DNA of 64,000 nt. Source: Panorpa germanica (lineage: Eukaryota > Arthropoda > Insecta > Mecoptera > Panorpidae). Under the pieces are notes generated by a model that was not told the DNA's origin, ran no database searches, and was given only the letters and a program-made list of their open reading frames with translations. This document shows, piece after piece, positions 1 through 64,000 of this stretch. Position numbers and translations under genes: made by a program. The stretch lies in contig OY783207.1 in assembly GCA_963678705.1 (NCBI GenBank), positions 62,001 to 126,000 of the forward strand. The letters run 5' to 3'. How positions within the stretch are numbered: the stretch's first letter is position 1; each line of letters opens with the position of its first letter.

Positions 1-80
1 TTACTGGAATTTAAATTTTTACATGAAGTTCAAGCCACACACAAAAGGCAAACGTCGCTAGCGACGGGGGTAAAAGCTAG
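1..80 (+). mobile_element. Helitron-type 3' terminus
   Basis: A perfect 14-bp palindrome, CGTCGCTAGCGACG, lies at 53-66. It is followed by about ten bases and then CTAG at 77-80 with a T after it. Helitrons are known to end in a short hairpin followed by CTRR, inserted before a T, so this fits a Helitron 3' end whose body lies left of the window. The end abuts the first base of the giant tandem repeat. A similar hairpin plus CTAG-T occurs at 34,030-34,056. Confidence 0.55.
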
Positions 81-928
81 TTATATCTAAATAATTGTTA
101 ACTACATTTAGTCCAGTTAAAAAAAGATAAGAATATCAACATTTTTAATAATAGTAATGGAATAGCAAAAATGTAAACAATATACTTTAGTGGCAGTGAC
201 AAGTTTTCATTATAAACTTAATTACTTCAATTTAATTGTAGTGTGAAAGTGTTTTACTTTTTTTTTTAACTTTCCAATGGTCCAGTATTTATTTCTAGAA
301 AATCTTTCGCATCATAAAATTCATTGGCAAATATCTTTTTTGCTTATTATGTATAATAATATTTTAAACTGTTTCAGACATTGATCTACGAATTGGTATA
401 TTAGTTATTATTATAAGCCAGAGTTTCGGGGAGATACTGATAAAGACACAAGATAAGTCAAATTTATATAAACTATAAAAGAATTCAATTCTCATTAAAA
501 ATATTAAATTTAAAATTACACCATATTTGTTTTTTAGTATGTATCGACCTGAATATTATTTTGGATAAATTATTTGAACAAAGTAGCGAATGTGGTCTTC
601 TCTGCTTATCCTTGGTTCGATACCAAAAGTGATTTGATCATCTCCCAAGATAATATTTGATTTTTTTTGTTGTAAACTTCAAGTAAGTAAAATAGCGAAT
701 ATCTATATTTTGTGTTGATTATTTTAATATGCATAGATAGATTTTTAATTAATAATTTTACAAATATTCCTAATACTTTGTGCAATTACATTCTTCTTTT
801 TAACATTTGCTAATTGTATCTAACATTACCTATATAGCGTAGCATACATATTTGTGGAAGATTATTAAGAATACAACACTTATAACGGAATTTATTTTTC
901 ATTTAATTTCATTTTAATATATTTTCAG

Positions 929-1878
929 TTTGCTACTGTCTGTAGATTGTACAAAACCTAAAGGCTGGAGAAGATCAAATCTTGAAGTAAATCACAAATT
1001 TGGGATTTAAGGTAAACTTACATGTTTTTACATAAGATATATGCATGCATTTACTTTTTAAGTGGTTTATATACTTCAATTACTACTTAAAAATGAATTT
1101 ATTATGTCGAATATAATAACGTTATTGTTTTTATAATTATTAACAAACATATTTATGTATTTCAGAACTCACGCGCAAAACTTTTTTGTTACTTCAATAA
1201 TATATCCGCTAAGATGTTGGTTACTAATTTTGGACCAGAATACAAATAAGATCTTTTAAGTTATTATTTTTGAAAAGTGTTACTCATCTTGCTGCGGCTG
1301 GGATATTATTATCTCGCGTTTGTTCAATCACAGCGATGTACTAAAGGTAAATGGTATGGCTGTTTTATTTTTCCTGTCCCCCTTTTCTTATTTCTCAATA
1401 TATATCTCTTCCCATTGTTAACTTATTTATATTTTTCTTTTCTTTTTAGCTTGGCCGTTTGGAGTTCTTTGGATATTGCTAAATATTTGACAATAGCAAA
1501 ACTATAAGCAAGTAACTTAATAATATATACACTTTCTATTACATGACAATAGTACTAATATTTATTTAATGTAGTAGAGTATAGAAACATAGAAATTACT
1601 TAGAGCAACAAATTTGGATTTCTTTTACACTTAAAGCTTAATCATCTTAGTTAATACTTTTAAACCTCACAGTTTAATTTTTGAGTTTTTGACATAGATA
1701 GTTATTGCTCGTTTGACTATTGGTAATGCTATTTTTTTTTCATAATTTCACCTTTCTACTTGATTAAAGGAGTTACACATATGTTCTACTGAGAATAAAT
1801 GGGAGTTAAGGGTTCTGATTCTAGTACGGGATGAGTGGTGAGAGGAATGTAGGATCTTTTGTTCCGGGATTAAGTCAG
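929..1878 (+). other. Exon-like cassette (putative spliced noncoding RNA), unit 1
   Basis: Possible exons are bounded by consensus splice signals: 929-1,011 (after TTTTCAG, before GTAAAC), 1,166-1,346 (after ATTTCAG, before GTAAAT) and a third from 1,450 (after TTTTTAG), followed by GCAAGT near 1,507. A last block ends at 1,878 before GTGAGA. The intron 1,347-1,449 is 103 bp with a pyrimidine-rich tract. No long frame is kept when the exons are put together, so a noncoding product is more likely than a protein. In this unit the acceptor before the last exon reads TTTCAC, whereas units 2 and 3 read TTTCAG. Transcription is inferred, not shown. Confidence 0.35.
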
Positions 1879-3399
1879 GTGAGAAAGTTATTTTACTTTT
1901 TTTTTTTAAATATTTCTATTTTTATTTGGAAAATATATTCTGGATTATGAAATCTGCAATTCTCCTATAATTAACACATATACTTCTGGGCTGTTGTAAA
2001 TATTATAACAATTATTAACAACTGTTATAATATATAAATAATAATAAAAATAAGAGAACCAACCTACATATTTATTAATAATAATAGATTATCAAAATTG
2101 AAAACAGTTATTAGTTAATAACAGTGAAAAGTTTTCATTATATAATTTAAATTACGAGAGTTCGGCGGTGACTTATTCTTATAACAAGTTTTGTCGTATA
2201 AATATTTCTACGAATCAATAAAAAAGCATGAATCGCCGGCGATCCTTCTTAATTTGAACTATAATAGTTTTGTTCCATAATAAAATACAAGATATGAAAT
2301 TACATCCGTACAAAACCCCGAACAAGTATAGTGTTATTTTTTTTTAATAATTTTGTATAAAGTAATAGGTTTCATAAATGAAATAAACAAAGTGAAAGTG
2401 TAGGTGATTAGCTAGTTTATCCTAAGTCACAAAACTTTAAGCAAAGTCGTAATAAATAGTAACTTTTTTTTTGTATATTGGTATATTATATGTTGTTCTA
2501 TTGTGTTCTATTGTGACGAAAGGCGGCTACGTTTTTGTTCGAAACATATAAATACAGAATTTAAAAAATCAATATATTTTAAACCAATTTTATGAACTTA
2601 GTCTCATTTACTCTTTAAGTGCTCATATATCGTCATTCATTGTAAGTGAATATCCATTGTGCGGGTATCTCTTATCATATGTTTTTTTTTTAATATTTAG
2701 TCATAAATAAAATAATATCAGAATTTAAAGCTAACGAATTGTATTTTTGGTTGCAGGTAACTTAATTCACCGGAAGAAGGTTAGTATGGTAATGGTAGTG
2801 TAAATGATAACTAATTTTTAATCAGACTGTTCCGAATATCATAATAAATTCGGACATGCATTTAAAATAGTTCTATCTAAACATGTGATCAATAAAATTA
2901 TTTTTAGTAAAACATATGGCTTGCTAAACTGCAAGTTCATTTTTAAGTGACGATGAAGAATAACAAAATTTGAGTAGTAGTTATTCTTTAGTCAAATTTA
3001 AGCTCGTACTATGTGCAATATGCTAAGTTGCATATTTATATTTCAATGATTCTGTCAAATTGAAGAATGACGAAATAATTGTTCGAGGAATTAAAGTTAT
3101 TAAGATAATTAATAATCTTCATTATTCTTTAGAATATGTTAAGTTGCATATTTATCAATGTTTCTGAAGAATTAAAAAGAGAATCTTCCAGATTCTGCTA
3201 CTAATATTGATATTGCTATTACAATATCATAATATGCACTGAAACTGTGAATGCACTACATTTGCGCAAATTTATAAATGGAATCTCCTAGCTGATATCT
3301 TCTGGCTATTACTTCAGAACAGAAACATGTGTATGTCATACTTTATGTTCCACTGCACTTCTAACTGTTACTTTTGCATTACGTTATGAATGGAATCTA

Positions 3400-6300
3400 C
3401 TAACTTTGGATTACTCTGGAACTGAAACCATTTCGCACCGCATAGATTAGAATATCATCTTCACGGACTAGTAAAAACTCCTTCTGGACGAGGTTATAAA
3501 TCGAATATACCTTTGCAGTTACACTGGAAAACAAATAGAAGCTATCCCTTTATTGAAGTCCTGCTACTCCTATCTACTGTTAGGATTTCATCTCTACTAG
3601 ATGGTGTTCTGCACTTTTACACTAGGTTATGGATGGAATCTTCTAGCTGTGGATTACTTCGGCAGTGAAATCATTTCAACCAAATCTTTTCTATATTTTG
3701 CCGTAACGCAGCTGCTGTTAGGATATCATCTTTACGGACTAGCAAAATCATCATCTAGACAAGGTTATAAATCGAATATATCTTTGCTGTTACTCTGGAA
3801 GATAAACACAAGTTATCCCGTTTTTGAACTCCTGTTACTCGTATCTGCTGTCAGGATTTCCTCTCTACTGGAACACTTTTGCACTAGGTTATGGATAAAA
3901 TCTTCTAGCTGTGGATTACTTCGACAGTGAATTCATTTCTCCGAAATCTTTTTCATAGTTTGCTGTAACGCAGCTGCTGTTAGGATATCATCTTTACGGA
4001 CTAGCAAAATTTTGTTCTGGACGAAGTTATAAATCGAATATACCTTTGCAGTTACACTGGAAAACAAATAGAAGCTATCCCTTTATTGAAGTCCTGCTAC
4101 TCCTATCTACTGTTAGGATTTCATCTCTACTAGATGGTGTTCTGCACTTTTACACTAGGTTATGGATGGAATCTTCTAGCTGTGGATTACTTCGGCAGTG
4201 AAATCATTTCAACCAAATCTTTTCTATATTTTGCCGTAACGCAGCTGCTGTTAGGATATCATCTTTACGGACTAGCAAAATCATCATCTAGACAAGGTTA
4301 TAAATCGAATATATCTTTGCTGTTACTCTGGAAGATAAACACAAGTTATCCCGTTTTTGAACTCCTGTTACTCGTATCTGCTGTCAGGATTTCCTCTCTA
4401 CTGGAACACTTTTGCACTAGGTTATGGATAAAATCTTCTAGCTGTGGATTACTTCGACAGTGAATTCATTTCTCCGAAATCTTTTTCATAGTTTGCTGTA
4501 ACGCAGCTGCTGTTAGGATATCATCTTTACGGACTAGCAAAATTTTGTTCTGGACGAAGTTATAAATCGAATATATCTTTGCTGTTACTCTGGAAGATAA
4601 ACACAAGTTATCCCGTTTTTGAAGTCCTGCTACTTCTGTCAGGATTTCATCTCTACTGGAACACTTTTGCACTAGGTTATGGATGAAATCTTCTAGCTGT
4701 GGTTTACTTCGACAGTGAATTCATTGCTCCCAAATCTTTTCTATATTTTGCCGTAGCGAAGCTGCTGTTAGGATATCATCTTTACGGACTAGCAATATCT
4801 CCATCTGGACGAAGTTATAAATCGAATAAATCTTTGCTGTTACTCTGGAAGACAAACACAAGTTATCGCGTTTTTGAAGTCCTGCTACTCCTATCTGCTG
4901 TTAGGATATCATCTTTACGGACTAGCAATATCTCCATCAGGACGATGTTATAAATCGAATATATCTTTGCTGTTACTCTGGAAGACAAACACAAGTTATC
5001 CCGTTTTTGAAGTCCTGCTACTTCTATCTGCTGTCACGATTTCATATCTACTGGAACACTGTGTTCTGCATTTTTGCACTAGGTTTTGGATGGAATATTC
5101 TAGCTGTGGATTACTTCGACAGTGTATTCATTTTTCCCAAATCTTTTCCTTATTTTGCCGTAGCGAAGCTGCTGTTAGGATATCATCTTTACGGACTACC
5201 AAAATCTTCATATGGACGGGGTTATAAAATGATAATATCTTAGCTGTTATACTGGAAAACAAAGAGAAGCCATCCCTTTATTGAAGTTCTGCTACTCCTA
5301 TCTGCTGTTAGGATTCATCTCTACCAGAACGGTGTTCTTCACTTTTGCACTTGGTTATGGATGGAATCTTCTAGCTGTGGATTACTTTGACAGTGAATTC
5401 ATTTCTCCCAAATCTTTTTCATATTTTGCTGTAACGCAGGTGCTGTTAAAATATCATCTTTACGGACTAGCAAAATCTCCATCTAGACGAGGTTATAAAT
5501 CGAATATATCTTTGCTGTTATACCGGATAACAAAGAGAAGCCATCCCTTTATTGAAGTTTTGCTACTCCTGCTACTTTTGCACTAGGTTATGGATGGAAT
5601 CTTCTAGCTGTGAATTACTTCGATAGCGAAATCATTGCTCCCAAATCTTTTTCATATTTTGCTGTAACGCAGCTGCTGTTAGGATATCATCTTTACGGAC
5701 TAGCAAAATCTTCTTCTGGAAGAAGTTATAAATCGAAAATATCGTTGCTGTTACTCTGGAATGCAAACACAAGCATCCCGTTTTTGAAGTCCTGCTTCTT
5801 CTATCTGCTGTCAGGATTTCATCTCTGCAGGAACGGTGTTCTGCACTTTTGCACTAGGTTTTGGATCGAATTTTCTAGCTGTGGATTACTTCGACAGTGT
5901 ATTCATTTCTCTCAAATCTTTTACATGTTTTGCCGTAGCGAAGCTTCTGTTAGCATCTTTACGGACTACCAAAATCTCTACCTGGACGAGGTTATAAATC
6001 GAATATATCCTTGCTGTTATACTGGAAAACATTGAGAAGCCATTCCTTTATTGAAGTTCTGCTACGCCTATCTGCTGTTAGGATTCATCTCTACCAGAAC
6101 GGTGTTCTTCACTTTTACACTAGGTTATGGATGGAATCTTCTAGCTGTGGATTACTCTGGAAGTGGAATCATTTTAGATTAATCTTTTCTATGTTGCGCC
6201 ACAATGTAGCTGCTTTTTGGATATCATCGTCACGGAAAAGCAAAAGCTCCATCTGGACAAGGTTATAAATCGAATATATCTTTGCTGTTACTCTGGAAAA

Positions 6301-6530
6301 CAAACACAAGCCATCCCGTTTTTGAAGTCTTGCTACTTCTATCTGCTGTTAGGATTTCATCTCTACTGGAACGGTGATCTATAATGTTGTACTCGGTTAT
6401 GGGTAGAACCTTCTAGCTCTGGACTACTCGGACAGTAAAATTATTTCGCTAAAATCTTTTCTATATTTTGGCGTAATGCAGCTGCTGTTTGGATATTATC
6501 TGCACGGGCATAATCAAAAATACGTCTGCA
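3400..6530 (+). repeat. Nested array of ~265-bp monomers, unit 1
   Basis: The motif TTCTAGCTGTGGATTACTT recurs at 3,641, 3,902, 4,174, 4,436, 4,691, 5,098, 5,369, 5,602, 5,873, 6,139 and, degenerate, 6,411. Most spacings are 233-272 bp. One longer spacing covers a partly deleted monomer. Monomers at both ends are the most diverged, as expected when unequal exchange homogenises the middle of an array. The long open frames within it come from the repeat's low stop density and are not taken as proteins. Confidence 0.92.
3490..4555 (+). repeat. 533-bp local tandem duplication inside the array
   Basis: The stretch beginning at 3,601 is repeated identically at 4,134, an offset of 533 bp or two monomers. 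The duplicate is absent from unit 2, where a single copy begins at 11,202. This marks a very recent two-monomer duplication in unit 1. Confidence 0.85.
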
Positions 6531-6957
6531 GCAGAATTTAAATTTGAGAATTGGAATTTTCTTGCAGTTAGTCTGCTAAGTTACATAATATTGTTTATAT
6601 CTGTATGATTTTGCTAACAGACACTTGTTTAATTTATACCAGAAACCGTTGTATTTTTATCTTCATACTTCATTTAAATCAAAAATATCCATGCCGACTT
6701 TAATGTTGTGCTAATTTCATTGTATAATAATTAATCATGATCAGTTTGGATAGAACATTTATAATTTTTTTGTATTACTTTTTTTACATCCAATTGAGTC
6801 TTATCCCGGTAACAACAGCGGTTGGTTGTTATAGATTTACGATGGTTAGCTTATCCTTGGATATGTAAGTAGCGTGAGTGTCTGTTAGACAGGCGTTAAA
6901 TACATCAGTATTACGTATGCGGTCATTCGTCAAGCGCTACATAACAGCAATTGACAT

Positions 6958-7500
6958 AGCGACATCACATCCTCTACTTTAGCGCGTTCTAGTCTTGGTG
7001 CGTTTGTACAAACCCAGCGTTTGTACAATCACAGCGATGTACTAAAGGTAAATGTATGGCTGTTGTACTCCTTCTTTCCCATTTTTCCTATTCCTCACAT
7101 ATCTTTTTTCCCTTTGTTAAGTTATTTATGTGTTTTTTTTCTTTCTTTATACATGCAATAAAACGTCTTCTTTTTTAATTATTTTAGCTTGGGTACATGG
7201 AGTTCTTTGGATATTGCTAAAAGTTTGACAAGAACAGAATTATAAGTAAGTTATTTATTTTCATATTAGTTTTATTTTTGATTCCTTGATTCCTTGACAT
7301 AGATCTTAGCGCTAGTTTGTAATACTTTTTGTAACTCTTTGTAATACTATTTCATAATTTCAGAATACTATTTGACCGAAAGAGTTACACACATGTTCTA
7401 CTGAGAATAAATGGAAGTTAAGGTTGCTGACATTTCTACGGGTTGAGGGGCGGTGGATGTAGTAATTTCTGTAGCAGGTTTTATTCCGGGATTAAGTTAG
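6958..7500 (+). other. Diverged exon-like cassette (second type), unit 1
   Basis: This block is a diverged relative of the 1,300-1,880 cassette. Exon-like parts are strongly alike, for example CACAGCGATGTACTAAAG before GTAAAT at 7,048 and GGAGTTCTTTGGATATTGC after TTTTAG at 7,187. The intron between them is 140 bp here and 103 bp in the other cassette, with little similarity. The following exon ends at a GTAAGT at 7,246, and another runs 7,364-7,500 after TTTCAG. Conserved exons with diverged introns argue for real splicing. Confidence 0.35.
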
Positions 7501-8527
7501 GTGAAAAAATTATTTTGCTTTTTAAAAATGATATTTATATTTTGAGTTCGAAAATATATTCTGGTTTACAGAACCTGCAATTTCCAATAATTAACACATA
7601 TATAATACCATAATTCCGGGCTGTTGTAAATATTATAAGAATTAATAACAACTTTTATAATATACAAATGAATCTAATATAATATCTAAATAATTGTTAA
7701 CTACATTTAGTCCAGTTAAAAAAAGATAAGAATATCAACATTTTTAATAATAGTAATGGAATAGCAAAAATGTAAACAATATACTTTAGTGGCAGTGACA
7801 AGTTTTCATTATAAACTTAATTACTTCAATTTAATTGTAGTGTGAAAGTGTTTTACTTTTTTTTTTAACTTTCCAATGGTCCAGTATTTATTTCTAGAAA
7901 ATCTTTCGCATCATAAAATTCATTGGCAAATATCTTTTTTGCTTATTATGTATAATAATATTTTAAACTGTTTCAGACATTGATCTACGAATTGGTATAT
8001 TAGTTATTATTATAAGCCAGAGTTTCGGGGAGATACTGATAAAGACACAAGATAAGTCAAATTTATATAAACTATAAAAGAATTCAATTCTCATTAAAAA
8101 TATTAAATTTAAAATTACACCATATTTGTTTTTTAGTATGTATCGACCTGAATATTATTTTGGATAAATTATTTGAACAAAGTAGCGAATGTGGTCTTCT
8201 CTGCTTATCCTTGGTTCGATACCAAAAGTGATTTGATCATCTCCCAAGATAATATTTGATTTTTTTTGTTGTAAACTTCAAGTAAGTAAAATAGCGAATA
8301 TCTATATTTTGTGTTGATTATTTTAATATGCATAGATAGATTTTTAATTAATAATTTTACAAATATTCCTAATACTTTGTGCAATTACATTCTTCTTTTT
8401 AACATTTGCTAATTGTATCTAACATTACCTATATAGCGTAGCATACATATTTGTGGAAGATTATTAAGAATACAACACTTATAACGGAATTTATTTTTCA
8501 TTTAATTTCATTTTAATATATTTTCAG

Positions 8528-9476
8528 TTTGCTACTGTCTGTAGATTGTACAAAACCTAAAGGCTGGAGAAGATCAAATCTTGAAGTAAATCACAAATTT
8601 GGGATTTAAGGTAAACTTACATGTTTTTACATAAGATATATGCATGCATTTACTTTTTAAGTGGTTTATATACTTCAATTACTACTTAAAAATGAATTTA
8701 TTATGTCGAATATAATAACGTTATTGTTTTTATAATTATTAACAAACATATTTATGTATTTCAGAACTCACGCACAAAACTTTTTTGTTACTTCAATAAT
8801 ATATCCGCTAAGATGTTGGTTACTAATTTTGGACCAGAATACAAATAAGATCTTTTAAGTTATTATTTTTGAAAAGTGTTACTCATCTTGCTGCGGCTGG
8901 GATATTATTATCTCGCGTTTGTTCAATCACAGCGATGTACTAAAGGTAAATGGTATGGCTGTTTTATTTTTCCTGTCCCCCTTTTCTTATTTCTCAATAT
9001 ATATCTCTTCCCATTGTTAACTTATTTATATTTTTCTTTTCTTTTTAGCTTGGCCGTTTGGAGTTCTTTGGATATTGCTAAATATTTGACAATAGCAAAA
9101 CTATAAGCAAGTAACTTAATAATATATACACTTTCTATTACATGACAATAGTACTAATATTTATTTAATGTAGTAGAGTATAGAAACATAGAAATTACTT
9201 AGAGCAACAAATTTGGATTTCTTTTACACTTAAAGCTTAATCATCTTAGTTAATACTTTTAAACCTCACAGTTTAATTTTTGACTTTTTGACATAGATAG
9301 TTATTGCTCGTTTGACTATTGGTAATGCTATTTTTTTTCATAATTTCAGCTTTCTACTTGATTAAAGGAGTTACACATATGTTCTACTGAGAATAAATGG
9401 GAGTTAAGGGTTCTGATTCTAGTACGGGATGAGTGGTGAGAGGAATGTAGGATCTTTTGTTCCGGGATTAAGTCAG
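8528..9476 (+). other. Exon-like cassette, unit 2
   Basis: Counterpart of the cassette at 929-1,878, shifted by 7,599 bp, with the same donors and acceptors. Its last exon-like block (9,350-9,476) has an intact AG acceptor and a GTAAGA donor, both better than those in unit 1. Confidence 0.35.
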
Positions 9477-10999
9477 GTAAGAAAGTTATTTTACTTTTTT
9501 TTTTTTAAATATTTCTATTTTTATTTGGAAAATATATTCTGGATTATGAAATCTGCAATTCTCCTATAATTAACACATATACTTCTGGGCTGTTGTAAAT
9601 ATTATAACAATTAATAACAACTGTTATAATATATAAATAATAATAAAAATAAGAGAACCAACCTACATATTTATTAATAATAATAGATTATCAAAATTGA
9701 AAACAGTAATTAGTTAATAACAGTGAAAAGTTTTCATTATATAATTTAAATTACGAGAGTTCGGCGGTGACTTATTCTTATAACAAGTTTTGTCGTATAA
9801 ATATTTCTACGAATCAATAAAAAAGCATGAATCGCCGGCGATCCTTCTTAATTTGAACTATAATAGTTTTGTTCCATAATAAAATACAAGATATGAAATT
9901 ACATCCGTACAAAACCCCGAACAAGTATAGTGTTATTTTTTTTTTTATAAAATTTGTATAAAATAATAGGTTTCATAAATGAAATAAACAAAGTGAAAGT
10001 GTAGGTGATTAGCTAGTTTATCCTAAGTCACAAAACTTTAAGCAAAGTCGTAATAAATAGTAACTTTTTTTTTGTATATTGGTATATTATATGTTGTTCT
10101 ATTGTGTTCTATTGTGACGAAAGGCGGCTACGTTTTTGTTCGAAACATATAAATACAGAATTTAAAAAATCAATATATTTTAAACCAATTTTATGAACTT
10201 AATCTCATTTACTCTTTAAGTGCTCATATATCGTCATTCATTGTAATTGAATATCCATTGTGCGGGTATCTCTTATCATATGTTTTTTTTTTAATATGTA
10301 GTCATAAATAAAATAATATCAGAATTTAAAGCTAACGAATTGTATTTTTGGTTGCAGGTAACTTAATTCACCGGAAGGAGGTTAGTATGGTAATGGTAGT
10401 GTAAATGATAACTAATTTTTAATCAGACTGTTCCGAATATCATAATAAATTCGGACATGCATTTAAAATAGTTCTATCTAAACATGTGATCAATAAAATT
10501 ATTTTTAGTAAAACATATGGCTTGCTAAACTGCAAGTTCATTTTTAAGTGACGATGAAGAATAACAAAATTTGAGTAGTAGTTATTCTTTAGTCAAATTT
10601 AAGCTCGTACTATGTGCAATATGCTAAGTTGCATATTTATATTTCAATGATTCTGTCAAATTGAAGAATGACGAAATAATTGTTCGAGGAATTAAAGTTA
10701 TTAAGATAATTAATAATCTTCATTATTCTTTAGAATATGTTAAGTTGCATATTTATCAATGTTTCTGAAGAATTAAAAAGAGAATCTTCCAGATTCTGCT
10801 ACTAATATTGATATTGCTATTACAATATCATAATATGCACTGAAACTGTGAATGCACTACATTTGCGCAAATTTATAAATGGAATCTCCTAGCTGATATC
10901 TTCTGGCTATTACTTCAGAACAGAAACATGTGTATGTCATACTTTATGTTCCACTGCACTTCTAACTGTTACTTTTGCATTACGTTATGAATGGAATCT

Positions 11000-13900
11000 A
11001 CTAACTTTGGATTACTCTGGAACTGAAACCATTTCGCACCGCATAGATTAGAATATCATCTTCACGGACTAGTAAAAACTCCTTCTGGACGAGGTTATAA
11101 ATCGAATATACCTTTGCAGTTACACTGGAAAACAAATAGAAGCTATCCCTTTATTGAAGTCCTGCTACTCCTATCTACTGTTAGGATTTCATCTCTACTA
11201 GATGGTGTTCTGCACTTTTACACTAGGTTATGGATGGAATCTTCTAGCTGTGGATTACTTCGGCAGTGAAATCATTTCAACCAAATCTTTTCTATATTTT
11301 GCCGTAACGCAGCTGCTGTTAGGATATCATCTTTACGGACTAGCAAAATCATCATCTAGACAAGGTTATAAATCGAATATATCTTTGCTGTTACTCTGGA
11401 AGATAAACACAAGTTATCCCGTTTTTGAACTCCTGTTACTCGTATCTGCTGTCAGGATTTCCTCTCTACTGGAACACTTTTGCACTAGGTTATGGATAAA
11501 ATCTTCTAGCTGTGGATTACTTCGACAGTGAATTCATTTCTCCGAAATCTTTTTCATATTTTGCTGTAACGCAGCTGCTGTTAGGATATCATCTTTACGG
11601 ACTAGCAAAATTTTGTTCTGGACGAAGTTATAAATCGAATATATCTTTGCTGTTACTCTGGAAGATAAACACAAGTTATCCCGTTTTTGAAGTCCTGCTA
11701 CTGCTGTCAGGATTTCATCTCTACTGGAACACTTTTGCACTAGGTTATGGATGAAATCTTCTAGCTGTGGTTCACTTCGACAGTGAATTCATTTCTCCCA
11801 AATCTTTTCTATATTTTGCCGTAGCGAAGCTGCTGTTAGGATATCATCTTTACGGACTAGCAAAATCTCCATCTGGACGAAGTTATAAATCGAATAAATC
11901 TTTGCTGTTACTCTGGAAGACAAACACAAGTTATCGCGTTTTTGAAGTCCTGCTACTCCTATCTGCTGTCAGGATTTCATATCAACTGGAACATTTTTGC
12001 ACTAGGTTATGGATGAAATCATCTAGCTGTGGATTACTAATACAGTGAATTCATTTCTCCCAAATCTTTTTCATATTTTGCCGTAGCGAAGCTGCTGTTA
12101 GGATATTATCTTTACGGACTAGCAAAATCTCCATCAGGACGATGTTATAAATCGAATATATCTTTGCTGTTACTCTGGAAGACAAACGCAAGTTATCCCG
12201 TTTTTGAATTCCTGCTACTCCTATCTGCTGTCACGATTTAATATCTACTGGAACACTGTGTTCTGCATTTTTGCACTAGGTTTTGGATGGAATCTTCTAG
12301 CTGTGGATTACTTCGACAGTGTATTCCATTCTCCCAAATCTTTTCCTTATTTTGCCGTAGCGAAGCTGCTGTTAGGATATCATCTTTACGGACTACCAAA
12401 ATCTTCATATGGACGGGGTTATAAAATGATAATATCTTAGCTGTTATACTGGAAAACAAAGAGAAGCTACCTCTTTATTGAAGTTCTGCTACTTCTACCT
12501 ACTGTTAGGATTTCATCTCTACTAGGCGGTGTTCTGCACTTTTACACTAGGTTATGGATGGAATCTTCTAGCTGTGGATTACTTCGACAGTGAATATATT
12601 TCTCCCAAATCTTTTTCATATTTTGCCGTAACGCAGCTGCTGTTGGGATATCATCTTTACGGACTAACAAAATCTTCATCTAGACGAAGTTATAAATCGC
12701 ATATATCGTTGGTGTTACTCTGGAAAGCAAACACAAGCATCCCGTTTTTGAAGCCCTGCTACTCCTATCTACTGTCAACGGTGTTCTGCACTTTTGCATT
12801 AGGTTTTGGATCGAATCTTCTAGCTGTGGATTACTTCGATAGTGAAATCATTTCTCCCAAATCTTTTCTATATTTTGCTGTAACGCAGCTGCTGTTAGGA
12901 TATCTTCTTTACGGACTAGCAAAATCTTCATATGTACGAGGATATAAATTGAACATATCTTTGCTGTTATACTGGAAAACAAAGAGAAGCCATCCCTTTA
13001 TTGAAGTTCTGCTACTCCTATCTGCTGTTTGGATTCATCTCTACCAGAACGGTGTTCTTCACTTTTGCACTTGGTTATGGATGGAATCTTCTAGCTGTGG
13101 TTTACTTTGACAGTGAATTCATTTCTCCCAAATCTTTTTCATATTTTGCTGTAACGCAGCTGCTGTTAAAATATGATCTTTACGGACTAGCAAAATCTCC
13201 ATCTAGACGAGGTTATAAATCGAATATATCTTTGCTGTTATACCGGATAACAGAGAGAAGCCATCCCTTTATTAAAGTTTTGCTACTCCTGCTACTTTTG
13301 CACTAGGTTATGGATGGAATCTTCTAGCTGTGAATTACTTCGATAACGAAATCATTTCTCCCAAATCTTTTTCATATTTTGCTGTAACGCAGCTGCTGTT
13401 AGGATATCATCTTTACGGACTACCAAAATCTTCATATGGACGGGGTTATAAAATGATAATATCTTAGCTGTTATACTGGAAAACAAAGAGAAGCCATCCC
13501 TTTATTGAAGTTCTGCTACTCCTATCTGCTGTTAGGATTCATCTCTACCAGAACGGTGTTCTTCACTTTTGCACTTGGTTATGGATGAAATCTTCTAGCT
13601 GTGGATTACTTTGACAGTGAATTCATTTCTCCCAAATCTTTTTCATATTTTGCTGTAACGCAGCTGCTGTTAAAATATGATCTTTACGGACTAGCAAAAT
13701 CTCCATCTAGACGAGGTTATAAATCGAATATATCTTTGCTGTTATACCGGATAACAAAGAGAAGCCATCCCTTTATTGAAGTTTTGCTACTCCTGCTACT
13801 TTTGCACTAGGTTATGGATGGAATCTTCTAGCTGTGAATTACTTCGATAGCGAAATCATTTCTCCCAAATCTTTTTCATATTTTGCTGTAACGCAGCTGC

Positions 13901-14770
13901 TGTTAGGATATCATCTTTACGGACTAGCAAAATCTTCTTCTGGAAGAAGTTATAAATCGAAAATATCGTTGCTGTTACTCTGGAATGCAAACACAAGCAT
14001 CCCGTTTTTGAAGTCCTGCTTCTTCTATCTGCTGTCAGGATTTCATCTCTGCAGGAACGGTGTTCTGCACTTTTGCACTAGGTTTTGGATCGAATTTTCT
14101 AGCTGTGGATTACTTTGACAGTGTATTCATTTCTCCCAAATCTTTTACATGTTTTGCCGTAGCGAAGCTTCTGTTAGGATATCATCTTTACGGACTACCA
14201 AAATCTCTACCTGGACGAGGTTATAAATCGAATATATCCTTGCTGTTATACTGGAAAACAATGAGAAGCCATTCCTTTATTGAAGTTCTGCTACGCCTAT
14301 CTGCTGTTAGGATTCATCTCTACCAGAACGGTGTTCTTCACTTTTACACTAGGTAATGGATGGAATCTTCTAGCTGTGGATTACTCTGGAAGTGGAATCA
14401 TTTTAGATTAATCTTTTCTATGTTGCGCCACAATGTAGCTGCTTTTTGGATATCATCGTCACGGAAAAGCAAAAGCTCCATCTGGACAAGGTTATAAATC
14501 GAATATATCTTTGCTGTTACTCTGGAAAACAAACACAAGCCATCCCGTTTTTGAAGTCTTGCTACTTCTATCTGCTGTTAGGATTTCATCTCTACTGGAA
14601 CGGTGATCTATAATGTTGTACTCGGTTATGGGTAGAACCTTCTAGCTCTGGACTACTCGGACAGTAAAATTATTTCGCTAAAATCTTTTCTACATTTTGG
14701 CGTAATGCAGCTGCTGTTTGGATATTATCTGCACGGGCATAATCAAAAATACGTCTGCAGCAGAATTTAA
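11000..14770 (+). repeat. Nested array of ~265-bp monomers, unit 2
   Basis: Same monomer family as the array in unit 1, with about 14 monomers against about 12. Flanking degenerate monomers match their counterparts at an offset of about 7,599 (left edge) and 8,230 (right edge), so monomers were gained or lost inside the array after the large unit duplicated. Confidence 0.92.
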
Positions 14771-15309
14771 ATTTGAGAATTGGAATTTTCTTGCAGTTAG
14801 TCTGCTAAGTTACATAATATTGTTTATATTTGTATGATTTTGCTAACAGACACTTGTTTAATTTATACCAGAAACCGTTGTATTTTTATCTTCATACTTC
14901 ATTTAAATCAAAAATATCCATGCCGACTTTAATGTTGTGCTAATTTCATTGTATAATAATTAATCATGATCAGTTTGGATTACATTTATAATTTTTTTGT
15001 ATTACTTTTTTTACATCCAATTGAGTCTTATCCCGGTAACAACAGCGGTTGGTTGTTATAGATTTACGATGGTTAGCTTATCCTTGGATATGTAAGTAGC
15101 GTGAGTGTCTGTTAGACAGGCGTTAAATACATCAGTATTACGTATGCGGTCATTCGTCAAGCGCTACATAACAGCAATTGACATAGCGATTCAACTGGTT
15201 CGGTAGGTCTTATGGACTGGCTGTACTACCATTTACTTATATTGGTTATTCTCATTAGTGGATTAATCCAGTATAATACGCGCATGTAGATATTAAGTTG
15301 AGGTAATAA

Positions 15310-15870
15310 TGCGAATGAAGAGTAACATTCTTATCTCATCCTCTACTTTAGCGCGTTCTAGTCATGGTGCGTTTGTACAAACCCAGCGTTTCTACAATCA
15401 CAGCGATGTACTAAAAGTAAATGTATGGCTGTTGTACTCCTTCTTTCCCATTTTTCCTATTCCTCACATATCTTTTTTCCCTTTGTTAAGTTATTTATGT
15501 GTTTTTTTTTCTTTCTTTATACATGCAATAAAACGTTTTCTTTTTTAATTATTTTAGCTTGGCTACATGGAGTTCTTTGGATATTGCTAAAAGTTTGACA
15601 AGAACAGAATTATAAGTAAGTTATTTATTTTCATATTAGTTTTATTTTTGATTCCTTGATTCCTTGACATAGATCTTAGCGCTAGTTTGTAATACTTTTT
15701 GTAACTCTTTGTAATACTATTTCATAATTTCAGAATACTATTTGACCGAAAGAGTTACACACATGTTCTACTGAGAATAAATGGAAGTTAAGGTTGCTGA
15801 CATTTCTACGGGTTGAGGGGCGGTGGATGTAGTAATTTCTGTAGCAGGTTTTATTCCGGGATTAAGTTAG
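15310..15870 (+). other. Diverged exon-like cassette, unit 2
   Basis: Counterpart of the block at 6,958-7,500. The donor is at 15,417, and the base before it differs from unit 1 (CTAAAA instead of CTAAAG). The block ends at 15,870 before GTGAAA. Confidence 0.35.
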
Positions 15871-16051
15871 GTGAAAAAATTATTTTGCTTTTTAAAAATG
15901 ATATTTATATTTTGAGTTCGAAAATATATTCTGGTTTACAGAACCTGCAATTTCCAATAATTAACACATATATAATACCATAATTCCGGGCTGTTGTAAA
16001 TATTATAAGAATTAATAACAACTTTTATAATATACAAATGAATCTAATATA

Positions 16052-19000
16052 ATATCTAAATAATTGTTAACTACATTTAGTCCAGTTAAAAAAAGATAAG
16101 AATATCAACATTTTTAATAATAGTAATGGAATAGCAAAAATGTAAACAATATACTTTAGTGGCAGTGACAAGTTTTCATTATAAACTTAATTACTTCAAT
16201 TTAATTGTAGTGTGAAAGTGTTTTACTTTTTTTTTTAACTTTCCAATGGTCCAGTATTTATTTCTAGAAAATCTTTCGCATCATAAAATTCATTGGCAAA
16301 TATCTTTTTTGCTTATTATGTATAATAATATTTTAAACTGTTTCAGACATTGATCTACGAATTGGTATATTAGTTATTATTATAAGCCAGAGTTTCGGGG
16401 AGATACTGATAAAGACACAAGATAAGTCAAATTTATATAAACTATAAAAGAATTCAATTCTCATTAAAAATATTAAATTTAAAATTACACCATATTTGTT
16501 TTTTAGTATGTATCGACCTGAATATTATTTTGGATAAATTATTTGAACAAAGTAGCGAATGTGGTCTTCTCTGCTTATCCTTGGTTCGATACCAAAAGTG
16601 ATTTGATCATCTCCCAAGATAATATTTGATTTTTTTTGTTGTAAACTTCAAGTAAGTAAAATAGCGAATATCTATATTTTGTGTTGATTATTTTAATATG
16701 CATAGATAGATTTTTAATTAATAATTTTACAAATATTCCTAATACTTTGTGCAATTACATTCTTCTTTTTAACATTTGCTAATTGTATCTAACATTACCT
16801 ATATAGCGTAGCATACATATTTGTGGAAGATTATTAAGAATACAACACTTATAACGGAATTTATTTTTCATTTAATTTCATTTTAATATATTTTCAGTTT
16901 GCTACTGTCTGTAGATTGTACAAAACCTAAAGGCTGGAGAAGATCAAATCTTGAAGTAAATCACAAATTTGGGATTTAAGGTAAACTTACATGTTTTTAC
17001 ATAAGATATATGCATGCATTTACTTTTTAAGTGGTTTATATACTTCAATTACTACTTAAAAATGAATTTATTATGTCGAATATAATAACGTTATTGTTTT
17101 TATAATTATTAACAAACATTTTTATGTATTTCAGAACTCACGCACAAAACTTTTTTGTTACTTCAATAATATATCCGCTAAGATGTTGGTTACTAATTTT
17201 GGACCAGAATACAAATAAGATCTTTTAAGTTATTATTTTTGAAAAGTGTTACTCATCTTGCTGCGGCTGGGATATTATTATCTCGCGTTTGTTCAATCAC
17301 AGCGATGTACTAAAGGTAAATGGTATGGCTGTTTTATTTTTCCTGTCCCCCTTTTCTTATTTCTCAATATATATCTCTTCCCATTGTTAACTTATTTATA
17401 TTTTTCTTTTCTTTTTAGCTTGGCCGTTTGGAGTTCTTTGGATATTGCTAAATATTTGACAATAGCAAAACTATAAGCAAGTAACTTAATAATATATACA
17501 CTTTCTATTACATGACAATAGTACTAATATTTATTTAATGTAGTAGAGTATAGAAACATAGAAATTACTTAGAGCAACAAATTTGGATTTCTTTTACACT
17601 TAAAGCTTAATCATCTTAGTTAATACTTTTAAACCTCACAGTTTAATTTTTGACTTTTTGACATAGATAGTTATTGCTCGTTTGACTATTGGTAATGCTA
17701 TTTTTTTTCATAATTTCAGCTTTCTACTTGATTAAAGGAGTTACACATATGTTCTACTGAGAATAAATGGGAGTTAAGGGTTCTGATTCTAGTACGGGAT
17801 GAGTGGTGAGAGGAATGTAGGATCTTTTGTTCCTGGATTAAGTCAGGTAAGAAAGTTATTTTACTTTTTTTTTTTTAAATATTTCTATTTTTATTTGGAA
17901 AATATATTCTGGATTATGAAATCTGCAATTCTCCTATAATTAACACATATACTTCTGGGCTGTTGTAAATATTATAACAATTAATAACAACTGTTATAAT
18001 ATATAAATAATAATAAAAATAAGAGAACCAACCTACATATTTATTAATAATAATAGATTATCAAAATTGAAAACAGTAATTAGTTAATAACAGTGAAAAG
18101 TTTTCATTATATAATTTAAATTACGAGAGTTCGGCGGTGACTTATTCTTATAACAAGTTTTGTCGTATAAATATTTCTACGAATCAATAAAAAAGCATGA
18201 ATCGCCGGCGATCCTTCTTAATTTGAACTATAATAGTTTTGTTCCATAATAAAATACAAGATATGAAATTACATCCGTACAAAACCCCGAACAAGTATAG
18301 TGTTATTTTTTTTTAATAATTTTGTATAAAGTAATAGGTTTCATAAATGAAATAAACAAAGTGAAAGTGTAGGTGATTAGCTAGTTTATCCTAAGTCACA
18401 AAACTTTAAGCAAAGTCGTAATAAATAGTAACTTTTTTTTTGTATGTTGGTATATTATATGTTGTTCTATTGTGAACCGCCATATACCTACACGAAAGGC
18501 GGCTACTTTTTTGTTCGAAACATATAAATACAGAATTTAAAAAATCAATATATTTTAAACCAATTTTATGAACTTAATCTCATTTACTCTTTAAGTGCTC
18601 ATATATCGTCATTCATTGTAAGTGAATATCCATTGTGCGGGTATCTCTTATCATATGTTTTTTTTAATATTTAGTCATAAATAAAATAATATCAGAATTT
18701 AAAGTTAACGAATAAACTTTTTTGTTGCAGATAACTTAATTCACCGGAAGAAGGTTGGTATGGTAATGGGTAGTGTAAATGATAACTAGTTTTTAATCAG
18801 ACTGTTCTGAATGTCATAATAAATTCGGGCATACATTTAAAATAGTTCTATCTAAACATATGATCGATAAAATTATTTTTAGTAAAATATATGGCTTGCT
18901 AAACTGCAAGTTCATTTTTATGTGACGATGAAGAATAACAAAATTTGAGTAGTAGTTATTCTTTAGTCAAATTTAAGCTTGTACTATGTGCAATATGCTA

Positions 19001-19330
19001 AGTTGCATATTTATATTTCAATGATTCTGTCAAATTGAAGAATGACGAAATAAAAGTAGTCTTTCTTTTGTTCGAGGAATTAAAGTTAAAAGATAATTAA
19101 TAATCTACATTATTCTCTAGAATATGTTAAGTTGCATATTTATCAATGTTTCTGAAAAATTAAATAGAGAATCTTCCAGATTCTGCTACTAATATTGGTA
19201 TTGCTATTACTATATCATAATATGCACTGAAACAGTGAATGCAGTACATTTGCGCAAATTTATAAATGGAATCTTCTACCTTTGAATTATCCTGGAAGGC
19301 AAACATATATTTTCTTCTCTAAGATCTGCT
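16052..19330 (+). repeat. Giant tandem repeat, unit 3 (partial)
   Basis: The first 2.4 kb match units 1 and 2 closely. From about 18,470 the copy becomes more different, for example with an extra GAACCGCCATATACCTACA stretch, and it ends near 19,330, just where the monomer array begins in the other units. This copy may be the older edge of the array or a junction with flanking DNA. Confidence 0.88.
16898..17846 (+). other. Exon-like cassette, unit 3
   Basis: Counterpart of the cassettes at 929-1,878 and 8,528-9,476. It shares the intact AG acceptor before the last block with unit 2, so unit 1 carries the derived state. Confidence 0.33.
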
Positions 19331-19683
19331 GCTTCTATTTGCTATCTACTGCAACGGTAAACTCAACGTCTTTGTCCATAATTCTAGAAAGGGAAATGAT
19401 TTCATCATTTGAGTTTCGTTGGTCAGAGCTGGTTCATTTCACATTTCAGTTTCATTAAAATAACTCTAGAGTGGGGGATAAAGTGAAATTTTATACAAAA
19501 AAATAAATTTTTACATACAAATATAGGGTTAAAAGTTAGTAAATAATATTTTTTATCTTTTAACATGCACATTTGTTCACACAAGTGCTGCCATATATAA
19601 TATGAAATTAAAATTATTATTAACTTTTTTATTTTTTATACTTGCTACAAATACATTTCTGTAGACATTAAAATTACTTTAGA
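19331..19683. other. Spacer between tandem repeat and Helitron
   Basis: AT-rich sequence after the end of the giant repeat. It contains two related phrases about 240 bp apart (CTCTAGAGTGGGGGATAAA near 19,463 and TTAGAGTGGGCGATAAAAT near 19,679), suggesting a small internal duplication at the Helitron edge. No gene is visible. Confidence 0.4.
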
Positions 19684-20281
19684 GTGGGCGATAAAATTAA
19701 GTTTTATATAACCACTGACACTTTATTTGATGTGGTCAAGAAATGTATGATTCACGGTCCATGTGGACCATATAATTTAAACGCTCCATGCATGAAAGAT
19801 AACAAATGCAGTAAGGATTTTCCGAAATCATTTCAAGCTTCCACTGTAAATAACAGTAACGGGTACCCTTTGTTATTAGCTAATTTTTTATTAATTAATT
19901 AGTTATTTTTACACGGCAAAAGGCACTATAAAACATACAGTAGATAATAGATGGGTTGTACCGTACAATAGATTTCTTTCCTTGAAATATAGATGCCACA
20001 TTAATGTTGAAATTTGCGGTTCGGTTAAAAGCGTAAAATATTTATTTAAATATATATATAAGGGTCATGATTGTGCCAATGTTAAAATAACATCTGTAGG
20101 ACAAGCACAATTAGACTGGGATGAAGTTTCATTTTATTTAGACGCGCGATATATTTCACCACCAGAAGCCATGTGGAGAATATTTGCATTCGATCTGCAA
20201 TATAAAACACACAATATATATAGGTTAGCAGTTCATTTAGAAAACCAACAAAATATTCTATTTACTGCAATAAGGGATTGA
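19684..20281 (+). pseudogene. Helitron Rep/helicase fragment, N-terminal part
   Basis: Two open pieces resemble the Helitron replication-helicase protein. The first carries FYITTDTLFDVV, MIHGPCGPYN, APCMKD and CSKDFPKSF (19,684-19,902). The second carries CHINVEICGSVKSVKYLFKY, GHDCAN, YLDARYISPPEAMWRIF and a VHLENQQN segment (19,982-20,281). These are the typical phrases just before and around the Rep nuclease region of insect Helitrons, which makes family assignment secure. A frame change separates the pieces and a stop ends the second, so the gene is dead. It continues at 21,374 after an interruption. Confidence 0.88.
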
Positions 20282-20403
20282 GAAAGTACTGTAGAGGCAG
20301 CACTACTGCTGAAAGTGGAGCGCTCTGGTGTTATAAATGTAAAGGATAGTGATGTAAACAGCGTGGAAATAGTATTAATTGAAATAAATAATGCAAAAAA
20401 TAA

Positions 20404-21318
20404 TTAAATTCGGGATCTTGATAATCTTGAACCTTGATAATCAGATTTAATAGGATCTGGAATAATTGGATCACACCCAACATCTTCAACATTCTTTCGT
20501 AAAAGCGGCAAATTAACATCACACATTTTTTCGGCTGTCCTTTTAATTGGAATGTTTACTTGCACTTCTGCAGTAGTTACACCATCACGGGAATTTATGT
20601 TACAAAAAAAATACTTATGTTCATCTAAAACACTTTCATAAACAATTTCATCAGTTTGACATGTTATACTACGAGTTGTTTTTTGTGCAGTAGCATCAGA
20701 AGCATAATGATCTTCAACGCTCTGTGTTTCAATATCTACATAATTATCCTCTTGAATTTCAATTTCATTATTATTATTATTATTAATGATATTCATTTCA
20801 CTTCGTACATTCCGTTGCCGTAATCGTTCGAAACGTTCAAATGACTGAGTGGATTTTTTGGTATTTACTTTACCAGAAAAAATTGTTGGTGTCTATGAAG
20901 GATGCCGAGGATGTTCTGACTTTTGATTATTCACAAAATGATCACTACAAATGCGTGTATTTTTAGTTGGTTCCCAATCCTTTGGATATTTTCTGAAACA
21001 CAAATTTTTTAAATTTTACTTTTACTTATTACTATTTTATTTATTTCATAAAATAATTATTATATAGTTTAATATTCTATTTTATAATACTTAGCTTTTC
21101 AAATTTGATTGTGATTAATTAAATTTTTTATTAAAATAATTTACTTACACATAGTTTTTCACTGCATTTATCCATTGTTGACGTTTAAGGGTTATCCATT
21201 CTGAATTCAGAGTACTCGCAGGGAAACGATAAAATTTCACACTTGTATTTTGGTTTTTGTTTTTATATGGCATATTGAAACAGCCACGGATACAGCACGA
21301 TACTTTTGAAGAAGACAT
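20404..21318 (-). pseudogene. THAP-domain gene, two exons, antisense inside Helitron
   Basis: On the minus strand a start at 21,318 opens a THAP-type C2CH zinc finger: a CCIRGC pair near residues 8-13, then FYRFP, then CSDHF in the second exon. Exon 1 runs 21,318-21,149. An intron with GTAAGT donor and TTTCAG acceptor covers 21,148-20,993. Exon 2 runs 20,992-20,404 and keeps the frame. THAP fingers bind DNA and occur in host regulators and in P-element-type transposases. A TAG at 20,893-20,895 interrupts exon 2, after which the frame stays open through an Asn-rich and acidic tail ending at 20,404. Having an intron argues against a retrocopy. It sits where the Helitron protein should be continuous, so it was inserted or captured. 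Confidence 0.72.
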
Positions 21319-21373
21319 TACTTAAAATTAATTCGATTAGATTAAAAAAATTATTAATTTAACAAATTCGTTA

Positions 21374-21985
21374 TTGTTTTGTATACCACGTGCCACCACT
21401 TTGCTTTACATTTTTCTCGGCAGTTGGCGTCAAGGTCATCTTTCTCAATCCCTATTAGCAAAGTCTTTAGAAACTACATTAACGGCTTGGTTTAAATTAA
21501 ATTCAACATCGCTAGAGGCTAAAACTTATTTGTACACAGAAATACCCGAACATTACATATTTGATCGCAAAAAGACATGGACTTTAAGACAGCGCATAAG
21601 TCATTTGATAATTCCGAGAATGTATAGTGTTAGTCCTAAAGAAGGTGATAGGTTTTATTTAAGGTTATTGTTGCTTCATGTACGCGGCGCTACATGTTTC
21701 AAAGACTTGCGAACTCTCAATGGAATCGAATATTCCACTTTCCACGAAACAGCAAAACAATTAGGTTTATTGAGTGATGTTACTCAATGGGATCGTTGTT
21801 TAGATGATGCTTCAATTTGTAAAATGCCCAAACAACTACGACAGCTATTTGCTTTTATTTGTATATTTTGCGAACAGTTTAAATATATAAATATTTGGTA
21901 TAAAAAAAAAGCGCCGCGCTTTTTTTTATACCAAAATCGCCTTTTCTTACAACAAAAATTTTTTTCTCACTCCAAATCTCTTTAA
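21374..21985 (+). pseudogene. Helitron helicase fragment, middle part
   Basis: The open frame contains ETTLTAWFKLN, YLYTEIPEHYIFD, PRMYSVSPKEGDRFYLRLLL, HVRGATCFKDLRTLNG and LGLLSDVTQWD, all typical of the region between the Rep and PIF1-helicase parts of insect Helitrons. In a full protein this follows within a few residues of the segment ending at 20,281. The roughly 1.1 kb between, with the THAP gene, is therefore extra. The conserved match ends near 21,870; beyond it the frame runs into unrelated sequence with an AT-rich hairpin. No PIF1 helicase motifs follow. Confidence 0.85.
21894..21936. repeat. Near-perfect inverted repeat (hairpin)
   Basis: Arms of about 20 nt (TTTGGTATAAAAAAAAAGCGC and its complement, differing by one A/T in the homopolymer run) surround a CGCG centre. 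It directly follows the Helitron fragment. No CTRR end follows within a few bases, so it is not a standard Helitron terminus. Confidence 0.8.
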
Positions 21986-22139
21986 ATACACATTTCATGG
22001 GGAACATGAAGAGAGAGCGTCAAGAGAAGAAGAAGCAGAAAGCACTTTTGGAAGTAGTACAAGTCTAGAATAATTTTGAGTTTTAATAAATTAATAAAGT
22101 TTAGTTTTAAGTTTGAATGTATATATAGGAATCCTTTCT

Positions 22140-22640
22140 CCTCCTTTCCCCTAAGTCTGGCAATCTTTCTCATGTTTTTATTTTTTTTCTCTTAAGTAAT
22201 GTGGTATCTCTCTCACAAATCCTTTTATATCTTGTGTTGTAATTGCTCTTCCCGATTCTTTCCACTCTTTCCTGTTGCTGTATCTCCTTGTCCCTTCTCC
22301 TTTGCTCATCTTGCCTCCTCGATCGCCATTCCAATCCTTTCTCTTTTTCCCAATCTAAGTCTGGCAATCCTTCTCATGTTTTTGTTTTTTTTTCTCAAGT
22401 AATGTGGTATCTCTCTCTCACAAATACTTTTATATCTTGTGTTGTAATTGCTTTTCTCTATTTTTTCCATTCTTTCCAGTTGCTGTATCTCTTTGTCCCT
22501 TCTCCTTAGCTCATCTTCCACACTTGCGCCTCCTTCTCTTCTTTTTTCTGCCTCCTCGATCGCCATTCCATTCCTTTCTTTTTTTCGAGCCGCTCCCTCT
22601 ACCCACTCCCCCTTCTCCTCAGCTCATCTTCCACACTTGC
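22140..22640 (-). mobile_element. LINE ORF2 C-terminal fragment, tandemly repeated
   Basis: The minus strand encodes two to three copies of a roughly 200-bp unit whose translation contains DEQRRRDKEIQQ, KSNYNTRYK, HYLRKK and RIARLRLGKRE. The pattern of I-x2-S-x-YN-x2-Y, a Pro-x-Tyr-Leu-x-Lys and then RxARxRLGN-like text is typical of the tail after the reverse transcriptase in some insect non-LTR retrotransposons. Only this tail is present. The unit repeats at about 22,150-22,350, 22,350-22,565 and partly 22,600-22,670. The plus strand is strongly CT-rich for this reason. Confidence 0.6.
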
Positions 22641-22699
22641 GCCCCTTCTCTTCTTCTTTCTGCCTCTTCAATGGCCATTCCTTTCTCTTTTGTACCATT

Positions 22700-23630
22700 T
22701 GTAAATTTATTTTATCATACGAGTATATTCAAATACATCACATATATTTATAGTTGCTTTGAATCTTGGGAAGTAAGTATTACACTGGCGAATATTAAGG
22801 AAATTATGTGTAAAATGATGTCAAATATCACATTTTTTGGTCAATTTTAACCCTCAATATCTTCTATTTCTTAATAAAAAGTGGTAAAATAAATATTACG
22901 TAGTGATTTTGACATGTTTTGAGAATACAGTAAGCATAATAAAACATACAAAAATGCAGTAGTTTTTTTACAACTTGAAAAACAAAAGTGGCACCTATAT
23001 CGAATAATTACCTTAATTTCTTCTTCAAATTTCACCCTCCTTTTAAATCTCCTCATAGAATGAATTTTATAAGGATAAGTATATATGTTTTCTTTTAATT
23101 CTTCCTCTGAAAATTCAATATCTACATTTTTAACAATACCGATTCTTGTAGTCCAAAACATTGGAATAAACATATCAACACCTGATGTCTTCTTGTTATT
23201 TGATTTCACTACCTGTTGTAGTATTTACACTAGTTGTTGTAGTATGCTGATGTAGTATTTTTATATTCAGCCATTATTCTGTTTTTTCCTTTTATCTATA
23301 TTTCTGTTATATCTCTTTCAAAATTGTGTGTGTTTTTAGTCTACTGATCCCGTGTTTCTCATTTGGTATTTCTTCTTTTTGTATCATAATTTTATAAGAA
23401 GATAAAGATATATTATCTTCATTATATAAATTTACATTGGGGTTAACTCCCTCTTTCCCCTAAGAATTCAAATTCATTTTATAAATTCAGAAAATAAAAT
23501 TTTGTTAATAAAATAATAATAATTTGAATAATATAATTTAACTTTAAATTTAAATTTAATTTTTAATTATTTAATTTTTTTTATATAACTATGTATGTGT
23601 ATTGTGTATGTGATATATGTGTATTATTTT
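22700..23630. other. Intergenic, no gene recognised
   Basis: AT-rich DNA with scattered short open frames on both strands. A minus-strand frame at 22,871-23,209 (112 codons, containing FIPMFWTTRIGIVKNVDIEFSEEELKENI in overlapping parts) has some composition like a protein fragment but matches no family I know. Confidence 0.4.
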
Positions 23631-23634
23631 TTTA

Positions 23635-24930
23635 GATGCGCTACATGCTGGGATGGTATCAACCTAAACAAGCTTTTAGCCTTTTTGAATAATCCATCAG
23701 TTGATGGAAATCCTTTCTAATAAAAAAAAATTAAAATAGGAACAACTATTGGGGAGGTGGCGAAGGATAGTTGTCGTGAATGGGCCAAAGTCGAACGAAA
23801 AATGACAATTCAAAATTCTTATAAAATTCAACAGCTGTTGTAAGCATTATAAATTAAATTCTTACATCTTTAAAATTGGCAATAGATTGAAAATTTATAT
23901 TTAAATATTTTAGACGAATTAAACGCAAGACTGACAGAGTCTGCAATAAAATCTTAAGCATTTCATACATTTGAAATTAACAGCAATGAAGAAACCATTG
24001 TGTCTATTCTGGTTGATATGGATAATTTTGTTGAGAAAAATAATTGTGAGCGGTCAATCGATGTTGAAAATTCAATAGAAACGTATGATTGTGTTGTACG
24101 TGTTGCTGCATCATATGATATGGCAATCATCATATGACAGCAGAAATGGTTACTGAGCATTTTAGGCAGAGAAACTGGAAAAGCTATTGATTGTTTCGCT
24201 ACAAATCGCAGCTGTAAAAAATGTTCACTTGGTCTTCCAAAACCCAATCATGAACTGCAGGCTTAATTTTATTGGAAGTGCGGAAGTTATGGAGCCATTT
24301 GCTGCTGCTCGTGCCATTTCAGATAGTACTATATTAAATGATTTAAAAATGTAGTTAGGAGTTTTAATTGGAGATGATGACAGTTCAACAATTGCTGCAA
24401 TTCGAGCAACAAGTAGTTAGCCTCTTATTAAATTTTCTGATAAAAATCACATAAGCCGGGGTGTTACAAATACTACTAATAAATATGCAAAAGAACATAA
24501 AGAATTGAATTTTCAATAAATCTATAAAAAAATGCTTATGATTGAGTATCATTGGTTTCGCATATACTCTTCCTCTTATCAAGTGACGGATCTTAGAGGA
24601 AAAGGAGAGTGCACTCTAGCCGGTCTAGCATCATGGCTTAATATTTCTGCTGACAGTGCTCATAACTGTCAAAAGCGAAAATCTGTGAAAATCTTAAAGT
24701 AACTACTGATCAGATCATTGAACGTGAAATTTACTTGGAATTGTGGCTATAATTATAAAAACATTAATTCCAATAAATAATTGTATATCACTTGGAATGA
24801 GAAAGAAGTTAGCAGAAGCTGATATAAGTTACAATGATCTAGTAGGAACATTTCATGAAGATAGAGACGCTGGTATAACAAAATTATTAGGAAAAAATGA
24901 AATCGAACGGAACAGTTCGAGGGTCTAAGT
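23635..24930 (+). pseudogene. Mutator-like transposase relic
   Basis: Plus-strand pieces in shifting frames include GEVAKDSCREWAKVERK, LGRETGKAIDCFATNRSC, KKCSLGLPKPNHE, EVMEPFAAARAI, GVLIGDDDSSTIAAIRA and FSDKNHISRGVTN. These fit the Mutator-like transposase family widespread in arthropods, with its TGKV, CxxC, W/xGSxxAME and DDDSST stretches. There are several stops (for example in 24,120-24,140, 24,262, 24,352 and 24,418) and frame shifts, so it is long dead. A last open piece (24,743-24,928, ISYNDLVGTFHEDRDAGITKL) matches the tail expected downstream. No terminal inverted repeats were found. Confidence 0.7.
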
Positions 24931-24949
24931 TAAAAAGATATATCACTAG

Positions 24950-25850
24950 CCTATTGAATTATTTAAAAATATAAAATCCAAAAATTTATTATATGAATAC
25001 AATAAACAATACATTATATTTACCTTTAATTGTATGAATTATAATGAAATATATATATGAAATTTTGTAAAATGTTAAAATATTTATTTACTATTTGTTT
25101 TGAATATTGAACATGTTTATTAGATGTTTAGTCTCTAGGATTTTACAATCTTCTTGCAAATATTCCCAATCCCACAATCCTTCAAAAAGTAGTGATACAT
25201 ATTTATTTTGTTTAGTATTGGTTTTATTTAATTATTTTCGTATATAGGTATCCTTTTGATAATTTTCTTAATGCAATAGTTTCAGAAAAGGTTTTTTTAT
25301 GTACACGTAGTTTTTGAAAGAATTGTCACCATTTTTTTATAGTTAAAAGTTATGTTATGTTATTTTTAAACATGTATAAAACGAAAACTATGAACCTCTA
25401 AAATTATGTCTCTAAAATTTTAAGACAACATGAATTTTAACTATTTTTGTCGACCCTTCAAATTTAACAACGTTTTCATCATTTACGTTAAGGTCTTATA
25501 CCTCCTTAATCATTTGAAAATTGACCATGTGTGTTTTATACAAATAATGTTGAATAATTAAATTCGATTATATTTGTTTATTTTAGAAATAACAAACATA
25601 TTTCTTTTGCCACTATTTTTATATTAAATTTCTCACGATAAATTTAATAAATTTTACTGCGCCTAAACGATCTGCAACTCAACTTACGATTTGTTACTTA
25701 AAGTATTAGGAATCAGGTTCACGAAATGCTGGAACTTATTATTAAAATGTAACTTTTTGATTCATGAACACATTTTGAATGGGTGAATCTTTTTTTTTCA
25801 ATAAATTAAATTTTAATTTGTTTGAATTCATTTTAAAATAATGAACTGCT
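24950..25850. other. Intergenic, no gene recognised
   Basis: AT-rich spacer between the Mutator-like relic and the BEL element. Nothing in it could be assigned to a family. Confidence 0.4.
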
Positions 25851-25852
25851 TT

Positions 25853-26232
25853 TGTTTTGTTGTAGATGTTTTAATTCGTGAAAAAAATACCTTATTTAGT
25901 AAAATACTGGGTTTTTATTTTTAACACTTTATATTAACACACAATTTGAAATAATAGGATACATATAACAATACAAATACGATGGTTCTTAATTTTAATT
26001 AAATTTGCTCTTCTTGCTGCGTTGAGAGCTATAGATGAAGTGGCCTGAAATTGCAACAGACCGCTTCAAACCCGAATATGAAAAACAAAAGAGCAAATCT
26101 AAACTATATTTAATAACAGAAAGCATAATAATATAAAAGAAAAAATGAACAAATAAACAAAACCAATACAATATTTCAATTAATCCAAAAAGTACAAAAA
26201 ATATCACATCAAATCGAGATTTTAATTTAACA
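25853..26232 (-). repeat. BEL/Pao 3' LTR
   Basis: The 380-bp copy, downstream in the element's orientation. The sequence adjoining it inside the element contains CCAACCCGGGAGTTATG, a modest candidate for the polypurine tract. Confidence 0.9.
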
Positions 26233-26290
26233 TAACTCCCGGGTTGGAATTACTTAGGAATTCCTAAGCTTCCTGATTTGGGAGTATCGC

Positions 26291-28207
26291 TTAGTTGCGA
26301 ACTGCTCTCTTGATGGGGCCTGTAGAAGTCTGCACTATAGCGACGCGTTGTAGTTGATCTGGACCAGATATCAATTCAGTAATTCGACCGAGGATCCAAT
26401 TAAATGGAGGAGAATTATCGTCTTTTATTAGTACCAGCGAACCGATTGCCATTTCAGGTCCTGAAGTTACCTTCCACTTAGTTCGCTGTTGAAGGTGATG
26501 AATGTAATCCGATGTCCATCTGCGCCAGTAGTGTTGGATGCACTGTTGAACATAATTGAATCGAGGCAGCTTGCTCATATTAGTAATATTTGAGGGATTT
26601 GGAATTGTAGTCAACGGGCGACCAATAAGATAGTGACCTGGGGTTACGGGTAGGAAATCGGAAGAATCGTTGGACATTGCATATAAAGGTCGAGAATTTA
26701 ATATTGCTTCTATTTGGACCAATATAGTATAAGTATCCTCGTATGTTAAGTTGGAATTTCCCAAAATCTTTTTTAAATGTGATTTTGTACTTTTAACATT
26801 AGATTTCCAAAGGCCACTAAAATGGGGAGATCTGGGTGGAATAAATTTCCTTGACTTGTTTACGTGTTGGTTTTTAATCAAAGATTCAAGTTCTGATGCA
26901 AAAGATTCCGACTGTGATACTTTAATTAAAACGTTCATGGAAGTTTCTAGTTCGGATATGGTTAAAAGTCCAATGGTTTTATTTTTAGGATTTGAACAAT
27001 TTTTTATGAAACGCATACAATATGCAGTGACTCTTTTTAAGGTCCTTAACGAGGAATATAAACTAAAAATGTTTAATGTTAATTCGACATTGGCGCTTAT
27101 AATAGTAGGTTTCTTTTTGTCAGGTAAAGTGTCTACTATGAAGTTATTTAACGGCCATGTCTCATATGAATTAAATAACCAGGAGGGGCCATTCCACCAT
27201 AAAATATTATTCAACAAATTTTGGGGTTCTATACCTCTCGATATAAGATCAGCAGGATTAGACTCAGAGGCAATATGACGCCATTGCACTATAGACATCA
27301 TATTACTCTGTATTTCTGAAATTCGATTTGCCACAAAAGTTTTTAATGTGCTCCGACTTAGTTTCAACCATGACAAAAATATAGTTGAATCGGACCAAAG
27401 ATATATATTTGAAATTGTAATGGATAATGTGTTTGTCACTTTGGATGTCATTCTATTTAATATAATAGCTGAACATAGTTCAAGTCGAGGTATTGTTATG
27501 GTTTTTAATGGTGCGACTTTAGATTTTGAACAGAGAAGTGTTATATTGCAATTATTGTAAGAGTCGATACTCTTTAAATACAAGCATGCACCGTACGCTT
27601 TCTCAGATGCGTCACAGAATCCATGAAGTTCGTTTCTTAGGCTATTCCTTACTAAGGTGTGACGTGGTATACTCAAAATGTTAAGTTTGCTCAGATTGAC
27701 TATCAAAGATGTCCAAATAATATGCAACTTAAGCGGAATTGGATCATCCCAATTTAAATCATATGACCATAACATTTGCAATAGTTTTTTAAAATTTATA
27801 ATGTACGGTGAGAGAAGTCCTAAAGGATCAAATATTTTAGATACAAATGACAAAATAGTTCGCTTTGTAATTATAACGGGAATATCAATGCTGGTAATGT
27901 TGTATTTAAACGAATCAGTGTGAGGATTCCATTCTACGCCTAGGGTTCTTAATTTATTTGAATCGCCTAATTGAATGTTATTAATACAGTTATTTAATTG
28001 TTCGACTTGTTGAATTGAATCGGAAGAATTGGAAAACCATTTTCGCAGCTTAAATCCGGAGGCCTTTAAAATTGAGTCAATTTCTACACATTTATTTGAT
28101 AATTCATCAACTGTTTCCGAGCCAGTAAGTAAATCGTTTACATGAAAATCTTCTAATATCGCTTTAGACGCGATGGGATGCGTTAGTTTTTTTTCAAGTG
28201 AAAGAAA
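26291..28207 (-). pseudogene. BEL/Pao pol remains (fossil)
   Basis: Minus-strand sequence after the gag-protease frame shows the end of a reverse transcriptase, the Pao-type region with FDPLGLLSPY, an RNase H stretch (YLWSDSTIFLSWL) and the tail of the integrase with the C-terminal DUF5641-type domain (GSLVLIKDD, NWILGRI, GPIKRAV). The region is broken and shorter than in complete relatives. Confidence 0.85.
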
Positions 28208-30178
28208 TCACTTCATTGCTAGAGATTTGGATTCGCCAAGTAAGTTAGGGGATTCCTTGAATGGAATTGTGACTACAAATCGACCGTCTTCATTACGTGT
28301 CATGGTTTTTTGGGAATGAGTTTCGCATGAAATTTCTTCATTGGTGTGAGGGTATGCATTTTCCACAGACTCAATTTCCCAAAACTGTTGTAGTTGAGTT
28401 TGAATTTCCATGTTTTGTGACATATAACAATGCATGGATCTAGTTCTATTACGCATTCCTGTGATAATCCATCCTAACACAGTTTTTTGAACTGATAAAC
28501 CGTTTTTTCTAAGGCTCATTTTACCAATGCTTAATAAATGCCAAAATATATCAGCGCCTAATAATAAATCAATCCCTTTGGATTTAAAGAATAATGGATC
28601 AGCAAGTTTGACATATTTTGGTAACTTTATATTTGGTGGTTCAATGTCACATGTGGGTACATTATCTGTTATTTTGTTAATGACAAAACAACTCAATGGT
28701 TTTGAGAAAGTATTGTGCATTGAGTTCAAATTTATGTTTATTTTATTATTTATTTGGGTTCTGGACCGTCCCAAACCTAATACAGCAATATTGGTTGGTT
28801 CAAAAGGTAATTGTAACTGGTTTGCTAATTCTTTCGTAATAAAGCTAGTCTGGCTACCGCTATCGAGGAGAGCACGAGCCGTTACTAGTTTACCATTAGC
28901 ATCAGGAATTTCAACTAGGGCTGTTGACAATAATACACTATTAGGCTCAGAAACTTGACCTGTGAGAGTGAATTTATTACTATTATCATGATTTGACTCT
29001 GCAGTTGGGATTGAATTATGTAAAATAGTGTTATGCCTCCCTTGGCATAAGTGACAATTAAAAGGGGATAGACAACTTTCTGCAAAATGTCCAGGTCTTA
29101 AACAATTTAAGCATAAATTTCTTTTACCAATCTCAATATATCTATCATCAATAGTGAGCTTAGAGATACTAGGACATTTGTAAGTCAAATGTTTATCATT
29201 ACAGAAAAAACAGGTGGGTATTTTAGTAGAAACAAGTGATTTGCGTAAATTTGACCTGGGGGTAGGTTTGTTATTATCCCTTGTTTCTAAGATTTCGGCT
29301 CTTTCTGATAATATTTTTAAAAGAGATTCGAAAGTGGGATTAGGTATTCTCGACTCCGGTGAAGAATACCACTTTTCCTGAGTATCTTTGTCGAGTTTCT
29401 TTAATGTAATATGCGTAATGATAGCATCCCAACAATATTCTCGTGGTATTACGTTTTGTAGTGCCACTATATGTTTCCTTACGTGCGTGGTAATGGTTCT
29501 TAAGTTGGCACTGGATTCAATATTTGTGGATGGCGTGTCTATAAAGGATTGCAAATGATGAGCGATAATTAGACGCTTATTATCATATCTATCTAAGAGA
29601 AGTTGCCATGCTGAGTTATAATTTTCTGGTGTTACTTCCACGGACGTAATAACCTCTAGAGCATCACCGATTAATAAGTTTCTTAAGTGATAAAATTTTG
29701 TGGACAAATCGTATTTTTGTTTGGAATGTACTAAACTAATGAACATGGACTTGAACTGAGACCATTCCGTAATATCTCCACTAAAAACTTTGATTTCTAT
29801 TTTCCGTAATTGTTCTGAGTCAGTATGTCCACAACAGCATTGGTTATTACTTTCTTTGATTTTAGTTTTAGAATTTTCATCAATTACTTCATTCAGTAAC
29901 GCCATTAAATTACTATATTTTTTAATGAAATCATTTACATCGACGTCTATTTTACTTGTTTCTGTTTCATCTTCAGAACCGCATAATATCTGCCTTTCTA
30001 GGGCAATGGATTCAAATTGATCTAGAAGTGGATTAAGTAGGGAACGTCGCATTTTTATTCCACTTAGCTGATATGTGGTTGCGTCGTTGGGATTAATTAG
30101 TTTAGACTCTTCGATATACAAATTCAGTTTTTTAGTTAATGCTGCGCTTTGAATTTTCAGCTTTTTTGCCAATGCCAT
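28208..30178 (-). CDS. BEL/Pao gag with protease domain (fossil)
   Basis: A 656-codon frame. Its first third has the helical DUF1759-type gag of BEL elements (around QWSQFKSMF-like TEWSQFKSMF text and LLIGDALEVI). Three zinc knuckles follow at roughly residues 325-390 (CFFCNDKHLTYKC, CLNCLRPGHFAESC, CHLCQGRHN). An aspartic protease centred on ALLDSGSQTSFI comes next. The frame then leads towards the polymerase. It belongs to the element at 25,853-31,265 and is the best kept part of it. Confidence 0.88.
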   Translation of the reverse strand: MALAKKLKIQSAALTKKLNLYIEESKLINPNDATTYQLSGIKMRRSLLNPLLDQFESIALERQILCGSEDETETSKIDVDVNDFIKKYSNLMALLNEVIDENSKTKIKESNNQCCCGHTDSEQLRKIEIKVFSGDITEWSQFKSMFISLVHSKQKYDLSTKFYHLRNLLIGDALEVITSVEVTPENYNSAWQLLLDRYDNKRLIIAHHLQSFIDTPSTNIESSANLRTITTHVRKHIVALQNVIPREYCWDAIITHITLKKLDKDTQEKWYSSPESRIPNPTFESLLKILSERAEILETRDNNKPTPRSNLRKSLVSTKIPTCFFCNDKHLTYKCPSISKLTIDDRYIEIGKRNLCLNCLRPGHFAESCLSPFNCHLCQGRHNTILHNSIPTAESNHDNSNKFTLTGQVSEPNSVLLSTALVEIPDANGKLVTARALLDSGSQTSFITKELANQLQLPFEPTNIAVLGLGRSRTQINNKININLNSMHNTFSKPLSCFVINKITDNVPTCDIEPPNIKLPKYVKLADPLFFKSKGIDLLLGADIFWHLLSIGKMSLRKNGLSVQKTVLGWIITGMRNRTRSMHCYMSQNMEIQTQLQQFWEIESVENAYPHTNEEISCETHSQKTMTRNEDGRFVVTIPFKESPNLLGESKSLAMK

Positions 30179-30849
30179 TGTAAACGAATAGTAAAATATA
30201 ATTTATGCAAAATTTAAAAATGTGGAATAAAGATTTTATAATAGAAAATAACAATCAAAATTATTTATAATAAATTGAAATTATACTGAACTTGATACAA
30301 AACTGTTGAGTATAAACGCCAACCAAAACAATGCCTTAAAAATAAACTGAATAGATTGTGACGTCACACTATTGTGCTTCAATGGAATAGAAAAAATGAA
30401 TAATACTTTTACCATAGAATAGTTTAGATAGGGTATCAATATTGCAATTTATAGAAATTCTGGACAAACGTTTGCCTGGTAGACAAACTGATATGACTAT
30501 TTGGTAAACCGCAAAAGTAGATTTTTAATAAATAATACGTACAAACATTAAACTCATCAAATAGATTAATAGAAAAAACTCCAAAATAAGATACTTGGTA
30601 CAATTTATGAGGACGATAGTGCATGTAATAAATATAGGAAAAATAATATAATAGGAAATTCCCAGGTCACTTACTAATTTAAATGATCTATCCACTATGA
30701 GACTGCCTCGTGATGATATTAAAACGCTGGATGCGGATGTCTGGCCATGATGAAGCTTGCTCGTATGGATGGTGTTTTCCAAGTTCTTGAAGATAATTTT
30801 CTTTCGAATACTCAGTGGAAATTCTCCGTTTGTAAGACGTTGAATTTAT

Positions 30850-30865
30850 CCGGCTCGAAGGACCA
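30850..30865 (-). promoter_or_regulatory. BEL/Pao primer binding site, tRNA-Tyr type
   Basis: One base inside the 5' LTR the minus strand reads TGGTCCTTCGAGCCGG. This is complementary to the 3' end of insect tRNA-Tyr (CCGGCTCGAAGGA plus the CCA tail), the primer expected to start minus-strand DNA synthesis. Confidence 0.8.
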
Positions 30866-30866
30866 A

Positions 30867-31265
30867 TGTTTTGTTGTAGATGTTTTAATTCGTGAAAAAA
30901 ATACCTTCGCTGAACTTTCTTGATTATTATTTAGTAAAATACTGGGTTTTTATTTTTAACACTTTATATTAACACACAATTTGAAATAATAGGATACATA
31001 TAACAATACAAATACGATGGTTCTTAATTTTAATTAAATTTGCTCTTCTTGCTGCGTTGAGAGCTATAGATGAAGTGGCCTGAAATTGCAACAGACCGCT
31101 TCAAACCCGAATATGAAAAAAAAAGAGCAAATCTAAACTATATTTAATAACAGAAAGCATAATAATATAAAAGAAAAAATGAACAAATAAACAAAACCAA
31201 TACAATATTTCAATTAATCCAAAAAGTACAAAAAATATCACATCAAATCGAGATTTTAATTTAAC
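30867..31265 (-). repeat. BEL/Pao 5' LTR
   Basis: The 399-bp copy of the LTR is upstream in the element's own orientation. It is longer than the 3' copy by a short block near 30,905-30,922. Confidence 0.9.
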
Positions 31266-31269
31266 AGCT

Positions 31270-31688
31270 TTATTAAATTTAAAATATATGTATAAATGAG
31301 TTTAAAAATCTATATTTAGTATTCCGAATAATTTTTTTCGCCTAAACATAATAAAAGGTCAATCGTTGAACAGAGTATGCCACTGGCTTTCTTACAGTGT
31401 TTTGGTTTTAATTTGGATTATATTGAGTGCTGTGCATGCATTGATAATTTACTTTAATTAATATTAATTATTATTTATCTTCATTTATTACATACAATAA
31501 GTCTGTGATAAATTTTACATGGTTTAAAGAAGATATGTCCAGAAGTTTATAACTACAATCTGACGATTGACATCTGGACATTGTTGATGTATAAGAATAA
31601 CATATTACATTACAGTAGCACAACTGTGTATGCGGAGAGGAGGGAACCATCGAACACAAGTTGCGTGTCACTATAGAAAAGTTATAGA
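31270..31688. other. Spacer, no gene recognised
   Basis: AT-rich sequence between the BEL element and the first MITE. No feature could be assigned. Confidence 0.35.
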
Positions 31689-32384
31689 ATGGGCTTGTGT
31701 CCTCATTTTTTAGTGGTCGATTTTTCAATTGTTGATTGAAATTGATGTTAATAAATGTGCATTAGCGTGTCTATTTTATTAAATATCTAAATGTCGACGG
31801 AGATATAGCAATTAAAGATTCAAAATGTAGTTTTAGCGCTAGAAATGGTCGGCCATATTTGTATGACGTGAAATTTTAACGTCAGTTATTTTTTGAGCAC
31901 GTAAGTGCTGTGGTAATGTTTTGTAGCCGTTGGTAGTCGACATAATCAAGTCAAGTCAAAGAATAATAAGTTTTTATTTTATTTAACCCTGTCACGACTG
32001 ACATATTATTGAAATATTATTGTTCCTTGAAATAGCTGTAAATAATATTTGATATTTTTATATATAAATGCATATAGCAGAGATTTATGAGCTGTAAGGT
32101 TGGTAACCTGTAAACTTGCTAGAGTTGTATCTTGAATAAGCTATGTCTTTTACGCTCTGTTATATAAAAGAGATAGCAACTAGCAGCTGTGATGTCACAT
32201 GAAGTTGGAATGTTGTCCAACGTTGAATATCTTTAATTATTAAAAGAAAAAATGACTTTTTTAATTGTTAATCAAAATATAACGAGTTATTATGAGATAA
32301 TTGGACATTTGAGGTTCTGGTAACCCACTTTATCAATATATGGTACAGTTTTATAGAAATGAAGACATAAGAACACAATTCTAT
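31689..32384 (+). mobile_element. MITE family 1, copy A (worn)
   Basis: The left end ATGGGCTTGTGTCCTCAT matches copies B and C exactly. The right end (GACATAAGAACACAATTCT) is a degraded form of their AGGACACAAGCCCAT end. The body is about 696 bp and shares most of its sequence with B and C, with an extra block around 32,140-32,200. This is the oldest looking of the three copies. Confidence 0.7.
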
Positions 32385-32692
32385 TTCTATAAAACCATTT
32401 GCCATTACTTCAACATGAGGGGAGTATACAATCATAATTTTGTCTGTTTCGAAACTGTGAGTATATTAATATTATACGCCTAAGCAGCAGGCATGTTAGC
32501 AGCAATGTCTATTTCTATAAATCACACATGGAACTATATTACAGGTAGCACTCGTTGAGCGAGTACTCATACCTTATGGAAAAGTAGGGTTACCTTCCGA
32601 AACAGATTTCTGTAAATTGGGTTGTGAACCATAACTGAATTTATATAAAACTTCATTGTCTATTGATAAAGTTATCAAATCAATTTTATACA

Positions 32693-33329
32693 ATGGGCTT
32701 GTGTCCTCGTTTTTTAGTGGTCGATTTTTCAATTGTTGATTGAAATTGATGTTAATAAATGTGTATTGGCGTGTCTATTTTATTAAATATCTAAATATTG
32801 ACGGAGATATAGCAATTAAAAATTTGAATTGTAGTTTTAGCGCTAGAAATGGTCGCCCATATTTGTATGACATGAAATGCATTTTAACGTCAGTTATTTG
32901 TTGAGTAGGTCAGTGTTGTGGTAATGTTTTGTAGCTGTTGGTACTCAAACAATCCAGTCAAGTCTAAGGATAATAAGTTTTTACTTTGTTTTACCCTGTT
33001 AAGGCAGACATAATATTGAAATTTTATTGTTCCTTGAAATAACTGTAAATAATATTTGATATTTTGATATATAAATACATATAGCAGAGATTTATGATCT
33101 GTAAGGTTGGTAACCTTACACAAGGATTGTGATGTCACATGCATTTGGAGTTTGTACAACGTTGAATCCCTTTAATAATTGAAGAGACAAAATGACTTTT
33201 TTAATTGTTAATATCTCCTAACATATAAGGAGTTATTAAAAAATAATTGAACATTTGAGGTTCTAGTAACCCACTTTATCAATATATAGTACACTTTTAT
33301 AGAAATTAAGACATAGGACACAAGCCCAT
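32693..33329 (+). mobile_element. MITE family 1, copy B
   Basis: A 637-bp non-autonomous DNA transposon with inverted ends ATGGGCTTGTGTCCT and AGGACACAAGCCCAT. Copy F of the surrounding repeat preserves the empty site, TATACAATTCACAATA in this orientation. Comparing the two shows that the insertion duplicated only AT, so the element proper starts GGGCTTG. It encodes no transposase. Confidence 0.88.
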
Positions 33330-33387
33330 TCACAATATTATAGAAGATAGTAACAATTAAAATAGTGCTTTTTTCATTTAATGATTA

Positions 33388-33653
33388 TTTTTTTTTTTTT
33401 TTTATTTAACGTCGGCCTATTTCCGATGCTGAGTCCTATCACCGACGACCTCTTTCAATGTTGGCAGTATTTATGGTGTCGTGGCCTCATATATGTGGGC
33501 TACACCACTGCCTAAATAGTGTACGATTTTGTATGACCATAATCAATATAAGTTCACAATAACCAAACCCAGAAAATATATATCTGGTCCGGGGATCGAA
33601 CCCGAAGACACAGCAGTCGGCGTCAAGCATCAATGCTCTCGCCCACTGTGTCG
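33388..33653 (-). mobile_element. tRNA-derived SINE
   Basis: On the minus strand a 266-bp unit begins with a tRNA-like head. Its box A resembles TGGGCGAGAGCATTG and its box B is GGGTTCGATCCCCGG. It ends in an A run, seen as T's on the plus strand from 33,388. The 14-bp target duplication TCATTTAATGATTA is at 33,374-33,387 and 33,654-33,667. Copy F carries a single unduplicated TAATCATTAAATGA at the same place, which proves insertion. Such elements move with LINE machinery. Confidence 0.9.
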
Positions 33654-33899
33654 TCATTTAATGATTAAAGGGCTAAAAATTTACACAAAAAGTGTTGCAG
33701 TACATGACGTCATTGCTTCCTCACCTTTTGTCACACTATCATTAGCCAAACTTTACAATCATTGTTAAACGTCAAAGCTATAGCAGCTGTTACGTCGACT
33801 CATAATGTTTCAATATACTGTAGTGATATAAAACGAAAAATAAATAATATTACTTATTATATTCATTTCAGTTCGTGACATCATCAACTACGAGGATAC

Positions 33900-33929
33900 C
33901 TAACTTTTTTTTTTAATATTATATTTAGT

Positions 33930-33996
<67 letters not shown>

Positions 33997-34056
33997 TTTC
34001 ATACCGGGCCTCCTAATTTTCTCGGCGTCGTCGCTTGCAACGACGGTAAACTCTAG
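33900..34056 (+). mobile_element. Short Helitron-like element end
   Basis: A (TA)n tract at about 33,928-33,994 is followed by CCGGGCCTCCTAATTTTCTC. Then comes a hairpin (GTCGTCGCTTGCAACGAC), TAAACT, and CTAG at 34,053-34,056 before a T. This matches the 3' end rule of Helitrons and resembles the end at 53-80. It is probably a small non-autonomous Helitron or a 3' fragment. Its 5' end is not certain. Confidence 0.5.
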
Positions 34057-34059
34057 TAT

Positions 34060-35740
34060 TACCATATTCTTATATCCTTATTTGTTTATATGTTTGGTAC
34101 TTTTGTAGGCTCTATAATACTGCAGCAGGTAGCTTTTGGATACTATAAACCTACAGTCTAGGGTAATAGATAACGATAGATAGGTTTGATAAATAACGCA
34201 TGCTATAAAATTGTTGTTCAATGCAAATACAATGTATGAATATAAAAATACACAATTGAAAAACACAAAAAAAATTTAATTACTCGATATATTTCTTTTA
34301 TTTTGATCCTCTATAATGTATGGAGGGTCTCTATATTTTCCATTTTATTTTTGCCTCTCTGTAAAATGATTTCGACTAACAGGCAATTTTTAAAAAAATT
34401 ATCTAGTTTTGTTTTTATTATTTCGACAAATAAATCATTACATTCACCAGAGTAAACAATAAAATAACAAATAACAAATTTTGCATGTGTATTATGTTGT
34501 TGAATACGAATACATTTCAAAATTTAGAAATTCAAAATTTTATAAAAGAGTCGCTAATAAAGTTATAGGACCAGAAACGAAACTTTTGAGAAAGCTCAAA
34601 TTTTGGATTTTGTAAAAACTGAATATGATATTTTAAAAAATCAAAAATTTTATTCCTGCCCATTTATTTATATGCATGGAAAACATGAATCTCTTTGAAA
34701 ATTTTCTATATCTTAAAGGAAGTAATTGTAACAATAATAATTTTGCGTCCTCAGATTTTTCACTGAATTTCGTAGAAACCCGATTTTTTTTATATTTAAC
34801 TTATATGAAAATATTGAATATAAAGTGTCATGTGTAGCCAAGTAGTTTCCTGAAAGATCATGGAATAGTGAATAAACTAATATTTTACACGGATAATTTC
34901 GTTGTTCAAAATAAAAATTAATATTTAATTTCTAAATATTATCTATCTAAATATTTAAAGTTATAAGTAATATCTGGTTCATGATTGATACAATTCAATA
35001 TGTTTGAAATGACAACGTATTTTTTTAACAACATCCAGTTCATTAAAAAGGTAACTCTGAGAAAAATCCTTAATTCCTCAATATATTAAAACTCAAAAGT
35101 CGAATTTGACTCCTTAAGGAACTGACCGATCAATACGAGTATATTTTTAAATAAGTATTTGTTAAAAGAATTTTGGAACCACTGGAAAATATGAAACGCA
35201 TATCCTTGAATAAAAATATTAACGGAAAATAGTAACTGAATTTTCAACTCACTATATGTTTCTAAATAATTGATATACTAATTAATGATCTATTTATAAA
35301 CAAAGCTTAAACATTTATCTGACTCCTAAAGTTTATATGGTTTAAATAGCTCAATCGTGTGCAAAGTTATTAAAGTTTTTATATTTGAAAACATGGAGTG
35401 CTAGTACAAATTTGTAAATCAATTGTCATTTTAGTACACTGTCGGCATTTATATCTAACTATATAACCATGAAGTAATGTTTCACCTTAAAATATAATAA
35501 AAGTATTAAAGCATCATAATCCACAACATCACAATATTGTGAGTACCGTTATGTTGCAATCCTGCAATTATTTCTGCTTTAATACAACTACAATATTTCA
35601 TAAACAATTATTCAAGAAATATTCCATGTAGTTGAATTCAACAAGTGGAATTTTAATATTACCTTTTTTTAAAGAAGTGAAATTGTCGAATATTCCAATA
35701 TATTTATAAAATGTTATTTTTATTACACATTCCAAAGTGT
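34060..35740. other. Intergenic, no gene recognised
   Basis: AT-rich DNA without a convincing reading frame. Nothing in it was recognised as a known element. Confidence 0.4.
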
Positions 35741-35744
35741 TTAG

Positions 35745-35960
35745 TTCTTTCAAATCACGTTTACGATTATTTCAACATCAGGAGAATATGCAATCATATT
35801 TTTAGGAACATTACCAACTCACGTTAGCAACAATGCTCTAAATAAATTAAACATCGAACTTTCTTGAAAATTGCCCTCGTTAAACGAGGAGACTCATACC
35901 ACATGGAAAAAGTAGGGTTACCTTCCTAAACCGTTTTCTTTGTGGTTGTAAACATTTTAC
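35745..35960 (-). repeat. Interspersed repeat, diverged copy G
   Basis: A weaker third match to the E/F repeat, in the same direction as E. It carries TTTCAACATCAGGAGAATATG and GTAGGGTTACCTTCC with substitutions and gaps. It lacks all the insertions seen in E and F. Confidence 0.65.
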
Positions 35961-36460
35961 GAATTACTTTTATAAAATTATTTAATGAAAAAATACGTTT
36001 TCATTTCATGTTTCAATATTTCACCCTTCGTAATAAAGTCAAAAAACGGCATAATTATAAATAAAATTGCGTTGTGGTAGAAAAAAGTATATTTTAAAAA
36101 GGAAGTCCGACCCTGTGAGTAATTAATATTTCCAGGTAAAGATTAAAAGATTTAGACAGTAGGTAGAAACTGTAATGTGAGCCAGACTAATATTTAGATT
36201 GTAATGACTAATGTTTTGACATAATGGTTGGATTTATTTGGTTATTGATAATTGCCTACAATTAGGTATTCAACTATTTACTTTTGACTAATTTATTCTT
36301 CTCAAATGAAAACTTAATAAATGAAACATGAATCACGCCAGATTTTACCCCCGTCTTTTTGGTGTGGTGAAGTGAGTGAAGTGTAAACATTATGAAGTGT
36401 ACTGAATTTTGTCTCTGGAAAATATTCCTATAATTGGCCAACCTATTGCTGACTTCACCG

Positions 36461-36496
36461 TTTATAAGCTTTACCTGCGTAACTATTACCAGTACA
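36461..36496 (+). promoter_or_regulatory. Possible TATA box of the secreted-protein gene
   Basis: TTTATAAG at 36,461-36,468 lies 123-130 bp before the start codon, and a transcription start about 30 bp downstream would fall near ACCAGTACA (36,488-36,496). This is a motif match only. Confidence 0.3.
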
Positions 36497-36590
36497 ATTT
36501 TTAATTTGCATTGAACGTCGAGCTGAGCAGCACCCGATTAAGAAGACTATCATTTCATTTCTCAACTACTCCCATTACTGGAATTTACAA

Positions 36591-38076
36591 TGCTTTCTCT
36601 GTTCGTGGGATTTTTGACATTCTGGTTTTTTACTGTGGTGGGCTATTGTGAAACCTCAGACGTAAGTTATTTTAATATTTATAATTATTAATTTTAGGTA
36701 CACATCTTTTCTGATTTTAACAACTGACAATATCCTCGTGTCTGTTGAATATTTCCACGTGTTCATGCATAACCTATATTTATTAAATTTAAATGTTTTT
36801 TAATAATCCTTTTCTTTTAGCATGAGGATATTCCAACAGGAAAGACTCTGGAGGAGATGAGAATGTGGCGACGGAAAGTATTTTTGATTTTACTCGTCCT
36901 AATACGTAAATTAGAAATAGCTACTAACTTTATAGAAGGTACTTGCACTGTGAAGGACCTCGATGAAATTTTCCAGGAATTTGAACAAACAGCGCCTGCG
37001 GTAAGAATATTTACAAATATCTTTATTAATTTTTCATTAAAAAATTGGTTAATAATATATCCAAAAGTTGACAGAGATATAAATATTAAAAATTTAGATT
37101 TTTGTGACATCTTTAACTAATATGTGATCGATTTTATTTTTATTTGTTCATATGCTTCATAATATCAAAACATTATACATTACACGAGGTACTTATAAGT
37201 AGAAGCTGGTGTATCACTAGCATATATACATGCATCCCTGTTACACTCTTTTTTAGAGGTTATTGTAACTCATGTTTGTAACTTTTGATCTCTTTAATGA
37301 TTAAACGGTCTTAAATTAATATCTTAATGGGCTTGTGTCCTCATTTTTCAGTTGTCGATTATTTCAATTGTTTATTGAAATTGATGTTAATAAATGTGTA
37401 TTGGTGTGTCAATTTTATTAAATATCTAAATGTTGACGAGGATATAGCAATTAAAAATTTGAATTATAGTTTTAGCGCTAGAAATGGTCGGTCATATTTG
37501 TATGACGTGAAACGCATTTTAATGTCAGTTATTTGTTGAGTAGGTCAGTGCTGTGGTAATGCTTTGTAGCTGTTGGTAGTGAAATAATCAAATCAAGTCA
37601 AAGAATAAAAAGTTTTTATTTTATTTAACCCATTTACGGCTGACATAATATTGAAATTTTATTGTTCCTTGAAATAGCTGTAAATAATATTTGATATTTT
37701 GATATATAAATACATATAGCAGAGATTTATGAGCTGTAAGGTTGGCAGCGGTTGTGATGTCACATGCATTTCGAAAGTGTACAACGTTGAATCTCTTTAA
37801 TAATGACAAAATTACTTTTTTAATCGTTAATATCTCTTAACATATAAGGAGTTATTAAAAAATAATTGGACATTTGAGGTTCTAGTAACCCACTTTATCA
37901 ACATATATAGTACACTTTTATAGAAATTAAGACATAGGACACATGCCCATTGTTACTATCTCCTATAGCACTGCCATTTACTAATAATTGTGTTGTGAAC
38001 TCAAGTGTCGATTTTTTCTCTTAAAATTGTTTACTGGGAAGTAATATTTTTTTTTTTTCGTTTTATATCACGACAG

Positions 38077-38164
<88 letters not shown>

Positions 38165-39793
38165 AAACATTATGAGTCGACGTAACAGCTGCTATAGCTT
38201 TGACGTTTAACAATGATTGTAAAGTTTGGCTAATGATAGTGTGAAAGAAGGTGAGGAAGCAATGACGTCATGTACTGCAAACCTTTTTGTGTTAATTTTT
38301 AGCCCTTTAATCATTAAATGAAAAAAGCACTATTTCAATTGTTAATATCTTCTATAATATTGTGAATTGTATAAAAATAATGGATATTTGAGGTTTTGAT
38401 AACTTTATCAATAAACAATGCAGTTTTATATAAATTCATTTATGGCTCACAACCCAATTAGACATTTGAGATTCTTATATCCAACTTTTCTTATGTATTT
38501 ATGTAGTGCAGTTTAACAGCAATTGAGTCTCAGTTCACAACCCCATTTACAGAAATCTGTTTCGTAAGGTAACCCTACTTTTTCATAAGGTATGAGTTTA
38601 CTCGCTTAACGAATGCTACCTGTAATATAGTTTGATATGTGATTTATTGGAATAGACATTATTGCTAACATGCCTGCAGCTTAGGCGTATAATATTAAGG
38701 GCGGGGCCTGGTTTTTCACTTTCGAAAAATCGATTTTTTTTTTTTGTTTTATCTTATTGTTTAACATTTCAAGAATATGTCCTCAAAATTTTAATCCGAT
38801 CTAAGCAATATTCTTGAAGTTATTGTCTTATTAATCCGGTATATTATATTGTATTATATGTTAATCAGGTATACAGTTTATTCATTGCTATAGTCCTGAC
38901 GCGTTTTTCTCAAAACTACTTTTTCAAAGTCCGTGTTTACTGCCATTTGAAAACTACTCGACCGATTCATTTCAAACTTTGTACACATTTTCTTCATATA
39001 AAATACTATGAAGTTAATATACTATGTTAAAATACTATGAATATAAACATTAAGGGTGTTTCCCACCCACAAAATGGCGGAAATTTTAGTCGAAAATAAC
39101 GGTTCACACTTTAGATGGCCGCCAAAAATTTTTAAATTAAAAAAAAAATAATCAGAAAACGTTGGGGGGAAGATTTGTTTATAATTTAACTAAATTTTTA
39201 TAGTTTTTCATTTTCTGATAATTTCCGGCCGAGTTACAGTGAACACCGCAAATTGCTTTTTTTTCAAGACGTCCTGGGGGAAGCTCTGTCACGGGCTAAT
39301 GATTTAATATTTTTGCATGAAAAATTTACAGAACATAGTCAAAACTATGCTCAACAATGTATAGAAGGTTTGAATAAAATTGCTCATTCGATATTTGAGA
39401 TAAAAAATCACAAAAAAAGTGTTTTTTTTTTACGCTGAAACCCAGACCCCCCCCTTAATATACTCACAGTTTCGAAAAAGACAAAGATGTGATTGTATAT
39501 TCCCCTCATGTTGAAGTAATAGTAAATGGTTTTATAGAAATTACACCATGGTTATAAACCCATTTGAAACATAAGTGCGAATCCATAGAGCGACAGAATG
39601 TAAGTGAATAATTTTGTTTTCTAATTTGCAGGATATGAGACTAACGAAAATGACAATTCAACACATTGAGGAGATTCTGGATATTTGTGTAGAAGACCAG
39701 AGAGTCCAGAAAATCATACACAATGGAGTAAATCACTACAGGGCCAACTTGGAAAACGTAGCATTCCTGCCTAATTTTTCCAATGTACAGTAA
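36591..39793 (+). CDS. Small secreted protein, three exons (orphan host gene)
   Basis: Three coding exons: 36,591-36,662 (72 nt), 36,821-37,000 (180 nt) and 39,632-39,793 (162 nt with TAA). Splice signals are GTAAGT/TTTTAG and GTAAGA/TTGCAG. Every exon is a multiple of three, so both introns are phase 0. The product is 137 residues. Exon 1 is almost exactly a signal peptide (MLSLFVGFLTFWFFTVVGY), with cleavage likely around residue 19-21. The rest looks helical and charged, with cysteines at 20, 66 and 103 and an amphipathic stretch VFLILLVLI at 44-52. I recognise no family. Intron 2 (2.6 kb) is filled with a MITE, interspersed repeat F and a piggyBac-like MITE. AATAAA lies 68 bp after the stop. 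Secretion is a firm inference; function is unknown. Confidence 0.75.
37327..37950 (+). mobile_element. MITE family 1, copy C
   Basis: A 624-bp copy with ends ATGGGCTTGTGTCCT and AGGACACATGCCCAT. It lies in intron 2 of the secreted-protein gene in the sense direction and is very like copy B, though it lacks small blocks. Confidence 0.85.
38078..38162. repeat. (TA)n microsatellite
   Basis: About 40 TA units. The matching position in copy E (about 33,815) is CAATATACTG, so the tract grew in place. Confidence 0.9.
38699..39454. mobile_element. piggyBac-like MITE, 756 bp
   Basis: Inverted ends GGGCGGGGCCTGG and (reverse complement of the right end) GGGGGGGGTCTGG are flanked by TTAA at 38,695-38,698 and 39,455-39,458. 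Copy E has the uninterrupted ATAATATTAATATACTC at this site with a single TTAA. TTAA target duplication is the hallmark of piggyBac transposons. No transposase frame is present, so it would have been moved by another copy's enzyme. Confidence 0.85.
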
Positions 39794-39860
39794 ATCTGTT
39801 CTGCTTCTTTGTTAAATTAAAATGTCACATATGTTGTAAAATGTATATTAATTACATTTA

Positions 39861-39866
39861 AATAAA
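39861..39866 (+). terminator. Polyadenylation signal of the secreted-protein gene
   Basis: AATAAA, 68 bp after the stop codon of the three-exon gene, followed by TTTTTTATTTT-type sequence. It fits a short 3' untranslated region. Confidence 0.5.
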
Positions 39867-39899
39867 CTTAATTGTGCTAAAATAGTCTTTTTTATTTTA

Positions 39900-40451
39900 A
39901 GTAAAGCCGCTTATTGAATGGACAGCTCAGTAAAGCTTAAAATGCTGTGGATGCAGGATTCCTTGATAAGTCTAGTGAAGTCATTGACAACTCGACTTCG
40001 TTTAATTCAATAAACTCCATACGAATTCGAATTCCTGAAATAATAAGGTCTAATCGAATGTTCGAAAAAAATATTTAAGCTTTAGCTTATGCAAACCTCG
40101 TGCAAAACATAAAATATAACTGTTACATTATGTCATAATATAAAAATAATTAATAAATACGTTAGCTTACATTGTTTTATACTTATTAATAGTTGCGTTA
40201 ACTAAGCCTTTTTCTAGAGTCCTCAGAAACAGCTTCGATTTTGATAATATTTAAAAAAAATGTTTTTTTTAATTTTATTTAAAATCAGAGGCCTTTTTGA
40301 AGCGGAGATATAACTAATAATATTATTTAAACAATATGTATAATAGTTACAAAAGAAATTAGTTTTGCGTGGTTTTGTACAAAAAATTCTTCATACATCA
40401 ATTTTAAAGATACTAGTCATACTTTAATATTTACATCATAAAAACTCACTA
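39900..40451. other. Intergenic, no gene recognised
   Basis: AT-rich. A phrase near 40,215-40,245 (CTCAGAAACAGCTTCGA) recurs in similar form near 43,560, which suggests a further low-copy repeat, poorly defined. Confidence 0.35.
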
Positions 40452-40559
40452 CCCTACAAACAATTTCTCTAAACCTCGTCCGATTCTAATACGATTCTAC
40501 TGCGATTCGGTTCAATCCGTTCGAATCTAATACGAATCTTGTCAACATTGTTTGTAGGG
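40452..40559. mobile_element. 108-bp element with perfect 13-bp inverted ends
   Basis: CCCTACAAACAAT opens it and the exact complement ATTGTTTGTAGGG closes it. The interior holds a second loose palindrome built of repeated GATTCTAATACGATTC-like words. It is too short to code. No clear target duplication is visible. It could be a mini-MITE. Confidence 0.6.
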
Positions 40560-41900
40560 TTGGTGGGTCAAGAAAATCATACATATGTGTTACGTGCATA
40601 CTTTATGTATACTGGTTTTCACTAGTATATATTGTTACAATTTTCACGGGTGGGTACCCAGTCAACATTTTGGAGTAAATTCTACTTAATTTCTATTACA
40701 TATCATGAGTTTTTTGTCTGGAACGTGTTCGTTTTCTATTCAGTCGTTCATAGGAAAGGCCCTTTTTATGACCTACAGAGATCGCAACGACGGTTCACTG
40801 CTGAATTAAAAGCGGAGTCGGTTTATGATTTATGACCGGAGTTATAAACTTGACACTAGCAGGGATGGCAGGGGTATAAAACTTAATGGAATTCTACTTT
40901 TTAGAGTCTGCAAAATATAAATATTTAAATGAAGAAATAAATAGATGTAATCTTTAGTACGGATCGTGATTTTTTTAATGAATATTATTCATCTTCAACA
41001 ATACTCGTTATATTAGTTTTTTACATTCGGTGATTCAAAAATCCACGATCGGCAGGTCTGCGTTAGGTTTAAAACCTCTGTCTTAGCATCGCTGCTTAGA
41101 GTATTCGTTTAAACACATTATATTCGGAGATTGAGGGAGACACCGTGTGCCTATTATCATTAAAGAAATATTTGTTGAAAAAGGATAGCATATACGTTAA
41201 ACATACTGTACTGAACGAAATACTATTCAAGTATACAAGTGTAACGGTGAAAAATATATTTTACTTGTCTAACCGCATCTCGTTTCTCTCTCACTTTGGA
41301 ATGAAAATGAACTAAACAAATAGAGTGAAAGAAACAACTGCTACTTAATGAATGATGTTGGAAAAAGAAAGAATATTATTATGAAAAAATTCTAACAACT
41401 AACACAAAATCTGTGACAGGTAAAGAATGAATTTGAACTAAAAGCGACTTTTGTGTACCACTTTTGAATTATTAACGAACTTGCTAAGACTACATATATC
41501 AGATTTTATTTCACAAAATCTTGACAGGTAGGGAATAAATTTGAACTAAAATTGGTTTCTGTGTTGTTGCTTCGAACTTGTAAAACGTTAGAATAGAATT
41601 GTACGAGTGACTCGAACTTCACCAAATAGGGCACTTCACCAAATTATTTACTGGGTAGCAACTATCCTCTTTAGCTTCTAACACCAAATGATACAAACTT
41701 GTAATGGCGTGAAAGGGGATGAAGGGAGTCTGGCTCTGGAACCTTTTATGACGCCAAAGGTACAAATTTGTATGTGCGAACGAGGATTAAGGGAAGGGAG
41801 ATTAGGATTCCCGAACCGTCTAAATATACGCCGTATCACGCCAGTGTCTTTGGGTTCTTTAATCACCGAGCGGAGTAATTATTTTTAATATTTAGTCGCG
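40560..41900. other. Intergenic, no gene recognised
   Basis: Mixed AT-rich DNA. A slightly GC-richer block at 41,690-41,880 has open frames on both strands, but neither resembles a known protein. Confidence 0.35.
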
Positions 41901-41904
41901 TTGT

Positions 41905-42530
41905 ACAAAATACAAAAAGTACAAGATTTAACACCTGCACAAAAAGCAGTTCGCTTAGCAAGTGCAAAAGTGTTAAAACACTAGCACGTTGGTGGCGAGC
42001 TTGAAAATTCGGTATTTTCTGATGAAATTTTTTTTACGGTTCAACAATATGTAAACAAATAAAACAATTGTGTATGGTGAATGGTAGAGTGCATTTCAAA
42101 AGACCGATGATTTGGGCCGCGGTAACTGCCACACGATACCACTCGTTTTCATTGAACAGGCCGTAAAGGCAAATCAACAAATCTATTGTGAAAAGATTTA
42201 AAATGATACATTGTTACCTTGGGCACCTAAGTAATTCGATGGAAACTATTGGACGTTCCAACAGGACTCGGCATTATCTCTTAAAGTCCGTGAAACACAA
42301 CGTTTTTTACAAGAAAATGTTCCAAGATTCATTGCTTCACAATAATGGCTGCCATATTCCCCGGACTTAAACCCTATAAATTTTTTCATATGGTCCATTT
42401 TGGTTGCCAAGTGTCAACTAAAAAATATGAGACGGTCGACACCTTAAAGGTTGCTCTTCGCCGAGAATGGAACAAAATACCATCAGGCCACATTCGTGCA
42501 GCGTGTTACCTTTTATCTAAGCTAGAGGTG
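41905..42530 (+). pseudogene. Tc1/mariner-superfamily transposase relic
   Basis: Shifting frames give LTPAQKAVRLASAK, VFSDEIFFTVQQYVNK, IPLVFIEQAVKANQQIYCEKI, LLPWAP, WTFQQDS and KVALRREWNKIPSGHIRAAC in order. These correspond to the SDE, the PLVFIEQGVKVN-type, the FQQD and the final parts of a mariner-type transposase. Stops and small gaps between the pieces show that it is inactive. The N-terminal helix-turn-helix half and terminal repeats are not visible. Confidence 0.8.
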
Positions 42531-42872
42531 GCTACGTCGAACAATAAGAATTTTTTTTTTAATTTGAAATGTTTTTACGATATACAGAAGTTTTTAAATG
42601 AAAAGAAAATTGACAAAATTACAGCATTTTTAATTGGTAAAACTACGAGCGCCGAACCGTATAAAGGACAAAACTGTATAAAGGACATAATTAGTATCTA
42701 ATTTTGCAATAAAAAGAAGGAAATTACCCTATTATTTCCTTCCATATTAATGTTAGAAGGCCGCACACAGGATACACGGCTGTCTTTAGATATTCTACTT
42801 TTTTAACTAAGGGACGATAAGAGGACCCTCACACTTAAACAAGTCCTACAGGGACAAATTGTTAGCATTGTT

Positions 42873-43396
42873 AGGGCGTTCGCACACGACGCGACTGGTT
42901 GCAAACCTTAGCCCCGAATCTACCCGAAGCGAATGTGATTACATCTGTTGTTAGTGAGAGATCGAACTTGTATGCGAATGAGATAAAACACGAGGAAAGG
43001 CACACAAGTCGGCTGATTGCAAACTAAACGCGAAACGAAGTTTTCAACGAAAACGAGCACGAGCCATGTCGAGTCGTGTATCGTAACTCTATAGAATTTT
43101 TAACAATAGCAAAACAGGGGATTCAATTGTGTTATATTTGATTGTATGTATGTATTTAAATATTTTTCAATAGTATTCGTAAACATCTCTGTTGATGAAA
43201 CCAACAATGCGCTGCGACCGAGAAATCTAGTCACTGAATATATGCTCAAAATCAGTTTAGTTACGTTCGTGCCGTGTGTTTTATCTCACTCGTAAACACG
43301 TTCGTTTTTTTTACTAACAACACAGTTGTAATCACATTCGGTTCGGGCAGATTCGGGGCTAAGGCTTGCAACCAGTCGCCTCCTGTGCGGAGGTCC
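42873..43396. mobile_element. MITE with long inverted repeats, ~525 bp
   Basis: The left end GCGACTGGTTGCAAACC and the right end (reverse complement GCGACTGGTTGCAAGCC) continue as imperfect inverted arms of more than 120 bp through TTAGCCCCGAATCT and GAATGTGATTACA. The whole unit could fold back on itself. The exact outer boundary and target duplication are not certain. No coding frame is present. Confidence 0.75.
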
Positions 43397-44128
43397 ATAC
43401 TGTCCAATGTATTCAATATGGTGTTATTTCTATCTTTCTACAAATAAGAAAAAACTGCATTAAGACAGTCATGTTTCCAGTATGCGACAACCCTTACTCA
43501 TTGTTACACACACTTTGTATCATAATAGTTACGTCAAAGAAGCCTTTTTCTTGGAAGTCTTCAGAAACAGCTTCGAATTTAATTAAAAAAATTATAATAT
43601 ACATATCTTCTATATATATAAAACAAAGACGGGTTTGTTGCAACACTTATAACTCGAGATCTGCTGAACCAATATTCATGGTTATTGATTCGTTGGATTT
43701 GTCTTCGCCCCGAATAGAATAATACATATTAAAAACAATGAAAATATATAAAACAAAGGCGGGTTTGTTACAACACTTACAATAGCATAATACATCTTAA
43801 AAACAATGAAAATTCGAAATTTAAAAAACTCGACAATGAAAACTCGATACTTAATCATTTTAATAAATGCTGATTTGTTTATTTCATGTCAAACATTTGT
43901 TGTCATGACAACATGTTGTAACAACTATTCATGTGTGCGTTCAGAAATTTATTTTTTGTAAAATGTATCGAAAGTTCAGGTACTGTTATATTTGTTTGTT
44001 TTAGACATTAATTTGTGTAAATTATTTATTAATTATTTAATTTTTAATTTCAGAAAATAATACCTAAGATTTATTGTACAGGTTAACAAAAGTGTAAATG
44101 TCTTTTTATAGGTTATCTATAATTTTTC

Positions 44129-44944
44129 TTGATAAGTTATTCATATGTAGTGGTTATATACTCTTTGAGCTATTGTCTATGTCTCGAAAGTGGTTTTTTG
44201 TGGTTTTATGCGAGTGCACATTCAGTATTAATATTAATAACAATGCCGCTTCCTAGAAGATCTAATCTTTCCCAGCGGAGCCGTAATGCAATTAGGCAAC
44301 GGAATATCGCGAGTCAATTATCTGATGAAGAACGAGAAATTGCACGAGAAGAGCGCCGCGTTAGTATGGAGCAAAGAAGGTCCTTAATTCGTGCTTCTCA
44401 AACACAAGAGCAAAGAGATGTAGCCCGTGAAACTGCTAGGTTAGAAACGAGAAATCGTCGAGCTTATCGTACAGATGAACAGAGGAATAATCTTCGAAGT
44501 GTAAGAAGAAATGGTTCAACTATTGATTTGAATCGAGCAGCGTTTCTATATGATTGCACCATCGACTACAGCTTGCATCGTTTAGTTTGCATTGGTCCAA
44601 TGGACGTTGTTTGCCAGCATTGTGGAGCATTGAGGTTTGCTGGTGAAACGCCTGGTTTGTGCTGCCTTAGTGGTAAAGTGAAATTGCCATCATTGGTCCC
44701 GCCACCAGAGCCATTGTGCTCCCTGCTTTATGGCGAAACACTAGAATCACGACATTTTCTAGCGAACACTCAAAAATACAATGTCTGTTTCCAAATGACT
44801 TCATTTGGGGCGGAAATTATCGAAGAACACGGATATAATCCGACATTTAAGGTAATTTTAGTTAAAAACTATATTTTCTATGATTGTAAAAAAAATCTGG
44901 AATGTAGTTTGTTAGATTTCTGTATTTGGCATGTTATTATTTGA
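44129..44944 (+). pseudogene. Helitron Rep-helicase, N-terminal part
   Basis: The likely true start is the Met at 44,243 (MPLPRRSNLSQRS). An Arg-rich helical leader (repeated RE-ARxE/RR text) is followed by VCQHCGALRFAGETPGLCC, a zinc-binding motif, then SGKVKLPSL, PPEPL, and KYNVCFQMTSFGAEI. This is the standard beginning of insect Helitron proteins. The family match stops near 44,850 and resumes at 45,010-45,126 with IQGQICHRIGSL and FLQIYFMGN. Confidence 0.85.
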
Positions 44945-45123
44945 AAAAAAAAAGTGTTCGTAAAAAAAGTGTTTGTAAATCTAACTATAACTATGGCTTT
45001 GACTTTACAGATTCAAGGCCAGATTTGCCATCGCATTGGATCATTGCAACCTATAGAAGATGCACAGCATAAATTCTTGCAAATATACTTCATGGGCAAT
45101 ATGGAAGAACAACTTGACCGGCG

Positions 45124-46330
45124 TTAAGGGATCAACACAGCTACGAAAAGAGCAATTCTCCAAGAACAACCGACATGTAACATTTCGAAACACTCCGCAA
45201 TGGCCAAAGTTTTAGTAGCATCAAAAATCATCATATGGGACGAATGCACAATGGCGCACAAACGCGCATTGGAAGCACTAGACCGAACATTAAAAGATCT
45301 GCGCAATGACTCGAGATGTTTCAGTGGTGCAATGATTTTATTATCTGGCGATTTCCGACAAACACTACCAGTCATTCCAAGATCTACTGCTGCCGACGAA
45401 ATAAACGCTTGCCTCAAAGCATCAAATCTGTGGCGATATGTAAAGAAACTTCAACTGTCTGTAAATATGAGAGTTGCATTGTTGAACGATCTATCTGCTG
45501 ATGATTTCTCGAAGCAATTGCTGACTATCGGTAATGGCCGTGGTCCTGTTGACAAATCGAGCGGTTTGATTTAATTTCCTCCAAATGTTTGCAATTTTGT
45601 ATCATCAAAAGACGAGCTTATCAACAAAGTATTCACGGATATCATTGCTAACCACAAAAATACTAAATGGTTAAGTGAGCGAGCAATTTTGGCCGCTAAA
45701 AATAAAGATGTAGATGACCTCAATTTTATAATTCAAAATCAAATCGTAGGTACTCTGTATTCATTCAAATCTATCGACTGTGTAACAAACGAAGAAGAAG
45801 CCACTAATTATCCAAGTGAATTTTTAAACTCCTTGGATGTGCCTGGTTTACCACCGCACAATTTAAAACTTAAGGTTGGCTCGGTAGTCATCATGCTTAG
45901 AAATTTAAACCAACCAAAACTGTGCAATGGAACGCGTTTGGTGATAAAAAAACTGATGAGCAATGTGATTCACGCGTCGATACTTAAAGGAAAATTTAAA
46001 GATGAAGAAGTTCTTATTCCAAGGATTCCGATGATCCCAACGGATATGCCATTTGAGTTTAAACGAATTCAATTCCCGATTCGTCTTGCCTTCGCCATGA
46101 CGATCAACAAATCACAGGGCCAATCCTTGACTATTTGTGGTCTCATGGTCAATTGTACGTGGCATGCTCACGTGTCGGCAAACCATCCGCTTTATTTGTT
46201 CTTGCGCCCGACCAAAAAACAAAGAATGTCGTTTACCACAAGGTGCTTGAATGAAAATCCCATTAATGAATTAATCCGAGTGTATTCCAATCTGCACAAC
46301 ATAGTTTTCAATCATTTTTTTCTGAAATGA
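45124..46330 (+). pseudogene. Helitron PIF1-type helicase, C-terminal part
   Basis: Matching segments in order are IIIWDECTMAHKRALEALDR (Walker B), LLSGDFRQTLPVIPR, NMRV and then, after a TAA at 45,572-45,574, ERAILAAKNKDVDDLN, LKVGSVVIMLRNLNQP, LCNGTRLVI and FAMTINKSQGQS (helicase motif VI region). The Walker A part is missing, and sequence before 45,190 joins directly to the N-terminal gene region, so a large internal piece is gone. Confidence 0.88.
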
Positions 46331-46542
46331 GTTTGAATTACTCAATTATTATTATTTTTTTAATTTTTATTCACATTCTGTATGTCTTCATCATAATAAA
46401 ATTCTTTTATGTTTCTATCTATATTAATAAATATTATTTTGTATCATTGTATTACGTTCATCAAAGCCTAAATTAGTTCAGCTAAAAGGTAACACGAAAT
46501 TCATTCACTGTTAGGCGGTACGAAGTTCGCCGGGTCAGCTAG

Positions 46543-46563
46543 TATATATATATATATATATAT

Positions 46564-46620
<57 letters not shown>
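46543..46620. repeat. (TA)n tract between Helitron and Polinton
   Basis: TA repeats with one TGGA interruption near 46,562. The Helitron ends at its left edge and the Polinton begins at its right edge. Confidence 0.9.
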
Positions 46621-46622
<2 letters not shown>

Positions 46623-46979
46623 TAGTATATAATACCAGAGTCCTGACTCAAACTCAGTTTTGATAGATTTGACATCTAAAAATTTATCAAATTAGTATAT
46701 CATAGAGAGGTTTCGAACTCAAACTCAGTTTTAATAGATTTGACATCTGAAAATTTATCAAATTATTATGTGTAACAAAATATCAAATATTTTTTAAAAA
46801 ATTGCAATATTTCTAACACAAATCCAAAATTGATATAAATTGCAATAATTGATAATATATATCAAAATATTGATACATATTTAGACCTCTAACGATTTAT
46901 TAATAAGGGGGGTCTTTAAGACACCTCAACATTTTTTATGTTCATAAAATACTGACTAATTTTTTTTCTATTAAATGGA
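46621..46979 (+). repeat. Polinton left terminal inverted repeat
   Basis: 359 bp, with about two mismatches from the right copy. It contains an internal direct repeat of about 52 bp (AAACTCAGTTTTGATAGATT and AAACTCAGTTTTAATAGATT). Its inner edge runs through the first codons of the gene at 46,975. Confidence 0.93.
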
Positions 46980-47304
46980 AAATAAAAAATGCTCAACATG
47001 TAAACAAACCTTATCTCTGGATAATTTTTATTCAAATAAAAGTAAAAAAGATAATTCAAGTAATATTTGTAAAAATTGTGATTTAAATTATAAAAAACAA
47101 ACTATTACTTGTGAATGTGGCAAAATAATTTCAAAATTTTTTTATAAAAAACATTTAAAAACGAATTATCATCGATTAACACTTAATAAAGCTAGAAAAT
47201 GTTCTTCTTGTCAAATTGAAAAACCATACGAAGAATTTCATAAAAATCAAAGTGATGCATTGGGATATTCTTATACCTGTAAAGAAAAGAGCAAAAGTAT
47301 CTAA
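46975..47304 (+). CDS. Polinton small zinc-finger protein
   Basis: A 109-codon frame, the only Polinton gene on the plus strand. It has CSTC and CKNC pairs (residues about 6-40), CECGK with a following HLKTNYH pair (about 50-67), and CSSC near 77 followed by a final Cys. The cysteine-pair pattern with F between suggests treble-clef fingers, as in small proteins often carried by such elements. The role is unknown; DNA binding is inferred. Its start codon lies at the inner end of the terminal repeat behind TATTAAATGG. Confidence 0.7.
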   Translation: MENKKCSTCKQTLSLDNFYSNKSKKDNSSNICKNCDLNYKKQTITCECGKIISKFFYKKHLKTNYHRLTLNKARKCSSCQIEKPYEEFHKNQSDALGYSYTCKEKSKSI

Positions 47305-47815
47305 TTTACTAACTTGTTGCTATATCAATTATTTTCAAGTATTGCACAACTCACAAACACACAATATTTATTAGAATTCGTTTATTGAGTTTAAAGCCAG
47401 CACGACATTTACATCTTTTTACAGACGTCGAGTCTTTAATTCGGTTTTTTAATTTTGAATAGAATTTTTTTGAATTTAATACAACAAGATACTTTTGAGA
47501 TTTAATACGACCAAGTCTTTACCTATGATACTGACTTTGATCTGCACTAATATAAGATGTGCACCTCTTATAAAACGCATACTCAAAACCATAATATCAT
47601 AGTTATCCCAACATATGAAAAATTAAAACTTGTATATATAGTCCATAATTACAACGTACAATACTACTGAGAGCTAAGACGTGAATCATCCCATACAAAT
47701 GAGATTTCGTTAATTAGTGTCACCATCTATTATTAATTATTATATGCAGAACTCTGAAAGAGAAATAAAAAAAAAAGATTTGTCACATGTGGGATTCGAA
47801 CGCATGCTCAACATA
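47305..47815. other. Polinton spacer
   Basis: The space between the convergent zinc-finger and metalloprotease genes. No frame was recognised. GTGGGATTCGAACGCATGCT near 47,789 resembles a tRNA T-arm, but no tRNA body is visible around it. Confidence 0.5.
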
Positions 47816-49309
47816 TTAATTAAGTTCAAAACTACTTTGTGGTACGAGTTTCTTTAATAAAATTTTTAACTGTTCTAAAATTGTCATATTTGGACAGGGT
47901 ATATCAAACACAGATAAGTCTTTTTTACCTGATCTAATTAATGAATTTGAAAACTCATTATATTCATAAAAATTGTCATTATGAAAAAAATATAATAGTC
48001 CATTTATATATCTAAATACATTAGAAACGTTCAACGGTATCCCCGGAAATAAGTCTGATAAGAGACCATAACGTATTGGAGATAACGAACACTCATTTAG
48101 TTCTATATAAAGGTTATCATAAAAAACATATGTTTGACCTGTATATGAGTTAAAAATACTTGTAATCATTTTATTTTGTGGAATACCTAGCCTTTGTAAA
48201 GGAACTCCATTGTAATTATTATTTACTACAAAACTAGGATAACTCATTATGTAAAATAACTCATCAACAATTATTAATATTTCACCTGAAGGTCTTTGAT
48301 ATATATGAGATATTTTTTCTATATCTTTAGGTAAAAATTTTAAATAATCTGTTATCAGTTCCGGTTCCTGATATATCTTATCATCAATTTTTATTCTCCA
48401 CACATACTTGTTATAAAATATATAGAGATTATGATTCACAATTAAAAACGTATCTATATTTTTATATACATTGCAAAGAATAGATTTATTGGTTGGAGCG
48501 TTTGAAATAGTTGTTGGAATACTAGTTGGAATAGTAGTTGGAATTATTGGAGTTATTGGAGGACCATATAACCTCTGAACTGCATAAATATCATCTTGAC
48601 TGAGATTATTCTTTCTTCTATAATAAGGAAACATTATTGCTTCTTCATGTGCAGAATGTTCAATACCTAACGTATGTCCAATTTCGTGTATTAATACAGA
48701 ATACAAACTAGTTTTCTCAGTGTTATTATCATACAAATCCCAATCTTCAGACCTATCTAAATGAATTTCTAAACAACTATTATTTGTATTAGGATACGTT
48801 GCATGTGCTAATACTGTTCCTTCGCCATCAAAATCCCAATTACAAAAACCTTTTGTACATCGAGCATTATTTTTATGTTTATGTATATCGCTTGCAAACG
48901 AAATTAATATATCAGGCTTATAAATATTATTATAAAAAGTCAGACCACTTACTATCGACCAAACATTAAAAGCTTTTTGAGTAATTTCTTTGTGTATTGA
49001 TTGAGCTAAAGCAAAATGCCAATACAAAGTTTTTCTATCCCATTTCGTTGTATGAATTCTATATTGTAAAGGATTATCTTCATTTCCACATCTTGGTGTT
49101 TTAATTAACTTTAATGCTTTATCAATAGGTAAATTATAATATTCTTGAAAAAGTATTAAAGAGCCTTCAGAGTCTTTAGTACTCTCTGGAGCGCTACTAT
49201 TAGTAGTTGAGAAACCAAAATGATTTAAATATTTTTCAATGTTTTTATCGGAGTCCTCGTTTGTTGAAAATATTGGTAAAAGAAATAAAAAGTAAAAAAT
49301 AAATATCAT
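47816..49309 (-). CDS. Matrix metalloprotease with hemopexin repeats (Polinton cargo)
   Basis: A 497-residue frame with all parts of a secreted matrix metalloprotease. A signal peptide (MIFIFYFLFLLPIF) is followed by a propeptide ending in a cysteine-switch-like TPRCGN (about residue 73). The catalytic domain has the zinc site HEIGHTLGIEHS and a following Met-turn-like AIMFPYY. A short Thr/Pro/Ile linker leads to four hemopexin-like blades closed by cysteines (CNVYKN near 279 and CPN near 472). Such enzymes cut extracellular matrix. In viruses, granuloviruses are known to carry one. Inside a Polinton it is likely a captured host gene. A mini-hairpin-derived SSAPESTKDSEGS stretch lies near residue 38. 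The frame looks whole. The ATG is preceded by TATATAAATG. Confidence 0.9.
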   Translation of the reverse strand: MIFIFYFLFLLPIFSTNEDSDKNIEKYLNHFGFSTTNSSAPESTKDSEGSLILFQEYYNLPIDKALKLIKTPRCGNEDNPLQYRIHTTKWDRKTLYWHFALAQSIHKEITQKAFNVWSIVSGLTFYNNIYKPDILISFASDIHKHKNNARCTKGFCNWDFDGEGTVLAHATYPNTNNSCLEIHLDRSEDWDLYDNNTEKTSLYSVLIHEIGHTLGIEHSAHEEAIMFPYYRRKNNLSQDDIYAVQRLYGPPITPIIPTTIPTSIPTTISNAPTNKSILCNVYKNIDTFLIVNHNLYIFYNKYVWRIKIDDKIYQEPELITDYLKFLPKDIEKISHIYQRPSGEILIIVDELFYIMSYPSFVVNNNYNGVPLQRLGIPQNKMITSIFNSYTGQTYVFYDNLYIELNECSLSPIRYGLLSDLFPGIPLNVSNVFRYINGLLYFFHNDNFYEYNEFSNSLIRSGKKDLSVFDIPCPNMTILEQLKILLKKLVPQSSFELN

Positions 49310-49319
49310 TTATATATTA

Positions 49320-49607
49320 AATAGTATCTCCTTTATAAGGAGCGCTGTTGTTAAATAGTATCTCCTTTTTAAGGAGCGTTGTTGTTAAATAGTCTCCTCA
49401 AATTTATTTAAAACCATATCAAATTTATTTTTAATATGAGATAACAACATAATATAACAACATGTATCATTTTCAACTTTCTTATCAAGATCAACATGTA
49501 AAAATTATGTTTTATTTGAAATTTCTGTATCTGTTGGTTGACAAGTTAAATCAACTAAATAAACAGGTCCAAGTTCTTTATAACTTTTTATATCATAGAA
49601 CATATTT
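49320..49607. other. Polinton spacer with gene remains and mini-hairpins
   Basis: Two copies of the mini-hairpin repeat lie at 49,325-49,385. The rest has protein-like composition on the minus strand but no complete frame, probably worn element sequence. Confidence 0.45.
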
Positions 49608-49970
49608 TTATCTGTTATAGAAAATATTTTTTTCATTATATTGTTGAATTCGTGTATCATTATAAAATATCTCCGAAGGTTGTAAGAAATATTTTATTAA
49701 TTCTTTAGGCGGTTTAGCGTTTCCATAAGAATCAAAATAATATATTTTATTATTATTTTTATAATAAGCAGTCCAATGACTTCCTGTTTGATATGAATTT
49801 TGTAAATTTATAATTCCACATTCAATATTATTGGGTTTATCTGGTAATTCATCTTTCATAAACACACCTCTAAAATTTTTAATTTTTAATTTTTCAACTA
49901 AATTTTCAATATCTATGTTCGACAATGGCTGTATCTCCTTCGGAGCGCTCTGAAGGAGTATCTGCTTCAC
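49608..49970 (-). CDS. Adenain-type cysteine protease (Polinton PRO, fossil)
   Basis: About 120 codons. It contains IENLVEKLKIKNFRGVFMKD and ECGIINLQN, then GSHWTAYYK with the catalytic His, and IYYFDSYGNAKPPKEL with the catalytic Asp. These are the typical text of the ULP1/adenain-like maturation protease of Polintons and adenovirus relatives, which cleaves capsid proteins. The start is unclear because the region is overlaid by mini-hairpin sequence shared with the neighbouring gene. It looks broken. Confidence 0.8.
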   Translation of the reverse strand: MKQILLQSAPKEIQPLSNIDIENLVEKLKIKNFRGVFMKDELPDKPNNIECGIINLQNSYQTGSHWTAYYKNNNKIYYFDSYGNAKPPKELIKYFLQPSEIFYNDTRIQQYNEKNIFYNR

Positions 49971-50413
49971 AGTGCTCGGAACGAGTATCTCCTTTGGAGC
50001 GCTAAATCTTTTTTTTTTAAACCACTTCCTTTTTTCTCCATTGCTAAATCATGTCTTTTTTGTTCTTCAAGTTCTTTATCTTTAGCTGATTTATTTATAA
50101 CTGAATTAGTAATTGCAGATGCTCCACCTATTAATGATCCTAAAGCAGCTAATCCAGCAAATACTAATGGAAGAAATCCACCCTCATGATTTTTTTTCAG
50201 AGCTCCAAAGGAGATTTTTATTCTACAACCTGTTTTCTCTTTTATTGCCTTCTTAATTCTATTTGATAATCTTTTTGTTAATAATATTTTATTTTCACCA
50301 CCACTAATTAATTGATCATATTTTAAGTGAATTAAAATATCCTTTTTATCCTTATAGGCTTTATTAATATTACTAGTTTGATGTTTTGTTAAATTTGTTT
50401 GGAATGTTTCCAT
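49967..50413 (-). CDS. pX-like capsid-associated peptide (Polinton)
   Basis: 148 codons. A basic N-terminal half is followed by GGFLPLVFAGLAALGSLIGG (about residues 90-110), a Gly/Ala/Leu-rich membrane-active-like segment, then SAKDKELEEQKRHDLAMEKK and GSGLKKK. Polintons and adintovirus-like elements often carry such a protein, compared with adenovirus core protein X/pVI. The segments ISFGALKK and RRYSFRAL are encoded by mini-hairpin repeats. TAATAAATGG precedes the start. Function is assigned by resemblance only. Confidence 0.65.
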   Translation of the reverse strand: METFQTNLTKHQTSNINKAYKDKKDILIHLKYDQLISGGENKILLTKRLSNRIKKAIKEKTGCRIKISFGALKKNHEGGFLPLVFAGLAALGSLIGGASAITNSVINKSAKDKELEEQKRHDLAMEKKGSGLKKKDLALQRRYSFRAL

Positions 50414-50442
50414 TTATTACTAAAATAAAGTATCTCTCCTTT

Positions 50443-51972
50443 TTATGCTAATCCAAAACCAATTTTATGTTTTAATTTCATTCCTGTTGTAACAAGCCAT
50501 GCATTTGTTTTCTCACCAATACTACTATCAGAACTCTTAACTCTGTTCCAAGCTTTCTGTTCTAAAACTTTATCAGCTTCATGTCTCTTTTCCAAGTCTT
50601 TATTTTCACTATAAGCAATATCATGTTCTTTACAAGCTTCGTCTAAACCATTAATTCCTTTATCACCTCTTGCTAATCTATCATGTAATTTAGTACCAGG
50701 ACCACAATAATTATATCCAGGAAGATGCATTTCAAATGGTAGGGTATTTATAATTGTATTTAGTACACCTGATCCTCTTATAATTTTCTTTGGTAATGAT
50801 GTTGCAATTTTTATTAAATATTCACACCCTTTTGGAGTATCTAATATTTTTTCAATTTCATTATTAAAAAATTTTAACACTCCTAATTTTTCATTATGAA
50901 AATTAATATTTCCTGCATTTTCTTGTGCATTAATATATTGTAAACGATTTATTAATTGATTCAAATTTGAAATATATTGAACTTCTATTTTATTATCATT
51001 GTATTCTCTCCAATGAGAGAGCTCCGAAGGAGATTCTTTCCATTGAAAGCGCTCCGAAGGAGATTCTTTCCATTGAGAGACACCAGAACCTTCTTTCTCT
51101 TCTTTAAAATTACTATCATAATATAAATCTTGTTTCATACCTGTTTTAATATAATCATGTATATATTTTATCATTGTAGTCCATTTAATTGTTGGTGATG
51201 AAAGAGGTTTATTAATTTTGTTGTTTAAAGCATTAGAATTTATTATAATATCTCTGTAGTCTATATAGTCATCTTTTGTAAATAATCGTAGATCAGGTTT
51301 ACCACCATAAGTTAATAAATACCATAATCCAACAGTTCCATTATAGGTTTTTTTACCATCAATAGTAATTCCATCATCTTTATCAAGTTCCATTTTACTA
51401 TTACCTATTTTTAATTCGTTATTAACAGATTTTGGTCCAAATATTTTATCAAACTTGTAATCTTTATCCATACTAAGTTGCAAATATGTTGATGCGTTTG
51501 TTCCATATATTTTTATTTTTGAAAAATCAAACTTTCTTGGAGTAACAGGTTCTGTTAATTCTTTTTTACTCGGTGTAACAGGTTCTGATATAGTAAAATA
51601 TGGTTGTAATTGTTTAGTTTCTCCTTCAGAACTTTTAATAATATCTTCATCTATTTTTCCTAACGCTGATAATAATGGAGCATATTCTTTTTCTTTAGTA
51701 GTCTTATATTTTAAATTTTGTAATTCAATTTTTTTATATTTCTCATATAGTTTATTTCTAATCTCATCTGCTTTTTGAGCTTCTAATAATTTATCTGATT
51801 CTGTTTTACAGCGCACTGAAGGTGATTTTGGTTTCCAACGCTCCGAAGGATCCAATGTTTTCTTTTTTTTCTCAGAGATTTGTATAGATCCTTTTTTATA
51901 TGTTTTAATTAATTTATCTCGCATTTTATCTATTTTTTTAGCTTCGGAAACGGTTAAGATGTCTCCTTCCAT
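50443..51972 (-). CDS. Phospholipase A2-domain protein (Polinton)
   Basis: 509 codons. The N-terminal 130 residues are charged and contain two similar IRNKL/MRDKL helices. A middle domain has the GTVGLWYLLTYGG signature (about residues 213-230), a pattern I associate with a domain often found in Polinton-like structural proteins. The C-terminal 100 residues hold a parvovirus-like phospholipase A2: YCGPGTK calcium loop and DEACKEHDIAY catalytic His-Asp. In parvoviruses this activity opens endosomes during entry. SPSERFQWKESPSELSHW near residues 305-322 is encoded by two mini-hairpin repeats. TAATAAATGG precedes the start. The frame looks whole. Confidence 0.82.
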   Translation of the reverse strand: MEGDILTVSEAKKIDKMRDKLIKTYKKGSIQISEKKKKTLDPSERWKPKSPSVRCKTESDKLLEAQKADEIRNKLYEKYKKIELQNLKYKTTKEKEYAPLLSALGKIDEDIIKSSEGETKQLQPYFTISEPVTPSKKELTEPVTPRKFDFSKIKIYGTNASTYLQLSMDKDYKFDKIFGPKSVNNELKIGNSKMELDKDDGITIDGKKTYNGTVGLWYLLTYGGKPDLRLFTKDDYIDYRDIIINSNALNNKINKPLSSPTIKWTTMIKYIHDYIKTGMKQDLYYDSNFKEEKEGSGVSQWKESPSERFQWKESPSELSHWREYNDNKIEVQYISNLNQLINRLQYINAQENAGNINFHNEKLGVLKFFNNEIEKILDTPKGCEYLIKIATSLPKKIIRGSGVLNTIINTLPFEMHLPGYNYCGPGTKLHDRLARGDKGINGLDEACKEHDIAYSENKDLEKRHEADKVLEQKAWNRVKSSDSSIGEKTNAWLVTTGMKLKHKIGFGLA

Positions 51973-52001
51973 TTATTAATAAAATAATGCATCGTTCCTT
52001 T

Positions 52002-52679
52002 TCAAAGAGCATCAACACTCTTAATATATCCATCAACGTCTTTAAACATATAACGTTCATTAATGTTATCTTTTTCACGATTGATACATAAGAAACCATA
52101 TTTTATTTTCCAACATTTATTACATAACTCTTTAAATTTATTTAAATCCATATCAGCACCGACAATTGTTTTATGAATCTCTTGAATACTATATAAATCC
52201 TGTTTAAACAATATAATTAAATTACAATTATTTCTAATCAAATTTTTATTTGTTTCAAGAAAACTTTGACTAAGATAAAAACAAGATAATTTTTTATGTC
52301 TTCCACTATAAAAATATTTTTTAAACATATCTTGATCTTCTACTAAACAATCATCAAACACAACAACACTATCAGTTATACAATCTTCAACAGGAATAAT
52401 ATTTTCACAATTATTAAAATGCGAATCCACTGTATCTATCTCACTAAAAATTCTTTCTAATGCTTTATATATTTTTTGATTTAATGTTGTTGTATAAATA
52501 TATAGACCTTTGAATTCTATAAAAGGTTGTGTAAGAAAATTAAATAACAACCATGTTTTACCACAATTTGATGGACCACATAATAAACATCTTAATGGTT
52601 TTGGAAATATTCTTTTTGTGTTTTTCTGTTCTTCAAATATATAATCTTTTATTTGGAAGGAGGAGAACCTGTTAGTCAT
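52002..52679 (-). CDS. Packaging ATPase, FtsK/HerA type (Polinton)
   Basis: 225 codons. The Walker A is CGPSNCGKTWL (about residues 34-44) and the Walker B is SVVVFDDCLVE (about 105-115), followed by FYLSQSFLETNKNLIRNNCN with the sensor region. This is the A32-like genome packaging ATPase typical of Polintons, adenovirus-like elements and large DNA viruses. Its start overlaps the end of the upstream gene by eight bases and carries TAATAAATG. The frame looks whole. Confidence 0.9.
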   Translation of the reverse strand: MTNRFSSFQIKDYIFEEQKNTKRIFPKPLRCLLCGPSNCGKTWLLFNFLTQPFIEFKGLYIYTTTLNQKIYKALERIFSEIDTVDSHFNNCENIIPVEDCITDSVVVFDDCLVEDQDMFKKYFYSGRHKKLSCFYLSQSFLETNKNLIRNNCNLIILFKQDLYSIQEIHKTIVGADMDLNKFKELCNKCWKIKYGFLCINREKDNINERYMFKDVDGYIKSVDAL

Positions 52680-53565
52680 TTATTAAACAACAAAAATGTA
52701 AATATGTTATAATTCTACTAAATATTTGACACTTATTTCCTTCTAAGTCATAAACATTTAAAATAATTTCTTGAAATTTATCAATTCGATTTGAAATATC
52801 AATATAAATAATTTCATTTGGATTTAAAAACTGTCTTGCAATATTTGTATCTAATTTAAATACATAAAGTAAATTATCGTCTTTATGTGAATGTGGATGA
52901 ATATCATGATTTGAATGACTTGATTCTACAATATTACAATGTATTTCATATAAATTATTATTAATAACCCTTTTTTCTTTAGGTAATATAAGAAGACCTT
53001 CTATAATTTTATTTTGTGGAACAATACCAATTCCAATTATATTATTAATTGTTTTTGAAAATATTAATTTAACTGGACTATTAATTTTTACTTTATTTTG
53101 ATTAACAACATCCATTACAAATAAACCATAATCAAAAAAATTTTGAGAACTATGAAAACTTTTTTCTTTTGGTATTTCTCCAGATGGTGTAAAAGTTACA
53201 TAATTTAAAAAATCATCAGCATTTTCCTCAGAAATATCAAATACATGTCGATTATTATTAATTTTAAATTTTTCAGATTTTATTATATAAACCATACGAG
53301 TTAAAAATTGTATAATTTTTGTTTCCAAATCATTAATAGAATATATACCTGCTTTTACATTACAAATTAATAAATAATGACCATATATAGTTTCCCAAAT
53401 AATATCTATATTAAATTTAGGATATTCTAATTTTGTAAAAATATTTATATGAATTAAATCATATTTAAAACCAGATACTCCAATTTTATATTTTTTATGT
53501 GGATCAAGAATAATTGGATGTTCAAATCTCAATTTGTTTCCAATAATTTTAATAAATTTTCCCAT
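52672..53565 (-). CDS. Putative minor capsid (penton-like) protein (Polinton)
   Basis: 297 codons. The beginning, RFEHPIILDPHKKYKIGVSGF (shortened here), followed by many beta-strand-like segments, fits the single jelly-roll minor capsid protein of Polintons, and the position next to the packaging ATPase agrees. No catalytic motif is visible. Assignment is from pattern and context, so moderate. TAATAAATAATGG precedes the start. Confidence 0.5.
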   Translation of the reverse strand: MGKFIKIIGNKLRFEHPIILDPHKKYKIGVSGFKYDLIHINIFTKLEYPKFNIDIIWETIYGHYLLICNVKAGIYSINDLETKIIQFLTRMVYIIKSEKFKINNNRHVFDISEENADDFLNYVTFTPSGEIPKEKSFHSSQNFFDYGLFVMDVVNQNKVKINSPVKLIFSKTINNIIGIGIVPQNKIIEGLLILPKEKRVINNNLYEIHCNIVESSHSNHDIHPHSHKDDNLLYVFKLDTNIARQFLNPNEIIYIDISNRIDKFQEIILNVYDLEGNKCQIFSRIITYLHFCCLIND

Positions 53566-53600
53566 TATTTATTACAGAAAAAAGAAAGCCTTCGCAGTCT

Positions 53601-54596
53601 TTAGCAAATCTTACATTTTTGAAGTTCTTTATTATAAAATCCACCAATGACTTCTTCACCATTTAAATCTTCTATTTTATATGTTATTGGATTGGTATAT
53701 AAAATTTTATGAAGTTTAAATATTTCATTTGTCCAATTAGTTTCATATTTATTTGAAAATGTTGATTTGAATTTTGTTATTCTAACTTTATCACCAATTT
53801 TGAATTTTGAGATATTTTCATAAAATCTATCCCTATTGGGAGAGTATACAGTATTCAAAATATATTTTTCATTATCTTTATTAACTTCAAAGGGTTTCAT
53901 TTTGATAGTTCGATGATAATCTTTATAATTATACTCTTTTATTAAAGTATCTAATATATTTATCCATTTAAAATTATTATTTGCTGTAAAATAGGGTTTC
54001 ATCTTACGATTCAAAGTACCATTAAATCTTTCAATAATTGTAGATTTTTCTTCATTTTCAGTGTGATACATTTTTATATTATATTTATCCAAAATGTTTA
54101 TAAAATCTTTATTAACAAATTCTAAGCCTTTATCAACATGTAATAATTTTGGTTTTCTATTATGTAATAATGATTCAAAAGCTTTAGCAACTGATTTTCC
54201 TGTTTTATATTTTAATGGTTTAGACCAAACAAATTTTGAAAAAGTATCAATAACATTTAATATATATTTATAACCATTATTATCATCAGCATATTTTCTC
54301 ATAATAACTAAATCTGCAGCCCATAAATCATCTATTCCAAGTGTTATAACTTTTCTTCGTCTAAATTTTTTAATAACTGGTTTATGTAATTCAATTGCTT
54401 CTTTTAAAAGAACTTCAGAGTTTTTTTTTGTAGGGCTCTGAAAGAGATTCTTAATAAATTGACTTTTATTACTATTACAAATTTTACATTTTGCTGATAA
54501 TCTGTATTTATTATTTTCTGTTTTAATTGTTTTAATATCAATATTATCTGTTTTCTTTTTGCATTTTACACAATATACTCGTTCTGAGATATCCAT
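53601..54596 (-). CDS. Retroviral-type integrase (Polinton INT)
   Basis: 331 codons. The N-terminal zinc ribbon has CVKCKKK and CKICNSNK (residues about 9-43). The rve core has the catalytic Asp in LWAADLVIM (about 92), the second in HVDKGLEF (about 155) and the Glu in STIIERFNGTL (about 190). A small SH3-like C-terminal part follows (FKIGDKVRITK, then YKIEDLNGEEVIGGFYNKEL). It would join element ends to host DNA. TAATAAATGG precedes the start. The frame looks whole. Confidence 0.92.
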   Translation of the reverse strand: MDISERVYCVKCKKKTDNIDIKTIKTENNKYRLSAKCKICNSNKSQFIKNLFQSPTKKNSEVLLKEAIELHKPVIKKFRRRKVITLGIDDLWAADLVIMRKYADDNNGYKYILNVIDTFSKFVWSKPLKYKTGKSVAKAFESLLHNRKPKLLHVDKGLEFVNKDFINILDKYNIKMYHTENEEKSTIIERFNGTLNRKMKPYFTANNNFKWINILDTLIKEYNYKDYHRTIKMKPFEVNKDNEKYILNTVYSPNRDRFYENISKFKIGDKVRITKFKSTFSNKYETNWTNEIFKLHKILYTNPITYKIEDLNGEEVIGGFYNKELQKCKIC

Positions 54597-54644
54597 TTAT
54601 TACAATAAATAAATGCTCCCTGAAAGAGCGCTCTGAAGGAGATT

Positions 54645-55097
54645 CTATTTTAAAGATGGTATTCCATTTTTATTTGCTTTCTTTAAATATTTATCCAATG
54701 GAAAAAATTTAAGATTTTCAATAAATTCTGCTTCTTTAATATAAACATCATTTTCATTTATTATATTTGCTTTTATTTGTGTTAACATTTGATTATAAAA
54801 TTTATAGGCCACTTTATACTCAGACATTTTTTCTTTTATTTGAATTTTTTTATCTAAAACTTCAATTATTACCCCACCTAAACTTAATGCTCCTAATGGT
54901 ATTAAAATTAAATCTGGTAATCCACTTGGCAGCGCTCCGAAGGAGAATCCAGATGCACTAAATAATACTTTACTTATTGTTAAACCAATATCAATTTTTT
55001 GATAATAATTATAACTTTTTCTATATACATACATTCGTTTTTCAATATATGTTTTGGAGGAGATAATCTCCTTTGGAGAGCTCTGAAAGAGATTCAT
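54645..55097 (-). CDS. Two-helix membrane protein (Polinton, unknown role)
   Basis: 150 codons. Two hydrophobic segments lie at about residues 36-57 and 62-82, followed by a long charged helix. The loop between the membrane segments (SFGALPSGLP) is encoded by a mini-hairpin repeat. I do not recognise a family. TAATAAATGAA precedes the start, so it is probably expressed like its neighbours. Confidence 0.6.
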   Translation of the reverse strand: MNLFQSSPKEIISSKTYIEKRMYVYRKSYNYYQKIDIGLTISKVLFSASGFSFGALPSGLPDLILIPLGALSLGGVIIEVLDKKIQIKEKMSEYKVAYKFYNQMLTQIKANIINENDVYIKEAEFIENLKFFPLDKYLKKANKNGIPSLK

Positions 55098-55165
55098 TTA
55101 TTATAAAAAATATTTTTTTTTATTGACTAAAAGTAATGTTATGTTTTTCGTATTTATCATTTATA

Positions 55166-55420
55166 TTATTCTCCTTCGGAGCGCTGCAAAGCAGTTTTAC
55201 CTTTGTATATTAATTTCAATAATTTCAAATCATCTGGATTATCAATTATTTTATTATATTTTTCTGGTAAACTCAATTTCTTCTTATTTTCAAGAGTTAA
55301 AATTATTCTATCTCCATATTTTGATGTTATCATTTTTGCATTCATAATGAGATAGGGTATATTTAATTCTAACTCTAACAAATTTATGAAATTATTATAA
55401 AGATTATTAATGTTATTCAA
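55166..55420 (-). CDS. Small conserved Polinton protein, OB-like (role unsure)
   Basis: 84 codons. After a helical beginning, YLIMNAKMITSKYGDRIILT and KLSLPEKYNKII suggest a small beta-barrel like single-strand DNA-binding OB folds; this is inference from pattern. The last residues, KTALQRSEGE, come from a mini-hairpin repeat. A dense cluster of such repeats lies immediately upstream (55,440-55,600), with a TAATAAATG at about 55,603. Confidence 0.45.
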   Translation of the reverse strand: MNNINNLYNNFINLLELELNIPYLIMNAKMITSKYGDRIILTLENKKKLSLPEKYNKIIDNPDDLKLLKLIYKGKTALQRSEGE

Positions 55421-55439
55421 TTTGTTTATTAATTCTTCT

Positions 55440-55600
55440 TTGGAGAGCTTTGAAAGAGATTCTATTTTGGAGAGCTTTGAAAGGGATTCTGTTTTACAAA
55501 GCTCTGAAAGAGTATCTGCACTCCAGCGTTCCTAAGCAGTATCTCCTTCGGAGCGTTGTGAAACAATATCTGCATTGGAGAGCTTTGAAAGAGAGACGTT
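55440..55600. repeat. Cluster of mini-hairpin repeats
   Basis: Six or seven diverged copies in a row of a roughly 24-bp word such as GGAGAGCTTTGAAAGAGATT, one of them (near 55,545) the full CTCCTTCGGAGCG form. It is the densest group of this repeat in the Polinton. Confidence 0.85.
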
Positions 55601-58600
55601 CATTTATTATAGAAAAATTCATCAATATTTTTATGACCATATGATAGTCTATTAAATTTATCAATTAAATATTTTTTATCATCATAAGGACTTAATCCAA
55701 TTTTTTCTTCTTGAATAGTATATAATTGTAGCTTAAATGATCTTATACTATAACTAGTTTCAATTGTTCTTTCTTGTTTAAATAAACAATCTTTATATTT
55801 ATCAAATGTCTTTTTCATAATATTAACTTTTTTAATTCCTTTACATATTTTCTTCTCATGATTATCAGTTCTAAACGCATACATTTTTTATCATAATCCA
55901 CAATATTCTCTAATTGGAATACCATTATATTCATCTTTAAATAATCCAGGAATTTTTTTATTTTTTTGAGGTATATTATTAGGATGATCATCTGGATAAT
56001 CACTTGTATCAAAATATTCGATATTATTTTTTATATCTTCATAAAAATCATCTGTTTCAACATGTATAATAAAGGAATCTGTATCAGTGCTTAATAGTTT
56101 AACTTTATCACCATATTTAGGTTTTAAATAGTTATAATAAAATTTATACATTAATAGTTTTGATAATTCGAGTATAGAAAATCCACCAAATATAGGCTTA
56201 TTTAATTTAACTCTAGCTTTTTTTCCATATATGGGGACGGTATCTTCATTTAATATACTTCTATCTTGATAATGACTTGAATTTATCATTTTTTGCATTG
56301 CTTCTTCAGATTTAATTAATTTTACATTTAATCTATTTCTAACGTTTTCCATTTGTTTTCCATATACACTATTATTCATTAATTTAAAGAAATCTTTTTC
56401 AAAATCATTTTTAGCATTTTGTCGTAATTTAGTATTTTTATCAATATATGATTTTAACCATGCTTTTTGTATATTTTTAATACCTTTATTAATATTAAAT
56501 AATTTAGCACCTTGTCTTATATATTCTTTTAATATTCTATAATCTATAATATAATTTTTTTTATTGTATAACGTACACATTAATTTTTTATTCTCTTTTG
56601 ATGGTTTTGATCCTAATCCAATATCAATCATATGTTTTTGATATTCTGATAATTCATCATATTTTGGTGAATAGTGTTCAGGAGCTAATGCATAATCATT
56701 AAATTTATCATGTAATTCTTTTGGAATTCCTAAATTAACATCTAATATATATCCTATGTCCCCCTCATCATCGATACTCATTATATTTTTTTTTAAATCT
56801 TGAATATCTTCCTTTGACAGCCATTCATGATTAGATATTGGTAGTTTTTGAGACATTGCCCAACCATATAAATTATTAGCATCTAAATACATTATATAAC
56901 TCAAATGTTTTTTTGAATTATATATACCCTTTTCTTCAGCTTTTTCTTTTGATAATTTTATAACTTTCTCATGCTTTTCATCATAGAAATAACAATTATT
57001 TGATAAAGCATAATTATTTGATATCATACTAATTCCACCACGAATACCTTTTTCAGTAAATTCATACATTTCTTGATCTTGATATAATTCTAATGTTTGT
57101 TTGGTATATTTTAATGAAGCTGAGTTAGCTAAATGTGGAGCACTCATAAAATAAACTGGATCTAATTGATATTCCTTATAACACATATCTCTAAAATTAT
57201 TAAATACATCATATAATAATATACTATCTAATCTTAAATATCTATCATGATATTCACCAAAAGTATCAATATTAAAATGTTTCCAAAAGTCTTTGGCAAA
57301 TTTATATTGTTTATCAGTTATTGTTTTACAATTTGAATTGGAATAAAATTCTTTAATATCTGGTAAATTTAATGCATCGAACTTTTTATAATCATCAACC
57401 CATTCATATGGATAAACTCCTTTTTGTAATAAAAAAGCTTTTCCTTCTAATGAATAATTTTTATATCTTTCATTAAAATATTTAAAAGAACTATAATCAC
57501 ATATTTTTTCAATTTTAGTATTACAATATTCACAATCATCATATGCTATTATACCCTCTGGAGTCTTGCAAAGCAGTATAGGGTTTTTTAATTCTCGTTG
57601 TTTCTTACATTTATAACAATATCCAGAGTTAATATTTAATAAATTTTTAATTGCTTTATCTAATGAAACACCCATAAATGCTAATGTATCAATAAATCTT
57701 ATTTCCATAAAACTTTGTATTATTGTTCCTTTTGGTGTTATTTTAAGTTTTTCCCATTTATATGTGCAACTATCATTTTTACATTCTATATGAGATTCTC
57801 CTTCAAAGAGCTCTGTAAGAGATTTTCCTTCAAAGAGTTTTATAAGAGATTCTCCTTCGGAGAGATCTATAAGAGATTCTGTTTCTGATTCGCAGAGTTG
57901 CTTAGCAGTTTTATAGATATTTTGACATTTTAAACATTTGATTTTATTTTCTCCACACACTTCAAGTTTTGTTATACCTTCACATTTATAACATTTTTCA
58001 AAAAGGTTTTCACCTTTTCTTGATATTTTACAATTTGAGCAATATATTGAATCTTGTTTTGTTTCATATTCATTTACCAAAACTCGTTTTGATAAATATT
58101 TATAATTTTCAGTTGTATCAGCAAGTATTTTAATATTTTCAGCTTCTTTGCTCAATTTTAAAATCCATTCAATAAATATTTTTGAATCATATTTTATATT
58201 ATGTATTCCAATGGGTACAAAATTGGGTAATTTTAAATTTAAATTACAAGATTTATGTGCGGCACCTCTAAATTTACCAGTTATGTGATCATGATCCCAA
58301 ACTTTATTAGAAGGAAGACCTTCAAAATCTTTACCACAAATATGACAATTTGTTTGTGATTCAAATAATTTTATATCTTCTTCATTTCATTTCATAGGTT
58401 CATTTATTTTCTTTATTTTGTAATAATTTTTTGCCAAATCTGTTAAATCGTTATTAAATGTTTTCATTAATATATTAGAGTCTTTTTCTCTTCTCAAAAT
58501 AGTTTTTTCATTTGTAGTAAAACAATAACTATTTGGAATGTGTTTAGAAATAATTTTTTTATTATTTATTTTATCTGAGGGAAAATCTTTAGATAATGTA

Positions 58601-59995
58601 CATTCAAAATCTAATGTTGTAAAATAAGGGTGATATATTTCTGCTCCATTAGATTTATAAAATAATTTGTATGTTTTTTCAGCTGGCATAGTTATATTTC
58701 TAGTTGAGATTCCACAAATTTTTGCATGGGTATTATATTGTATAATAGTTTCAAAGCTCTTACTACATTTATTACAAATATAAAGATGATTATTGTTATG
58801 ATGAATTTTACCTTTTAATAAACTACTTAAATTTTTTATACCAACAAAATGGTAAATTCTTATCCATTCCTCTTCATTCAATTGTTCAATACAACTAAGG
58901 ACTAATAAGTTAACATGTGTTTTATCATTAGAAATATTTTTACTTCTATAGCCAAATATTATTTGTTCCTCCCTTTCTGCATTTTCTATTTTTATTAATT
59001 CATATAAATTAATTGAAATATTTAAAAACTGTTCATATTTTTCAATAATGTCTTGAGATATAGCAATCGGATAATCCATTTCTAATTCCTCATATCTTGT
59101 TATATTATATTTTGATGGTCTACAATTATTCTTACCTACTGGATTTAGTATACTTTCTAAAGCATATTCAAAACATCTTTCATCTTCTTCTTTCTCACAC
59201 TTAAATTGTCTAGTTCTAATATTTTCCACATTTACACAACATTTTTTATTTATTATCCATTTTGGTAAATCAATATATGATCCACCTTTTATTGGTTGAA
59301 ATTTATCTCGAAATAAAACAGAATATTTTACTTGTTTAAATCTATATTTAGAGTTCTTTTCAGTCCATTGATCAAATTTATTATCAATTATATCTTCAAT
59401 AATTTTAACCAATTTATGAATATCTTTTACATAACTAGAAACTTCTATATTATCAGTACTAAATTTATTTGTGTGTGTATTTACTTCTTCTCCATCTTGA
59501 TTTAATTCTACATACTCAATAAAAGTAGAAAGTTTAAACTTTATATATTTATATTTTTCAATTTGAAATTTTATATAGTTTGTTAATGGTTTTCCAATTT
59601 CTTCAAAATGTGTATTAATATCTTCATTATTTTTTGAAACAAAATATTTATCACTTATTAATCCTTTAAATGCTTTATGTGGTTTTAATTCTAATTCTTT
59701 AATCAATCTCTTCCTTTCTAAATTTCTTTCAAAATCTATTGGTTTAGGGAATATATCTTCATCATCATCTTTGATACTTCTAAATGGGGATAAATATGGT
59801 TTTTCTATTGTTAATGGGATATCAACATTTTGGAATGGTGGTATATACTCTTCTGTTCTAGTATTATTAATATATCTCATTATTGTATTAATTAATTGTG
59901 CTTTTCTTAACTGAGATACTCCTCGAATTTTATTATCTCTACAATATTGTTTTAATTGGATCATAGTTTGAGTTTGAAATTGGTTTCTTTGATAA

Positions 59996-60000
<5 letters not shown>
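55600..60000 (-). pseudogene. Protein-primed DNA polymerase B (Polinton PolB, fossil)
   Basis: The gene fills the right third of the element. An N-terminal SAP-like helix pair (QLKQYCRDNKIRGVSQLRK) leads to an exonuclease-side region with TLDFECTLS. Zinc-binding cysteine pairs follow, then the polymerase motifs LDANNLYGWAM, KLMNNSVYGKQMEN and STDTDSFI, and a tail ending in LSYGH. Together these identify a Polinton-type family B polymerase, which would copy the element. A run of SEGESLIKLFEGKSLTELF-like text comes from three tandem mini-hairpins. The gene is broken, with about two breaks. Confidence 0.9.
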
Positions 60001-60456
<456 letters not shown>

Positions 60457-60528
60457 AAACGTAAAAATAAATCGAGCATAGAAAATAGGCGTAACTATAA
60501 TACCCGGTCTAGAAAAGTCGTAAAATAG

Positions 60529-60981
60529 TGTGATTAATGAGGGTATATGTTTTAAATACCTTAACCAAGTGAAAGGTCGAAGCAATTATATTGTGTGAAA
60601 CTTTAAACCAGTGACTGAATACGTAAGGGATGTGTTTACTAAAATTAACCAGGCATATTCTTGGAAGTAATAAAAACAAACCTTTTTAAAGTCAAGCTGA
60701 AAACTAATGTAGGACTGAGTATATATTAGCTAGAACTTAAGGTGGTGTATGCATTCATTGTTCTGTATTTGTAAAGTAAACACCAACGTTTATATTGTAA
60801 CCTTATTGTAATATTAGTATTATTATCATTATTATTATCATCGTTATTATTTTATTCAATAAATGTATTAAACCAACTATGTGATTCTTTATCATCCTGA
60901 CAAACCAACTAAGATATTACATAGTTGAATATTAATTGAATTGACATTTGCCCTAAATTAAATAAGAGTACCTTGATTCCA
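60529..60981 (+). repeat. Ty3/Gypsy LTR, left copy
   Basis: It begins TGTGATTAATGAGGG directly after the frame-end copy and matches 63,559-64,000. It contains AATAAATG at 60,861, a likely polyadenylation signal, behind an ATTATTATCAT tract. The right edge is not fixed because the other copy is cut by the window end. Confidence 0.75.
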
Positions 60982-61019
60982 CATCAGATTAGCGGATTGG
61001 TTATTGTTTTCCACATAAG

Positions 61020-61335
61020 AAGTTGGATAGTTCTCGTTTTCCACGTTAGTAGTGGCATGGTACTCTCGTTTTCCATATCAGAAGTGCGATTGAGCTCTCG
61101 TTTTCCACATCAGAAGTGCGGATTAGTAACTCATAGTGAATTGAACTAAGTGCGGATTAGCAGCTCATAGCGAATTGAACTAAGTGCGCGAAGTGAATAA
61201 TACAAAGAAAAAGTGCGAATTAGTAGCTCATAGCGAATTGAACTAAGTGCGCGAAGTGAATAATACAAAGAAGTGCGGATTAGTAACTCATAGCGAATTG
61301 AACTAAGTGCGGATTAGTTATCTACGAGTTATCCA
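61020..61335 (+). repeat. Tandem repeats in the Gypsy leader
   Basis: Two word families repeat: CTCGTTTTCCACATCAGAAG (three to four times at 61,030-61,115) and GCGGATTAGTAACTCATAG followed by CGAATTGAACTAAGTGCG (four to five times at 61,115-61,320), with a roughly 75-bp period in the second part. They lie in the untranslated leader before the start at 61,504. Confidence 0.85.
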
Positions 61336-61503
61336 CAAGTGAATAATACAGAGAAGAATAATACAAGATAGTTTTCTACAAACAGTGCTTTTAAGTGATA
61401 GTTCATTAGCGGAATAGTCGAGAATTTATAAGACGGACTTTATAATAGGACTAGCAAGTGAATTGTATCAGAAAAGTGTGTAAACTGTTTTACGAGGAGA
61501 AAA

Positions 61504-63558
61504 TTGAAAATGGCATATAACGTTAACATGAACGATACTACTGTTGATGATAGTTTGTTAGCTGGACGCTCAGGTAACTCAACATCTAATGAAGATAGTT
61601 GGTTGGGAGTACAAGCAGAGCTGACGAGGCTTAGAACAAAACTATTGCAGTTGAGTATCGGGAATAGTACAATACAGGAACAGAGAATGAATCATCATGG
61701 GTTTATGCCGACACAGAACCTGGAATGTATACCTGTGTTTAACCCAGCAAGCACGGTATTGACGGCTACAGCTTGGGTGCGAAAATTGGAGGAAATAGCA
61801 GACATTTATGGATGGAGTGATAAAGTGAAGCTTCATCAAGGTGTCAACAAGCTGCAGTGTGCCGCGAGAAACTGGTTTGATGCTAGTTTGAACGTAGTCA
61901 AGGATTGGACGACGTTCAAATACGAATTAATCAGGAATTTTCCAGTGGAGTACGATGAATCTGACGTACACATGGAACTAATGAAGAGACGACGAGAAAA
62001 AAACGAAGCAATAGAAGATTATGTGTACTCGGTGAAAGCGATCGCCAGTAAGAGTGATAATATCAGTGAAAAGGCCGTGATAAAATACATAATAGCCGGA
62101 CTAAATAACAAAGACTTGATAAGTGTGTTATCAATGTGCGACTTTAAAACAGTGCCCGATTTGTTGTTAAAAGTAAAACGGTATGATTCGACGCTATTGC
62201 AAGTGCAAGAAAGGAATCATTTTAGTGTACGTAAAGACAGACCAAAAGACTTAAACGCGATAAAATGTTTTAATTGTAATGAACTCGGACACAAAGCAAA
62301 CGTGTGCCGAAAAAGTAACCAAGACAGTGAGAATAAAAGAGACAAACCAAGTGAGAAAAACATTAAAAGTGAAATTAAAATAAAGTGTTTCAAATGTCAC
62401 GAAGAGGGACATATTTCGAGAAATTGTACCGCGAATAATACGAGTGATGCTTTGTTAGTGGACACAAATAAAACATGTAATATGACAAAAGACATGACCA
62501 TAGACAGTAACAGTTTTAAATGTCTGATTGATACCGGAAGTGATCAGAATTTGATTAGAGCTGACGACTTTATTAAATTAAGCAATAGAGCGGTTGTGCG
62601 CGAAAATAATATTGTATTGACTGGAATCGGAGGATTTCAAATCAAAGTTTTAGGTGAATTTAGTGCTCAAGTGAAAGTAGACAATGAACAGTACTGTACT
62701 AACTTTTTAATAGTTCCATCAAATACAACTAGACATAGTGTTGTAATTGGTAAACCTCTGCTAGATCAAGTAGAAACCATAATAAGTGTAGACGGTATTA
62801 CCATGCGAAAAAAGTACGTGGAAAGTGAACAGTATAAAAAATTATATGTAGCCGACGACGAAATCGTCATGGGTAATAACATTAGTCCAGGTGCCAGGGC
62901 TAAAGTTGAGGAACTAGTTAAAACTTATGAACCAAAAGTAACAAGGGTTACTGAAGCAGCAGAAATATACATGACCGATGAGGTTCCTGTTTTTCAAAAT
63001 TCGCGACGTATGGCTTACTGCGAACAAGAAGAAGTTGAGAAACATGTAGAAACCTGGTTGAACGACGGCAAGGTCGAAGAGCAAGCATTAAACAAAACTT
63101 ATCAGCGTAGCATAAATACTACACCGTTCAAGTTGTTAACAGGTGTGACAATGAAAACAGAAGATGAGACGCATATCTCTCACCTGTTAGAAGAAGGTAA
63201 TCGAGAAATGCGTAAGGACGATTTCTACGAGTTACGTGTTAACGCCCAGAAACAAATATTAAAAACACCGGAAGAGAATCCCAGGAATTTCAATAGAAAT
63301 AGGAAACCAGCTAGGACATACAAAATCGGAGACATTGTAGCTGTAAACCACATGAAGCCATGGGGTGTGTTCTCAGACGACAGCGATTCTGAAACTGTAG
63401 ATGTTGTGTCAGGTGCCGAACCGCAACCAGATGACCGCAGTGACGTATCGTCTTTGGAGGCCAAAGAAATGTCATATGGCCGTGTGAAACGTAAAAATAA
63501 ATCGAGCATAGAAAATAGGCGTAACTATAATACCCGGTCTAGAAAAGTCGTAAAATAG
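61504..63558 (+). CDS. Ty3/Gypsy gag-pol frame, shortened (fossil)
   Basis: 684 codons. The gag helices (ATAWVRKLEEIADIYGWSDK, CAARNWFDAS) are of the retrotransposon gag type. Two CCHC knuckles follow, CFNCNELGHKANVC (about residue 258) and CFKCHEEGHISRNC (about 296), then an aspartic protease with CLIDTGSDQNLI (about 341) and VIGKPLLD. A short piece like the beginning of reverse transcriptase joins a piece like the end of integrase (TPFKLLTGV, PARTYKIGDIVAVNHM). The final residues are Arg/Lys-rich. The frame is open throughout, though the element is broken. Confidence 0.85.
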   Translation: MKMAYNVNMNDTTVDDSLLAGRSGNSTSNEDSWLGVQAELTRLRTKLLQLSIGNSTIQEQRMNHHGFMPTQNLECIPVFNPASTVLTATAWVRKLEEIADIYGWSDKVKLHQGVNKLQCAARNWFDASLNVVKDWTTFKYELIRNFPVEYDESDVHMELMKRRREKNEAIEDYVYSVKAIASKSDNISEKAVIKYIIAGLNNKDLISVLSMCDFKTVPDLLLKVKRYDSTLLQVQERNHFSVRKDRPKDLNAIKCFNCNELGHKANVCRKSNQDSENKRDKPSEKNIKSEIKIKCFKCHEEGHISRNCTANNTSDALLVDTNKTCNMTKDMTIDSNSFKCLIDTGSDQNLIRADDFIKLSNRAVVRENNIVLTGIGGFQIKVLGEFSAQVKVDNEQYCTNFLIVPSNTTRHSVVIGKPLLDQVETIISVDGITMRKKYVESEQYKKLYVADDEIVMGNNISPGARAKVEELVKTYEPKVTRVTEAAEIYMTDEVPVFQNSRRMAYCEQEEVEKHVETWLNDGKVEEQALNKTYQRSINTTPFKLLTGVTMKTEDETHISHLLEEGNREMRKDDFYELRVNAQKQILKTPEENPRNFNRNRKPARTYKIGDIVAVNHMKPWGVFSDDSDSETVDVVSGAEPQPDDRSDVSSLEAKEMSYGRVKRKNKSSIENRRNYNTRSRKVVK

Positions 63559-64000
63559 TGTGATTAATGAGGGTATATGTTTTAAATAGAAACCAAGTGA
63601 AAGGTCGAAGCAATTATATTGTGTGAAACTTTAAACCAGTGACTGAATACGTAAGGGATGTGTTTACTAAAATTAACCAGGCATATTCTTGGAAGTAATA
63701 AAAACAAACCTTTTTAAAGTCAAGCTGAAAACTAATGTAGGACTGAGTATATATTAGCTAGAACTTAAGGTGGTGTATGCATTCATTGTTCTGTATTTGT
63801 AAAGTAAACACCAACGTTTATATTGTAACCTTATTGTAATATTAGTATTATTATCATTATTATTATCATCGTTATTATTTTATTCAATAAATGTATTAAA
63901 CCAATTATGTGATTCTTTATCATCCTGACAAACCAACTAAGATATTACATAGTTGAATATTAATTGAATTGACATTTGCCCTAAATTAAATAAGAGTACC
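63559..64000 (+). repeat. Ty3/Gypsy LTR, right copy (cut by window end)
   Basis: It starts TGTGATTAATGAGGG right after the stop of the gag-pol frame and runs to the window edge. Differences from the left copy are few, for example near 63,588 and 63,904. Confidence 0.8.

Follow-up and report, generated by a model that had tools for sequence, protein, structure and literature searches.

A mobile 24-bp mini-palindrome in Polintons of Panorpa germanica

A short word recurs in both directions in the genes and spacers of a Polinton in Panorpa germanica, which raises the question of what this word is and how it came to be there. The window analysed here, 64,000 nucleotides of contig OY783207.1, holds a 13.9-kb Polinton bearing the word, a family A copy (46543..60432) recognised from its inverted arms, its Pfam matches and its pPolB homologs. 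The arms (46543-46987 and 59988-60432) form terminal inverted repeats of 445 bp that are 98% complementary. A first-pass annotation had given the range 49150..57910; repeat units do lie there, but the Polinton is wider. Its ORFs gave Pfam matches to an rve integrase (PF00665), PLA2 and matrixin, and, for an ATPase and an adenain-like protease, matches under the cut-off to Pox_A32 (E 0.0073) and Peptidase_C5 (E 0.0051), while the pPolB homologs include a record named adintovirus PolB (P0274). Insects are among several of the named homologs of its proteins. The pPolB gene of this copy consists of two ORFs with an interruption, and an additional 334-aa ORF is present in another copy. Both ends pass into (TA)n, where a 6-bp target-site duplication would be sought, and the flanks carry BEL/Pao-type elements. 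A glomeromycete fungus as host, suggested at first by similar-looking peptides, was discarded in view of these flanks and the insect homologs. In the host genome (464 Mb) we found 52 integrase matches of this Polinton family; the Polintons fall into four integrase-defined classes (A-D), two of which are marked by the mini-palindrome.

The repeat unit is a 24-bp palindrome, idealised as CTCCTTCGGAGCGCTCCGAAGGAG and built of two 11-nt mini-hairpins in the layout CTCC-TTC-GGAG, CG linker, CTCC-GAA-GGAG. With a 3-bp word, TAT or AAT, each insertion usually adds 27 bp or nine codons, and the idealised unit is stop-free in six frames. Half-units are 49% GC against 24% for the element, the unit thus being a GC-rich palindrome in AT-rich DNA. 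The stems covary: all four of four pairs showed changes in both partners (a value reached in 3 of 500 shuffles), covariation cells numbered 20 against 5.0 expected (0/500 shuffles) and the score was 0.638 against 0.303 (again 0/500), which indicates that the hairpin shape is retained while the sequence of the unit drifts. In the GAA-loop orientation T-G mismatches outnumbered C-A mismatches by 21 to 3, an excess for which CpG decay may account in part; selection on the mRNA strand was dropped as its cause, since both genome strands are involved and the arrays are not independent. A parallel with the stable d(GCGAAGC) mini-hairpin was unsupported, DNA folding giving equal energy for GAA and TTC loops.

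A 20-mer search at up to three mismatches returned 13 matches in the window, all within 49930-57866 (expected mean 0; at least 13 in none of 100 shuffles). When at least 9 of its 11 bases had to match, the half-hairpin CTCCGAAGGAG turned up 23 times in the 13.9-kb element (Markov null 0.35, at most 2 among 60), against a single occurrence in the remaining 50.1 kb. Counting partners in register, there are 39 half-hairpins, in line with the at least twenty occurrences first reported, and units are seen in either orientation and in each of the three codon phases, as the earlier description of a word in both directions and several frames had it. Its further statement that nearly every gene is affected stands for 7 of the 12 mapped ORFs (protease, p148, PLA2 protein, integrase, p150, p84 and the 754-aa pPolB ORF), with a degenerate unit seen by eye in the metalloproteinase; it does not stand for the ATPase, p297, p94 and N-terminal pPolB ORFs of the window copy, where no units were found.

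Along the element, solo units alternate with arrays and with sites that are filled elsewhere. The metalloproteinase-gene site at 48719 is unoccupied in the window and carries a unit in other copies (27 loci with a gain of 21-30 bp); here flank words matched 30 filled loci and no empty one. Upstream of that ORF lie two 34-bp repeats (49335..49383; TRF period 34 at 49317-49393) with the hairpins CTCCTT-TAT-AAGGAG and CTCCTT-TTT-AAGGAG, whose number differs among copies (indels in L002 and L005). At the protease/p148 junction, 24-mer units separated by TAT form an array (49932..49999; TRF period 27), the first unit of which is missing as exactly 27 bp in L004, and a half unit within p148 (50199..50218, plus strand; 20-mer match and layout) is read as ISFGAL. 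The PLA2 protein gene contains 30-bp repeats (SQWKESPSERFQWKESPSELSHWRE; 51003..51080) identified by TRF and a gap in homologs, with 30-bp and 21-bp differences among copies, as well as an empty TAT site (51113..51115) and, in its N-terminal part, two units (51797..51852; TRF period 27). In p297 the site at 52848..52850 is empty, L012 and L013 carrying a 30-bp unit there, and p297 of other copies has insertions of 28-30 bp. The integrase linker bears a half unit (KNLFQSPTK; 54432..54451, plus strand; 20-mer match and alignment), to which some copies add a 27-bp unit, and a degenerate unit separates integrase and p150 (54618..54646). Two units lie in p150, one read as FSFGALPSG with an AAT/AAT direct repeat (54922..54945) and one immediately after the start codon (NLFQSSPKE; 55068..55091), residues that L065 lacks within a region of complex alignment. 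Seven loci lack the unit at the p84 C-terminus (55171..55194), the difference being 25 bp; at the N-terminal end a 27-bp tandem array (55432..55593; TRF) varies in unit number, L065 having a 161-aa ORF with nine-residue repeats and L066 and L067 varying too. Copy comparison places an empty site in pPolB at 56770..56774, where L020 carries a 27-bp unit, and a 27-bp tandem array (SEGESLIKLFEGKSLTELFEGESHIE) at 57785..57880 (TRF, blastp), whose stretch, residues 60-124, is unmatched by homolog P0241.

The copies compared are mostly 92-96% alike yet differ in units at many sites. Among clean indels of 10-60 bp between 38 sequences, counted pairwise and hence not independent, 324 of 833 were exactly 27 bp, the next peak being 65 at 30 bp. 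For motif-bearing indels of 20-40 bp the figure was 298 of 451; multiples of three made up 409, and the other 42 included lengths of 20, 25, 26, 29 and 40 bp. Flank-word tables were tried for eight sites and were clean for three (two PLA2 sites and p297); at 5p_L023 and POLB they gave empty loci only, since the words misfit filled loci, and 5' of the metalloproteinase and at the integrase the answers were ambiguous or overlapping and were left unused. The site at 51113..51115 is filled in 30 loci (29 with 27 bp, one with 26) and empty in five including the window, and one unit at 51797..51852 is filled in 15 and empty in 10 including the family-B copy L062. Solo presence/absence occurs in the PLA2 gene, pPolB and p297 and beside an extra ORF near 49633. 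The direction of insertion was judged from a single outgroup, a family-B copy, at two sites. Unit number varies in part through ordinary tandem slippage or gene conversion. The PLA2-gene insertion faces a plain gap in nine of ten covering homologs and an unrelated short stretch in the tenth, as expected of a clean insertion; a conserved motif was borne out neither there nor for P0241, with its unmatched stretch. Comparison for conservation was uninformative at the integrase site, a length-variable linker, and in pPolB, where the alignment is too gappy. The repeat is neither a word arisen by chance nor a conserved motif; it is a mobile mini-palindrome.

Filled sites also carry a flanking signature. 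Among 29 sites defined by structure, 3-bp direct repeats were present in at least half of the copies at 17 and lacking at 12; 13 of the sites had an empty counterpart, which for one was only a self-match inside a tandem array. At the 19 sites with any direct repeat the word was TAT/ATA at 12 and AAT/ATT at seven. Sites defined by similarity had a direct repeat in 21 of 47 cases (chance 0.049 each) and none in 26. Where the direct repeat is retained, the empty site has a single copy of the 3-bp word, and in 21 of 26 selected sites the base after the word is C. The 27-bp unit inserts at WAT words, mostly before C, and one WAT is left on each side.

All matches that we checked lie in Polinton DNA: 53 of 53 strict units, and 100 of 100 both for the exact words among the matches listed (of 329) and for the half-unit words among those listed (of 210), fell within related Polinton copies. 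None of these 100 half-unit words was within 20 kb of any of the 49 integrases that belong to the two remaining Polinton classes, no unit was found in host DNA outside Polintons among the matches checked, and the C and D classes had none in the single 10-kb piece of each that was read, as was one piece of family B. Three apparent non-Polinton matches (C132:94078, C1:12794664 and C1:12796421) were rejected, having proved to be Polinton pieces. The unit-bearing contigs are mostly megabase-sized, the units lying inside Polintons and not in mitochondrial DNA. Viral contigs gave no matches to the repeat with two patterns and only one poor match for integrase relatives (L001, with no half-hairpins at 9/11; none by alignment), and no relatives were found in phage records. 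The repeat peptides were absent from 360 listed proteins (120 per homolog search), many of them partial, so that this carries little weight. Restriction to Polintons with presence/absence between copies, proposed at the outset as the test of spread within the element, is thus what the matches checked display, and the opposite outcome, words equally common across the host genome or at the same place in homologs, was not seen among those matches or at the PLA2 site.

In our view the repeats form a selfish, non-autonomous mini-palindrome of the Polinton lineage that would have spread by replication-coupled copying, a reading to which we give a probability of about 0.5. A replication fork may stall at the hairpin, change template via the WATC word, copy one 27-nt unit and come back at a second WATC, probably during protein-primed strand displacement of extrachromosomal viral DNA; replication in that form would account for the sparing of host DNA. 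Units flanked by TAT were of the CG-centre type in 15 of 15 cases and those flanked by AAT in 5 of 11 (Fisher p 0.002, for sites selected for an xAT repeat, a few possibly counted twice), and one unusual 24-mer was found at two sites of copy L013. This linkage of flank word and centre, with the repeated 24-mer, favours template switching. The units may persist within genes because they add whole codons and are stop-free in every frame in their ideal form; the indel lengths agree with this, as with the original suggestion of harmless entry.

Constant WAT repeats would also be expected from a target-specific enzyme, and an enzyme acting in trans is a serious rival to template switching. A trans-acting transposase might read the hairpin ends and insert the 24-bp palindrome with a 3-bp WAT target-site duplication, as the precise ends and the empty/filled pairs with 3-bp direct repeats suggest. 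We regard such miniature transposition as possible, at clearly longer odds than copying, for no word other than TAT or AAT occurs (19/19), the word is tied to the unit centre, no autonomous partner appeared among the 100 listed of 210 half-unit matches, all in Polintons, host DNA is spared in the matches checked, and 24 bp is shorter than any transposon we know of. Doubtful is a REP-like transposition of single-stranded DNA by an HUH/Y1-type enzyme reading hairpins and a WATC tag. Paired inverted hairpins, the C that makes a tetranucleotide-like target at 21 of 26 selected sites and a shape maintained by covariation all recall the bacterial REP/RAYT system, whose GTAG repeats, in the available part of the source (PMC3733652), are hairpins of 20-40 bp that bear a tetranucleotide tag, lie in genes in some cases and are served by a dedicated tyrosine transposase; unlike there, no such enzyme is among the Pfam matches of the element ORFs scanned. 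We hold it equally improbable that the repeat is an ordinary minisatellite, changed by tandem slippage and exchange between copies alone and never truly dispersed: several arrays do have a 27- or 30-bp period and variable length, but solo presence/absence without an adjoining unit (PLA2 51114, pPolB 56772, p297 52848), in differing genes, orientations and frames, speaks against this, since every solo site would have to be a deletion. Very improbable is a cis signal for packaging, replication or recombination under selection, which stem covariation and the many units per element would suit, but which sits badly with presence/absence at many sites of copies so alike, with units inside genes and with the lack of any unit in the pieces read from classes C and D. 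Of the roles first proposed, the selfish mini-repeat fits best, and nothing speaks positively for a packaging signal or a recombination site.

The closest known systems are yeast mitochondrial GC clusters and Rickettsia palindromic elements. The GC42 clusters, according to the portion of Wu and Hao 2015 available (PMC4478555), are 42-nt GC-rich palindromes in AT-rich mitochondrial DNA with presence/absence polymorphism, a putative short target duplication (AG), higher conservation in stems than in loops and a mechanism left open. Our unit shares the composition, the polymorphism and the short direct repeat (missing at 12 of 29 sites), but has 24+3 bp, covarying stems and a WAT word, lies in nuclear contigs and is often in-frame inside genes; its behaviour is that of a GC cluster, but we do not class it as one, its location not being mitochondrial. 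Rickettsia palindromic elements likewise enter pre-existing ORFs with the frame preserved; as far as the accessible text goes (PMC3767692), they measure 100-150 bp in bacterial chromosomes at positions largely common to orthologs, and neither a 27-bp unit nor a WAT word is mentioned, whereas ours are 24 bp long in an animal genome. Pithovirus M1/M2 repeats also are palindromes invading a eukaryotic DNA virus, a giant one, and are intergenic in the part of that account at hand (54/47-bp terminal inverted repeats, 37-bp middle, TA word; PMC10664404), whereas Polinton units also lie inside genes. The mtDNA hairpin elements DHE/RHE, in the section available (PMC2800124), are small, possibly mobile hairpins too, single or double, but mitochondrial and mostly intergenic, unlike the units here.

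A 24-bp DNA (27 with the duplicated word), with neither gene nor separate ends, may, at even odds, copy only inside a virus-like element and rely on its strand-displacement replication, a parasite of a parasite. If the mobile reading is true, this palindrome is among the smallest mobile DNAs known to us. Palindromes that move without a known mover, such as GC clusters, hairpin elements and the selfishly spreading Rickettsia palindromic elements, have been a puzzle for decades. In this genome dozens of natural copies, whose sites may be filled or empty, together with the usual 27-bp size and a target word, make models of palindrome spread testable. Polintons are usually seen only as insertions; confinement of the unit to them, if true for all matches, would suggest a Polinton DNA stage apart from host chromosomes. 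The units lengthen viral ORFs by short peptides, and novel stretches of protein can arise directly in this way.

The repeated word that the first-pass annotation picked out is real: allowing at most three mismatches, AGCGCTCCGAAGGAGATTCT matches the 64-kb window at 13 places, which fall between 49930 and 57866 (mean 0 in 100 shuffles). The half-hairpin CTCCGAAGGAG, with at least nine of its 11 bases matched, occurs 23 times across the element's 13,890 bp, where a Markov null gives 0.35, and once in the remaining 50.1 kb. Tandem arrays have a period of 27 bp, with variants of 30 and 34 bp, and the unit read from them is a 24-bp palindrome, composed of two 11-nt hairpins with a CG joint, plus three bases. 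We assessed stem covariation in 39 half-hairpins (27 distinct) chosen by sequence similarity or by register with another half-hairpin. Both-sided changes were found at 4/4 stem pairs (shuffles, mean 2.0, 3/500 as high), with 20 covariation cells versus 5.0 and a score of 0.638 versus 0.303 (0/500 as high for each), and control registers, slid with all four pairs, scored at most 0.13. The hairpin is kept while its sequence drifts, and may be maintained by selection or by self-templated correction.

The element is a Polinton bounded by 445-bp inverted arms (46543-46987 and 59988-60432). Its minus-strand genes encode a matrixin with hemopexin, a protease (weak Peptidase_C5 match), p148, a PLA2-domain protein, an ATPase (weak Pox_A32 match), p297, an rve integrase, p150, p84, p94 and pPolB, the last interrupted in frame in this copy and present as two ORFs. 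The matrixin-type metalloproteinase at 47816-49309 shows a hemopexin match and the motif HEIGHTLGIEHS, and named homologs of the PLA2 protein include several from insects. About 1.05 kb at 49633 is missing from the window copy and present in other copies; in L010, the one copy inspected, it holds a 334-aa ORF, perhaps a capsid protein. The minus-strand start context AATAAATG was seen by eye in six of nine ORFs inspected (50413, 51972, 52679, 54596, 55097 and 55597), the metalloproteinase, p297 and p94 being those without it. This context resembles a late-promoter word (poxvirus TAAATG). The flanks carry BEL/Pao-type and gag-bearing retroelements, which, with the insect homologs of the PLA2 protein, makes an arthropod host probable. 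Both terminal repeats pass into (TA)n (46543-46620 and 60355-60453), so a TA repeat may have been the insertion site. The PLA2 gene of another copy, L004, is interrupted (L004 2195-2466) by 272 bp that match host flank at window 33384-33655 with 97% identity.

Searching the genome (464,208,970 bp) for the integrase gave 121 matches, which we sorted by identity into our own classes A (52 matches, 79-100%; the window copy belongs here), B (20, mostly 61-68%, including two decayed integrases at 50-54%), C (18, ~51%) and D (31, 44-48%). The 16-mer AGCGCTCCGAAGGAGA with at most one mismatch has 329 matches versus 2 for its reversed control; among the 100 exact matches listed, 71 lie in one locus set or the window and 29 in further loci. 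Requiring WATC at either end of the unit (the strict unit) gave 53 matches, every one of them listed, versus 0 for the control. Of these, 51 have an integrase from the first 73 integrase matches (classes A, B and one C) within 15 kb, and two are Polinton by sequence. The half-unit word WATCTCCTTCGGAGC has 210 matches versus 0; among the 100 listed, on five contigs, 82 are within 20 kb of class A integrases, 14 are within that distance of class B ones and the remaining four belong to Polinton fragments, and none lies within 20 kb of, and nearest to, any of the 49 C and D integrases. Restriction to Polintons, which the first-pass annotation had named as a sign of spread within the element, thus holds as far as checked, for all 100 listed 16-mer matches (each aligning to the element), all 53 strict units and all 100 listed half-unit matches. 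In one 10-kb piece per class, half-hairpins numbered nine in B (L062) and none in C (L063) or D (L064). Four Polinton integrase classes coexist in one animal genome, with mini-palindromes only in A and B among the pieces read. The metalloproteinase region is ~95% identical at loci near class B integrases (e.g., L036), whereas the integrases there are ~67% identical, which suggests exchange between classes.

Copies also differ in which sites carry a unit, the second sign named. Aligned in pairs, the window element and 37 loci (38 sequences) gave 833 clean indels of 10-60 bp, 324 of exactly 27 bp and 65 of 30 bp; among motif-bearing indels (20-40 bp), 298/451 were 27 bp and 409/451 multiples of three, these being pairwise, non-independent counts that fall into 44 site groups. 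At 51114, in the PLA2 gene, the site is filled in 30 loci, with two TATs, and empty in five including the window, with one. At an N-terminal PLA2-gene site 15 loci carry a unit and 10 lack it, among them the family B copy L062; a 30-bp unit in p297 is present in L012 and L013 and absent from the window and L062, and a 27-bp unit in pPolB occurs in one copy, L020. Filled/empty tables at five further sites were one-sided or ambiguous. Comparison with distant relatives likewise showed a clean insertion: the PLA2 protein carries SQWKESPSERFQWKESPSELSHWRE where GSG is followed at once by the next conserved block in 9/10 covering homologs; the tenth (P0123) has a short unrelated stretch there, and two others, P0130 and P0142, are uninformative. 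Residues 60-124 of pPolB, array included, are unmatched in a homolog 62% identical over 607 residues (P0241), and the integrase unit sits in a linker whose length varies among homologs, so that it is uninformative here. The proposed lack of stops in several frames stood for the idealised 27-mer (TAT or AAT), stop-free in all six frames, a property found in 10% of shuffles of the 27-mer and 0.12% of random 27-mers matched to the element's composition, but not for 4/8 unit forms tried, which have a stop in at least one frame, nor for the p84 array, which by reading is not fully open in the window and forms part of a 161-aa ORF in copy L065.

At 17/29 structure-defined sites, half or more of the copies have the three-base word as a direct repeat; an empty form (at most three mismatches) was found for 13 of the 29, some in arrays and one a self-match only, inside a tandem array. 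Where at least one repeat occurs (19 sites), the word is TAT/ATA at 12 and AAT/ATT at seven. Units defined by similarity only show the repeat at 21/47 sites versus 0.049 by chance. Since it is missing at 12/29 and 26/47 sites, respectively, many units would have lost it, be hybrid or have arrived by another route. At 26 sites selected for an xAT repeat, C follows the word at 21 and G precedes it at 17, these bases coming in part from tandem neighbours; the centre is of CG type in 15/15 TAT but 5/11 AAT units (Fisher p 0.002; a few of these xAT-selected sites perhaps counted twice).

Among the records listed from the mainly non-subscription literature available, no such repeats were found described for Polintons in connection with palindromes or short repeats, nor in work on Polintons/Mavericks of arthropods. 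Also described are PARCELs, coding palindromes of Nematomorpha mitochondria, Fusarium palindromes and algal plastid palindromes. Yeast mitochondrial GC42 is nearest in behaviour and Rickettsia palindromic elements nearest for in-frame insertion in genes, yet the Polinton unit differs from both in the location or size by which each is defined.

Units occur in some copies and are lacking in others at sites with no unit next to them; they are mostly of fixed size, lie at WAT words and, as far as checked, are confined to this viral lineage. We infer gain and not loss from the direct repeats, from comparison with distant homologs and from two sites at which the family B copy is empty, and consider the repeats a mobile mini-palindrome with a probability of about 0.9. 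A target-specific transposase moving the unit would account for the word and size almost as well as template switching does, and so would a REP-like single-stranded DNA enzyme, but each accounts less well for the restriction. Copying by template switching through WATC words, without an enzyme, which we hold to be an even bet, would account for the constant word, the link between word and centre, the 27-bp size and tandem growth, as well as for the restriction of the unit to DNA replicating separately from the chromosomes.
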